Source of the DNA: Sphagnum magellanicum
Taxonomy: Eukaryota > Streptophyta > Sphagnopsida > Sphagnales > Sphagnaceae
Reading direction: 5' to 3'
Assembly (NCBI GenBank): GCA_021904315.1
Contig: CM038920.1
Location: forward strand, 18,724,001 to 18,788,000
DNA length: 64,000 bases
Notes under the pieces: model-generated
The model's database searches: none
Told to the model about the DNA's origin: nothing
What the model saw: only the letters and a program-made list of their open reading frames with translations
Shown here: positions 1 to 64,000 of the stretch, piece by piece
Layout of the letters: the number at the start of each line of letters is the position of its first letter
How positions within the stretch are numbered: the first letter of the stretch is position 1
Made by a program: the position numbers and the translations under genes

Positions 1-1159
1 GGAAAGTCGAGATGAAAATATTTGTTGGATGATGACCTAATGGAGAAAAACAATATGTCGAAATATGGAAAAGACAAAAGTAGGGGTAGTTGATGGTGGC
101 CTCTTTTGCTCTTGAGAGGCCATGAATTCTTTTGCTTGTCTATTGATAGGATGTAGTGGAGTTGAGTTGGGAAGTTTAATAATGTATGACAACTACAATG
201 GTGGGTTGTTCCCTTGTGCTTGATGGATCTTGGTGACGCTGGGAACTCAGTGGGAAGTATGGCTAGTGAATGTAATGAAGGGAGGGTGATGGACTAGATA
301 AAAGGTAGAAGTTTCTTTAAAGCTAAGTGTGTAGTCTTTCAATAGTTTTGCTTGAGCATGTTCTATTGTTTTAAAAAGTAAGCATTTGTTAACATTGTTC
401 AAGTTTTGTAGAGACTTTGATACTCTTTTGTTTTGCATTGAAGTCAACATTTAGGAACCATGTAATAAAACAATATGAAAATGTTTGTGTATCTAGTGGA
501 TACGATGAAAAACCTTAGGGGACTTAAGGGTTGGTCTATAGCAATTGACATCAAGAATTTAGGTTAGTGGAAGTATTAGCAGTGCATTAGTGTTGGGAAC
601 TCAGGGGAGTTATGGGTTTGGGTATCAAATTGAGTTTGGGAGACCAAAAACACACATATCCAAAAAGTTCTTTGTGAATTTGCTTGGGGATTATTTGTTG
701 GGATTGTTGGGAGATTATCATGGGATTTAATGGATTCTTGATGTGGAAAAGATCGTGATAGTCACCAAAGTGATGTTCAAAGGGATTTGATTTACCAAAT
801 CATTTAAATTTCATGTTGTTATTATGAATATTTTTAATTTAACATGATTATTGGATTTGATGCAATTGTTATAGGCACGAAAACAACCAAGACTTCATGA
901 TTTTTTAACCAAAATGAAAACAAGGGTATGCTTAGTTCTAAATCTAGATCATGAAACAAAAAAAAAACAAAAATAAGAACATGACATGTGCAAATAAAAA
1001 TCTAACAAGTTTTTATTGGAAAAAAGAAACATAATGAAGTTATGACAAGAAAATGTACACAAAATTGGTGTTGAACAAATTAAAAGTAATGGGGAATTTT
1101 AATTTTATTTATACTTATTGGGCATTTAATTCAAAGAAGTTTCGCAATGAACTTTCAGT

Positions 1160-1216
1160 CTACATGTGCCCCATGTTCACCCATGTGTATTCATGTGTGT
1201 CCCATGTGTACCCCAT
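1160..1216. repeat. CATGTG-rich short tandem repeat
   Basis: The words CCATGTG and CCCATG recur about seven times within roughly 55 bases, in units of about 10 bases with drift. It is a simple minisatellite; no function is implied. Confidence 0.5.
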
Positions 1217-1229
1217 GTGCACCTACGTG

Positions 1230-1465
1230 TGAATTATGAATGAATTAAGACTCAATTAAGAGTGGATTAAACTTAACTAATAGTGAATTGAAAGTTAATT
1301 AAAAGTGAACTAAAAGTGAACTGAAAATTAATTATAAATAAAGTAACAATTAACTAAAAATGAATTAGGATTTAACTAAAAGTGAATTAAGAATCAATTA
1401 GAAATGAATTAAAACTTAATTGAAAGTTAATCAAAAATGAATTGAAACTAAACTAAAAGCTAAGT
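1230..1465. repeat. Degenerate ~20-bp minisatellite (AGTGAATTAA-like)
   Basis: About eleven drifting units resembling AAAAGTGAATTAAAACTTAA follow one another. The A/T-biased alternation of GAATTA and TTAATT makes many partial inverted repeats. It is an old local tandem duplication with no coding content. Confidence 0.55.
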
Positions 1466-3574
1466 ACAAAGATGAACATTCAAATGAGTGAACTCCATGA
1501 CATTGACATCAGTGACAACAATAATTGTGAAAACATTGTGTTAAACATTTATACATTTTACATTTGTTTGAGTGCACTTTCACATTTGTTGTGTATTCAA
1601 TGATATTAATAATTTAACATTTATAAAACAATGGGTTAAGCACCAATTACACAATCCTATTTTTTGTTATAACCCTTCCTATAAAGAAAAAGGATAAGCT
1701 TACTTCTTAAAAGTGGGAAGGATCTTACATGTATATGCATGTGTAGGAACTATCCCTTCTTATGCTTCGTGATCTACATATGTTTATGTTCATGTAAAGG
1801 TTTTGTGGTTTATAATGCATATAGAGCCACGGGTGGGGACTTTAATGTGAAGTTGAACTTGGTTATTGTTCCATCCTAGGCCCCATATTTTGGGGATGAG
1901 TCCACCTTCAAGGCTTCACAAGTTTAAAACCATAAATGTGCATGATGTGACCTACATTTGATGTTACATGTTCTTAATTTTCAATCTTCCTTCATTTTTT
2001 CATTTTCCTTTCATTATGGTTGTCACAATTTGTTTGATTATTAAAGGTTTTTTTTTTCTAGTTGTTTTCAAATCTGATTTTTTTGACCATTTCAACATAG
2101 AGGGCTCATAATTTTAAAAAATAATAAAAAAAAAAAAAATGCCAAAACTACCCATGTACTACAATGTTGTGCATTTAATGTTATTTCATGATTAGTTTGG
2201 GGGTTTGGTTTTCTAATATATAGAGGGACTTTAAAGTTAATTCATTATTGGGTGTCAAATGGCAAATGGAAGCCCAATTAATGAAGGGTGGAATGGGCCT
2301 TGACTTTGCAGATTTTTCTATTAAGCAAAGGATTTTTTTGCCCTACCCTATTATTATTTAGTTTTATAATATGCACATTATTGAAGCCACCTTAAATTTA
2401 ATTATAATTTTTTTCTTACATCAAATTTTGATACCATATATTTATTTAAAATTTAGTTTCAATATTTGAAATTGTGAAAAATCATGAAGATGCAACTCAA
2501 CATGGTAAGATCATGTGATAAAACTACTATTTTTTCAACATACTATATGTATTCAATATATTTTTCAATTAGATAATTGAAAGGTGACAAAGCAAAATAC
2601 TTATTTAAGTTGAAGTTGTTTTCAAAATGATTCAATTATCAATGGTGTCGAAAGATTTATAAAAAATAGAGTTGACACATCTATCTACCATATTGGCTTC
2701 TTTGAACATAGGCATGTTGAGTGGTAGGAATAAAATTGGAGCAAACAATAAAGGCACAACAAAATGTTGTGGATGAAGAAGTATTTCAAATAATTTAACA
2801 TCTTAAGGTCTTCATAATTCTTCAAAGACTAATGAGTTAAATTGTGAGTCAAGTCTTCAAAATTCTCTAACAAAAGGACTCATTCTCAATATATTGGTTG
2901 TGTACAATGTGCAAAATCTCATTCCTCTTGAAAAAATGAAGATGGTCTATAAAAAATGAGTTTATCCTTATGCAATTTAAACCATGCCCCCATGTTCTTA
3001 CATCCCAATAGAGTTCAAGGTAAACATGGTGCAGTAATATCATTATCTAATATGAAACATAAGGTCTTTCCTGTGATTTGATGGTGGTGACATAACCCTA
3101 ACTCTTCCTACCAAAAGCATGACAAAAGAGAAAAGAGTAAAAAGACCAAGACAATGAAATGGAGGAAGATGAAGACATAGCAATATAGCCTACACCCATA
3201 GTGTAACTTAACCTTCATTGTTGAAGAGTGAAACATTGTGATTAGGGGCTTTTGACAAGGCTTATAGGCAAGCATTCATTGTACCTTGACTAATCGCATG
3301 TCAAATCTTACACCTAACATTCACCAAGATTTTGAGAACAACTTTCTAACAATGGTGGACAAATTGATGGAAAGGCAATAATTGCCAAGTGCACATCACT
3401 TGTCTTAGTGATTTACTAGTGTTTGCTTGTTTGAATACTTGAAGATAATTAATTGTCTTTAATTTTTGCACTTGATAATGACAAGGAGGTAGTGACATCA
3501 AATTGCAAAGATCGCATTGGGGGGGAATAATAGAATTAGACATTGAAGGAATGGCATGTAAGGAACATCTCGCT

Positions 3575-4015
3575 ATGAAGGAAGGTAGTTTGTTTTGTTT
3601 TGTTTTGTAGTTATGAGATCCACTGATCGGGGATGCTTCAGATTGTGTTCTTGGTGTCTTTGGAAAGCTCTCGACAAGGAGGGGTGCATGGGCTTGGTTC
3701 CATGACGTTTGAACTTGTGGTGCAAAAGTTCTTGAATATTGAATGATTTCTTCATTGAAAGTTAGATTAAATTGTAGCTGAAAATTTAGGAGGAATTGGA
3801 ATGTGCCTTTGGTGTTGTTGAAAAGATCTTGATGAGCAGGATTTAATGGAATTTTTTGAGTAAGATTTGGATTCAGAATGTGGGAGATATTGATTTTTAA
3901 GTGATTTCTGCTGCTGAAAATTCAAATAAATTCCAAAAAACCAGGTTTTGGAAGGAAATATCAGTTGAGGATGTGGTAACACTTGGGCCAACGGCACAGG
4001 CCACACTAGTTGATC
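3575..4015 (-). repeat. Dispersed repeat, copy 1 (inverted relative to 16.85-17.26 kb)
   Basis: Read on the minus strand, this segment matches the plus strand at 16,845-17,265 over its whole length of about 430 bases, with scattered substitutions. Both copies translate to the shared string SKTWFFGIYLNFQ and then to SKS, NSIKSCSS and HQRHIPIP in the same order. The shared reading is interrupted in both, so it is ancestral sequence and not a live gene. I cannot assign it to a transposon superfamily. Confidence 0.75.
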
Positions 4016-4645
4016 TTATAACAATTGTGGTTGAACATTTTGGACAAGGATAACTCTCTTCCAGTTGATTTCTTTCTTTTATTTTAGCAAAGTACCCACT
4101 ATGTCATCAGTTCCACTGAAATGAAAACTGAAATTACAATCCATGGGTCCAGTCATAACCTTGTCAGTGTTGCAATGCAAAGTATTAGACCATCACCTTC
4201 ATCATGAATTGCAATGACTAGTTGCCCTTACTGATCCCCCACTGACTCACTTAAAGGCGCCCCAAAACAAGTGCACACCATTTCTGGATCTTGTTTTCAG
4301 CCAGAAGTCATTTCCACAATGCAAGCAAACAACAATCAGATTAAACTCATAGTTGAAAAAAAATCTACTTTGCAGGAAGATTTCAACCATGGGTGAGCAT
4401 CTATTTTTCTTGTTGAAGTTCATAAACAGGCACCTCAACATTGTAGATTGATTGACTGATCAAGAAGGAAATGTGGGTTTGTTATTTTTCTCAACAGACA
4501 ATGATCACAGAAGTTTCGAAACTACGAGTTTGCTGTGGAACCAAGAGTCATTGTATCTCTATTCAAGCAAAATCAAGAGAGGGCTGTGAAATTGTGCATT
4601 GCTGAAATCTGAGTAACAACCACTGTTTGCTTAAGATGTTATCAC

Positions 4646-6551
4646 CTAAAAACTCCATAGATCATCACCTGGTTTCTTGGACTTGGTTAAATCAGATTCA
4701 AGTGTGTTGGAACTGTTGTTGAATGGAAGAACTGTGACTTCATTAATATTTTGCTCAGTCTCTAGTAGTGACGAGATCTCCTTTTTGACATTGTTGTTGT
4801 CAACAGTAAGCCCCTCAGCCTTCAGCTCCTCATCCACTAATTTCCAGAGATCCACATTAGCCCTCTTGGTAATGGGTTCCAGATTGAGATCCTTGGTACA
4901 AGCATGGGCTTCAGCTGCATAGGGAGCATCCACTAACACACTGCTGCTGGCATCAAGCTTAAGTCCCTTAATAGTCATCGTCCCAATGTTTACTGCAACA
5001 CAAACAAGGATAGTAAGAATTCAAGCCAATTGTGCGATCATTGAAACTAAAGTGGAGTTGTTGGTTTTGTGGAATCACTTGATCCTGCAGCTTCTTGACG
5101 ATCCTGCAGTTGGGTCTCACTGTATAGCTTCCAGAGTGAAACTGGGAGAAAAAAATTCCTTTGGAAAAGAAATATTGCAGGAAGAAGAAATTGAGAGAAA
5201 AAAGATTTTGTGGCCTTACCAACAGCATCAAGTCCTACCAAAGATGGGAAGAATTGTTTTATGTAATGTTCAGCTTTGTTATCTGCCTTGAGTGTTTCAC
5301 ACTCAAATGAAATGACCGGTAGCTGCTCCCCAACTCCTTGAGGATTGCCTGTCCCTCGAACTAACTCCTCTTCCCATCTGCATTTTCCCACATTCAAACC
5401 TCAGCAGTTGAGAGGTGCTGGATCCAATACTACCAGTCACATTCTAAAAGAAACACATGTGCTCGGGTTTCAAATAATCAAACTGCAAATCAAAGTGCAC
5501 AATTTGCAGGGATGAAGGAAATTTGGGTGGAGATTGTAGGAAAGCTAAAACTATACCCATGGATATCACAGGCACTGGAGAGGCGAGCTGCATCTAGTCC
5601 CCTGCGCTCAACCACAACAGATGTCTCTTTCCTTGTCTGCATTTACACACAAAACATCATCACAAAATACTCCCACAATTGCTTCCACATCTGTAAGAAA
5701 AAGAAAAAATTGCTGTCAGTGGTGTTGATCTTGAAGGGAAACTTCTGTTGCAGCAAAATTGCTAAATTGTCCAGAAACATCAAAGAACCTTGAACAACAA
5801 GAACTTTTGTTCACAGGATTTCATACTCACACAGCTGTCATATTTCCTCACATCAACTCAACTACTCCTTTCAGTCTGGTCCTTCACCCAAAAAAAATGC
5901 TTCAGGAAGAGAGCTAGTATCTGGTTAATAAGATGGTAAGCAACGTTTGGCAACAATGAGACCACCACATCAAAGCAGCCTGAGACCACATCAAAGCAGT
6001 GTGACAATCTTTGGCTAAGACATTCGAATTTCTGCCAGCGTGCAGGTTGCAGTTGCTTCACCCATTTTGTGTCTCATCTCACATCATTTCAATGATGAGA
6101 TTCTTTGGCTTGCGGTTTAGGGTTTAGGGTTGCTGGATTGCCGTGACTCTGGATTGCAGTCTACATTTCAACGTTGGTTGCTTCTCAGGATTTGAGAAAA
6201 CTGCAGATCATGCAAAACCCTTGGTGGTGCTGGTGCTTTACCTACCTTGGTTTTGCCTCAGTTGCAAAACCTGATCAGTGGAAATGCCTAAAACCCTACT
6301 CCTCTCTGTCCAGAAAAAGGCTGCCCAGAGGAAAGAGAGAGAGAGAGAGAACAGCAACAAGAGGAAATGCAAGAAGAGCAAGATGAACCAACCTTCCTTC
6401 AAGAGTTGAAACCCCACTAAACCCTGAAGCAAGCAATCAAACTAGGGAGAGAGGGAGAGAAAAATGGGGCGAAAAACAGTCAGAAAGAAAACATACAGTA
6501 AAGTCCAGGATGGTGAAATTCAGCAACCGGTGATCTTCGCCTCGGCTGCAT
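4646..6551 (-). CDS. Spliced gene of unknown function, about 226 aa
   Basis: The proposed model has five coding exons on the minus strand: 6551-6497, 6287-6242, 5631-5557, 5377-5220 and 4992-4646, with GT donors and AG acceptors and a continuous frame. The last three exons are the firmest. They encode a block beginning KETSVVVERRGLDAARL, then ACDIHGWEEELVRGTGNPQG, ISFECETLKADNKAEHYI and LDAVVNIGTMTIKGL, ending in a Lys/Asp-rich tail and GDDLWSF before the stop. No signal peptide or membrane segment is evident, and it looks like a soluble acidic protein. The first two small exons are inferred from splice consensus and frame only. The 5631 acceptor lies 5 bases past another AG that would break the frame. 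I do not recognise the family; the regular splicing and compositional complexity argue for a real, constrained gene. Confidence 0.6.
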
Positions 6552-6559
6552 TCTCTCTC

Positions 6560-7900
6560 ACATGGTATCTCTGCAACAAGTGATTGTGGGATTGTGGAGT
6601 CAGAATCAAATGCTAACCACCCATCGCTAAACCCTAAACGACCCAAAAACAAGAGAAAAAGAAAAGAAACCCAAGCACCCACAGTTGATTCCCAGTGAAC
6701 TTGGTTCTGGAGATGATGATGATGATGCAGCAGATGGGTGGGCAGGCAGGCAGGGATCCATCCTTACCAGTGCCGAAGAGTCCCAAGCAAGTGGAAGATG
6801 CTGGGTGAATAAAATGACCCGAGACTGAACCTGAAGGCAACCATGCAAGAACAGCGATTCCCTCCAAATCTCTTCTTCTTTTCTTCTTCTCTTGTTCTTG
6901 TTCTTGTTCTTGTTCTTCTCCTCGAACTCCTCTGTCACCCATCATCAGCGTTCCTTCACATTTTCTCTTGATGCAGATCCTTCCTTCAAAAACTCTCTCA
7001 CCCATTCCTCTCTGTCTTGTTGCAGATCCTTTTTTTTCTGTCAAAATCTCTCAGTCACCACCAAATTCACTTCTCTCTTCTGCAAACTTTTGCTTTCCCT
7101 TCAGACACTTGTGAAGTACCTCTGCACTTTGAGAGCATGGGAGGGTATGTGAGGACCATGTCTGTTTTTGACCTTGATGCATTTAGGTTTTCCTACAAGC
7201 GATTTCTTTGGGAATTGGGTGCAAAATTGCTCCAGTTGTTGACATTATTGCAGCATGCATGAATGGGTTCTTCTTAATGTCAGAGGCTGGAGAAGGAGAA
7301 GGAAGGAGGAGGAATTCATGTTTGCTGAATCCACCAAAACCCTAAACCCTAAACCTGTAAGTGTCTTTGCTTTGGTTTTTGTTTGGTTTGTAGGATTGTT
7401 CCTTTTCGTTTTTTGGTGGAGGAGAAGGAGAGGGAAGGGGTGTGCACGTGCTCTGGATTTGGTGCTTTGGTTTTTGTTTTCTTTGTTTGATTGATTCTTT
7501 TGGTTTTTGGTGGAGGAGAGGGAAGGGGATGTGTAAATGACATGTTCTGGATTGGGGAGCATTGTGTGCTGTAACATCATGACTTGCATAAAATGTGGTT
7601 TCATCCCTGAATTTGCAACAAACATGATGGGGTTGGTTACTCTGCTAAAGTGGAGTTGCATGTGAGGAGTACAGGGTTTTGGGTTTAAAGGAGCATACTT
7701 TGAAGACTGAAAAATTCTGGTGAAAGGAACTATATCGTGAAGTTCAGTATGTAGGTGTGCTATTGCATTCTGAATACAGAGTGCTGTGCTCAAAGATCAG
7801 AATGGACATGTAATCCTCCAAAGAACAACATTTCAAAGAACAGAGTTCTTAGACATATAATCTTCCTCCTCTTCTGAGACCTTTTTGTGTTGTTCTCTCC
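6560..7900. other. Upstream region with telo-box motifs and pyrimidine-rich tracts
   Basis: This is the 5' flank of the minus-strand gene ending at 6551. It contains CT-rich stretches (about 6,870-6,920 and 6,960-7,090) and a doubled AAACCCTAAACCCTAAAC telo-box near 7,340; a related GGTTTAGGGTTTAGGG lies inside the gene near 6,116. Telo-boxes occur in many plant promoters. The open frames here are low-complexity Ser/Leu/Phe strings from the CT tracts and do not look coding. Confidence 0.4.
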
Positions 7901-7919
7901 ATTCAACAAAGGCAAACCC

Positions 7920-8129
7920 ATGTACAACAATTCTTGGTGGGCAAATAAATCCGCACAGTTGGAGAACCTTGCCAACTGGAAATTATTCAACCTGATGGAT
8001 GTTACAGGATCTGCATTTTCAGCTATTGATTCTCTTCTTATGATCCCTATATCATCGGACCAAAAGAAGATTTGGCTTGTGGTTGCACTTGGGGTATGGA
8101 AACTTGAAACTTCCAAAGAAGTAATTATG
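7920..8129 (+). CDS. Candidate exon, unidentified (possible divergent gene)
   Basis: An open frame starts at an ATG at 7,920 with MYNNSWWANKSAQLENLANW and continues through SAIDSLLMIPISSDQKKIW and LVVALGVWKLETSKE. Composition is balanced, unlike the surrounding low-complexity frames, and a consensus-like GTATGC donor follows at about 8,130. I cannot connect it to further exons and recognise no domain. It could be an exon of a plus-strand gene divergent from the 4.6-6.5 kb gene, a lncRNA, or chance. Confidence 0.22.
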
Positions 8130-8189
8130 GTATGCTACAGAATCTACTTGCAAACAAACCCATGTGGAGTTTTCTCTCTGTAACTTAAT

Positions 8190-10230
8190 TCTCCAGTTCA
8201 TCTCTGTAACAGTTGATAGTGTTAGTAGAACCAATAATGCAAGGGTTTTTTGCGTTTTGAAGAGACTTCAAATGTGTCCAGAGTTTCTTTCCTTCATTTG
8301 TTTATTTGCTAGACAAGATGTGGACGGAACAGGGCCAATGAAAACACATTCAAAGAATAAGCTGTATTGTTAAGAAGTCCTTAGTACACCATAGTACCTT
8401 TGCCATTTGAGCAGTAATAGAATTATTTTCAATAAATGCTGATTTTCCTCAAAATCGGCTGCTGCTCGCAATGCTGAAAGTTCTAGAAGTTTGCTTGACA
8501 TGACAATTGACTGCTTGCCCTAAAGCTTGGTGTTGCAAGTAGTGCAAAATTACTTGGCATTTTTTCTTTTGGCTAACCTCACCCGTAGAAATTTCAGGAA
8601 ATTTTTATTTTTTATTGTCATAGTGAAAAAGGAGAAATTTCACGATTTTATTTAATTTATTTATTATTGTTGAAGTGAAAAAATGAGGGGAAAAAAAAAA
8701 TTGTCAAGAAGATGCCACAATGGTCAAGGTACTACAGTATTTGTCACCTTTGTTTCTTCGTGGTCAAGATATTACTGTCAGAAACAGCAGCCAGATGACC
8801 CTCCGAAGAAGCTACTTAGTTTCAACCAGCAACAAAATATGACATCTAGAAGTGAATAGTATATCTTCCTTTTTTCTTCATTGTCAACAATTTGGGTGTC
8901 ATGCAGGTGTAAACTCTTATATCATGTAGTTAAATTTTCTACATGCTGAAACCCGATTCATGTTAAAAATCTACCTCTATTGACTAAAAATGCACAACAC
9001 CCAAAAAAAAAAGACAAAAAAAAATTCATGAGAATCACCTGAATTTACTTAAAAAATGATCCTAAAATATAAAAATGCTTCACATCCAGTATTCATTCAT
9101 GAAAGTCACCTGTACATTAAAAAGAAATATTAGGTGATGGTAATCCTAATAGAGGTTCTTGAAGGTGTGTTTTGTGAATGAAGCCAAGTGCAGTGATTTT
9201 ATTTGTAAAGGTTTGTTTGAGGGTCCATTCCCGCAGGCAGATTCAAAAGCCAAGAACCCAAAGGAGGACTAGAAATTGTAGGCTGAGGAATAACTATTGA
9301 GACTATAGGAGGAGGAGCAGTTTCAGAAGCTTCCACAAATCCAACAGAAAAAAAGCTATTGGCCTCTGTTGCAGGTGGGTCCACCTGACGCTGCTGCGGT
9401 AGAGCTCAAGATAGACACTCCACCCAAAAGCTTAGTACTTGCCTCTTGACTTAGGCCCACCGAGGAGTTGAACATGCTTGAAGTCTAACTAGACTAGACC
9501 CTCTTAGATCAAAGAATGTCCTTAATGCCAAATGACCAATTCACCAAAAGCTCATTTGTCTCCTTCTCAAGATTATGTTCCTTGTTTTCTGACAACACAG
9601 ATTTTCATCATATTCCATGATTGCATGAGATTCCATGATATGTGCTATTACATGACATATCATCGAATCTCATGCACACGTATCATGCACACACACCTGA
9701 GAACATTCACAGTTTGTAATTTGTTTCAGACAAATTTATCTCAAGATGAACCCAACAACTACAATCTGCAGAATATATGTGCTCATTGCAGAATTTGCAT
9801 ACACACCCATGGCAGAATTTGCATATTTGCTGGTCATTGCAGAATTTGCAGTTCTGGATTTCAGAACTGCTTTGCACTAACTTCAATCTCATCAATGTCA
9901 AAGTCATATACACCGTAGTTGAGAACTGAAACCAAAATTTTACCAATGTACAAATCAAATCTCCAATCGGGATTTCTCAAATAGTAGCAACATCTTAAAT
10001 TTGTATCCTACTCTTTCCTTTACAAAAAAAACAAATTCACAAATGTCCTCCTCACCATGAATTTTTTTTCCCTCTCATAGCAAAAATGGACCTGCATGCA
10101 TTATAAAACAAGTTATTGATGCAAGCGCTAATGGATTTCCTCAGTGGCTGTATGATTTCATTTCCCTTCAGCAGCTATTGATGATGACTTCTCTGTATCT
10201 CTGTCTGTGTCTCCATATCTCTCCCTTTTC
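8190..10230. other. Intergenic DNA, no gene supported
   Basis: No convincing coding region. An AT-rich stretch near 8,570-8,700 resembles the AAGTGA/TTTCAC fold-back family seen elsewhere in the window. A frame at 9,199-9,384 (minus) is short and Pro/Ser-rich, without support. Confidence 0.5.
9760..9875. repeat. Short repeat of GCAGAATTTGCA
   Basis: The palindrome-like word GCAGAATTTGCA or near variants occurs four times in about 100 bases, alternating with CATTTGC/CATTGC. Each unit is partly self-complementary. It is a local minisatellite and could be binding-site clustering or chance. Confidence 0.4.
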
Positions 10231-10232
10231 AG

Positions 10233-13200
10233 TCACATTATGCAAGGCTCCCACAAGCTATCATCGTTGCTGAGAAAAGCCATACTACTATGTGATGGCT
10301 GTAAGTTCCCTCCCCAAGCATGATCTCCAAGCAACGACACCTGCATCTCATGCCGCAAATCATCGCTGTCGGGTGTGTAGTCTGGAAATGGGGAAAACAA
10401 ATTTTCTAGTGGGGAGGAGTAGCCACCACAGTGGCTGCTGCCACTGCTGCTAATGGAACTGAGTTGATCTGTGTTTGTGTACTTCAAGCTACTTAGATTT
10501 GCCATTAGGGTGTAATAAGGGTCCTGATCAGCAGGAGCAGCAGCAGCAGCAGAATCCAAGACAGTTGTTGCTGCTGCTGCTCCTCCTCTAAGAGATTCCC
10601 CACTAATACTTTTGTTGAAGTAGCCTGAATCTGAATCATTACAGTTGAACGATGCATCATTTCTATAAAGCCCTGAGCTGGATTCTGAATGCGCTAATTC
10701 AATACATGTGCTGTTGTTCCACGATGATGAGTAATTCTGCTCAGCTAAAGAACTTGCATCGGTACTGAAATCGGTGGAGCAAGTTGAAGGCATGTTGTAG
10801 TCGCTGACCATGATGCCTAAAGGGTTTGAATTAGACCTGACTGGAAGATGATGATGTGGTGGAACTTGCGTGATCTCCCTTGAGGTTGCACCGGCTACTA
10901 CCATTTGTGGTATACTGTGACCAGGTGGTACTAGACTTGCCTGTGATTTGTGATGATTCAAGTCTTTGTGCAGTCCTTTGCTTGTTGAAAGAACACTATC
11001 TGGCGAGCTTGGGTATAAGGGTGCTTGGCCCTGAGCTGCTTTCACAATATTCTCAAGAGTTGGCTCCCAGCTTGATCTTGCAGCTGCAGCAGCTTGTCCT
11101 GGATCTGGAATCAGGGAGCTGCTGCGATCAGAATCTTCCTCTGAACTGAAATTTCCAAAACTCAAGGCCTTGGATTGATTGGCTTCTGTGGAGTTGTGGG
11201 TGGCAGTCCTCATGGTGGAGTGGGTGGCCATAACTTGAGCAGTCCTCGTCATGGTGGAGAGTGGGTCCTGTTTGATTTCCTTGATCTCATGAAACTGTGG
11301 TGGACTTGTCAAACTGGAAGGACATGAATTATTTTGATGCAGGACATGGGGGGTTTCTTCTTCTGGCTCCAGAGAAGATTCATCTTTGGGGGCTTGATTG
11401 ACATGTGAAGAAGAATTCTCTTGTGCCAGAGAAGTTGTTGAAGAGGTGGAGAAGAAGGGAAAGGATGGCAGCTTGTGCTTCCCAGAGGGGTCAAGCCCCA
11501 TGCTCTTGAGCTTGCGCTTCAGATGCGTGTTCCAGTAATTCTTGATCTCATTATCTGTACGCCCAGGTATTCGACCAGCAATCAGTGACCACCTGCATTA
11601 CAACATCAACAGCCAGGGCATATGTGTTGCAATCAGTTTGCTCAAACCCCATTGCCAGGCATCATCATGAAGCTCAAGATTGTCTTATCATTCTTTGGAG
11701 TTGCAAAGGCTGGAAAAACGCAAACTAAGAAAATTTGCACAATTGATTTGCAAATTGCAGCAGGCAGCAGTACATCACTAATCATCTCACAAAGTTCACT
11801 ACTCCCACAGACAATGATACATATGTCTTCCTGATTGCACCGACGTGGTTCTCAATTCTAGCCTCAATTCTTCACTATTCTGGTTAAGAATTGTGGAGCT
11901 GCTGCACCATGACGACATTGATTTCTTCACAGAATCCTTTTTTGAGAACTTCTTTTATTCATGAACAGTGCGTTCAATTTCTATCAGAAAAACTGAAGCG
12001 GAATAATCAACACCAAGGTGGGTCGGAAGGATTATCACTTCCAAGACCGCCAGTAATGAATGCACAGATTCTTGCTTGCAGAAGCAAATTTAGGAATCTC
12101 AACCAAGAAAAAATCGGAACCGAGGAAAAGAACTGCGAGCGATGTAATCTAGAGAAAAGGAGGTCGTACCGGTTTCCTAGCAGGGAATGCAAAGTAATGA
12201 TGAGATCGTCTTCATCAGGGGAGATGTTGCCGCGCTTGAGATTGGGGCGTAGGTAATTGATCCACCGCAACCGGCAACTCTTCCCGCATCTTGCCAATCC
12301 TGCAGGAGAAAGAAAGAAAATGTTTCAATGACAAGATCAAGATCCTGCAGTTCCTACAGTAGTGCCCTGGAAACCTCGAAGGACATAAGATCAAATGTAT
12401 CTACGGAGGAAAGTCGCACACGAGCGCCTTGCAGAGCGTCTTTAGACTGAATCTGAGCATAAGATTGCAGCGACGATTGATGCGCAATTTGACATCAGTA
12501 ATATCATGGACGCGCAAATTCGAGTCACTGTAATGTTTCTTTGCAAATCCAGTACGGGATTGTTCCGGCCAAGCTTATCACGAATCAATTGTGAAGAATC
12601 TGTATCCGACGACCTGATGCTCTATCCTTTTGAAGATATGCATCGATCATGTGAGTTACTTCTGTGAACGCGAGAGGAAAACAGAAACAATCTCTCCTAA
12701 ATCGATTCTAAACGAAGAAAAAGGGAAGGACGACGCTCGACTTCTTTGGAAGAGAAAAAACGACGGAAGAAATCCTACACGAACTTGGCTCAATTGTTGT
12801 AGCTATGATTCTTCTTGATCGATCTCAGAAGTCCTCACACAGAATTTTTGACTCTCGACACCAAAGTAGAATTACGTAGAACTTCGCATATAGAGAGAGC
12901 TCTAATTTCTTCGCCTGAAAAGCGCCGCAAAGAGGAAAGAAAACACGGTAATATGTGCGCATGCTCGAAGCTCGACAAATGTGGAGTCAATCCCCGCAGA
13001 CACGCATTCTACGGAGCTCGATACAATGATCGGAATTAATCCTCACTCTCACTCAGGTTGTGAAAGTCTTTTGAAGCTTGCTAGATCTGCTGCAGCAGGC
13101 TTCTAGATCTAATGGAGCGTTGTTACCAGAATTCACGCAGGCTTCAGAAGACTAAGTCCATAGATAAATCGCAATTTCGTTTTGCGGCACCAGAATGATG

Positions 13201-13479
13201 CACCTGACAGCACTAATTTGTCACAGCGCTACTAGTGGACAAACTTGCTTCTAGTCTCTAGAGCAGATGAGAGACGTTCTTGCACATCATGATCACGTAG
13301 CTCTGCATGTTCCTTTGCTTGGATATATACGTAGATGTTTTATTACCTGCTGCTTTCGGTAGAGTTCGCCAGCATCCTTCCCCATGCGCTTTGATGTAAG
13401 CTGAGAGAATCGTATCCTCTGCTTCAGTCCAGGGTCCTTTGTTGATCCTCTCCTTGTCACAACACGGAGCTCGTCCCAT
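10233..13479 (-). CDS. R2R3-MYB transcription factor, complete, 540 aa
   Basis: Three exons on the minus strand: 13479-13347 (133 nt), 12299-12170 (130 nt) and 11592-10233 (1360 nt). These are the classic R2R3-MYB junctions (G|GL after KAA; R|W before SLIAGR). Residues 1-7 are MGRAPCC. R2 carries Trp17, Trp37 and Trp57. R3 carries Ile70 in place of the first Trp, as is usual, then Trp89 and Trp108. A nuclear, sequence-specific DNA-binding regulator is expected from the family. The bHLH-contact signature in R3 is nearly present (Asp76, Leu77, Leu84, Leu91, Arg95), but the basic residue is Thr80. After the MYB domain comes [11 protein letters not shown] (from residue 119), then about 410 residues rich in Ser, His and Asn with two Ala runs, ending LWEPCIM. 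An open frame upstream of the ATG begins only with GTG, so 13,479 is the start. The exact subgroup is uncertain. Confidence 0.95.
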
Positions 13480-16400
13480 TGTAGCCGAAGCTTCAAACGA
13501 CGGGCCGGCTACGTCGATCACAGAATCACCTGTTTAATATATCTCCAAGCTTAGCTCAATCTGCTAGATGCAGAGCTGCAAAGTACGAACGCATGAGCAC
13601 GAACGCAGCAGGACTCAGGAGGAGGATCTTCAACCTGGAACGACAACAACGTACTATCTAGATATATAATTCAGGACTCTGAAATCATATCAACCTGACT
13701 CTAGAGAGCTGGATCGCGTAGTATTCTTCACAGCAATATATGTCGTATTCATCGGCTTGGATTATCCTACCGCCTACCAGAGTGTCTTGGACAAATTGAT
13801 GATCCTTGCTGCACACAAGCAAAATGATCACCTGCAGTTCCCGGACAGTTTCCGCTGCTGATGGAAACTGTTCTGCATCTTTCAAGGCCATAACAGTATG
13901 TATATATATGTCTAATCTTCAGCGCAAACTTCGAGGTCCTTTAGAACTAATACTTTTGAAACTGCCACAAAGCACTAGAGCGAGAGAGAGAGATACATGT
14001 CGCCAGAAGATCGATCGTACAGCTCCGGATGCGAGCTATTCCCGCCATTGAGAGCTTTCCTGGAAGCCATCTTCTGGTTTCCAAGGATCTGTGTCGAGCC
14101 GCCCCTACATCGATGCTCGCAAAAAGCACATGAGGAGCAAAAGATCATGACGACATTTGTATGTCACAATTTCCCCCGCTCTCTCCTAGTCAGGGGACAA
14201 GGAAAAAAAATGGGAAAAAAGGAAAAAAGAAAAAAAAGAACAAAAACAAAATCCTGAATAAATATATAACACGATGGTGATGATCACCACAACCAATCCA
14301 TCAGCAACTACCTCTCCTATTACTCACGAAACTCCCTAAGCTATCACTGTCAGCAGCTTTAATCTGTCGCTCGTTCGCGGCTCCGCTCGCACAGCCTAAC
14401 GACAGCTGTGGCTGTGGCAAGTGATTGTGAAGGAGGCCGACTTGCCATGACATACATACACATGTATCATCATCCTTTCTCTGCGCCACTTTCTCGTGCG
14501 CCTTCTTCTGCCGGAGTCATCATCATGTGCATTGTGCTGCGCACAAAAGAAAAAAGAAAAAAGAACGAAACAAAAGAAAACACAAAAAAAAAAAGAGAAA
14601 AAAAAAGAAAAGCTTGCGGCACGAGAAAACCAAAGTCGAAAGAAATAGATTCTTCTGGCGACTACTGCTGCCTGCAAATGTGCGATGATCACTGGTTCAA
14701 ACTTTTGCACTGACGCATATTAACACACCGACAGTCAATTTTTTTACTGATTCTCAAGAAATCACAATAGTTGGCAGTCGGAAGAAGAATCTTACGGAAA
14801 AAAGACCACGTCGACGACGACGACGACGACGACTAGTGCATTGAGTCAAAGAGCATGAAAGGGGCATGAAAAGCTCCTTGTGAAGACTAAATGGAGGCAA
14901 CGACAGCCCGGGCAGCCCCATCGTCAAAAGAGCTGCAACTGCAACAGCAGCACACCTTTGCACACAATAGCAACAGCACTAACAGTACTACCGATATGCA
15001 GTTTTGAGTTTTTATTCTTCCCTTTTTTGTTTTTTATGGCGAAATTTTCATCATTTTGGGAACAAAGAAAAGGGCGCAGCAACAGAGTAGTTTTTATTTT
15101 TATTTTTCTAAGTTGTTGCTTTTGCATTAGTGGCGAGCATCCCAAGAAAGATGTGGCATTAAATGGCAACCAGTCTTTAATACTTGTCCCAAAAAAAAGA
15201 ATTTCTGTCTGTAGCTTCGTTACCTGTTGCAATGGGGAATACAACTGCGGTGAACCTGACGCAAAACTGTTTATTTTCTGACAAATTTCTTTTATAAAAA
15301 AAAAGAATCTTGTGACAATAGAGATATCTGTAAAGGCACCCTGTCTTCACCCTGTCTTTGGCCCTCCTTTCACCCCCTAACCCCTCTTTTGGTGGTATCG
15401 GCAAAGTAAGAAAATTTTATTAAACCTGAGTATGAAATGCTGGAACTCAGTACATTTAATGTACAAAGGTTCGAGAGGAATTATAGTAGCTGTGCAGGTA
15501 GTAGCAGTGGAGGTGCTCAAGAAAAAAAGAAAGACAGGGTGAAACTCAGGAAACCATCAAAATTGATTACGGTTCTCAAAAATTAATTTACCAGTTCTGT
15601 TATGTAATTGCAATTCTCAAATTTTTAAAAAAAAATCAAATAACTGGTGATAAAACTCTGGATTATTTCATAAAATCATAAGTTCTTTAAGATTTTCGAA
15701 ATAACCAGAACCCACAATTCTTTGAACCTGGAGTATTAAAAAAAACCAAAACCAACAGTTCTTTAAAAATTCAGCCAACTGCACACTGCTATTTATTCGT
15801 ATTTATGAATATATATAATAATTCTTAATAATTGATCAATATATAAATTTACATATAAAAAATTTAACCATATCTTCAAATGCTTCTTTCTAAAATAGAT
15901 ACTGTGGAAAAGATGTCAGTATTAAATAGAATGTTTTATTTTCCGTGACTAATTTCCTTATCTGTTGCCACTAAATTCCCCCATTCCAACCAGTGTTTTC
16001 TTTTTTTTCTTTTTTTCTCCTGCAAATTTTCGCAACTTGGTGAATTTTTTTCAGAAAATGAAAAAAACGAAAATTTTGTGATCTTTGGGGGGGTTTTTTT
16101 CGCCATTTTTCAAAAATAAAAATAATTAAATTAGTCACATTTGGACCTAGCCACTTCCCAAGTCACCACTTGTAGCAGCACTTACAACTGACCTAGGACA
16201 ATCGCCATTTGATGTTAATTAATGCTGGGGATCCTTGTCAGCAGACATTTTCAAGAAATTTGGAAAAAAAAAGGGGGTGATCTCAACATTGTTGTTTATT
16301 AGTCTACCTAGTTTATTTGGTTTCCAATTTCCCATTCATTAGGTTATTTTGCACTTAGAACTAGTTACTAATTATCATCGGTATTGTTCTCATCATCGGT

Positions 16401-16840
16401 ATGTAATTAATTATTATATGTATGGAGTTGTGTATGCAAAGCAAACGCCCATCATCAACCTTGATCTACATATGTAAGTGACCCCACCCCTTCATAGTAC
16501 GTCATTGTTCATTCCTTCTTTGGGATAAGCATGGGGCAATAGTATGCTAGATGGCCCAACTTAAATAATCATGATAGAAACTAAGTACCCATTTTGATGT
16601 TAAAATTCCCCAAATGAGGCCAAACTTCCCCTTCACGTGTAGGAAGGAATTGTGAACTCTAAACAGGTTCTAGAGAATTGGGTGGACTCAAACTTTGTAC
16701 TATTTTCTTAAATAATACATGTTGAGTAGGCAATGTTGATTAGTACATTAATATGTTGATTGTGTGTCCTTTACGGCAAGTTAGTCAAATTACATTGTGT
16801 AGCTTCTCTACTTGTTTCTATTCTACTAGTGTGGCCTGTG
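13480..16840. other. MYB 5' flank and intergenic DNA
   Basis: The first 1.3 kb (to about 14.8 kb) is visibly richer in CG dinucleotides than the surrounding repeats and holds short (GA)n and TATATA runs near 13,660, 13,900 and 13,982. These are candidate 5'-UTR or promoter sequences of the MYB gene, but no transcription start can be fixed. From about 15.3 kb the DNA becomes AT-rich, with AAAATTT runs and fold-back-like pieces. No other gene is supported. Confidence 0.5.
14812..14833. repeat. (CGA)7 trinucleotide microsatellite
   Basis: Seven perfect CGA units lie about 1.3 kb upstream of the MYB start codon. CG-containing microsatellites are unusual in an AT-rich, CG-poor setting. Confidence 0.8.
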
Positions 16841-16844
16841 CTGT

Positions 16845-17265
16845 TGGCCCGAGTGTTACCATGTCCTCAACTGATTTTTCCTCCAAAACCTGGTTTTTTG
16901 GAATTTATTTGAATTTTCAGTGGCAGAAATCACTTCAAAATCAAAATCTCCCACATTCTGAATCCAAATCTTACCAAATAAATTCCATTAAATCTTGCTC
17001 ATCATGATCTTTCTAACAACATCAAAGGCACATTCCAATTCCTCTGAAATTTTCAGCTACAATTTAATTTAATTTTCACTGAAGAAATCATTCAATATTC
17101 AAGAACTTTTGCACAGCAAGTCCAAACACCATGAAACCAAGCCCATGCACCCCTCCTCATAGACAGCTTTCCAAAGACACCAAGAACACAATCTGAAGCA
17201 TCCTGGTTCAGTGGAACTCATAACTACAAAACAAAACAAATTACCTTCCTTCATAGATAGATCTT
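16845..17265 (+). repeat. Dispersed repeat, copy 2 (inverted relative to 3.58-4.01 kb)
   Basis: It matches the minus strand of 3,575-4,015 along its length. Shared landmarks in order: CCTGGTTTTTTGGAATTTAT, a TCACATTCTGAATCCAAATC-like stretch, GGCACATTCCAATTCC, CAAGCCCATGCACCCCTCC and AAAACAAATTACCTTCCTTC. The two copies are in opposite orientation about 13 kb apart and flank the MYB gene. Recombination between them would invert the segment holding the MYB. Confidence 0.75.
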
Positions 17266-17269
17266 CTGA

Positions 17270-19235
17270 TCAATTGTTAATTGATCTCTAAGATGAAAGG
17301 GCATAAACAAACCCTAACTCTATCCCCTCCACATAAAAAGAATAAAATACTGCAAAAGATGATTTTACAAGTGACATGTTATTTGGGCTAACACGTGATA
17401 AATGCTTTGACATACCTTACCTTAGGAATAAAATATCTTCAACTTTTTAAGATTTTGTTTTAACTTAAGATGAAATAATGAGATTAGTTTGACCTCCTGA
17501 TTTCAAAAAATTAGAATATCCCCCCTCTATGATTTGGGTGTCATCTAAAATTTTTACCTAGGAGTGTTGCCTTGTCCAGGCTCTGGTGTAAATTTTAAGG
17601 TATCTGGATCAAAGGTTCATAATTTTGTTAAAATTGAATTTGAATTTTATTGTGAAATTGTCTCTTGTTCAATGTGAAGCTCAAACCTCTATTGAGTTAA
17701 ATAAATTTGTTTAAAACCATATAATCTTTTTTTTTTAAATTGTTTCACCAAAACTTTTTTTGTAGTTCTAACACAAAGAATTCTCATTATGTCAAAGAAT
17801 TGATGATAGATGATTACGAACCCATTCACTCAACCCTCAATGAGAATTTATTAGTTATCCTTCTCCCAGAAAACAAACCAAAAAATTCAACCTTTCTCCC
17901 CCCCCCCCCCCCCCCCCCCGCTTGCACAAAAGAAAAAAAAGTGGGCCTATTCATTGCCTCCTTTCATTGCTCACAAGAACTTTTTTTTCTGTTTATTGTG
18001 TTTGTCCTCAATTTTCTCCTAAACTAATACCCCAGGTCCATGAGCATGGTACCTTTATTTATCCTAGACTAACACCCCAATTCCATGAGCATTGTAGCTA
18101 TGTAAACAAGTTATAAGTTTCAGTTGGTTGCAATGAAAATGAAACTAAACTTGATCTTGAACAAAACCAAGCTCCAAATATTTTAAGAAGTCTCTACAAT
18201 ATTTCAGAGGTTTTATAATTAAAACAAAATGCTCTCAAAACTACACCAAAGACTTTATCAGAGAAAACCAAAACTAAAAACCAAAGGTTTCAAATTCAAG
18301 AAGTGGACAACACTGGTCCGAACCACTCTGAGTAAGGTTAAATGAAATTTAAAATATCGCTATTATCCCTAGGTGTGAATCCAGCTGAAGAAGGTGCCAA
18401 GTGATTAGGGTTTAGTCTAAGATTTAGGTCATAGGCTTCAATTTTCTGAGATGTAGCTCATAGTCTACTCTTTTTTCTTATGCATGATGGTAACTAGATG
18501 CAGGTAGATGGTTAACACCAAGGTAAGGGTTAGTGGGTTGTCATCAGGTAGATAGGAAAACCAGGAGCAGAGCTAACAACCATGGTTAGCTACTAGGGAA
18601 CTGGAACCCAATGGAAAAGTGTTTCCTGTCCACTCAACATTCATCCCTAGTGTTGCTCTTTCGGCTGTGGGTTCACTTTGGCCCCAACACATGTATGGAA
18701 AGATCCAGATAAACCAAAAAACTTGCTTATCCTTGCACCATCAGCTCTGCCAAAACAAGTGTCAATTGGGAGTCAATTTGGAGTCTCTTATATCTTGGTT
18801 TGTCTTCTTTGCGTTTGGACACACAATCAACCATAAAAGTGCATTTCCAGGGTCCCGCATATGCAACAAATTGTGTTACAAATTATTAAGAAATTTGACG
18901 CACATGGAAAAAGATGATGAAAGAAACATTTATACAACACACAAATGTCAGATGGCGGCTGCTTGCCGCCCATGCACGGCTGACTTCGCTTGCTTGCATC
19001 TTCTTCTTGCCAAAGCAAACCATGATATCCATTCTTCAACCATTAATAATTTCTCATCATTCGCCGAACTCATACATCCCAAGTAAGTACATCAAAGAAG
19101 TAGTTGTGTGTCTCTTCGGAGACATCTGATTTTAAAAAACAAGGGAAGCATTTGTGCAATCCTCAATTTCTCCAGAAATTTGCCTAAGGGAGGACAAAGG
19201 GCACAATTGAATGAGCACTTGCTGGGCATGGTTTC
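17270..19235. other. Intergenic repeat-derived DNA, no gene supported
   Basis: AT-rich sequence with one long C homopolymer (listed separately). The longest frame (18,619-19,086, plus) has balanced composition but no recognisable domain, no splice-supported extension and no homologous copy in this window, so I leave it unassigned. Confidence 0.45.
17898..17919. repeat. C homopolymer, 22 bases
   Basis: An uninterrupted run of 22 C. Long C/G runs are rare in plant DNA and prone to slippage, so the true length may differ. Confidence 0.85.
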
Positions 19236-19239
19236 TGAG

Positions 19240-20645
19240 CACTAATTAGATGGATGAAATAATTTCATGAGTTGTTTAGTTTGTTGGCCTTGCCTACCAA
19301 GGTGAGGATATTGTGTTTAGACTCATTATCTGAGAGTATAGTAGCTTAAGGGATTTTGGCCCCTAGGTAATAGGTCTATTTTTATATGAGGATTTTTGAA
19401 AGATGATATTTTGGGCTTGTGTTGAAACTTGCAATCAGTTATTACATATAGTAAAGGACGTCGAGACGTGAAGCATCATTTCATCCATCTGTCCCGTCAT
19501 CCATCCGTCCATCCTGTCATGATCTGTTTACTCCGACCGAAAATAGCTCCTGGAGGGCCTGTCATGTGTAGCATTTTGAGCATTTGCCTTTCCTGTTCTT
19601 CCTTTCTCATCTCAATCAGGAAAAGTTTATGAAAAAAAAAGGAAAAAAAGAAAACATGTTTATGATGGAAAAACAGAAAAAATACATATTACTTTTTTTT
19701 TTAAAAAAACCTATAGCCTACCCTACCTAGACAATATAACTGGTGGTTTTCAAGGTGAGTATTTGAAAACTGACCTTTATGCATAATTTATTATTTTTTT
19801 AAAAACCCAAGTAAATTGATAACCAGGGGTATTACTTTGACAATGAAATTGTTAACTCATGAGTCTAAACTTTTCAAAAAGATTGATACCTTATGTGATC
19901 CAAATTTTTAAATAGTATGATTATTTACTATTTTTCCCCTCAAAATCACTTCTTTTTCAATTTTTCAATTTTTAATTTCACTTTTCTGCGAAATTTTTCC
20001 AATAAATAAAAAGGGCTGGGGATGACTATTCAGGCTGACCTGGTGTTTAATTGAGAGCCAATTGCACTTGCTGCTGATTTTGTCATTCTGCAACTACATC
20101 CCTACTCTTAATGTCAAGAAAGGGGTCCTCTATGGCCGGCCTACAAATTTCTCATGGGGCTTGACTCCTTACTTTTAATGCTAAGGATTAGGTCCTCTGT
20201 GGCAGATTCTGCCACTTAAGCCCTTGATGCCATTATTTTTACCAGAGAAATTTCGCTGAAAAGTGAAATGAAAAATTCAAAAATTCAAAAATGAAGTGAT
20301 TTGGAGGGTTTCAAAAGCCAAAAGTGAGGTGAAAAAATCGTAAAAGATTGCCAGATTTCTACATTGGATTTTCAGTGTGTCACCATGAGTATATACAGTT
20401 GTCTAAAAACTTTGTACTTCATATCTGGTTTTGTAATATGTACCGTCAAGTACACACACACACCTGTGCATTAGGCACGGGGTTCAAACTAGTAGAGTTA
20501 TAATATCTTGAAGGATTTTGGTTTCTTTTAGAGGATTTTCTTAAGATTATATTTCTGCATGGTGAACTATATGGGTTTCCGTAATTCTTCTTTTGCCTGA
20601 AGATACTTTTTAATATAAATGGCAAGTCCACAGTCTTACACATCC
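19240..20645 (+). mobile_element. Dispersed repeat split by a ~1.05-kb insertion
   Basis: The left part (about 19,240-19,448) and right part (about 20,497-20,645) align in order with two adjacent segments of one continuous sequence at 36,465-36,770. Shared landmarks are GGATATTGTGTTT, GGTAATAGGTCT and TTTTATATGAGGA on the left, then TATAATATCTTGAAGGATTT and GGCAAG.CCACAG on the right. The intervening 1.05 kb has no counterpart at 36.6 kb and contains an inverted-repeat unit, so a later insertion split this copy. No protein is encoded. Confidence 0.7.
19930..20320. repeat. Fold-back (MITE-like) inverted repeat
   Basis: The arm at about 19,935-20,010 (CCCTCAAAATCACTTC ... TTTCACTTTTCTGCGAAATT) is the near-perfect reverse complement of about 20,230-20,315 (AATTTCGCTGAAAAGTGAAA ... 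GAAGTGATTTGGAGGG), with a loop of about 220 bases. No coding capacity. Related arms recur at 34.75, 38.28 and 43.12 kb, so this is a family. Confidence 0.75.
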
Positions 20646-22329
20646 CTTGTTCTTTTAGTTATTTAGTTAGTTCTGCTTGAGGGTGGCTTGTAAAAATTTC
20701 AACCTTACCCTACTTTCGCCTTGGGTTGTCAGCTATATAATCGAAGTTCATCTTTACAAAAGCAAGGAATTGTCTTGAGGCATGTTGAAAAAAAAAGCAT
20801 TTTGTAGATTATATGTACTGGCACATTTTGTAGTCAACTTGGTTATGGTGGGTTTGCTTGAATTATATTAGCTAATTCACATATTTCTTAAAACATTTGC
20901 ATTTTATTTGTCAAGAATTGCACTAATTAGCTTGATCAAGAATCTTACACTCTTTAAAGCCTCTTTAGATTCTAGTACCATTTTGCATCATCAAAATGGT
21001 TTTCACATATTACCAAAGGTGTTGTTGAATGGTTTCTCCCTATTTTTTGCCAAATTTTCCTGTAGGATGTTTTCAATCTCAGAATCATGGGCTTTCTTTT
21101 GTCAATTTTGTGTTGTCACGATTTTGATGAAATATCCCAAAAACTAGCAAAATTAGTTGAATTTACACTTAAAAAAACAAAATCTTTCAAAAACATTTGT
21201 CCAGAAAAAATTACTTATGACTCATAATCTGTTAATATTTGCAATACTAGTCACCTAACTAATTGTCTATCCTCACTTGCCAATGTGCCATATTCAAACA
21301 CAATATTGTATGATACATATTCTAGTTTACTCTACTCTATATCTTTCATTCAAATGATCTTATGCACTGAAAAATGTAAAGTAAATGACAAATTATTCAC
21401 CCTTGCATTGCATAATGACTAGGCTACTTGGGAACACTCTTTTGAATTTACAAAATATGTCAATAAAAAAAACAATTTTCATATATTGGTTGTTGGGTGA
21501 AAATTATACTTTAATTACTTTTATAATAAAATTATGATTATTTTAAAAATCAAGATATAATCAACATAGGGTGGGTCTTAATCCTCATTATCAAAAGAAA
21601 AGAAAAGAAAAGAAAATAATATACTAAGTTTTTTAAATATTAGTTGTCAATAGGTTCAATTACCAGGTTAGTAAATCCATGTAGGTTTCAGCTTTAGAAC
21701 AAGGTGGAATTGGACACAGGTTGAAGGGGGTCAATTTTGGAATTGGGTGGGACCCAACAAGTGTTGGGCGGATATCCCAGGGAGCACTGGGTATTAATTG
21801 GGCATCACTCGGGCATCACTCACTGAAAACATCTGGATATCAGTTTAAGTGATATCCAGATTGATATTCTAGCTCTTCATTCTCTCTCATGAAAGAGCCC
21901 AGGTTCTCCCCTTACTATTTTTTTAAAAAAATTATAAATTGAGAATTGGGAGAAGGTTTTTTTCTTCTTTAATCTAGTTCTCAGCTAGAAGGTTTAAGTG
22001 GTATGTGTAGGGCTTAGGTAGCAACTTTTGGAAGAAGGAATTCTAAGTGGTCGTTGGGTGTAGGGGTTAGGTAAGAACTAGAAAATTTTCCAGAAGAAAG
22101 ATCTTAAACCCTAAACAGCGCCCAATTTTGTTCTCAATATTAAAAAATCAACCTCTCCCTTTTGCCCCTTTCACATTGCTCAAAGCTATCTCACATTGTT
22201 TAACTTGAAAGTTCTCTTGAAAGCTTGTTTTTTATTTTTTGTTGTTTAGGTGTTTCGTAGTTTTGTATTCAGGGGGTTGTCTTTTTTTTCCCTTGAGTTC
22301 CTTTTTCCTTGCACAACACAAGCTGCCCA

Positions 22330-22795
22330 CTTGCTTGCCATTGCTACTTCTACCATCATCTTATTCTCGCTTGCTTGTTTTCACCTGCTTGCTTGTTCCC
22401 ACCTACTTGTTCTTGCCTGCTTGCTTTTGCCATTGTCACCTTGCTCTCGCCTACTTAATCCCACTTGCTTGCTTCCACCTACCTGCTCTCTTGCCATTGT
22501 CGCCTTGCTCCCATCGGCTTATTCTCACTTATTTGCTCTTGCTTGCCTATTTTCACTTGCCTTCTTTTGCCATCGTTGTCTTGCTCTAGCCTACTTCTGC
22601 CATTGTTGTTTGCTTCTTCTTGCTTATTTTCACCTACTTCCGCCGCCACCATCTTCTTGCTCCCACCTGCTTTTGTCATCATCGCTTGCATACTTTCCTT
22701 TGCTCTCGCATGCTTTCACCATTGCCATTTTAAAAGTACTTTGCCTACTTTCGCCTACTTTGCCACATGCTTGCCTGCCTTTTTGTTTGCCTATT
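22330..22795. repeat. Degenerate CTTGCTTGC/CACCTGCTT minisatellite
   Basis: About 460 bases of drifting units of roughly 20-25 bases built from CTTGC, CCACCT, CTTGCTCTCGCC and TTGCCATTG words, on the 5' side of the hAT transposase remnant. It yields open frames in two plus-strand registers that read as Leu/Cys/Ser/His strings; these are by-products of the repeat. Subterminal repeats of this sort are common in hAT elements. Confidence 0.6.
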
Positions 22796-25489
22796 TGAAC
22801 TTTGAACTTGCCCCCCTTACTTGGTATTTCCTCCCCTCTTTGTGTGTGCAAGAAATGGAACATAAGAGGCATGGCAACCACTTCCAATTTCCAATATGAT
22901 AATTCTTTTTTTAAAAATTCATGATTTTTTTTTCTTTATGTTTTTTTCTTGGATTTGTAACTTAATTTAGAGTTTTTAGTTTGTCATTTTTTGTGTAGTT
23001 AATTGTTAATTCTATGTTGTTTTGCAAGTTTTTTACACTTAGACTATGCATATTTGCAAACATTAAACAAATAAACCTTAAACTAAACATTAATCAACAT
23101 TTCTTTCATTTTTCTTACTTTAACCCTTCATTATATCTTCATTTTAAAATTTTTTTTACCTTAAACCCTTTTGCTTCGAAAATGTTTTAAAATGTTTTCA
23201 AAACTTTCAAACCTTTTATTGCAAATGTTATTTTTTGTTTGTTTGTTAACAATTGTATGCAATATTTGAAATGAATGGTAGAATATTGTTGATTATTTTT
23301 CTTCTACTAAATCTTTTGTGAAAACTACAACATGGAACATTCATCAAAAAATGAAAATAATGTAAGTGAAACTTGTGACATTTTCATGAATGAAGTTGTT
23401 ATGGAAAAATAAATGTGGAAGAACAATTTGAAATAAATCCTAGCTAAAATCTAAAACTAGTGGAAATTTGCAAACTAATAATGAAAAAGAAATAATCCAA
23501 TGACATCTTTAAAAATTGCACAATCAAAGGAAATTTTGGAAACCAAAAAGAAGAAATGCTTTGTGTTGGTCTATTTTTTGCATAAATGATAACAAACTTG
23601 TAAACTTAGAGCAACGACAAGGAGTTCTGAGATGTTTGTTATGTTATAATGCACATGTGAATGTTTCAAACCCAAGAAAACTGGCAAGGAAAGGTCTAAT
23701 GTCATAATACAAAACAAATGGCATAATGTCCCCAAAAAACCATGTGGATGTTGATCATTATTTAATATCCAAAAAATTTGAAAAAGAAGTTCAAAATATG
23801 ACATGAGAGGAAGCGTGGAAAGGTAGCAAAAAAAAAAAACAATTCAATCCATCTGGATCTTTCTTATCAAATTTTTTCGTTGTGAAGGATTCATTCAAAA
23901 AGGATGATATTTAGCAAAAACAAATTTTGATGAAGATTTAGGTTTGTAAAGTTTTTAAAAAAAATTCCAATTAAATGTTTTGAAAGTATATGGTTAAAAT
24001 ATTAACATTACATTCACATCCAAGATTAATTTTCCTTCTAGAATACAATTTTCACAAGAGATTTTGCCAAAGTTGGTGGAGAAAACTAATCAACTATATG
24101 TTTTGCCTAATCTTATAAAATTTTATACAACAACTGCAAGCTTTGATTTATGGATGAATAAAGGTGCTTATGATATTTTTGCTAAATTGGTTGTAATTTT
24201 TTAAGGATTTAATTAACAATTGAAACATATAACTATTGGACTATTTGAAACTATAGAAATTTATAAATAGATATTGGTCAAAATTTGATAAATTTGTTGG
24301 ACAAATTTGGTTTGAAAAAAAAAATCATTACATATGTGAAAGATGAGCATTCTAACTTGAATGCAATGAATTTTGCTTTGAAATCTATTGTTTTAGTTGT
24401 GAAACATTAGGTTTACAAGAAAGTTTCAATTGTACTTGTTTTAGGCCTATTTTTCCCAAAGCATGTCAATATGTTACTACTAATGGGAAAGTGTGCAAAA
24501 ATCTAAGGTATGTATCTATCAAAGCAACTCAAGAAGATTTGCAAAAATGTATTACTTGGCCCAAAAAATTTGGAAAGGGTACGCAAAAATGGACCTAAAC
24601 TTGTGTTGAAACTGGGAATTCATCCTAGAAAACTCAATACCCTAATGAAACAAGATAAACACTAAGCTCTCATTTAATTTGTGAAAAAAATTATGTTCAG
24701 TTGAAAATTGTCAATTTGTTTTGTTTCTATAAAAAATTACTAATCTATTTTGTTTTACTGTTTTGTAGGTTTGTTAATTGCTAGCAAAGTCATTATGTTT
24801 CAAGAGGCATTGTTGTTTCAAATTGCTATAATTTTGTGCTATAATAGACAAATTGTTATGAAGGTGGCTTGCCAAGTACCACCACCTTTTACATGGCACA
24901 TCTGCTAAATTATTGTTGATTGCCAAATTATTGTTGATTTCTCCTATTGTGACTGCATGTGTTTGGAACTAGTCCTATGGACGCTAGTTATTAAATGATG
25001 CTATGAATTCTACAATATCCATGTTTTTAAAATTAAAAATGTACTTAAAGTTTTGCCTTCTCTACAAAATTTGATGGAAGAGGCATCAATTGTTGTTGAT
25101 GAACTAACTTCTTTTGCATCTAACATTAGAAAAGAAGTTTGTGTTGTGTTGGAATCTTTCCTTTCTTTCTTGAAAAAAATTGAAGAAAAGAAAGCACATA
25201 ATATGTTTTCTTTGATGTTAGATCCTAAGTTTAAAAGCTTTCATCTTATGTCTTCATTTATTGGAAGGGAACAAGGTGTTTCTATTTTTGAGGAATATGA
25301 TAGCAAATCCTTATATCCCATGTTGTCAAAGTATCCTCACCATTTGCATCCTTTGGTATAATTTGAAAGTGTTTTTGTTAACATCAGTGTTGATGAGGAT
25401 TGCAATTTGGATATATTTGAATAGATTGCCAACACAAATGAACTAGCAAAAGAACTTGTGAATAGGTAACTTCTCATTTTCAAACAATA

Positions 25490-25840
25490 CCAATTGGATG
25501 TGAAAGAAATAAAGTGTCGTTTGCAATGGTGGCAAAAACATGAGTCCATGTTTCCAATAATGGGATATCTTGCGTGTCAAATCTTGGGAATTGTTGGATC
25601 CCAAATCAAAATTGAATGAATTTTCTCTTTAGTTGGAATCCTAACAAATTTAAGATGTAGGTTACAATAAATGTTTTTGGAGAAATTGGTATTTGTTAGT
25701 AAAAAGTGGCCTGATCTTAGAATTGGTTATAAATCACCCTTTAGTTTAGTAGAATTCATTGACATATATAGAGATTTAAAAGAAGAGCTAGAAGAATTTG
25801 AAGGTTTTTTTGAAAGGGATGAAATTGTGGATTTGTGAAG
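25490..25840 (+). pseudogene. hAT transposase dimerisation domain, broken
   Basis: The frame reads FKQYQLDVKEIKCRLQWWQK, then HESMFPIMGYLACQILGIVG, and IEW-type ERIFS is replaced by a stop before IFSLVGIL; it resumes through KLVFVSKKWPDLRIGYKSP to a Glu-rich end. This is the family's C-terminal hATC domain, needed for transposase dimerisation. At least two in-frame stops show the copy is inactive. Confidence 0.75.
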
Positions 25841-26314
25841 TTAGAAATTTTTTTTGTTGTTGGTTGGAAAAAAGTTTTAAAATAACTCAAAAAACATTTT
25901 CTGGTTGAGAAAAGATTTGAAATATTACTTGTGTTATAAATCTAAATTTTAATAATAATTTTTAAAATTTTAAATAATTTTATAAATAATTTTAAATAAT
26001 TTAAATGGAAAATTTTAAATTTTAAATGGAAAATTTAAATTGTAGATAATCGACTATTCTTACATAGGCAGGAACCAAAAACTTAAAACTTGCCTTGAAA
26101 AAAAATCCAAATTGGAGACCTCGTTCTAGCCTCTATAATTTTAAAATTATATTAAGAGAACTAGCATATATGGTAATTGTTTTCAATATATAAACTTGGC
26201 AGATATTAAAAACTAATACCCGCCCAATATTGGAACTAGCCCCGCAATTCCAACATTCAATTGAGGTGCAACCAAACTAAGGTTCAATTCCAAAGTGGTT
26301 TGAGAATCAAAACC

Positions 26315-28450
26315 AAAATGATTTATAAAAAAATCTAATTATGGTTATAATCCTAAGGCATAATTTTTATTTATTTTTGGGTTGACAATAAAAACTTGGG
26401 GATTTGTGACAATACAATAAAACATGTTGGTGTTTTAAGTTATTTATTATAGTTTTATTTATTTATTTGGGTGACAATAAAAACTAACTTGCTTGGACAT
26501 AATAAAGATATCCGTAAAATCAGAAAACATAGGGTTCCAATACTTGTTTAAAGAAAAGAAATGACGAACACAAAAAGGCATGATGGGCATTTCTTTAAGG
26601 CAAGAAAGATAGGAACAAATTCAAAATTGCTTTTTAACTCAAGATCAAAGGAGTTTCCTTTTGTATCTCGTGTTTTTTTTTTATAATGCAAATGTGACTG
26701 AAACATGTGTTTTTTGCAAGGAAGGTCCAGAGCCCAACCAATTTACGAAGATGGTTTGAAACAAAAAAGGTATGGAATAGATGTAGTTTGTGAAGAAGGT
26801 TTTAGGGTTTAACAATTTGTGAAAAAAGGTTTACTTTGAGCTTTGAACAGTTTGTGAGTTTTGAGTTTCGTGGGTGTTGTGGTTTTTGTGGTGAGCTTTT
26901 AGCATCACAATTTGTGGTTTAAACGGTGAATTGCAACTTTGTCGAGAAGAAGCTTCAATAACAATTGCAACTTTGACAATGACCCTTAAAGCGATAATGT
27001 GGAACTCCATGTAAGGTTTCTATAACTAAATTTCTTTCATCTCCCAACCAAATGGTCCTCATTTCTAGATCATGGGAAGGTGAAAATGTTTTTTAAATGC
27101 TTTAGATTGTAACCTGACTCTATAGGAGGCATACCTTTTGTCTTAAGCTAATTTTTTTCTATATTCTGTTACAAGTTTTGTGAATTAATCACATTTGTAA
27201 TTGCACCCCTTTTGTTGCAATCTTTGAAGCTTGATTCCATCCTAGGGTTCTAGATTCTTCCACACTGGTTTTCAAAACTTCTAACAATTTTTTTATCACA
27301 CCAATTGTTGATGATGCTTATTTCTACCACCTTTCACATATAATGTTGTGGTTGCATACATTCTTCCATGCTTACCCATGACCTTGTCCATGCTTTGGCG
27401 TCTTTGCCGAAGGGTAGGTACAAGTTATGGTGGCTCACTTTTGTGATGAAACAATGTTTTTTCCTTAGGTACTATTTATTCAAATGCTTGTGGTGATTAA
27501 TATATCCTTAGATCTCCTAGTTGGGACTCGGATTTAAACTAACAACTTCATTATGAATAGAATTGTGTGGTTATTTATTGATAAAAAAATTCATTTGTTA
27601 GTAATAATGGACTTTTGAAGTTGAAAAATATGGATTAGTTATCTGACTGGAACATCACAAAATGGAAAAAATTTATGTTGATTTGCATTCCAAATTTGTT
27701 ATTGGGACTCAATATATAATGTAATACAAGATGATAAAGTCGTATGAAAAATCTTTTTTTTGAAAACCTTAACAGTTTAATAGTTAAGGACTTTTGAATG
27801 GTTAAAATTTGACCATATTTTCTAAGTCCATATGAGTTGTAAATTTTGATTTTTTTTTCAAAAAATTTGAAAGTTTTAGATGGGGCATTATTCCTTTGGA
27901 CTTTATAGGTCTTTTTTTTAGGATTTTCAAATCAAAAAATGACATCAACTACATTAAATACTAGTTTTCACATAGATTTGGGAAGGTTTATAAGTGATTG
28001 AACATGTATTATTCAGATATTAGAATACTAATATTTTCTAAAGTAACAACTATGTCCATTTGATTCATTTAAAAAATCTTGTACGGATTTATAGGGAGTA
28101 TATATTCTACCATTTTTGAACCATTGTATCGTGCATTCATCCTTAGTAAACAAAGGGTGGTGTAAGGTAGTGGGAGAAACAATTGCATGGATTGTTTTGG
28201 AACATGTCAAAATCAATAATCAGACTTACTAGAAATTTATAACCATGCATGGTCTCAAGAGATGTTGTCTTCATGAATGATTTCAAATTGAAATAATTTA
28301 CTTACAAGATTTTCTAGAATGGTGTGATACATTTGTATCCTTTGAAAATGTGGAATCAGATACAAATATAGATTTTTTTTCTTCTTCATTAGGGTTGCTA
28401 ATTTAACGTGTTATGCACATTTTGTAATTTGATTAAATTGGAGTTTATAA
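26315..28450. other. AT-rich intergenic DNA, no gene seen
   Basis: Short interrupted frames only, with no recognisable domain or clear repeat structure on either strand. Probably old transposon remains. Confidence 0.5.
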
Positions 28451-30300
28451 AGTTTTATACTTGTATGACTTGTTGGAGCTTGTTTTCCTACTAAATTCAT
28501 GTTCATCCATTGTGGCTATTTGCTTCAACCTAATGAACAACGAACTAGTTATTCGACATATAAACCTGGATAGTCCAGAAATGTTATTTTGTTAATCAAG
28601 GTGGGGTTTAGGGTTTTCTTTGATCAAGGCCTAATAGATCTAGCTAGTTATTCATTTCCATCCAATTAGGTCATCATTTCATCTACCTATTTGCTTGAAC
28701 ATGATGCACCCAATGAATTAACTATTATTCATAAGTTTAACCTAGAAGCCATCTTACGTTTTTGCATTGATGTTCTTTTGTTGATTAATGGCAAGTATAA
28801 GGTTTTGTTTGATCAAGGTCCATGAAATCCAATTGATTATTCACTTGAACTTCTTGAAGTCAACATGTCATCTGATTGTTAACTTGAACCCAAGGAGTTA
28901 ATTGTTCAACATATATCTTGGTCACTCATCAAATGTTCTAACATAATAAAGAAAGTTGAATATGCAAGTAGGGTGCATGTAAGAGAATGCCACATATTTA
29001 TGGTTTAGGGTATCAAAATTCAATGCATCTTCTTCTAGCTCAAACTACTAATTTTTTCAACTTGATCAAATGTAAGTTTTTGTAGTTGAATATACAAGGC
29101 ATATTTCTTGGCTTTAAAATAGGTGGAGATTATTGCTCATCATGTGGGTTTTCAATAACTCTAGAACACATGATAGGTAAAATTTGCCAAGTACTTTTAT
29201 AATCAAGGTCCCCACAAAGCCCATTTTGTTTCAAAGTTTGAATGATTTCTTTTTGTGCAAGAGAAACAATCTTAGACAAACCTTAGACCCATCTGTACTT
29301 TGCTTAAGTAAGATTATGCCCTTCACCCACCTTAAGGATGTTAAGGTCAAATGTGTTTTCAACTGTCACAAAGGACATCATGAGGTCCAATAGGCATTGA
29401 AGTTGCTAACAAAGTGGCAGACTCTTTCTTGAGTGTTAATTACAATTAGATAATGGGCATTGGTCAAGCTTCGATCACCATTTGGAATAGACCCTGATAA
29501 AAATCAAATTTCCATGAAAAAATAATGATGATTGCCTAGATGGAAAAGGACCTATGGGCAAATGGCTATGCATTGATGGGTTTGTGTTTATGGATGCGGG
29601 GATTTGGGTTCTATTTGATGAATGTCTAGGAAATTTAAAGCGTTGTTCACTTCAATGGGTAGTGAACTTATTATTTCATTTTGTTCATTTGAACCCAATG
29701 AACTGAGGGAATTAATTGTTCAACATATAAATCCAAACCTTCAACTGTCATCAAATGGATATGTCATGATGGGTTTTTGTTTATGAATGTGGGGATTTGG
29801 GTTATGTTTGATCAATGTCCAGGAGATCTAATTAGTTGTTCACATCAATTCATCCAAGTGATCATGTCATTTACTTGCCATGTTGAACAAGTTAGTTGTT
29901 GTTCATGAATTTAATTTGGACATTTATATCATGTTCTTCCATTGATGTTATTATGTTGACCAATGTGCTAAATTTAAGGTTTTATTTTATCAAGGTTTAA
30001 GACATCCAAAACATTATTCACTTGAACCTAATGAATTCACCATTTCATTTGGTTATTACTTCGAACCTATTGAACCCAAGGAGCTACTTGCTTGACATAT
30101 AAACTTTACAATCATCAACCCAATCAAGTCATCATTTCATCTATTTATTGATTTGAACATAATACACATAGTGAACTAGTTGGTATTCATCTACCTGGAT
30201 TTTGAACATAGTGAGCTAGTGAGCCTAGTGAATTATTTGATATTCATTAATTCAAGTTAGAGGGCCATCTCATGTTCTTGCATTAACCTTCTTTTGATGA
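28450..30300. repeat. Satellite-like degenerate array, ~175-bp period
   Basis: A recurring module, ACTTGAACCNAATGAANN followed by AACTANTTGTTCAACATATAAAN, appears near 28,556, 28,727, 28,908, 29,725, 29,897 and 30,095. Spacings are about 171, 181, 172 and 198 bases, with unrelated DNA between about 28,950 and 29,560. A second shared phrase (GGGATTTGGGTT.TATTTGAT) recurs near 29,605 and 29,797. Units are strongly diverged. No coding content. Confidence 0.5.
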
Positions 30301-30489
30301 TGAATGGTGGGTTTAGGGACTTGGTGTCGGAACAACCATCATGTAGTTGAAGAAGGAAGGAATTTGCATATTGCAGGGCCACAATATTTGTAGTCATCTT
30401 CATCTAACATCAACAATCTTTTTTGAATTCATACATCCATGGCCATTTTCGGTTTAGGATTTAACATCACCTAGGTTGGGCAATTGCTT

Positions 30490-30810
30490 AGAAAGGCACA
30501 GAAAAAGAGACAAAGACAAAGAAGCAAATAAAGAGAAAGAAAGAAAGAAAGAAAAAGATGAAGATAAATAAATATATATATATATATAAAGATTCAAAGG
30601 TGTAGAGAAAAAAACAAAGAAAGAAACAAATAGAAAGAAAAAGAAAGAAAGAAAGTGAAATGGAGAGAAATAAAGAAAGAGAGATGGAGAGACTCAAAAA
30701 GAGGTAGAGATAGAGGCTGAGAGACTAAGAGAAATAGACAGAGACATAGAGGCTAAAAGAGACACACATAGGCATAAAAAGAAAAAAAACAAAAACAAAG
30801 GTAGAGAAAG
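30490..30810. repeat. Purine-rich simple repeat (GAAA/AGAGA)
   Basis: About 320 bases of almost uninterrupted purines on the plus strand with AAAGA, GAAAG and AGAGAC units and an internal (AT)n run near 30,572. Minus-strand frames through it read Ser/Phe/Leu strings and are not genes. Confidence 0.8.
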
Positions 30811-30823
30811 AGATTAAGATAAA

Positions 30824-31640
30824 ATGATGTGGAAGTTTGAAGGTTTTTTAGGTATGGATGGGCCTATTTATGTTGGGGTGGAAGGTTCTCAACACAGAGA
30901 AAACTTCCTGAGTATGCATGTGTTAAAGGCGCCACGGCAAAAGAAAGGAAACAATGTCATTGTGGAATCCACTCACTTGAGCAACACGTGTGCTACCTAT
31001 AATCATCACTTTGCTATTTATAACAAAAACAAATCCAAAAATACACAACTCATTCCTAATGCAGTGTGGAAGGTTGTTTATGTTCCATATAAGTCGGATT
31101 ACCTAGAATCGGACTTTTAGGAAGAAACCTTGAAAGAAATGTTGCAAGAAACATTGTAAGAGTTGAGGTTTTACAAAATGAAGAAATGTTGGTATGCTTG
31201 AAATCAACAGATGGGCATGCCATGCGCAATGTTTTGAAATGTCGACAAAGTTTCATTGATGGTATTAATAATCTAGCAACCCCATTTACTTCAAATTCTA
31301 TTCTTGGATTTGCTCCTACATCCATATTTATGGACTTAGATCTTCCATTAGTTGGGCTTGTTGTGAATTCAAGCCCCTCATCTACTTCCATTCTAGTTTT
31401 AGTAAATAAGGGGAGGACGAAGGGTGAATATTTACAGTAACAACCATGAAACATTAAACATATGGCATCCACCATGGAAGTGGATTCAAAACAATGCCTA
31501 GTTTTGATGTAGGCACATATGCAAATTATTATTGGCAAAATTAACCTAAAAATTAACGACCTTAAAATTGCTAGGAAGTTAGAGGTCATTAGTGAAAAGG
31601 AATTCAAAGCAAGAGTTAAGCAAATTTTAGACCTATATAA
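30824..31640 (+). pseudogene. Unidentified interrupted coding remnant
   Basis: A plus-strand frame (30,824-31,120) of balanced composition, including FEGFLGMDGPIYVGVEG and NAVWKVVYVPYKSDYLESD, continues after a stop into a second stretch (about 31,174-31,440, ECLKSTDGHAMRNVLKC-like) and a third near 31,510-31,640. It looks like one broken gene, possibly from a transposon, but I cannot place the family. Its minus-strand shadow is not preferred. Confidence 0.3.
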
Positions 31641-31899
31641 TTAAAAGTCTCCATCACACCCATGGTCACTAGGGTTGCGTAGTTGTTCACCCATGATTTC
31701 AAATGTGAAGTCCATTCAACATATGTGTAGAAAGTTTGTCAATATAGTTGTAGCTCTAAAAAAATTGTGCTTTGGCTTTGTGGAATCAAACCTTTTCATT
31801 AACCATCTCCATTTCCTTTTTAATCCACAAATCCCCCATTTCACCTACACTCTATACCCAACATGCATTTTGTTGTAGGTTTTGATAGCATCTTGGTCA

Positions 31900-33850
31900 A
31901 CATTAAGACTTATCTCACACCTCCCAATCCTCCTCATGATGAACATTTTTTCACTTAGGTAGTTCAGATCTCCCAATAGGTATTCAAAATATTCATCACC
32001 ATGCAAAAAAATTTGACATTAATTCTTATGTAGTTCAGATTGGTGCAAAATGGTGACTCATGGTTAGAAATTGGATACCCAAAGTCTAGGTAAATGAATA
32101 AACCTCGATGATCAACAACCATGGTGTTGTTCATTGAGTAAATCTTCTTTCATCCATTGAACCAAACCTTGTGGGCCCCATCATTCCAAGGTTTGCAAAT
32201 CTTGATGAACTAGCCATTAATGAGCCCAATGCAACCCTAGAATTTTGCCAAATTTGTGCCCAACACAACTCATTCTTGTGCTATGGGCCATTGAATCTCA
32301 TCTCCAATTGCATCATCAACACAAGATGCAATGAAGATGGCATCATCACAAACTGCATTCTTTGATCAATTCCATACAAATGCCTCATACATGGAAACAT
32401 TATCATGTTTCATATATAAAATGAACTACAAAAGGCATTGTTCCAAGGACAATTTTGAAAGATGTTGAATGTGGTGATCATTTATCAGTCCCAATTCTTA
32501 ATTGTAAGACTAAACCCTAATCCAAAGCCCTAAAACTAAAACCCTAATCTAAAGCACTAAAACAAAAACACAATTGAAACCTTAAATCTAAACTTTAGAA
32601 CCTTAATCCAAAACACTAAACCCTAAAACTCTAATGCAAAATATAAAACCCAAAACCCTAATCTAAAACATTAAAACAAAAACTTAAATCAAACCCTAAA
32701 TCTAAACCTTAAAACTTTAATGCAAAGCATAAAACCTTACACCTTAATCCAAACCTTAAATCTAAACCATAAAACTCTAATGTTAAGCACAAAACCTTAA
32801 ACCTTAAATCCAAAACCCTAAATCTAAACTCTAAAACCTTAATCCAAAGCATAAAACCTTAAATCCTAATCCAAAACTTTAAATCCAAAGCCTTAAAACC
32901 ATAAATTTTAAACTCAAGAACTAAAACCTTAATTTAAAGTGTTAGAATAAAAATTCAATCCAAACCCTAAATTAAAGCCTTAAATTTAAACCCTAAAACT
33001 ATAATGTAAAACACAAAGCTCTAAACCCTAATCCAAAGTCTTAAAACCATAAACCTTAAACTCAAAAACTAAAACCTTAATTTAAAGTGTTAAAATAAAA
33101 ACTCAATCCAAACCCTAATCTAAAACATTAAAATAAAAACTTAATCCAAACCCTAAATCTAAATTCCAAAACCTTAAATCCAAAGTCTTAAAACCTTAAA
33201 TCCTAAACCCTAAAACTAAAACCTCAATTTAAAGCGCTAAAACAAAAATTTAATCCAAACCCTACATTTAAACCCTAAAACCTTAATTCAATACGTTAAA
33301 ACTAAAACTTTAATGCAAACCCTAAATCCAAAACTTGAATGTGATGCTTATTTATAGATTGTGGATGGCACACAATGATGGGTGCCACTAATAACACCAA
33401 CTTGTCAAACTTGGCCAAATTGAAATTGGTCAAAGTTTTGAACAACCTTGGTGTTGTTTGCATAGTAGCAAACACATCTCAAACTCCCACACTTGAATCC
33501 ATTGAGTGACCCGTGCCCTTTTCTAACTATTGGCATTGAACATGTTAGATGAGTTGGTAACAACAATTGCAACTGCAAAAGCACATTATCTTTGTCTATC
33601 CATGTCTACAAACATCTCCTGCATCCCATCGTCACTTGAGGATGAAGAGCTAGAACTATTTGATCTGGAAGTACTAGAATTATCTTTCATAGAACCATGG
33701 TTTGAAGATGAAGCCATGATCTTCAAATGAAAAAATCCTTCAACTTGAATGAGAAGTGAAAGAGAGAAAAAATGAACAAGAGGTGCTCCCACTATATAGT
33801 TCCCACCCATAACACAAAACATATGGGTTTGAAGCAAAGGCTATGGAAGC
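31900..33850 (-). mobile_element. PIF/Harbinger transposon remnant
   Basis: On the minus strand near 32,250-32,050 the frame reads GCIGLING, stop, FIKICKPWNDGAHKVWFN, then MNNTMVVDHRGLFIYLDFG and YP. This is the DDE_4-type Harbinger transposase core (usually GCIGxxDGTxI), with the first catalytic Asp changed to Asn. A likely N-terminus lies upstream in the same orientation at 33,717-33,590 (MASSSNHGSMKDNSS, poly-Ser, DDGMQEMFVDMDRQR). Between these parts sits about 850 bases of telomere-like repeat. Stops and the lost Asp mean it is inactive. Confidence 0.65.
32500..33345. repeat. Interstitial telomere-like (CCCTAAA)n tract, degenerate
   Basis: Dense variants of AAACCCTAA, AACCTTAAA, AATCCAAA and CTAAAAC run for about 850 bases, always with the C-rich strand on top. 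Perfect CCCTAAA units are present but many are mutated (CCTTAAA, CACTAAA). No coding content. It lies inside the Harbinger remnant, between its N-terminal and catalytic parts. Confidence 0.75.
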
Positions 33851-33954
33851 CCTTTTTGCACAAGGTTGAAGACTTAGATTTTGGAGGGCACTTTTGGTTG
33901 ATGGGTTTAATTATGAGTGGGAATAAGGATTAGGGGTTTTGATTATGATGTTAA

Positions 33955-34440
33955 ACTAAGATTTTAATAGTCCTTATGATAAGTCCTATGTAAGACCCTA
34001 GGTATCCTTAAATCAAATTTGCTTAAGTAACTCCCTATGCAATCCTTAAATAACCTCTTATGTAAGCTTATAAGTAGCCTCCAAGGTATCCTTTTATTTA
34101 CAAAGTCCCTAGACATCCCAACCAAGGTAGGCCATTAGGTAGTCTGTTTATTTCCTAAATAATTCCCTATGGAACCCCATAAATATTCCTAAACTCTTAA
34201 AAAGCTTTTAGGTGGTCCCCTAAATAAGCCCTATGTAACCCCTCATAAATAATCCCTAGGTATCTCTTAAGATAAAAAATCATTAGTTAACCCCTAAATA
34301 GTTCATTAGGTGACTCCTGATAACAAATCACTAGTTAGCCCCTAAATAATTCATTAGGTAACTCCTGATAACTCACTAGGTAACCCGTGCTCAAACCCAT
34401 GGCTAGGAAGGTTGGTAGCCCATATATAACTAGGTAGATG
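33955..34440 (-). repeat. Degenerate CCTAGG/CCCTAAATAA minisatellite
   Basis: Units of about 20-25 bases built from CCCTAGGTATCC, TAAATAA, CCCTATGTAA and CATTAGGTAACTCC. On the opposite strand these read as GGATACCTAGGG and TTATTTAGGG, the same words as the array at 45,640-46,410. It lies directly 5' (in transposon orientation) of the Harbinger remnant. Confidence 0.6.
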
Positions 34441-34602
34441 CACCTACCCTATTTCACCCCATAGTAGCCCTTGGCCTGTGGCCACAAAGGTAGACTGTTG
34501 TGTGATAAAAAAAGTGACCAGAGTAGTAACTTTTGAAGACGATATCCTGTGTTTTCAGGGTTGGTCCTGACTTTTATGCACTTTACGGATAGCTGAAAAA
34601 CG

Positions 34603-34652
34603 CAGGCAGAGAGGGACAGGCAGAGAGGGACGGGCAGAGAGGGACGGGCAGG
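34603..34652. repeat. 14-bp tandem repeat, ~3.5 copies
   Basis: The unit GGCAGAGAGGGACG is repeated about three and a half times with one substitution. It is G-rich and recent, judging by the near identity of the units. Confidence 0.8.
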
Positions 34653-34739
34653 ACCAAAGGCAGGCTGAAACGCAGGATTACTTTACAGACAACTTTAATA
34701 GCTAGTTCCCAACTCCAACCAGTTAGTTATTTGGCTCCG

Positions 34740-35210
34740 TCATGAAGCACTTTTTTCTGTACTGGCGAAATTAGGTGAAAAAAGTGAGATAAATTTTTAA
34801 AAAATTAAAAATGAAGTGATTTTTGAGGATTTCAAATGTTGAGATCATCCATAAGATGATTTAGCCAAATTTGGCTACAAACAAAGTATGACTGCAGAAA
34901 CATTTATGGACTCTTCTATTTTCTGGCGACCTACTGAAACCTGATATAGAAAGTGGATGATTGAGGCCCCAAAAAAACTGAGAAAACCACTGATTTGTCA
35001 CCAGTTTGAAAAAAACAAAAATTTTCACAAGGTTGCAAAGAAATTGCCACAAAAGAAAAAAGACAAAAAAACCCTGGCCAGAAGTCAAGGAAAATTGTAA
35101 ACATCACCAGATTTCTATATTTGGGTTTGTTTAATCACATGTCTCTGAACTTGTGTATAGCCAGAATTGGCTAAATTGTCTTCGGGATCATCACCAGTTT
35201 TTCTACATTT
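34740..35210. repeat. Fold-back element (family of TTTAGCCAAATTTGGCT)
   Basis: The left arm near 34,838-34,960 (GATCATCCATAAGATGATTT, AGCCAAATTTGGCTAC, CTTCTATTTTCTGGCGACCT) is the approximate reverse complement of 35,105-35,205 (GATTTCTATATTTGGG, GCCAGAATTGGCTAAATTGT, GGGATCATCACC). The flanking AAATGAAGTGATTTTTGAGG at 34,806 is shared with other family members. No coding capacity. Confidence 0.65.
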
Positions 35211-35739
35211 GCAGGTGGACAATTGCCACTTTGGCTGCATCCAAAAATTTCCCAAGAAAACAGTGATGCTCCTCTGCTTTTGTTGATAGCATACCATAGT
35301 ACCCTTGGCATACCATAGTACCTTGTCAGCTTTGACACTAATTAGATTATTTTCAGAAACGTTGAAACTTCCTCTCAAGAAGGAAATTATTTTGTCAAGG
35401 AAAATATGAAATCCTCAAGAACATTCAATTTGTGAAAAATGTTAATTATTCAAGAGACGTGTGCAAGGTGCCAAAGTACTTGTGCACTTATGAAGGATTG
35501 AAGTAATCCAGGAAAGATATACATCTGTATTTAGGTAGTTGGTTCACATGCCAATTATGTGATTTTTGCACTGGGTCAGTGGGTTGTAGACATGAGTTTC
35601 TTATGGCTTTTTTAGCCGAACAAGTTTGAAGGCAGGTTTGTGGACTTATATATAATACATCATATCCAAAGAGAAATCCGTTGCAAATAGTCATGAACCT
35701 AGGCTAGCCTCATTAGGCCTTTAGTAAGAAGGTAAAAAC

Positions 35740-36350
35740 CAGTGTTGGGTGGGTACCAAACCCCCTAGTTCTGAATTGACCTGGTTATCAACTGGTTATC
35801 AACCAAGGAAGTGACCGAGTATCACTCACGGTGTTACCTGAGTTGATACCCGAAGCTTTGGATGTCAAATTTGAGATATTTGGTTCATTGAGAACTGGAT
35901 CTTTTTTTTTTTTAATTTAGAATTTTGATACTCAGGTAAGTTAAATGCATAACTCTTGAGTCTGATTCTTAGGGGTCTAAGAGTTGAGAGTTTAGGATTA
36001 TTTAGGGTTTAGGGTATTAGGGTGGAGCAAGGTTTAGATTCAAAGTTAATGAGATCACTTTTTTTTCCTTGGATATTAGAGTTTTGTAATCAACCTTTGC
36101 TGATTGTTTTTTCTTGCCTTATGAAAATTTTGAAAAAATATTTAAAGATTTTAATCCAAAATTTTGAAAGTGAAGTTAAAGAACCGGCTTAATATAAACA
36201 TCTAATCTAAACAAGTTAAGAACCAGGTTGTGCCAGTTTCATGGGATGGTTACTTGAAGGTGGGTTTCATTTGGATGGTTATTTGATGGTCATTTGATGG
36301 TAAAATATGTCATTTTATGTGCTACAAAGGAAACAAGAGCTAATTTTGTT
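35740..36350. repeat. CAGTGTTGG-type hAT-derived repeat, boundaries uncertain
   Basis: Begins with CCAGTGTTGGGTGGGTACC, resembling hAT termini, and shares phrases (GGTTATCAAC, ATCACTC) with the outer part of the hAT element near 21.8 kb. The right end is not resolved. It is probably a non-autonomous relative. Confidence 0.4.
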
Positions 36351-36399
36351 TTCCCACTCTAGGTGAATTCAAATGTATTAAATCCATGTAGCAACAGCC

Positions 36400-36770
36400 T
36401 CTTGGCAAGGCCTTGGGTGAAGCAGTGCACACATTGGTACCATGGTATAAGCCCCAGTTGATTGGCCTTTCCTTGGTAGGCAAGGATATTGTGTTTGGAT
36501 TCATTATAGAGTATATAGCTTAGGGGAAAATGGCCCCAGGGTAATAGGTCTGTTTTTATATGAGGACTTTTGAAAGATGACATTTTGGCTTGTGTTGAAA
36601 CTTGAGATTCGGTATAGATATAATATCTTGAAGGATTTTGGTTTCTTTTAGAGGATTTTTTGAAGATTATTATTTGGCATGGTGAAATATTTGAGTTTCC
36701 ATAATTCTTGTTTTGCCTTCAGATGTTTTTAAAATGTAAATGGCAAGACCACAGTTGTGACACACCCCTC
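36400..36770 (+). repeat. Dispersed repeat, uninterrupted copy
   Basis: Continuous homologue of the split copy at 19,240-20,645. Here the two shared segments meet directly near 36,610-36,625. It serves as the reference that reveals the nested insertion in the other copy. No coding potential. Confidence 0.7.
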
Positions 36771-37494
36771 GTTGATCTCAAGATCTGGCCTTCCACTCTA
36801 GTCGTTTAAAACAACACTCCCACAATTTATTCATCGCACAATTGATCCCCCAGTTTGGCTGACTTTAGCAAATAGCTTTAAACTAGGCATGCGATGGAAA
36901 TCAAAGGTCCAAAACAGGAGTCCAAACCGGGGATTACTTTTGGGTACAACTCTAATCCATACATTTTTGGTATGAGGCCCCTTGGTACGTGCACACCAAT
37001 CTTGGTATGTAACACATATCTTAGGGGGCTTAAATGAACTAGCACCTACACCGGTACCATGGTAAAAACCAGTGTTGGCAGGTTCAGGTTATTTGCAGGT
37101 TAAGGCTTTAGGTTAAGTTTTGAGATATCTAAACTAGAGGTCCAGAAAATTGGATTTGAATCCAGACCTTAAAACCGTCTTTTTAAAGAATTTGAAACCA
37201 GAATTATATGAATCTCAAAGTTCATATAATGTCAGTTGTGACCAGCACCCTAGTACCTTGGCCACTTTGAACACATGCTTGTTGAATAATTAATTAATTA
37301 ATTTTGAGGATTTCATTTCAGCAAAAAAAAAATATTCACAAATATTCCATCAGATTCTTTATTTTCCTTCAGAAAAATATTTCTGAAGAAATGTTTTTTT
37401 GAAGATTTTGACATTTCTGAAAATAACATAATTAGTGTCAAACTGGCCTAGGTATTATTACACTACTTTTTTCTTTCTTTCTTTCTGTCGGATT

Positions 37495-38105
37495 TTGTGA
37501 AGTAGGTGAAGTTGTGATCATCCATAAGAATATTAACCAGATTTGGATATTAATAAAAAAATGAAAGTAAAAACAATTAAGCACCCTTCTATATTTTTGT
37601 CTAACTTCTGGAACTTAATATAGAATCTAGATTTTTTTTTTGGAGAAAATGTGAAATTTTGCCACTGAAAACACAACAACCTTTTTCTTCCATTTTGAAA
37701 AAAAAAAATCACCATTTGGCAAAAGTTTGCCAAATAAAAACATTGATTGTGAAGTTATTCATCTATTGTACAATGTGAATTCATACACAAAGTACTTAGA
37801 GCATCTCCACCCAAACCACCTATTTGGGCTTCAACCAATGTTTATCACATCCCTTTTTTTTCAATTGACAAAACTTTGCCAAGAGCAGAAATTAAAACCA
37901 AATTTTAAAAAACAAAGATTTTTGAGGCTTTTGATCACTATAGGTAAACAAAAACAAGCAAAAATCACCAGATTTCTACATTTGGTTTCAATAAGTAGCC
38001 CAAACCATAAAAGGATGATTAAAGATTTGTTGTTCATACCTAGTTTATAGCCACATCTTCCTATTGAATAATCACTACTTTGGTTGCATCACAAAATTGA
38101 TAGAA
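37495..38105. repeat. Fold-back element, second member
   Basis: The left arm around 37,515-37,620 (GATCATCCATAAGAATATT, CCAGATTTGG, CTTCTATATTTTTGTC) pairs with the reverse complement of about 37,965-38,095 (CACCAGATTTCTACATTTGG, GTTTATAGCCACATC, AATAATCACTACTTTGG). Arm identity is moderate, so it is an older member of the 34.8 kb and 43-44 kb family. Confidence 0.55.
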
Positions 38106-38891
38106 AAAAAAAATGGTTTTTTCTCACATCCAAGATAGAGATGTTGTCATATGGGTCAATCATTATAGCTGGCCGATCAAAAGCAATCATTCCATCTTGT
38201 GCATATTTATCAGCCTTTTTTTCTTAATGAAATTGATTATAAGTACAAAATCACTTCATATTTTAAAATTTTAACGCGAAATTAAATTTTAATTTTTAAA
38301 AAAATGAAGTGATTTTTTAGGGTTGCACACACCAAAATTGAGAAGAAAAAAAAAAAAAAAACCTTCGGATTTCTATATTTGGTTTTCAATGTGTAACCAC
38401 AAATATAAAAACTTGATTAAAGATTGTATTTATACTTGATTAAAGATCAACATAGCTTACATGTGATTGACTTAGAGACCAAATATTCAAAGAAAAAGTT
38501 ATCAGACAATAATTTAAGTGTGATGAAATCTGTTGTGTATCACCCCCACAAGTTTCACATAAATTGAATTTGTCAAACGTTCTTGTGAGTGAGGATTCAG
38601 CTCCTAGAACATGGGCAAAGAAAGAAGGATTGGAATTTGACTGCACGAGCTTTTCGTGCTGCGCTAGCTATTGTTGTCTGGTTTCCAGGGAACTTGAGGA
38701 AGCTTGTATTTTGTTAAAACCCATTGTTGTCAGGTTCTAGTTGATCCGTAAGATGCACGAGTGTACATGAAGTGAATTTAGCTATTAGGGACTTTTGTCA
38801 TGCTGATGTAGCTTCCAGTTGCCCTCAATGGCATTCTTTGCTTTCATGTGGGTAGACTTTGTCTTTCTATCTGCATGAGGAAATGGGGAAA

Positions 38892-38894
<3 letters not shown>

Positions 38895-38922
<28 letters not shown>
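38895..38922. repeat. (GA)14 microsatellite
   Basis: Fourteen perfect GA units, about 60 bases upstream of the hAT-type MITE. Confidence 0.9.
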
Positions 38923-38926
<4 letters not shown>

Positions 38927-38982
38927 GAGAGATCTAACCTCTGATTGCTTGCTTTATGCTTCCTCTATAATGAGGTCAAAAC

Positions 38983-39595
38983 CAGGAGTGTTGCGTGGTT
39001 CTCACTTTTTTTTTTCTTTTTTTTCAGGTAAAAATTGTCAGTTCAGTTCTCAAAACTGTTTTAAAGAACCTTTTAGATTCTCATTTTTTAAAAAGGAAAA
39101 AAAAGGTTTAGATAATTTTTAAGGGTTTCAAATTTTTGGAAAAGAAAATTCTCAATGGCTTTCAGTCCTGCTGGTTCTCATCAAAATTACAAGCCAAGGT
39201 TTTCAGTGACAGGTCCCAGAAATTAAAAAAATATCCAGAATATATTTTTTAATTATTTAATTTATTGTGAATTTTAATTATGTAATTAAAAAAGCCCCCT
39301 TTTGTTATAAAAGAGCCCGAAGTTTCTTTGTGAAGCTCTTGCTGAAAGAGCTGTTGAGGAGGTTGGTGCTGCCCAAACTAAAACCTAAACCTAACTACAC
39401 ACTAAACACCCCGAAAACCAGTGCTCACATGTTTTAAACTCATGAAAAGCTTCATCGGATACCCTTTGAGGTTTTTAAAAAGTTGGTTCTCAAAACCATT
39501 ATCATGGTAAGTGAAAATCTCTGATTCTCATTCTGAGAACCGGATTGACAACCTTTTAAGGTGCTTACTGAAAAATTGAGAACAGCCCAACACCG
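38983..39595. mobile_element. hAT-type MITE with 8-bp target duplication
   Basis: The left end reads CAGGAGTGTTGCGTGGTTCT and the right end, reverse-complemented, CGGTGTTGGGCTGTTCTCAA, so the termini are imperfect inverted repeats that also share the following T-run. The flanks are GTCAAAAC (38,975-38,982) and GTCAAACC (39,596-39,603), a 7/8 match of the 8-bp duplication expected for hAT insertion. At about 613 bases with no open frame, it depends on an autonomous hAT for movement. Confidence 0.7.
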
Positions 39596-40199
39596 GTCAA
39601 ACCAGTGTTCTGAGAGTATCCAGTTGAAGGGGTTTCAAGGTTAGGTGTTCATAATCTAAAATAAGTTAGCACATTTCTGTTAAAAAATTGGCATAAGAAT
39701 CGAATCATGGAATTAATCTTTTGTTAGATTTGAAATTCAAATCATGAAAATATATTCTTGAACAGAGGGTCAAGGTTTTTAAGTTGATTTTTAAAAAAAA
39801 TTTGACAAGTGGATTAAATTTTATATTTAAATTGAAATTGAAATTAGTTGTTGAACTCCCAACCTATATAATCCTTGATTTTGTTTTGTTATAAAACTTT
39901 GTGCATAATTTTTTTGGAAAAAAATTCCTTTGCATTTGGAGTGAGCTCAATCTCATAAACTTGCCCAAGCATGGGTTTGCAAAGTGGAACCCACTCTCAA
40001 GGTTGGCAATGTAGACAAAGTAGGTGAATAGGTATCATTTTTTTTTCCCTTTCAAAATGCTTTATGCAAGGTAAGGGACCACTTCAATGATTCACATGTT
40101 TCAACCCCCTTGAACTCTAATAGGGACTCAAACTAGTGAAGCCCCTAAAAGTTGTGCCTTACTCTACACGTGCAAACCCTCAAAAAATCAAACCCCTGA

Positions 40200-41050
40200 T
40201 TTTTATGTATAATCATGGTTCTCAAATATAATCATGGTTCTTTCATGAAACCTGGTGGTTCTTCAATTCTGATTTTTTTTCAAATGCCCGGAACTGTGGT
40301 TGTTTGACTCTGATTTTTTTTTCAAATATGGAGAACCGGTGGTTCTTTGTTCTTTGATTCTGATCTTTTTCAAAAATCTGGAAGCAAAGGTTATTAGAAA
40401 AATCGAAGACCTGTGATTACCAGAAAGAAAATCGTTGAAGTCTGCCAACTATGGCTCTCTTTGTTTTCTCCCCACAAAAATCCTTTGTATGGTTGCACTT
40501 GATTTTATTTTAGGGGCCAATTGGCAAAATTTGACCATAGAAAAAAGAAAACTTTTGGTTCAGCAAGCAGGGATTTTTTTTCTTTCTTGCTTTTGGTGGG
40601 TTTAGGGCTTAAACCCTAAACCCTAAATCAAAAGCCATTGTTTGATGTCTTCAGTGATTAGCAGATGGTGAATAGCCCTTCCACCACAACTGGTCTTCAC
40701 TATGGATCCACAAAAAACAGTAGGTGGGTATTAGAAATTGCACCAAACCCTTGACGGGTATCAAAGTTTATAATAATGGTTATCAAAAAATCAAATACCC
40801 GATTTTGATATACATAACTACAGTTATCAAAAAATTATATGCCCATTCTCCATTGTTTTGAAAACTTCAAATATCCAGCTAAAACTTTTGGGTCTTTGTG
40901 AGTTCATCCATGAAACCCAGTAGTTCTTTGAAGTTTTTGAAATACCCAAAATCAGTGGTTCTTAGATTCTGAATTTTTTCAAACACCCAGAACCAGTGGG
41001 TATTACAAAAATCAAATACCCACAGTGGGTATTTCAAATTTTCTGTTCCA
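40200..41050. repeat. Degenerate ~50-60-bp tandem repeats (GGTTCTTTGATTCTGA)
   Basis: The phrase GGTTCTTN(N)ATTCTGATTTTTTTCAAA followed by CCNGGAACNGTGGTT recurs at about 40,257, 40,307 and 40,355 and again near 40,920-41,030, with spacings near 50-60 bases. Related words appear near 15.6 kb and 43.45 kb. No coding potential. Confidence 0.45.
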
Positions 41051-41579
41051 AATCTACACTAAAAATAATTTTTTTTTCCAAAATGTATTGCCTCTAAGTG
41101 TGAGGTGAAAATCACCAAAAAACCCTATTATTGCACATTTTAAAATAGGTTTTAAAGTATTCTCCTCATATCAAATTATTTCTTGCTCGAATTTGGTAAA
41201 TAGCACCTATGCTATGTAGTGTTTTCTTAAAAACAATTTTGTGATGCAGCCAAGCTGGCAATAAATACATAAAAAGGTTTAGCCAATTTCTTCTACAAAT
41301 GAATTATGAAAGGAAAAAGTGTAAGCTTCCTTCTATATTGTTGGCTACATACAAGAATGTAGGATAAAAATATGGTGACTATTCTGAATTAATTTTCAAA
41401 ATATGGTGATAGAAAAACCCAAATATTACTTTTTGAAAAAAAACAATAATTTCAACAAGGGGCAAGATTTTGCCAAAAAAGAAAAACATTGATCCTATGT
41501 TGGCCATGAAACTTAATTTTCAAAATTTACAAATACAATATGTTTGTAAAAATATGTCACCAAGAACTAATCGTTATTC

Positions 41580-42660
41580 ACATTGAACCGCCGTTGTGCA
41601 GAACTATGTATTATGGACGTTAAGTTACACTATGACCTCTTCAACACGTTGGTGTGTTCCACAACAAGTTACGCCTGTGAGGTTTGGGTGGACTCTAAGA
41701 AAATAGAGGCTATTGAAATAGTATATCGAGGGTTCCTCAAGTCCCTACTCGAGGTGCGAAAAACAACCAACATGTCCATCGTGCTGGTAGAATTTGGCAA
41801 ATTCCCCTTTGAACACTTTGCATGGGGACAAACATTGCTGTACTATAATCATGTGAGCACGGTCACTAAAGACCACATCTTAAGAAAGGCATGGGAAGCC
41901 CAGCTCGTTATGTTTATTGCGGGAAAGAAATGTTGGGCTGGATTCGTGAAAAAATTGTTATTCCAGAATCAGCCCCAAGAGGTGGGAGGTTTTTTGCCTC
42001 CGGTTCAATCACCACTGGAAACAACACTTTAGCTTGTAACCATCCATGTGCTCCAAGCGGGGACTACTGAACTACTGTTAGGAACAGTTCTTGGGTCAAC
42101 GCACATACATCTGACCTGTCTAACAAGGTTAGTGCAGCTAGTTAGTGATAGATCTATGACGAGAGGCCCGATCAACTAGGAGGTTGGGACCCCACCCCCT
42201 CCAAGTTTTCCCCACATAATGTTGAATGCAAAAAAGGTGAAGGATAATATTTGACTGGCTTTCATTGAAAATCTATTTTCCAATCACGAGATTGGGACTA
42301 GCGTGCAAACAAGATACTTGCTCTTCAAGGGTATGTCGTACGAAAGCGAAAGATACTTGTGTGACATCAATTGTGTCCAACTGCGGAAAACTCTAGCCCG
42401 ATTTCGATGTGACAACACGCAGCTTGAGGCAGTGCTAGGTGCGTGAAAAGACGTGCCATACGTAGAGAAGCTTTGTCAAGGCTGCAACTTGGGGAAGGTA
42501 AAGGATGAAGAGCACTTGCTCCTTATCTATCCAAATACACAGAAAATTAAAGAACGCTTTTGTTCAACCCTACCCCTCACCCACACGAGCACTCTTGCTG
42601 AACTCATGCAGACTACGAACATGGTCGCCCTAGCCAAATTTGTGGCATGCTGCTAATACC
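41580..42660 (+). mobile_element. LINE (non-LTR retrotransposon) 3' remnant
   Basis: The frame at 41,583-42,032 reads like the region downstream of a LINE reverse transcriptase: LYDLFNTLVCSTTSYACEVW-like sequence, a common LINE motif of the form L..Y..EVW, followed by a thumb-like segment. After a stop-containing gap, the frame at 42,453-42,656 has CQGCNLGKVKDEEHLLLIYP, resembling the C-terminal C..C..H zinc-finger-like motif of plant LINE ORF2. The polymerase core is absent and there are stops between the parts, so it is a 5'-truncated dead copy. Confidence 0.6.
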
Positions 42661-42944
42661 AGAGGACAATCTGTCCTCCATGATCTACCTTTCATCTAAT
42701 GGACTCTCTGGTCCCAAACGGACGTAAAATTGTAGAGAGTAAACAATAAACAAATATAATTTGAGTTCACCATTTTCCATTTACCCTATGATTGCACACT
42801 TCATTGCACAGAAAATACCCTATTGCAACATTCCACCATGCATACCATAAACCTTCCATTGCACAACTTATACCCAAAATCAATATCTTTCTTGAGAATT
42901 TTTCAATATACTCAAATTGGTGATCATCTGCATGAAGCTGTAGA

Positions 42945-44066
42945 AAAGTGAAGATCATTCATAAGAAGATTTAGCCAAATCTGGCTATAAACCAGATATG
43001 AAACACAAATCTTTAATCATCCTCCTATATTATTGGCTACATATTGAACATCAAATGTAAAAATCTGGCTATTTTCAATTTTATTTTTTCCTTCCCATCC
43101 AGTGATTGAAACTTTCAAAAAGCACTTCATTTTTGAATTCTTATTTCGCTTTTTGGTGAAATTCTGGTGGTGCAAAAAAGCCTGCCCAGGATTAGCATTT
43201 CATTTACAAGAACCCTAGTGCAAGGATAGGGTCACACAAAAAAAATTCACCAAATTTTTGGAGATGATAGAGAGTTTTCTTTTAAGAAAAGTGAAATCTA
43301 CACACACACACATATATTGGAAATGAAAGAACCTTCATTTCCAGTTTTCTTTTAATTTTGAGAATTAAAAAAAAAAACTCCAGTTGTGGTTTTGCAAAAA
43401 ATGTCAAAGAACTTTGTGTTTCCACACAATAACATGCAAGGAATTGGCAGTTCTATAGAAGGTTATTTGACCGGTTCTCAGATTTTTGAAAACTATGGTC
43501 ATATATCAGGATCAGCTCTCAGAAATTTGGGAACCACGGTTATATGTCAGAGTCAGTTATTCAATTTTTAAAAAATCCATGGATATATATGCCCTTGATG
43601 ATCTCCATGAGAACTGCCAATATCACTTTCCATGGCATGTCCTCTACTACTTGTAACAACCTCCAACAAGGTTCATAGTGAGTCTATTTGGGAGGAACAC
43701 TTTACCAAGCTAAGAACTCGTGATTCTAGTAATGCCCTCAGCCTCAAGTGTGACCCTACACAAAATGACACCAGGGAAGGCTGATCTGCTTGACACACTC
43801 TCAAATATAGTGTTTCTTTTACTGGCAAATTTTTGACAAATTTTGACCTGAAAAATATGGTTTTGACCTAATATTCAAAGGATTCTTCATGCAAAAAAAA
43901 AGACCAAAATTCACCAGCTTTTGAATATTTATTTTTATTCCAAATCACCAGATTTTTATGATAAGTTCCAGTAGGTAGCCAAGAATATAGAAGGATTCTG
44001 TTTTTCTTTTTACTTTCATTTCCAGTATGTAACCAAATTTGGCTAAATCATTTTGTGAATGATCGA
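42945..44066. repeat. Large fold-back element, ~1.1 kb
   Basis: The arm at 42,948-43,075 (GATCATTCATAAGAAGATTT, AGCCAAATCTGGCTATAAAC, CCTATATTATTGGCTACATA) pairs in reverse complement with 43,965-44,066 (GTAGGTAGCCAAGAATATAG, CAGTATGTAACCAAATTTGG, GAATGATCG). The interior has further members of the AAGTGA/TCACTTCA family at about 43,120. No coding capacity and no clear target duplication. Confidence 0.65.
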
Positions 44067-44069
44067 CAC

Positions 44070-45630
44070 TTAGGCTACATCACAAAATCCTTAAAAGAAA
44101 CCATGCTCTCATATATATATATATATAATGTATAACACCTAAGTAGTTTTTGACTCACTTCAACTTTTGTCAACAGAAGCAAAGCATGAATCTCTCATGA
44201 TGTGGAACCAAAAGTCTCTAATAATTTTCATTCACACGAGTAGTTGACATAACAAACATTTGTGACAAATTTGTCACATGTGGTTCTAGCACACACACCA
44301 CATGTAGGTTGATGTCCCTTAACAACATCATCATCATGTCACTATGGTGGAACCATCTCAAGTAGTCGGCTCCTTGTTTGCTCCAATCCAAATTCTCGTA
44401 GGTAGAGAGAGAATTTCTATTCCCAACTGTGTTTATCACCTTTTGTGGGGACATAGTGAAACAACAACTTCATGGCCAACTTCCTTCTACTACTTCAAGA
44501 ATCTAAATTCTTGGAGTAAAAGCATGTGCAAGGAAGTTGAACCAAATTTATTGTTTGAGCTTGAATATGCATATGAAGTTTTTAAAAATACGTACATATG
44601 TGGTCTTAATGCTTGGACTTCAATATTCCTTCTTCATCTTTTGTTTCATACAAGACGATTGAAGTCAATTTTTGCACAAGCTCTAGACATAACACGGGAA
44701 GCCTTTGTTCTCATAATTTAATTCATATTCAATCAAGTACGAAGACTCTAGTTACATGGGTCCCCATATGTCCATCGACTACTATGTGTTTTGACCATGA
44801 AAATGGAACCACTTATGACACAATGTTCCTATGGTGGTGGACATTACATGTTATTTCCCTAATCTCTAGATTACACAAGCTACCTTCAAGGCCTCCAAAT
44901 GCCTTAAAACCTAGCAAGTGTTCGTGATGTTGTCGACACCATGAGTCCTTGAGTGAGGACTTGGGGGTTTAATGGTTTATTTGTTTCATTCCCATGCAAC
45001 ATTCCCAACCACTATATACCATGGACTTTGGAAATTGATTGGAAAATTTCATGAAGTCATATGCGTGGATTAATATTAATATAATTGAACAATTGCACCA
45101 CACTTGACCAAAGGGGAAGGGAAATTCAATGAAATGGAACTTAAGTCTTGGTGATGGCACCAAAAAAGGAATAAATCAAATGTGCATATATCTTGGGGGA
45201 CCTTCTATACCTTAAAATAAATCAAAGGCTTTCATGTGAGGTGATGATTTCAAATATCGCCTTTCCTTCTGCACATGCAAAGATGTTGCTCCTTCCATTG
45301 AATTGAAAACCTGAGTAGCCTATATGATTTCAATAGGGGCTTACAATACCGACATCCGTCATAATAGAACACAAGGCGGCTTCAAGACAATGTGCTGAAG
45401 TTTCTTAGGGGCTACCTAAAAATACCTAAACCGTAGAGGATGTTAAAATTTTGAAGGAGGATTGAAACAATAAAGTAGTCTTCAGTTTCAGTCTCACTTC
45501 GATCCTCATGGTCCTACTCATTTGCCCTTTTTGAGCTATCTGAAAAATGCAGAAAAAGTGAGGACCATTTCTCAAAACACAAGCAAATATTGATTACCAT
45601 AGTCATCTTTCTAAGCATGCTATGATCTAT
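44070..45630. other. Repeat-derived DNA, no gene supported
   Basis: A plus-strand frame at 44,344-44,721 has fairly even composition (SQVVGSLFAPIQILVGRER at its start), but no domain, splice support or second copy. The remainder is AT-rich. Possibly a decayed transposon ORF. Confidence 0.4.
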
Positions 45631-45639
45631 CTTCATGGC

Positions 45640-46204
45640 CATTGACTAGGTTGTTTCTTTGTAGTGGGCTTAATTATCTTAGGCTTACTTATCTATCTAT
45701 CTAGGGGCTACTTCCTTGCTTACTAATGAGCCATTTAAGGATTACATAAGGAGCTATTTAAGAATTATCTAGGGATTTCCTAAGTTAGGGTTCACCTAGG
45801 GATTACTTATAAGATTACATGGGAGATTATTTAATGAATACATGGGGTTTAGGGATTACGTAGGAAATCATTTAGGGACTATTTTGGGCTATTTTAAGGT
45901 TACCTAGGTTATTTCAGTTCTTTCCTAAGGACTTCTTAGACGAAGGGATCACTAAAGGATATTTATGACCTTACATAAGGGATTATTTAGAAACTACATA
46001 GGGGATTATTTGGGGGTTGCCTAGGGATTATTTGAGAAATCACTTAAGGATTTCTTAAGTTATGGGTTACAAAGGGGATTTTTTTGGATGATTTAAAGGG
46101 TGGGGGGCTATTTAGGAAATTACTTTGGGATTTCTAAAATTAAAAAATATTTAAAGGGCTGTTCAGGAAACTAACTAGGGACTTCTTAAGTTAGGGGATA
46201 CCCG

Positions 46205-46241
<37 letters not shown>

Positions 46242-46410
46242 GGTTTCCTTATGGATATGCATAAGAGACAATTTAAGAGCTAACTAAGAGGATACTTATT
46301 AAAGATTATGTAAGGGCCTACTTAAATTAAAAGATATTTAATTATTATTTACAATGTTATTTAGGTGAAGGGTTACCTAGGGTGTTACATAGGGCCTACC
46401 TAGATGTATG
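45640..46410 (+). repeat. Degenerate TTTAGGGATTACNTAGG minisatellite
   Basis: About 770 bases of drifting 20-25-base units (TTTAGGGATTACNTAGG, ACATAGGGGATTATTTAGG, CTAAGGATTTCTTAAGTTAG). It is the reverse complement in character of the array at 33,955-34,440 and likewise lies immediately 5' of a Harbinger transposase remnant, so the array probably belongs to that transposon family. A 35-base G run interrupts it. Confidence 0.6.
46206..46240. repeat. G homopolymer, 35 bases
   Basis: Thirty-five consecutive G within the minisatellite, preceded by CCCGC. Such a run can form G-quadruplexes and is error-prone in sequencing, so its length is provisional. Confidence 0.8.
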
Positions 46411-46429
46411 TAGTGACTACCAAAATCTT

Positions 46430-46860
46430 ATTTCAGAATCATAATCCAAAATCTTAATCTTTAACCCACCATTGACTAAACACATCACTCTAACAAAGCT
46501 CAAAGGTTGTATTGGATTCATTGATGGTGCATATATCAAGATTCACAAATCTTAAAATCATGCAGCCCATAAAACTTGGCTCAATACGTGCAAAAAAAAT
46601 CTACTAAATGAACAACATTGTGATTGTTGATTATCACAACTTATTCATTTACTTGAACTTTAGGTATCCATGTTCTTACAATGATATTATCATCTTACAC
46701 CAATTTAAATTGCATAAGAATTAATATCAATTTTTTTTATGCAAGATGATGAATACTTTGAGTATTTATTGAGGGACCTTAACTACTTAGGTGAAAAGAT
46801 GTTCATTATATGGGATGGACTGATAACATGACATAAACCTCCCAGACTTTATTGTAAGAG
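46430..46860 (+). mobile_element. PIF/Harbinger transposase fragment, second copy
   Basis: The plus-strand frame from about 46,500 reads KGCIGFIDGAYIKIHKS, a stop, then NHAAHKTWLNTCKK. Its continuation, after frame changes, gives NNIVIVDYHNLFIYLNFR and YPCSYNDIIILHQFKL. This is the same DDE_4 region as the copy at 32.1 kb, but the first Asp (IDG) is kept. Stops and frameshifts make it inactive, and no N-terminal part is seen nearby. Confidence 0.65.
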
Positions 46861-46864
46861 AGAT

Positions 46865-48075
46865 TAATCTAAACAAACAAATAGACATAACCTAACAACT
46901 CACCAGGGTACTTTTTGCAAAAATAATTTCAAAAATCAGAGGGGGTTAAGGTAGTCATTAATGACTCTTTTTGTTATTTCTGCTAGTATTTTGAGGGATC
47001 TCCCTCCGGAGAAGAACCCTAGGGTACTAAGCCACGGGAGATTGTCCAATTTGTATAGGTTCATGCATTCCCATTCTTCATGGAAGAAAGAAAAAGAGAA
47101 AGTTGTTTATGTAACATGAAGGTTCCCCCATACAAGTGGGTTCTCATGAGGTTCGGAAAACATCAAATTTCCTAGTAAGTCCATTTAAATATGCACCTAA
47201 ATGGACTTAAATTATTAAATATATATGAACCAAAGAGTCTAAACATTTAAGGTTACCCTTTTTTTTATATGAAATTTCCCATATCTTGCTTCCAAAAGAA
47301 TCCACTTATTCAAGAATAGAGTTATTTATTTTCACTACAGATTTCGCCATTTGTGTTCAAAAAACATGTTGTTGCATTAATGTTTCAACTTTCAAAGCCA
47401 AAAATCATTATAAATACCAGTTTTGAAACCAATAAATGCATTTGAAAAATGCATCTTGGGTGGTAAAAAAAGACGAACAAAATTAGATTGAATGGAGTAA
47501 AAAGATTAGACACTGGGTAGATAACCCATGGAAGCAAGACCTTGCATACTTGTAAGGGAAAAAAGATATCCAAAATTCAATGACTGGACCATGGAAAGAA
47601 AATCATGGTGTCTTGTGAAGAAGGAATCATGTGGGAGGCTTGACTATTGGGTGGATTAAAAACCTCAGTTTTCAATTGCAAATAAAGATTCAGGCAAAAA
47701 GAGCTCTGGAAATAAGTCTCGGGAGTTTGCTATTTCAGCTCTCTGTTAAGAATGTTGCAAGTGGCTTCAGCAATTTGGTACTTTACAGAAGCAGATTTGT
47801 GTATAACTGAGTCTCATGCAATTTCTTGCAATCAATTTACTAAGGACTTTATTTCATACAGTGACTGAACAAAATCACTGAGCAAATCTTGTGAATAAAT
47901 TGACAAATAATTTGCATGAGAGTAACGATATTTTGCACAGCCCATATAAAAGAATTGATCAGAAAACGTACTTGGATGGACAGCACTGGACTGGTCACCC
48001 TGTACTTGTTGAGCTGATTCAATCAGGTATTGTCATGGCTCCATATTGTTGGAACACATTTCTCAACAGCTTACA
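46865..48075. other. Intergenic DNA downstream of the coiled-coil gene
   Basis: No coding region supported. It includes the presumed 3' end of the minus-strand gene that stops at 48,082. Confidence 0.5.
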
Positions 48076-48081
48076 TTCGAC

Positions 48082-49555
48082 CTACCTTTTCTTGCTGTCA
48101 TTGGTGCTGTCTGTGGTGTTCAACTTCTCATAGCTAAGTTGAAAGAGAATTGCAACTAAGACAAGAGAATAGAATGCTATATTTGGCCATGGGACATCCT
48201 GGGACAAGACTGCCTCCCCTAAAGTGAGAATCAACAAAACGGCCACAACCCCAGATAGAATTTGGCGGAACCGAAGAACTGCTGAGTTTTTGAGGGCCTT
48301 GGACATTAGCTCAGTCTGTTCCTTCATAAGTTCTTGCTGTTCAGGAGTCATGCTTTCTTTCACTGTGGTGAGGGGCTTACTATACAAGTCCTTGAAAAAC
48401 AAGCCTTCACTACGGGCCTTGCTCACATTTTTTTCAAACTCATCAAGGTCCCGATCGTTGGCCTCAATCTCTGCTCGTGCAGATGCCAACTCTTCCTCAA
48501 TTGCTTGTGCTTTGGCCTCCACATTCTCTAATACCTATGTCAGAAAAGAGGAGCAAGAAGAGAGAATGAATGCCAGAAAACCTGGGCCAAATAAAAGCAA
48601 GAGAACCTATGGAGTACATGGATTCCTACAAAAAGAATAATTTCCCTCAAAATATATGCCATAGCCAAGTGTGATATTGGGTGAGATCAAAATGTGCATA
48701 GCTGAAGGGTAAAGAGGAACTAAGTTTGAATTTTACCTTGGACCGAGCTTCATCCATAGTGCGCATCGCCTCTTCAGCAATTTTGTCATATTCCTCTTTT
48801 GCCTGCTCAGCTATGTCAGAGAGGAGCTTAGCACGCTCATCCACAAACTCTGTCACCTTTGCTTGGTCTGCTTGAAGTCGGACTATCCCAACAAGAATCT
48901 CTTGCACTTTCTTGTCCCCTGTATTGCTGCTATTCTCATCTGGCTCCTCCACCTACCATTTCCCAACTCCAAGAGTTTGAGCAAGAAAAAGCCATCATCT
49001 GAACATTGAAATCTTGTGAACTCAGAAACTTGAGCTGCCAATCAATGGAATTCTTGCTGGAAGAAAATCCTTGGCCAAGTTTAGATCCCATACTTTTGTT
49101 TCATGATGTAAAGCATTTCCTTTTCATCTTCAGTAATGGTGCACCATGTGATTGAAGAAAAGATAAATCCATGATGCCATATATGTTTGGAAACCATGCA
49201 AAACTCTGTGGGAATTCTTTTGTTTCTCATGTTGTAAGTGCAGAAATCACAGACCAAATGACAAAGAAGAACAACAACATACAGGAAATTTTCTCTAACA
49301 GAAGGTAAACAGAAATGGAACCTGTCCATTTGCAGTTGCATAAGCAACAACATGCGTGGATTTAGAAGAGCTGCTGGCACACCACAACAGCTTCTTCCGG
49401 CTGCTGCTCAAGAAACTCAACTGGCATTTCCTCACATCTGAAAAGACTTGCGAACAGCCTGCCCACTTTGTACACCACGACCTCCACTCAGGGTCTCCAT
49501 TTGTGGCCCACGAGAAACCTGGGCGTGAGATCACATGAAGACACAAACAGTGCAT
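48082..49555 (-). CDS. Coiled-coil protein with two C-terminal membrane segments, probably plastid-targeted, 300 aa
   Basis: Three minus-strand exons with GT-AG introns in phase 0: 49555-49322, 48952-48737 and 48534-48082. Residues 1-78 are rich in Ser, Arg, Lys and Cys with few acidic residues, typical of a transit peptide (LSFLSSSRKKLLWCASSSSK). Residues about 90-200 are a highly charged helical region (VTEFVDERAKLLSDIAEQAK, EAKAQAIEEELASARAEIEA) predicted by eye as coiled coil. A conserved-looking GLFFKDLYSKP follows. Two hydrophobic stretches at about 242-260 and 267-285 are separated by a short loop with Pro-Trp-Pro, then a hydrophilic tail ends in SKKR. A membrane-anchored structural or scaffold role in the chloroplast is inference. 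In-frame codons at 48,952 and 48,522 are GTG and internal, not starts. I do not have a name for the family. Confidence 0.85.
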
Positions 49556-49559
49556 TGTG

Positions 49560-52345
49560 GCAGGCCCAGAGGAATTTTTGTGCAAGTCTCCTCCTCCTCT
49601 CTCAAGAACTTCCAAAACCTACAAACCCTAAATGAAATTCCCCTGCCAAATTCTGCTGAGACTAGATCCAAATTTTCACGCCAAAGATCGGCATTCTAAA
49701 CCTTGAACTAAATCCACATGAGGCCGTGGAGGAATAGGAGGAAAGCAGAGGAGCGCGGTATTTTGCGAAGCATTGGCATCCCCAAGTTCTAGGGTTTCAA
49801 GACTAGCAAATTATGAAGAACACAGAGAGCTTAACAAAATCTAGGAGAGAACCCACAAAATCTCAGGGCCTAATGCACCACCTTAAGAGAGACTGCTGAC
49901 ACATAGTCTCTGACGTTTGGAAATTAAGCTTTGGAACATTGCATTAGTAGAGAGACAGTCCAATTGCATCACACACACACAAACACACACAGTCCAGACA
50001 AAAGGAAAAAAAGCTCTGAAAATTGGGCATTTGGATTCTGATCTGCATCATCAATGGAGGTGTGTGGTGACGGTGAAAGTATAGGGCATATCCAGAAGGC
50101 TTAGGCCTTATTGGCTCAATGAGGGGGTCTTGCACAATCAACTAAAGCTGCGCAGCTTGGCCATCCTCTGGAACTATATAGTTCTTGTTTTGCCTGTTTG
50201 CTGTCAGCGTTTCCTTCCAACCCTAATCCTTTGAGCTCTGCATTTTCTTCCTTGCTTATTTCCTGGCACCAAGTCTCAGCAAGGGAATGTCAGCAAAGGA
50301 GAATTGAAATGATGAAGCACCAGCTCCGTCGGTCATTTTCTTCCCGTCAAACTGTTTTCTTTGTTACCTGTTGCAAACAAGCGGCTAGTCACATGTTGAC
50401 TCTGCCCTTCAAAACTGGGGATAATACAGTTTATATGCATTGAAGTTGAAATTTGGCCAAACAATATTGGGAACGTCTTGGGGAACACTTGGAGAACCCT
50501 TTGGGAACTTGATGGGAACACCTTGGGAACAGAAAAAAAAAATCCTCCTCTCCCACCCCTCCACCCCCCAAAAAGCAAAAAGGCAAAAAAGAAAAAGCCT
50601 TCTCATTAGAGTTATCCGTAAATTAAAGAAAACAGAGCACCAGAACCCCGAGTTTGGTCATACACAGGGTGAGATTCAAAAAAAAACCTGCATAAGAGTA
50701 CATTAGCATGCATCCAGGGTGAAACTCAGAAATCCATTAATTTTTGTGGTACACTGAGTTTCATCCTGTCTTTCGTTTATCCTGAGCGCCTCCATAGCTG
50801 CTACATATATTTTCACTGCTCGTACCTGTACAACTACTATAATTACTCACGAATCTTGTGCATTAAATGCTGAGTTTAAATCCTGCTTGGGTTTGGTTAG
50901 ATTGCTTGATCAATCCTCATGGCACAATCTCCCATTGTTGTTGATCGTCCATATCATCTGATTGTTCCACTTGCTTTGCTATTAGTGGTCTTTGACACTT
51001 TTGAGAATCCCACTTTCAAGTTTATATGAGTGAGGCTTGGGATACATAAGCAAGTAACAAATAATTATGCTATAGCAAGCCTAAGTACCCAATATGGTTG
51101 GGTGTGCTCTTATAAACCAGCTGTGGTTAGCATGGTCAAGCCCAATTGGGTCCTCCAGTTATGTGGGAGTGTATCAAATGTTTCTATATTGGATTCCACA
51201 TGCCCTTCTAATGTAGGGATACCAAACTTTTGCCCCTTTCTTGGTGCATCACAGCGTCTCTACCCTGACGGGGCAGAGCCAACAAAGCTTCTCATTGCCT
51301 AATGGCTCTGCCCTTTTATCACAAGTTCAAACCGGCAACAGTTACAATGCGAAAATGTTCCATGACATTCCTCAAAAACCAAACTCACAATTCAGAGTAA
51401 CAAACACATGGTGAGTATTCATCAAAATCTGGGACCAAATGAACTCTGCATAACACATGGTGGACATTCCTCAGTTGCATGGGACCAAATGAACTTGGCG
51501 TCAGTTTGGTTCAGTAATCTCTCCCTGAGGGGCAGAGCCAATAAACAAGTAGGTATCAGAAATCCAAATCAGTCAAGAAACTTGGAATCACAAGAAGGTG
51601 ATGATGATCTTCACAAAACATATTAACCTGGAGTCTATGTTTTGAAAGGAGATGGAACAGCAGCAACAACTATAGTAACACATTCAATTGCATATGATGT
51701 GATCTTCATGCAGTTGGTAGCAATGATGTGTAAGCACATACCTATCTGCAAACTGATACTGCTGCTCTAGCAAACAATAATTTACCTTGCAATCAGTAAC
51801 TCCCTTTGATTACACAATTGAGCACTTTTCCTCCTCTTTGCCAGTCACATAAAACATTCAGAGATCACAAGAACCTGAGATTATTCTCAAGTCAGGAGAT
51901 TCTGGGTTGATTTTGTTTCCTCAAAGGTTTAGGGTTTAGGGTATGAATTGGTATGTCAAGATAGCAAATAAAAAATTGGCATGAAAGGGATAATAACAGA
52001 TCCTTTTGGAAGCAGTTTGAGAAATCTTAAAAGTCAAAGTTCACTCGATGAGCAACAGACAAAACATTCTAACAAACTGCTCTTGCCAATTCTATCATTA
52101 ACCACAACACAAAGAATGCACATAAAATCTGAGAATGTGGATTCCTGGAGTTTAATGAAGAATCATCAGGAAATAAGAAACATGAGAAGCATAACCCAAC
52201 TTCTGTAGGTCATCTACATGTGACCTCAAAACTATGGAACAGTACAAGCAATATGAATACAGAAAAGAATGCCATTCTCATGTTATCTAAAGAATCAAGA
52301 ATTGGTGGACCCAACAGTAGTGACATGACACATCTTTTCCATAAC
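49560..52345. other. Intergenic region between the coiled-coil and Costars genes
   Basis: The 5' flank of the coiled-coil gene (49.56-50.2 kb) has CA repeats near 49,972-49,990. The rest holds no supported gene; frames at 51.0-51.6 kb and 52.0-52.2 kb are short and lack domains. A GGTTTAGGGTTTAGGGTA telomere-like word occurs near 51,928. Confidence 0.5.
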
Positions 52346-52350
52346 TCACT

Positions 52351-54020
52351 TCAGGGCTTGACAAGGACAATGTCCACATTGTCATGCATTCCTTGGAACA
52401 GCATCTCTGCATCAAACTTCACGATTTTCCTTTTCTTAGCAGCTCGCAATGTACCCACAAGCGCCTCAAAAAGGTTTGCGCACCTTTCATCATTGAATAG
52501 GGTCCCAAACTTCACCTGTGCACACCACAAGGTCCCACAAAATATGCCCTTCACCAGTTAACAACTCCACTAAACCAAAAACAAAAATGTCAGCAGGTGA
52601 AGAGCTAAGCTAACAATCCCACTCCTGCACATAGAATGACCATGGCACAGTGACATTTTGAATAGGCTGTAAAGGAATCGCATGTCTAAAATTTGCAACG
52701 CCAGTCATACCCAAGCAATTTGAATGTCAAGTCTTTTCATGAGCAACTGAGCCTAAAATACAACATCTTCAATAACTTCTGACAACTTCACACTTAAGGT
52801 CTAAGTCAACCTGGATAGAATTGAGAGATAGCCCAATGACAAGGTTGTAGGGATTCAAGATCTGACAACATATCAGCAAATGAGAGAAAGGAGTGATTCC
52901 AGCCCTAAAGACAAAAACCCTAAACGCAAAACCAAAACTGATGAGCAGTTTTGAACAAAATTGACAGTCACATGCAAGTTCAGAAACCTTCAATGGGCAA
53001 CAGCACACCATATGACAGCTATCATACCATCCCCACTGCCTTCATCAGCTCCCAGCAACAGATGAAGGTCAATGACATGCATGAAATATTGCACTGAGTT
53101 TCTGTCATAAGACTGGCAGTAACAGGAAAATTCAGACATGATGCTGGCTACCTCCAAAAAACCTAAAAGAGGCCAGGATAATCAACAGAAACCATGAAGA
53201 AGTTGAAAGAACAGCAAAAAAAAAGGGAAAGAAAGACAAGAACACAAAGAAAAGAAAAGAAAAGAAAAGAAAAGAAAAGAAAGAAAACCTAAACAAAAAA
53301 ACAGCAAGAAACAAGAGCAAGAACTTTAAGATCATGAACTTTTCTGAGGAAACCTGATCCTAAAATCCATGCTTCACATGTTGTCAAAGTACTCCAGATT
53401 CCAAAATAAAGACTGGAATTCCAACAAGTGAATTTAAAGCTTTGAAACATGGACTTCGGCTGTAAAGGTATCAGCTGAAATTCCGATGCCTGCTGATCAA
53501 CGGTGTAACTCTTGCTGTATACGAAGAAGAGACAAAAAAGCATTGCATTCGAAGTTTTATCCTACAATTTCTCGCAGATCGAAGCATAATGAAAAATAAA
53601 AGAAGCCAGAAGCCAGAATCTATCTATCCGTGTCGATGTGCCACTGCTACTGCCTAAACAACATTGTCGATTCTAATAAGTCAACGATCATTACGAAAAA
53701 TTCAGGTTATGAAGCAAGATCAAAACTTCTTGTGACATCTTATGGGATGTCAGAGTCTTGGAGAGAAGCAGCACGAGATTTCTGCGAACGAAGTAAACTT
53801 CTCAGCCATTGCATAACGCTAACACTTACTCTGAACAGAAAACTCTGAAGGATCTCTTTCTGGAGATGGTGGTCGAACTGGCGGGACAAAAAAAGCATAG
53901 GAGGAAAATAAAAACATGAAGAAAGGAGATGGATAGTACAGAAACGGAGCCATCGGACTGCGGGAGTCCCAAGCGCGTGATCTCTTCCTTCAGGCGGCCG
54001 ATCTCCTCGTCGACATTCAT
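52351..54020 (-). CDS. Costars family protein (ABRACL-like), 81 aa
   Basis: Two minus-strand exons: 54020-53940 (27 codons) and 52515-52351, with a 1,424-base intron in phase 0 (donor GTACTA, acceptor GTGCACAG). The protein starts MNVDEEIGRLKEEITRLG and continues DGSVSVKFGTLFNDERCANL, EALVGTLRAAKKRKIVKF and DAEMLFQGMHDNVDIVLVKP. It is colinear over its length with the Costars family known in plants, amoebae and animals. Family members are small winged-helix-like proteins related to the C-terminus of STARS and linked to actin dynamics; the plant role is less clear. An in-frame ATG two codons upstream (54,026) could add MT, but family members begin at MNVDEE, so I prefer 54,020. The length is normal and no defects are seen. 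Confidence 0.93.
53246..53286. repeat. (AAAAG)n microsatellite in the Costars intron
   Basis: About eight tandem AAAAG units inside the single intron of the Costars gene, within a wider A/G-rich stretch. Confidence 0.85.
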
Positions 54021-54149
54021 TGTCATGGCGCTCTGTTTCTGGCTCCTCCGCGGCGCTGCTTCGTCTCTTGTTTCTCGCAGTGTCTTCGTGCAACCAGGCG
54101 GGAAGAAGGCGTACAAGCAAGCGCTCTCCCCTTTCAAGATCTCAATCGA

Positions 54150-54845
54150 TGTCCAGAGACGAGATCCCCAAAAATCTCGTGGTCTTCATCCATATCCCTA
54201 AATCATGCATGTCCTTTTCCCCTCTTTGGGACGCAGGAATCGATATGTACTTTTCTCTTCGGGATCTCATTCCAGGTCCCAGAAACTTCATTGTCTTCTC
54301 TCCATCCAGATCCCTAAATTATTGTCCTTGCGTGGGTAAACGATAAGATTCCTTTTAGGACCTCATTCCAGGTCCCAGAAACTCCTGTGTCTTCGCTCCA
54401 TCCAAATCCCTAAATTACTGTCCACGCGCTTCGGTAAACTTTAAGCTTCCTTTAGGGATCTCATTCCAGGTTCCGGAAACTCCCTTGTATTCCCACCATC
54501 CAGATCCCTAAATTGTTGTCCACGCGCTTTGGTAAACAATAAGCTTCCTTTCGAGATCTCATTCCAGGTTCCAAAAACTTTGGCAAACGATATGTTTGCT
54601 TTTGGAATCCTATTCCAGGTCTCAGAAACTACTCTACCTTCCTTTCCACCCAGATCCTTAAATTACTGTCCACACTTTGGCAAACGACAGGCTTTTCATT
54701 CGGGATCTCATTCCAAGTCACAGAAGCTCACTTGTCTTCATTTCATCCAGATCCTTAAATTATTGTCCCCGCTTGGGCAAACGATAGGCTTTTGTTGGGG
54801 ATGTCATTCCAGGTCCCAGAAACTCCCTTTGTCTTCTATCAAAAC
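54150..54845. repeat. ~97-bp tandem repeat array, about 7 copies
   Basis: The anchor GATCTCATTCCAGGTCCCAG recurs with small changes at 54,263, 54,359, 54,457, 54,555, 54,605, 54,704 and 54,800. Spacings are 96, 98, 98, 50, 99 and 96 bases, so one copy has lost half a unit. Each unit also carries TCCATCCAGATCCCTAAATT, TGTCCACGC and GGTAAACGATA-like words. A partial first copy begins about 130 bases upstream of the Costars start codon, so the array occupies its promoter or 5'-UTR region. Confidence 0.85.
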
Positions 54846-54849
54846 CCCT

Positions 54850-57800
54850 AAATAAGAACTAACCTATTACTTCCCAAACATAAGTAAATAGACAAGTCTA
54901 TCTATTTACCTAGCTCCTACTTATCTAATCTTATTTACTTACCTAGATAGATATTGATTTAAATTCATTTTGGTTGAAATTTCATTCCATTTTCATGAAT
55001 TTCACCCAAATTATGCCACATGGCAAAATTTCATCAAAACAAATTATTCCACGGGGTATATTTCCATTAATCAACATAATGATTTTGTAAGTGGGTGCAA
55101 ATAAGATAACATGAGGCACACCCACCTACTTTTTTATTGTTTTTTGAAAAATATTTTTAGAATATTCTTTGAATATTTTTGAAAAATCTTCAAAAAATAT
55201 TTTTAAAATTTTAAAATTTTTTTCATACTATTCATTAAATTTTATGTTAAAAATGTGGTAAAAAATGTCATTTTCAAAAAAAATCAAATCCATTTACAAA
55301 CCATTTCATTGTTTAAAAGCAAGCGTTATAATGTTTAATGAATTTTTTGTTAATTTTTTATTCATTGGACTAATTTCCAATCAATTATTCCCATGATATA
55401 TTAAAAATACAACTATTCAAACAAATCTTACAATTTCAACATCAAATTAAATTACAACTTTAAAATATGAAAAAACTAAGCAAGTGTTACATTTGCTATG
55501 GTATGTGTTATTGTGACTACACCCAAGCCATTTAAAATAAATTATGAAAATTTAATATTTTTTTTCAAAAAAATAATTAAAAAATACATTATGTTATCAA
55601 ATGAAAATTAGTGAATGGGTTATATGTTAGTTGCAAAAATGGGGATTAATTCCAAGTTGCATATGGATAGTCAATGAATGAAAGCATATGTGTTAATTGT
55701 ATACATCATCAATATGAAAGATGATATCATGGTGAGTCATCAAATGTGATTAGATGTTGGATGTGACAAGACCATTTATGAAATGAAATTTATGAAAATG
55801 GCATCATTGCACCATTATAGACCATCGATAACCAAACATATCATTTTGTAATTCCTAAGGTTTTCAATGCTACCATTTTTGTAACATATGTATTTATACA
55901 ATTGTGAACATGCAAGATTTGTAAATGCCACCTCTTGATGATCATATGAATAATATTTGTCTTGACATCTATAATTCATTTCAAACAATTTATCGTGAAT
56001 TATGTTTGTAGTTCAAAAAGTGAGATCATTTGACATCTTTCTACCAAGTTATTTAGAAAGATATTGGAATTGAAAATGAAACATTTGATGAGTCATTTTG
56101 AGGGGATCAATGGTTTTTAAGGTTATACACAAATGTGTTAATGTGGGAAATTTGCTTAAATTTTCAACATAGCAAAGGGGTCCATGAAAAGTACAATGTA
56201 AATTAACATAGTTTTTAATGTCATTTTCATTGTGAAACCCTTGCATTAGGGGATGATCTTGCCATCATGAAAATTTAAGGTGGCTATTTTTCACATACTT
56301 AGGTTAATCTTAAAGTCACAAGATGATGAACATCTTGGTTGTTCATTTTGGAAGGTGAGCCCTTTTCTAGACCCCTTTTTGTTTCATTATTTCAATGTGC
56401 TTTGGTAATTGGTCACTTTCCATCATTTTCAACTTGGTTCAAGTCGTTCACAAGTTACAAGTTAAACCTTAGGGCTTAAACCTTTATGTCACAATGGAAT
56501 ACCTATATAATGCAACCTTGGGTGATTGATTCTTATTTCAAATCTTCATTGTTCAATGTTTCAATTGTTTGTTCAACACTTGTCACCCATTGTTGGAGTT
56601 TTGTTTTCTTACAACTTGCTTCAAATTTTCAAGCTTGTTACCTCAAACCTTATACATGTTACAAATAAATAACTTGTAACTTTAATTTTGTTTTTCAATT
56701 TGTGAATCCTTAGATCATTAATTCCCTATTGAATCATGAATTTCATTCAATTACTTTTAAGTTTTAAGGCAAGCCACCATTTGCAAGATTTTGGAAAATT
56801 TTACGAATTAAATGTTGTGATTTTGGAGTGGTAATTGTTGAGTCTAAACTCTGATAATTGATTAATGGTTTGGGTGTGATTGATTGTTGAACCACATTGC
56901 ACATTGCACCATTTTCGAATCAAAATTTTCTACTAGTTGATATTCAAAAATTTAACATCAAAATTAAAATTGTGCAATTATTAGCATGTATTAAGGCCAA
57001 AAGGTAAGGGAAATTGTAATGCACATTACAAAATCACAAGTTACATTCTTCATTGAACCTAGACATATTTATTTTTATTTTTTTTGGTGTATTTAAATCT
57101 TTAAATAATCAAATTTGTTTTACAATGGGAAGTTGGAAGTTGAGGCCTACCATATTCATCATTTGACTCTTGAAAGCTTCTAAATTGCACCTAAGACTAC
57201 CTACTTGTAGACTTTAGGTTTAAATTATTTTGAAAGGGGTTATGCTAGGCTAAAATTGGAATTATTCTTAAAGCAAAGTTGAGTAGGCAAAGGGAATATC
57301 AAAAATTGTCTTGCACAAACTTTTGAACTTACACCTTTTTCTATTAACACGGATGTGGATACTATTATTTTGTTTATTACTTTTGGCCTTCATGTGTCTA
57401 TGTTTGAATTTGTCCTTTTAAATCCAAATGCCATTTTTGCCACTACCAAAGAGAAACCTAAACCTAAGAAAACAAACATTCTGAAAAAGTTTCAAGTTGT
57501 TTGGTTTGTAAAATTGTGTTGGCTTGAAATTATGTTTGTACTACAACAAAAACATGTCTTTTTCATTATTTGAATTTGACTAATGTGATTATATAAAAAA
57601 TTTTATTAACATGACAAATTGGCATGTTCATTTTGACAAATTATAGAAGTAGCAATGTATATTGTGACTAAGTCTAGTTTTCATTTCAATTAAAACAAAC
57701 ACTACAAACAACATGTGAAGCATGGAAAACATATATGGAAATCATATAGCATCATGGATAAATTTAATCAATATAATATGACATAAATGGTGATGTGTTA

Positions 57801-59080
57801 TCATGTAAGTTTGTTGTGATTTAAAATGTTACTTTTGGTGTTTTATGTGGCATTGTGACTAAAACATGTTACTTTTTTTTGTCTTATGTGGCATAAGGCA
57901 TATGCTGTTTAAATGAAGTTTTTAAATAAATGTAATCATGAATTGAAAAAACATATGAAAATTTTACAATCAAAATATGATTGTGTATTTCATATGTGAA
58001 ATGAAATTAATTTCATGTCTTTATATTTCATGTAAAACCATTACTAAATCAAATGAAATTGTGAAACTATTAATTAATCAAATGAAAGTATATTATATTT
58101 GAATTTATGGCCTATATAGAAATATTTATAAAAATTATATATTTTTCCCAATAAACACATTATAGAATTAAATTAAGTGACAAAAATTCAAAAATTCAAA
58201 ATCAAAATGATTTAAATGAATTTATTTGAATTTATAACCACAATTGAGATACAAAAAGAAATTTAATATTTAAAATGATTTTTATTATGATTTTTATTTT
58301 TATTTCACATTAAAAAATTATTTGAATTACAAAATTTCATGTAGTTATGAAAATAAAAATGAATTAAATTAAATAATGAAATGAAAGAAGGTAGGTATTA
58401 CCTACTAACTATAATGCATGCACCTTTTACCTACCTACTTACCTACTTACCCACCTACCTACCTATTAATTAAACACCATTTATTAGCTACTTACATATG
58501 AAATTTAATTGTCAATATGAATTTAAATAATTGCATTATAACATCTTAACTTTCAAAATTCAAAAATATTTTTTGTTTATATGTATGTACTTACAAGATT
58601 TGTCCCCACGTGAAATGTTGATTAGAAGTTTAAAAACTTGCCATATGGTAGTGGAAGTGAAAGTTCAAATTTCCATTTAGACATTTCATGAATCTAACTA
58701 AAATTAATCATGTTAAAGTTATGATTAAAATTAGTCACATTGACATCGTAAAACAAATTTATACACACATGATGAGGGCTAACATAATCTAACTAGTTGT
58801 TGATGATTCACCTTTGTAATTTACAAAATTAAAATAATAATAATAATCCATGCATTATAATGACAAGTAAAACATTTTTAAAAAATTATAATGTTATAAT
58901 CATTTTAATGTTGCCACATAAATTAACATATTAATCAAAATGAACATGATAGATTTCAGTCTAAATAGACATGGTGGATTCCAATCACATCATGATTTAT
59001 TTATATTTGTTGTAATTGACTAGTTCTTTTTTACCAAGTCCAAATGTGTCCAATGTTTATTTTGACATAAATTTCAATAA
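54850..59080. other. Very AT-rich intergenic DNA, no gene seen
   Basis: Only short interrupted frames. The composition is strongly AT with almost no CG. It may contain the 5' LTR of the Ty3/gypsy element beginning near 59.1 kb, but no LTR partner is inside the window, so it cannot be delimited. Confidence 0.5.
58400..58472. repeat. (CTAC)n/(CTTAC)n microsatellite
   Basis: CCTAC and CTTAC units alternate for about 70 bases with interruptions. Confidence 0.6.
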
Positions 59081-59095
59081 AAAGGATGTGTTTTA

Positions 59096-59700
59096 TTGTA
59101 TGTTGATGTTGCTAGGAATTTGACAATGGTTCGATGGAAAGTTTGTAGTAGAATTGAATGCAAGGAAAAATTGTTGGTCAATTCGTATAGTTTGCTGGAT
59201 GTGTACAACATTTCCGAAAAGCTGGAACTAACTCATGCACACTATGAGGCTAATACTATGAGGCTTCCATCATGTTCAAGGCTTTAGCCTACACCAGTTT
59301 CGCCAATTAGATCATCACATTCTTTTTCAAGGACTAAAGCGGTGCATTCGGCTACACCCATCCTACCTTCTTACAACTACTGTGCCAATCTTGTCCACAA
59401 AGTTAATGAGTGCAACATTCCTTCCAAATATCTCTTTTGTGATTATTATGGGAAAGAGGGACATCATGAATTTGTCTGTTTTGTCAAGTACCCAGAACGA
59501 AAGTAACTCCGATTACAATAGTAAAATTTGCCAGCATCTTCCGTTGTCCCTTAACCAAAAGCTAAGGCACTTCAACCTTCTAACTCAGGCTTTACCCACC
59601 AAAGGTAATTCCAACAAGAATGTTAAAAAGAAGGAGCACAATGCTGACAAGAGGGAGGTGCTTCAAACCCATGCAATTCAAATTTAGATTCTACAAAATG
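59096..59700 (+). pseudogene. Gag remnant with damaged CCHC zinc knuckle
   Basis: A short frame (59,096-59,287) with gag-like helical content is followed, after a frame change, by CNIPSKYLFCDYYGKEGHHE and FVCF. The knuckle spacing C-x2-(C)-x4-H-x4-C fits, but the second Cys is Tyr. Nucleocapsid knuckles bind genomic RNA; this copy could not chelate zinc normally. Further Lys-rich sequence and several stops follow. Confidence 0.6.
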
Positions 59701-60197
59701 AACTCGAATCATTAAGGGCCCAACTTGCTAATTTAAAAGGCAAGTCCTCCCAACCAGCTAGTCATGCCCAACTTATACAAGGTTTAGGATCACGAAAGGG
59801 ACCTCTTAGGTCGTTCTATGGCCTCCCACATGATGCCATGGTTAGGGAATATGTTTTTTCCACTCCACACAATTCTAATTCACACCAGAATTTTGCTATT
59901 TATTTTTGCCCTTCCTATGTCACGGCACAAGAGGTTAATGTGGCACCCAAAGTTTCTGCCACTAGGTAGGTAATTCAGACTAATGGACTTGCATCTAGTT
60001 TAAGTCCTATTACCAGGGCTAGAAGAGCTTGAGCAGTCATGCCACAATCTTTTCGTCCTTTCAACACGGAAAAAGAACGCACCTTATTAGCAAGGGGGGA
60101 GGAAACTACTACACCATAAGCTGTTAGGGCATCAAATTTTCGTGTCCCAGGAGTACATGTAGATCAAGAAAACACATAATTTTCCACTAATCAGTTT

Positions 60198-61145
60198 ATG
60201 GAATGCCAACTTCAAATGCATGAAGTGGCACAAAAGCTTGTGAGTACACCATTGTTTAGTTTTCAAGATTTGAAGCTAAGCACCATGGACATAATTGCAA
60301 TACTAGAGGATACTCTAAACACTACATCAGGTCCTCTACCAATCCCTTATCCACATGCTACAGAGGTCCCATCCAACACCTTGGAGAAACGTTCGATTGG
60401 CTCACATGTTGCAAATGGCGTTTGTAATATAGTCACTAATTCGAGCATGGTTAAATTAGTGGGCTTTCGTACCTCTAATTCTACATTCACATATCAGAAG
60501 GGAGTTGAGAACACCTCACTTGTAGATTTGTTATTCAGCAAAGGTGTTGTGGATAGCCATTCTCTCCACAAAGTTTTTCACTCATTTCCAAAGGTGGTGC
60601 TTAGTGAGAAAACTTCCATCGCCATTAGAGTTGCCATTGTTGACAATACTGGGTCAGTAATCCAAGTGGGAGGACATACACCCAAAGTGGTACTTCTTGA
60701 TATAGGTGCCCAACCAATGATTCTTGGAGTTCAATTTGCCAAGAAGATGGGCATGCTTGACTCCAAACTACGGAAATCTATGTGGCAAATTCACACCGTT
60801 AGTGGGAGCGTAAAGGAGGTATTTGAGGAAAGTTCGGATTTGATTACACTTAACTTCAATGAAGGTACAGATCAGGAGCTTTGCTTACAGGTCAAATGTT
60901 TAGTCACCAATGCTACCAGTTATGATGTGCTCATTGGGCAAGAGGCCGTGTTTCCACCTAGTTTCACAATTAACAACCGGTTCGAACATGCGTACTATCG
61001 AGTGGATTGGGAGACTAATGGCCACCACCTGGGATATATACCCCTTGATTTACATGGGAACCATAGTCCTATGGCTCACCATTGTATGTTCAAGGAAGCA
61101 CACACCATTTCCTATATCCAACAAGCTAGCCACGAGTGGATATAG
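60198..61145 (+). pseudogene. Retroviral-type aspartic protease region (Ty3/gypsy)
   Basis: The longest intact stretch of the element, 315 codons. The active-site motif is VVLLDIGAQPMILG at about 60,690-60,725: DIGA in place of DTGA/DSGA, followed by a hydrophobic strand. About 80 residues later comes TSYDVLIGQEAV, the typical flap-to-C-terminal strand of plant Ty3 proteases. The N-terminal 150 residues are a linker from gag. The frame ends at a TAG (61,143) after HEWI; the same frame then stays open to a second TAG near 61,341, just before the methyltransferase. Confidence 0.75.
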
Positions 61146-61339
61146 GGAGATGAGGAAGAAATAGCTTACGCTCAAGCTATTGAAAGTTTAAGGGTGGTTT
61201 TTACTGACATTCAACATGGACTAGAGGTTTTACAGAGGTTCAAAGTAGCCCACAAGCCCTTGGTCAAAGCTTTGTCTAATTTTGAGAGCATGGAGAACCA
61301 TGGCGAACTGATTAAGCCATTATTTCGTCAACTAATCAC

Positions 61340-62340
61340 CTAGACACAAATTAAGGAAGGGATTACATTACTAGAGTTCTTAGTGCTATTGGTACAAGTC
61401 TCAAAGCCTTATTACAATCAGGGATGGTGGTTTGGAGGTATTTCTACGTGGACATTGATCCTATTGCAAGGCAAGTGGCGACATTAAGAATGAGGGAGTT
61501 CACAACAAGATTTCCACAACAGTTTGCAACCACCACATGGAAGGCTAGTTTCACATTTTTGCCTTTTGACATACAACTAATTCAAAAGAAACATATGGAA
61601 TTATTTGGCCCCGTCGACCTCATCATTTCAGGTTGGGAGCGTCAAGGATTTTCAGCGGTTGGATTTGAAAAAGGCTTGAATGACATAAGATCTGGTATTT
61701 TCATGGACATGATACGATTGATCACTTGGGCTCAATCCATTTCTCTTACATTTGGTTATGTAATTGAAAACACCCCTTCTCAGTTTGATCAAAAGGAGAA
61801 AATCCAGGAGCACTACACACTAGTCAAGCATTACCTTGGAGAGCCGCTCTTACTTGACGCGACATAATGTGGTTCCTATGCACACTAGTTGCGCAACTCG
61901 TGGACCAACTTGGCACCACTCTCAGTTTTACTCTCTGAAATACACTATCAGAGACCCCAACCTGTAGATTTTTCACATATTAAATGATCAAAGTTCTTGC
62001 CAACCAGTTACAAGGCAAGAGAAACCTCCTTGGTTTCCTACGAACACAATAGGAAAACCAAGAGGTGCTTAACCCACCTTTGTCTCCTTCCCAAAAGCAC
62101 ATGTTTTCAAGGAAATGGACCAGGCCTGGTGTATCGTCATGCTTCAACTACTTGGGATGAACCAAGCCCAGAAGAAAGAGAAAGGGCTATGGGGCTCCAA
62201 GCTGGCACTACTAGTCACACTAAGGTGACTAGATTGGAGTGTAACGTTATACTAGGGGGAAGCATGGACTTGAACTCCCTTACATGGTTATTGGTAACTT
62301 GTGTACTTTTTCAAATGTACACAACACCAACACTGATTCA
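61340..62340 (+). pseudogene. Cytosine-5 DNA methyltransferase domain inside the retrotransposon
   Basis: Motif I (AdoMet binding) is split by a one-base deletion: GITLLEF in the protease frame, then SAIGTSLKALLQSG in the next. An acidic YVDIDPIAR (motif II) follows. Motif IV reads DLIISGWERQGFS, where the family has PCQ; the catalytic Cys is Arg. GLNDIRSGIFMDMIRLI follows, as in C5 methyltransferases. Motif VI is YVIENTPSQ (catalytic Glu kept). Motif VIII is CGSYAH, a stop, LRNSWTNLAP. Motif X is PSPEERERAMGLQAGTTSH, then TRLECNVILGGSMDLNSL. The closing motifs resemble DNMT3/DRM more than DNMT1/CMT. Length is about 330 codons, right for a catalytic domain. Stops at 61,865 and near 61,889 fit CAA-to-TAA and Arg-codon decay. 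This copy is inactive. Confidence 0.82.
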
Positions 62341-62521
62341 ATCAACTTGCAGTTCTGGTGATGCAACCACATGGCACCCCGACCAAGTACACTTGCCTAT
62401 CTTCAACACTCTACATTTCACTCTTAGTGTTGGGGGGGAGGAGGTACCATGTAATTTGACTCAAGTGTGTCTAATACAACTGGAGGTACATTAGCTTCTA
62501 GAGAAACAATTACAACCTTCT

Positions 62522-63415
62522 ATGAATCTGCGCAATTGGATAGTGGAGAACCCAATACACCAAGTTCTTCAAACACACTTTCCAACTCCATTCCATGTGT
62601 TTCCAACTACCCTTTTGTTATGGGGAACCAGCTCATCAAGAAGGAGAAAGACCAGGTCACACTTGTTAATTAAGTATGAAAATGTATTCGCATTCTCAAT
62701 GAAAGACTTAGGTAGGTGTAAGACCATGCAGTTCTCTATAGACCTTACAAATGAGACACCCGTCTATCGAAAGAGGCATAGGTTGAGCAAACATGAGTGG
62801 GAATTGGTAAATGAAAGATGCAAAGAGCTCCATGAGGATGGTCTCATTCAACCATTAAGTTTTGATTTCGCAACTGCTACAACAATGCCAGCAAAAAAAG
62901 ATTCAACTAGATTATGGACTAAGAAAAGTATGTGTAGGGATTATAAGCCTTTGAACCTAGTTACACCTCAGGATAGGTACCCCATGCCCATCCCTGAAAA
63001 ATTGTTTGATAGCATTGGAGATTCAAACATCTTCACAATTGTGGATCTAAGGCAAGGTTTTAACCAAATTATGTTCGTTGCGAAGGATCGTAAGAAAACG
63101 ACATTCCATGGAAGCAACAAGTTATGGGAATGGCTTGTGATGCCTTTTGGATTGAAAAATGCACTTGTCTTCTTTTAGTGAGTCATTCACTAGGTTTTTG
63201 AAAGGGCATATTTCTTGAAGTGCTACATAAATGAGGTCCTAGTGCATAGCAAGGGACTCTTGCAGCATTTGGCTCATCTTGAGGAATTATTCAAGAGGCT
63301 CCACGAAGTCATTATGAAGGTCCATCCTAAAAAGTGTGAGTTTGTTGTCACCTCAATAATCTACCTTGGACATAGAATTTGCCAAATGGTATTATGGTTC
63401 ATTGGGCCAAAGTAG
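62522..63415 (+). pseudogene. Ty3/gypsy reverse transcriptase, broken
   Basis: Fingers and palm are clear: YRKRHRLSKHEWELVNE, CRDYKPLNLVTPQDRYPMP, FTIVDLRQGFNQI (first catalytic Asp kept) and WEWLVMPFGLKNA. A stop at 63,176 follows. The resumed frame has CYINEVLVHSKG, where YIDD is expected, so the catalytic Asp pair is lost. LLQHLAHLEELFKRL and HPKKCEFVVTSIIYLGHRI complete the palm. A frameshift near 63,385 leads into the connection domain. Confidence 0.88.
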
Positions 63416-63965
63416 TAGCCATTTTGGAAATGCCTAATCCTATTAATGTTCACACGTTGAGGAGCTTCATTGGATTATGTAATTACTACAGAATTTATGT
63501 CCAAGACTTTAATACTATTGCTCATCCTCTCTATGCATTGCTAAAGAAGGATGTTGCTTGGACATGGAGTGATGAGGTTCAAGAAACTTTCAACACACTC
63601 AAGGAAAAGCTTTCAGAGTTCCCCATTCTGAGAAAACCTGATTTTAACAAGGTCTTCATTTTACACACTGACTGGAGTGCTCTTGGTATTGGAGCTATTC
63701 TTGGCCAACTTGATGAAAAAGGCAAGGAATATGTTATTGCCTATGCATCCTGAAGCAACAAGGCTGAGAGCAACTACTCTTCATACGAGGGGGACTGCCT
63801 TGCTATTGTATGGGTCGTCATACATTTCAGGCCCTATCTTTATGGCACCAATTTCACTTTATATACCGACCACTAGCCTATCAAGTGGTTGATGACCAAC
63901 AATAAATTTACTAGTAAGTTAGCTCGCTAGGCACTTATATTTCAAGAGTATGAGTTCAAGGCTAT
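63379..63965 (+). pseudogene. RT connection and RNase H domain, broken
   Basis: RSFIGLCNYYRIYVQDFNTI and LYALLKKDVAWTWSDE form the connection. RNase H starts at about 63,640 (VFILHTDWSALGIGAILGQL, with Asp). After stop codons come the [19 protein letters not shown] block (catalytic Glu kept), [17 protein letters not shown], a stop, PIKWLMTNN and finally HRHGITHQNAN near the window edge. The sequence is close in style to Ty3 elements I know from seed-free plants and streptophyte algae, which is recollection rather than a search result. Confidence 0.85.
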
Positions 63966-64000
63966 TCACCGACATGGTATTACACATCAAAATGCAAATA

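Follow-up and report, generated by a model that had tools for sequence, protein, structure and literature searches.

Introduction

Does the genome of a moss contain a Ty3/Gypsy retrotransposon that encodes its own C5 cytosine methyltransferase (DNMT), or has a fragment of a host DNMT gene come to rest in a single element? The question is raised by a stretch of DNA from Sphagnum magellanicum, 64,000 nucleotides long and referred to here as the window, in which an original prediction, made from the sequence alone, placed a DNMT between the protease (PR) and the reverse transcriptase (RT) of such an element. Like the moss element, SymbioDIRS-Dnmt3 and SymbioLINE-Dnmt of Symbiodinium are retrotransposons bearing a DNMT, but they belong to element orders other than Ty3/Gypsy, and the SymbioDIRS-Dnmt3 enzyme is described as carrying out de novo CG methylation (PMC5890265). 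The same 2018 account describes KnitGypsy-Dnmt3 of Klebsormidium nitens, a Gypsy element with a DNMT in Pol and DIRS-like repeats (PMC5890265), and Ty3/Gypsy and DIRS elements that encode a methylase were mentioned for green algae in 2019 (PMC6338049).

We hypothesise that the moss element belongs to a Ty3 family that reads from gag to a PHD finger, primes its own reverse transcription and is inserted from an end-joined LTR circle, with the DNMT methylating the cDNA. On balance, we regard this composite proposal as probable.

The element in the window

The window holds the relic of a Ty3/Gypsy element in which PR, DNMT and RT follow one another on the + strand. The predicted place of the DNMT is borne out by Pfam matches and by identity to better-kept copies, and translations of the window agree that the parts lie on a single strand with frames joined across lesions. 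The position given at the outset was right, but the relic is longer than was thought, starting with a gag remnant at 59183 and ending beyond the window. A blastn search with domains taken from a better-kept copy placed the whole gag remnant at 59183..60653 (+, 88.7-93.3% identity), comprising the end part of the first gag block (59183-59227, +), two zinc knuckles (59318-59512, +) and the C-terminal part of gag with the spacer up to PR (59513-60653, +). Nothing recognisable is left in the window copy of the 5' half of gag, the 5' UTR or repeat A1, and a probe for repeat A gave no A1 match there. A repeat that flanks the relic (73%) was considered as its LTR and rejected, as it belongs to another repeat family.

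A retropepsin-type aspartic protease, LLDIGAQPMILG, occupies 60654..60968 (+, 91.1% identity to the better-kept copy's PR); the gag-asp_proteas profile gives 30.1 bits in the better-kept copy (cut-off 28.2) and 18.1 bits, below the cut-off, in the window copy. After a spacer (60969..61355, +, 87.0% identity to the better-kept copy) comes the DNMT domain at 61356..62377 (+), which is 90-91% identical to the better-kept copy over the whole domain and spans motifs I to X and the target-recognition region. It is broken by frameshifts and stops: the reading frame shifts close to motif I and again downstream of motif VIII, and the second half contains several stops in register. The longest DNMT piece in the window, the ORF at 61355-61867, scores 25.9 bits with PF00145 (Pfam cut-off 22), and because four better-kept genomic copies reach 38.6-39.2 bits and the whole domain of one of these is modelled with a pLDDT of 92, the match is not due to chance. 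At the catalytic position of motif IV (61640..61642, +) there is an Arg codon (GWERQGF) in place of the Cys present in 18 of 18 aligned relatives (the alignments omit L003, which has a stop, and L008), and the window copy is thus dead. Translation and alignment of relatives place the glutamate of ENT, which we take to be motif VI of C5 methyltransferases, at 61766..61768 (+).

The DNMT is joined by a linker (62382..62869, +, 93.5% identity to the better-kept copy) to RT at 62870..63558 (+, 91.2% identity), with VDLRQGF from 63041; RVT_1 scores 34.8 bits on the ORF at 63194-63415 (cut-off 29.6) and 28.2 bits, below the cut-off, on that at 62495-63178. RNase H follows at 63559..63960 (+, RT_RNaseH_2 65.3 bits, 91.9% identity), and the integrase (IN), PHD finger and repeats B1-A2-B2 of this copy (L010) lie on the + strand beyond the window, reaching about G000:C14:18,790,315.

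A family with the DNMT as part of Pol

The word relic, used in the original prediction, suits the window copy, which is poor and dead, but not the family, which is large and has much better kept members. Within the same genome (697 candidates), all 150 scored DNMT matches are 71-100% identical. Full-length copies, which the original prediction had called for, were extracted, and PR, DNMT, RT, RNase H, IN and PHD are present in all ten fetched whole; the family order is gag-PR-DNMT-RT-RNaseH-integrase-PHD, and in a better copy a single ORF of 2379 aa holds the DNMT in frame with gag, PR, RT and IN. Outside the top-150 DNMT list, a DNMT lies upstream in seven of eight fetched RT matches, the eighth (L036) being without one.

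The broken state of the window copy would, taken by itself, allow a host DNMT gene fragment to have landed later in one Ty3 copy. This reading, to which we give practically no credence, is refuted by the position shared across copies: the DNMT accompanies PR and RT in 10/10 whole copies, is found upstream of the 7/8 further RT matches and runs in one frame with its neighbours in the 2379 aa ORF. The original prediction had named two outcomes that would overturn it, namely that no other copy has a DNMT between PR and RT and that a host gene was nested later; the ten whole copies speak against the former, and the uninterrupted frame of at least one copy against the latter. A land-plant Ty3/Gypsy element whose Pol stably includes a DNMT, as originally proposed, is upheld in Sphagnum. 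The best named hits to a MYB exon of the window come from Sphagnum jensenii and S. troendelagicum.

As expected of Ty3/Gypsy, a Gag with zinc knuckles, PR, RT and RNase H are followed in Pol by a DDE integrase (Integrase_H2C2 57.0 bits, rve 44.7 bits, in the one copy scanned). The DNMT is intronless inside a Gypsy Pol and conserved by selection, as in the KnitGypsy-Dnmt3 type. Pooled dN/dS values among young copies, from pairs that are non-independent, are 0.32 for the N part of the DNMT (55 pairs) and 0.22 for its C part (66 pairs), with 0.30 for RT, 0.16 for IN and 0.09 for PHD; judged by these ratios, the moss DNMT is under purifying selection. One copy has zero substitutions between its repeat pairs.

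Fold and class of the DNMT

AlphaFold modelled the DNMT domain of a better copy with a pLDDT of 92.2 when given 24 diverse rows, and with just 32.5 when given 13 near relatives. All 50 PDB matches listed by Foldseek are DNMT3A/3B/3C entries, DNMT3A being the best, with a TM of 0.84 by target and 0.69 by query for the first match. Profile comparison ranks DNMT3 (E 1e-5) ahead of DRM and HhaI. The predicted structure is that of a DNMT3-type fold with unpermuted motifs I to X. Since phage methylase families also match the moss DNMT (60.2 bits), a DNMT3 origin is likely, not proven.

In motif IV the moss family has Glu-Cys, not the Pro-Cys of the DNMT3 family, and among 65 element DNMTs the pair is Glu-Cys in 39, Pro-Cys in 24 and Ala-Cys in one, and was not found in one. 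With Glu where Pro usually precedes the catalytic Cys, the moss enzyme could differ in activity. A broad alignment run against IMG/VR confirmed 261 distant methylases; the 80 retained are 25-47% identical over their best segment. Among phage records there were 114 matches, the ten listed being 23.7-29.2% identical. With the window piece as query, IMG/VR and GTDB genomes yielded 7 and 64 pattern matches, respectively, and no confirmed relatives, as did GTDB with alignment A4 (20 pattern matches, none confirmed).

Split repeats and priming landmarks

Inserted copies are not bounded by identical full LTRs but read A-int-B-A-B (long form, 5/9 copies) or A-int-B (short form, 4/9). Nine of nine have 4-bp target duplications, and the outer ends are TGTC...GACA in eight and ...AACA in one, so that the short target-site duplication and TG...CA ends of Ty3/Gypsy are both present. 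A further 20 3' ends comprise 11 long, one with an extra A-B unit, seven short and one broken off inside B, bringing long forms to 16/29 3' ends; the standard end is kept in 17/20 of these further copies.

A TATA-like box is present in 9/9 copies. After the 5' repeat there is a self-complementary 12-mer primer binding site (PBS), and before the 3' repeat a polypurine tract, GGTCTGGGGGGGG, both sitting at the exact repeat borders. The PBS complement is exact in six of the nine copies, with one mismatch in two and two mismatches in one (shuffled 12-mer control, 2/20000). These landmarks fit Tf1-type self-priming, in which the RNA 5' end is complementary to the PBS, with an RNA start that is only predicted. 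The junction of the polypurine tract with B, allowing two mismatches at most, occurs at 198 places in the genome, and the backwards pattern at none. In 5/5 first copies the A2|B2 junction is exactly the sequence that joining of the predicted cDNA ends would yield; among 12 other long copies it is complete in eight and 2-3 nt short in four. The repeats of one copy differ less from each other than do those of separate copies (A, 2.6 vs 9.2 differences; B, 2.4 vs 6.8), and both repeats are thus renewed in each cycle.

Split direct repeats are the known layout of DIRS/Ngaro/PAT elements, and A-int-B-A-B matches it; the likeness to the repeats in K. nitens goes by the wording of the 2018 paper (PMC5890265). 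A DIRS/Ngaro/PAT element that merely resembles Ty3 is nevertheless very improbable, and such membership is refuted, as these elements have a tyrosine recombinase and make no target duplication: the copy scanned matches a DDE integrase and no tyrosine recombinase at E <= 0.01, all nine copies have 4-bp duplications, and the polypurine tract and predicted self-priming site lie at the exact repeat borders.

Proposed mechanism of replication and integration

From these landmarks we infer that transcription would start at position 181 of repeat A, about 32 nt past the TATA box, and that the initial 12 nt of the transcript would pair with the 12 nt right after A and prime the minus strand in the style of Tf1. 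The plus strand would be primed by the G-rich polypurine tract just before B, giving a linear DNA with an LTR of composition B.A at either end; it is the predicted self-priming site, TATA box and polypurine tract that point to this LTR. The ends of the linear DNA may then be joined into a circle, which the DDE integrase would open at the palindrome GACA-GC-TGTC inside U3 before inserting it. As the circle is opened inside U3, the inserted element would be a circular permutation of the reverse transcript. A two-LTR circle would give A-int-B-A-B, and A-int-B could come from a one-LTR circle or from later recombination between B1 and B2, which explains the short form equally well.

Insertion from an end-joined LTR circle opened inside U3 is, we suggest, the simplest reading. 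The same ends might be produced by RNA copying with no circle, if a long-form transcript ran from A2 into B2 and template switching renewed the ends, and long forms are indeed common. We consider this unlikely, since the A|B junction is 2-3 nt short exactly at the join in 4/12 later long copies (three of the four older), as end joining would give, and since B1 and B2 are closer within one copy than across copies, so that B2 appears to be remade in each cycle.

In the circle reading, the most likely role of the DNMT would be to methylate the new circular cDNA before or during insertion, such that fresh insertions would share the methylated state of the host from the start, and the PHD finger may help to choose chromatin. 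Methylation of the copies could also come from host silencing alone. CpG depletion was rejected as a means of telling self-methylation from host methylation, since the relic and the remainder of the window are depleted alike (0.33 each); in young copies the depletion is weaker.

Algal relatives and origin

A protein search, covering long proteins of suitable length, gave 64 hits that, outside three moss-like proteins, are 29-46% identical. Named algal polyproteins come from Closterium NIES-53, -54 and -68, Haematococcus lacustris, Chromochloris zofingiensis and Monoraphidium neglectum; K. nitens is absent by name among the 64, seven of which are organism-named. In the moss and Closterium the DNMT lies between protease and RT (type 1), whereas in the chlorophyte type (type 2) it lies between RNase H and IN; in the named chlorophyte proteins it comes after RT/RNase H, and in Haematococcus between RNase H and integrase. 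The green-algal polyproteins resemble the moss in having a DNMT of the same subtype and a PHD finger after the integrase, the latter in 29/34 proteins that reach the integrase.

The original prediction had weighed inheritance from streptophyte ancestors against a separate capture. We favour, on sequence comparison, a lineage shared with green algae, with one tree standing against a simple division into two types. DNMT and RT distances correlate (r 0.69, 26 rows, 0/5000 permutations as high); trees built without outgroups split type 1 from the rest, both for the DNMT (SH-aLRT 94) and for RT (SH-aLRT 95, three type-1 rows only); and the element DNMTs have the motifs GW(E/P)CQ and AHRLR..WTN in common. 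All of this speaks against a separate DNMT capture in the moss lineage, apart from the algal elements, which we judge improbable despite the different DNMT position in the chlorophyte type and the low identity of hits other than the moss-like ones. Separate capture would also draw on P0179, the only other type-1 protein reaching the integrase, which shows no PHD finger where the moss and the chlorophyte type do, and on a DNMT tree with viral outgroups (four IMG/VR proteins passing the length filter), where type 1 is not one group and the moss lies beside type 2 (SH-aLRT 81). That tree omits P0179, a long branch kept in the other two, and its root is not relied on because the outgroup branches are 2.7 and more. 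Horizontal transfer into Sphagnum from a freshwater or bog alga, in place of streptophyte inheritance, is a more serious contender, though we lean against it. None of the seven organism-named proteins is from a land plant, and Sphagnum and desmids share habitat; but a search of long proteins would overlook any decayed copies that other plants have, and in the DNMT tree without outgroups the moss DNMT is not especially near those of Closterium. More tentatively still than the mechanism proposed for the moss, and with less than even confidence, we suggest an old green-lineage Ty3 family, from chlorophytes to moss, that carries a DNMT and a PHD finger and would routinely integrate from end-joined LTR circles opened inside U3 by its DDE integrase, the DNMT methylating the circles before insertion.

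Discussion

In Tf1/sushi-type Ty3 elements the 5' end of the RNA is complementary to a site right after the 5' repeat, and the moss family resembles them in its predicted self-priming site; it differs from them in that, to our knowledge, they insert as ordinary LTR-int-LTR and have no DNMT. Like the moss family, KnitGypsy-Dnmt3 has Gypsy domains and, within Pol, a Dnmt3-type DNMT free of introns; its repeats are described as DIRS-like and its DNMT is under purifying selection (Ka/Ks < 0.2). It differs in its charophyte host, with copies fewer than in Symbiodinium (PMC5890265). The description used for this comparison mentions neither a PHD finger nor a target duplication, and neither a priming site nor a model of integration (PMC5890265). 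Cleavage of palindromic junctions in two-LTR circles has been reported for the integrases of a foamy virus and of HIV-1 (PMC1180852, PMC1905944), and the moss integrase would likewise be a DDE enzyme cutting a palindrome in circular cDNA; there, however, the palindrome is the LTR-LTR junction as described, whereas in the moss the site of cleavage would be within U3, leaving the circle junction in the inserted copy. What is new here is a land-plant family, with its PHD finger, predicted self-priming site and target duplications, and the circle model proposed for it.

Circle use by integrase is an argued point in retrovirology (PMC1180852), and if the circle reading is true, the moss family would be a natural case of a retroviral-type integrase with circles as its normal substrate. 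Earlier description had land plants lacking DNMT-carrying elements; for land plants as a whole this is corrected by a moss in which no fewer than 150 copies were scored, and the family provides a land-plant setting for asking why a retrotransposon carries a silencing enzyme.

The methyltransferase-bearing relic in the window

The relic near the 3' end of the window was originally predicted to be a Ty3/Gypsy copy with a C5 cytosine methyltransferase domain (DNMT) between protease and reverse transcriptase (RT) on one strand, and this arrangement is borne out. The open reading frame at 61355-61867 (+) matches Pfam PF00145 DNA_methylase (25.9 bits, cut-off 22), and the domains of a better-kept copy, mapped onto the window, all fall on the forward strand: gag remnants at 59183-60653, protease at 60654-60968, a spacer to 61355, methyltransferase at 61356-62377, a DNMT-RT linker at 62382-62869, RT at 62870-63558 and RNase H at 63559-63960, with 87.0-93.9% identity between the parts of the two copies. 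The integrase, PHD finger and terminal B1-A2-B2 repeats lie beyond the window end, in the continuing region L010. The window copy is dead; it has frameshifts and stops, and its motif IV cysteine is gone (61640-61642).

A direct repeat of about 600 bp, 73% identical, is found either side of the relic (window 57881-58476 and L010 4326-4940, G000:C14:18790326-18790940). This repeat is a member of a different family, which has more copies, including a pair about 27 kb apart on contig C2, and the relic may be nested in that family or may have lost its 5' end beside it. Elsewhere in the window, 10233-11597 (-) is an exon of an R2R3-MYB gene whose tail exceeds 400 amino acids; its top two matches are at 92-94% over 93% of the query, and its best organism-named matches are Sphagnum jensenii (99%) and S. 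troendelagicum (100%), each over 20% of the query. A phage-integrase SAM-like domain is matched weakly at 48082-48534 (-), with 20.6 bits against a cut-off of 27.5, and this may be the remnant of a tyrosine-recombinase element.

The family in the moss genome

Searching the assembly (438,994,042 bases, 31 contigs) with a 170-aa DNMT piece, a scored match was obtained for all of the best 150 of 697 candidates, at 71-100% identity, and 22 of these 150, counted from the list, are stop-free. An RT piece likewise gave 150 scored matches from the best 150 of 3229 candidates. Of eight fetched RT matches from outside the top DNMT list, seven have the DNMT upstream; the eighth, L036 (G000:C2:89200-91700), is a family RT copy without it, through deletion or as a DNMT-free relative. 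The junction of polypurine tract and B repeat, with at most two mismatches, occurs at 198 places, and at none when the pattern is reversed. Full-length copies elsewhere in the genome were also looked for, as originally proposed, and protease, DNMT and RT stand together in 10/10 whole-fetched copies, the window copy included, as do RNase H, integrase and PHD finger.

Among the scored DNMT matches, open frames extend to 2379 aa. In a copy with a single uninterrupted frame the order is gag (two zinc knuckles), protease (30.1 bits), DNMT (first part, 34.8 bits), RT (102.2 bits), RNase H (131.2 bits), integrase (H2C2 57.0 bits, rve 44.7 bits) and, at the extreme end, a PHD finger (43.7 bits), and we regard this reading of the anatomy as near certain. 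Pooled Nei-Gojobori dN/dS values, from up to 12 young copies whose pairs share history and therefore to be read as estimates and not tests, are 0.32 and 0.22 for the N and C parts of the DNMT, 0.30 for RT, 0.33 for RNase H, 0.16 for integrase, 0.09 for PHD, 0.44 for protease, 0.12 for the protease-DNMT spacer, 0.40 for the DNMT-RT linker and 0.20 for the first gag block (28 pairs). The DNMT is conserved about as well as RT.

In alignments the family DNMT retains motifs I, IV, VI, VIII, IX and X in the usual order. Motif IV reads W-E-C-Q, with the cysteine invariant in 18/18 aligned rows; glutamate before the catalytic cysteine is unusual for a C5 methyltransferase, and among 65 element DNMTs Glu-Cys is found in 39 and Pro-Cys in 24. 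The domain structure predicted from an alignment of 24 diverse relatives (pLDDT 92.2, pTM 0.91) has, as the best 50 of 217 PDB matches at E <= 0.001, exclusively DNMT3A, 3B or 3C entries, some with 3L, the first with TM 0.84 by target, 0.69 by query and 21% identity; among viral predicted structures the best match, a phage methylase, reaches TM 0.59 by query. A family profile ranks DNMT3 (E 1e-5) before DRM (1.5e-4) and HhaI (0.01). Two phage methylase families also match (60.2 and 47.8 bits), and descent from DNMT3 proper is therefore likely but unproven.

Insertion ends and a probable circle route

The inserted unit starts TGTCATGC and, in nine well-kept copies, terminates GACA (8/9) or AACA (1/9). 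By eye, a 4-bp target duplication flanks all nine (TAGG, AACT, CAGC, CAAT, GTTC, CTCT, TGAC, GGAG, GGTT). With A and B as split repeats around an internal part (int), five have the layout A1-int-B1-A2-B2 and four A-int-B. Twenty further 3' ends, picked by an exact polypurine tract-B junction, comprise B-A-B (11), B-A-B-A-B (1), a single complete B (7) and one broken inside B; 17 terminate in GACA or AACA, the fetched stretches L118, L126 and L132 being nonstandard. The extra A-B unit is in L129 (G000:C4:3308043-3309368), where the A-B join is 3 nt short, and reflects either a multimer circle or unequal exchange. Across the A1/A2 and B1/B2 pairs of five copies there are 25 substitutions in 2434 aligned positions, and none in one copy, so movement of the family was recent. 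The repeats of one copy differ less from each other than from those of other copies, by 2.6 against 9.2 differences for A and 2.4 against 6.8 for B, and are therefore renewed every cycle.

GGTCTGGGGGGGG stands immediately 5' of B1. The 12 nt immediately 3' of A are the reverse complement of A 181-192, exactly in 6/9 copies and with one mismatch in 2/9 and two in 1/9; 2/20000 letter shuffles do equally well against one copy's A. In 9/9 copies a TATA-like box precedes A position 181 by about 32 nt, and both box and 12-mer are still present in A2 of the old window copy. Under the standard rules of reverse transcription, we infer from these landmarks self-priming and an LTR of B followed by A, in which U3 would be B plus A 1-180 and R-U5 would be A from 181, so that linear cDNA would run from 5' ATACATG to 3' TTTCAAT.

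The actual insertion ends differ from these predicted ends and lie inside U3, at the palindrome GACA-GC-TGTC where B meets A. The predicted ends are found joined, ATTTCAAT to ATACATGAG, in 5/5 long forms; of 12 other long copies, eight have the whole junction, in some cases with slight letter differences, and four lack 2-3 nt at the join. A two-LTR circle cut at one B-A palindrome would give exactly A-int-B-A-B, and a one-LTR circle would give A-int-B, as does recombination between B1 and B2. Retroviral integrases are reported to cut circles at palindromic junctions (PMC1180852, PMC1905944). Insertion via such a circle is probable.

Relatives and origin

The 170-aa piece retrieved 478 proteins. 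A second search, confined to long proteins, found 64 that carry the DNMT, three of them moss-like (83-97% identity) and the others at 29-46%. Seven are organism-named: Closterium NIES-53, -54 and -68, Haematococcus lacustris, Chromochloris zofingiensis (as its EukProt label reads), Monoraphidium neglectum, and one that bears a bacterial-MAG label. Sorted by a rule on the place of the DNMT relative to protease, RT, RNase H and integrase, 23/64 are type 1 (DNMT after protease or before RT, as in the window; Closterium included), 31/64 are type 2 (DNMT after RT or RNase H; the named chlorophytes), nine show the DNMT as the only domain before integrase and one is unclear. A PHD finger follows integrase in 29 of the 34 proteins reaching it, and none was found in the other five (P0146, P0149, P0153, P0162, P0179). 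As P0179 is the sole type-1 protein among the 34, the PHD in type 1 was seen in the moss.

The original prediction left open whether the element was inherited from an old streptophyte lineage or captured its DNMT separately. Both the DNMT tree (65 rows, SH-aLRT 94) and the RT tree (26 rows, SH-aLRT 95, with three type-1 rows) set type 1 apart, and DNMT distances correlate with those of RT (r 0.69 over 26 rows; r 0.53 among 23 type-2 rows; 0/5000 permutations as high in either case). A single old association, with one relocation of the DNMT within Pol, is the simplest reading. Two separate captures of similar DNMTs are possible; in a tree with four distant viral outgroups and P0179 left out, type 1 is not one group and the moss falls next to type 2 (SH-aLRT 81).

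De Mendoza et al. (2018; PMC5890265) describe Gypsy elements of Klebsormidium nitens with Dnmt3, DIRS-like repeats and Ka/Ks < 0.2, term the case an independent acquisition and propose that retrotranscribed DNA is self-methylated; their text contains none of the words moss, Sphagnum and Physcomitrella. Presence in algae was already known, as a 2019 article (PMC6338049) notes that green algae and charophytes have Ty3/Gypsy and DIRS elements that encode methylases, and that land plants, such as tracheophytes, lack them; a 2025 survey restates retrotransposon-borne DNMT3 in streptophytes and dinoflagellates. No land-plant case was found in the literature searched, whose coverage leaves out most subscription papers.

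For the moss family, self-methylation is the best available guess at the role of the DNMT. Speculatively, the cDNA circle may be methylated by the element's own enzyme, and the PHD finger may guide the choice of chromatin.
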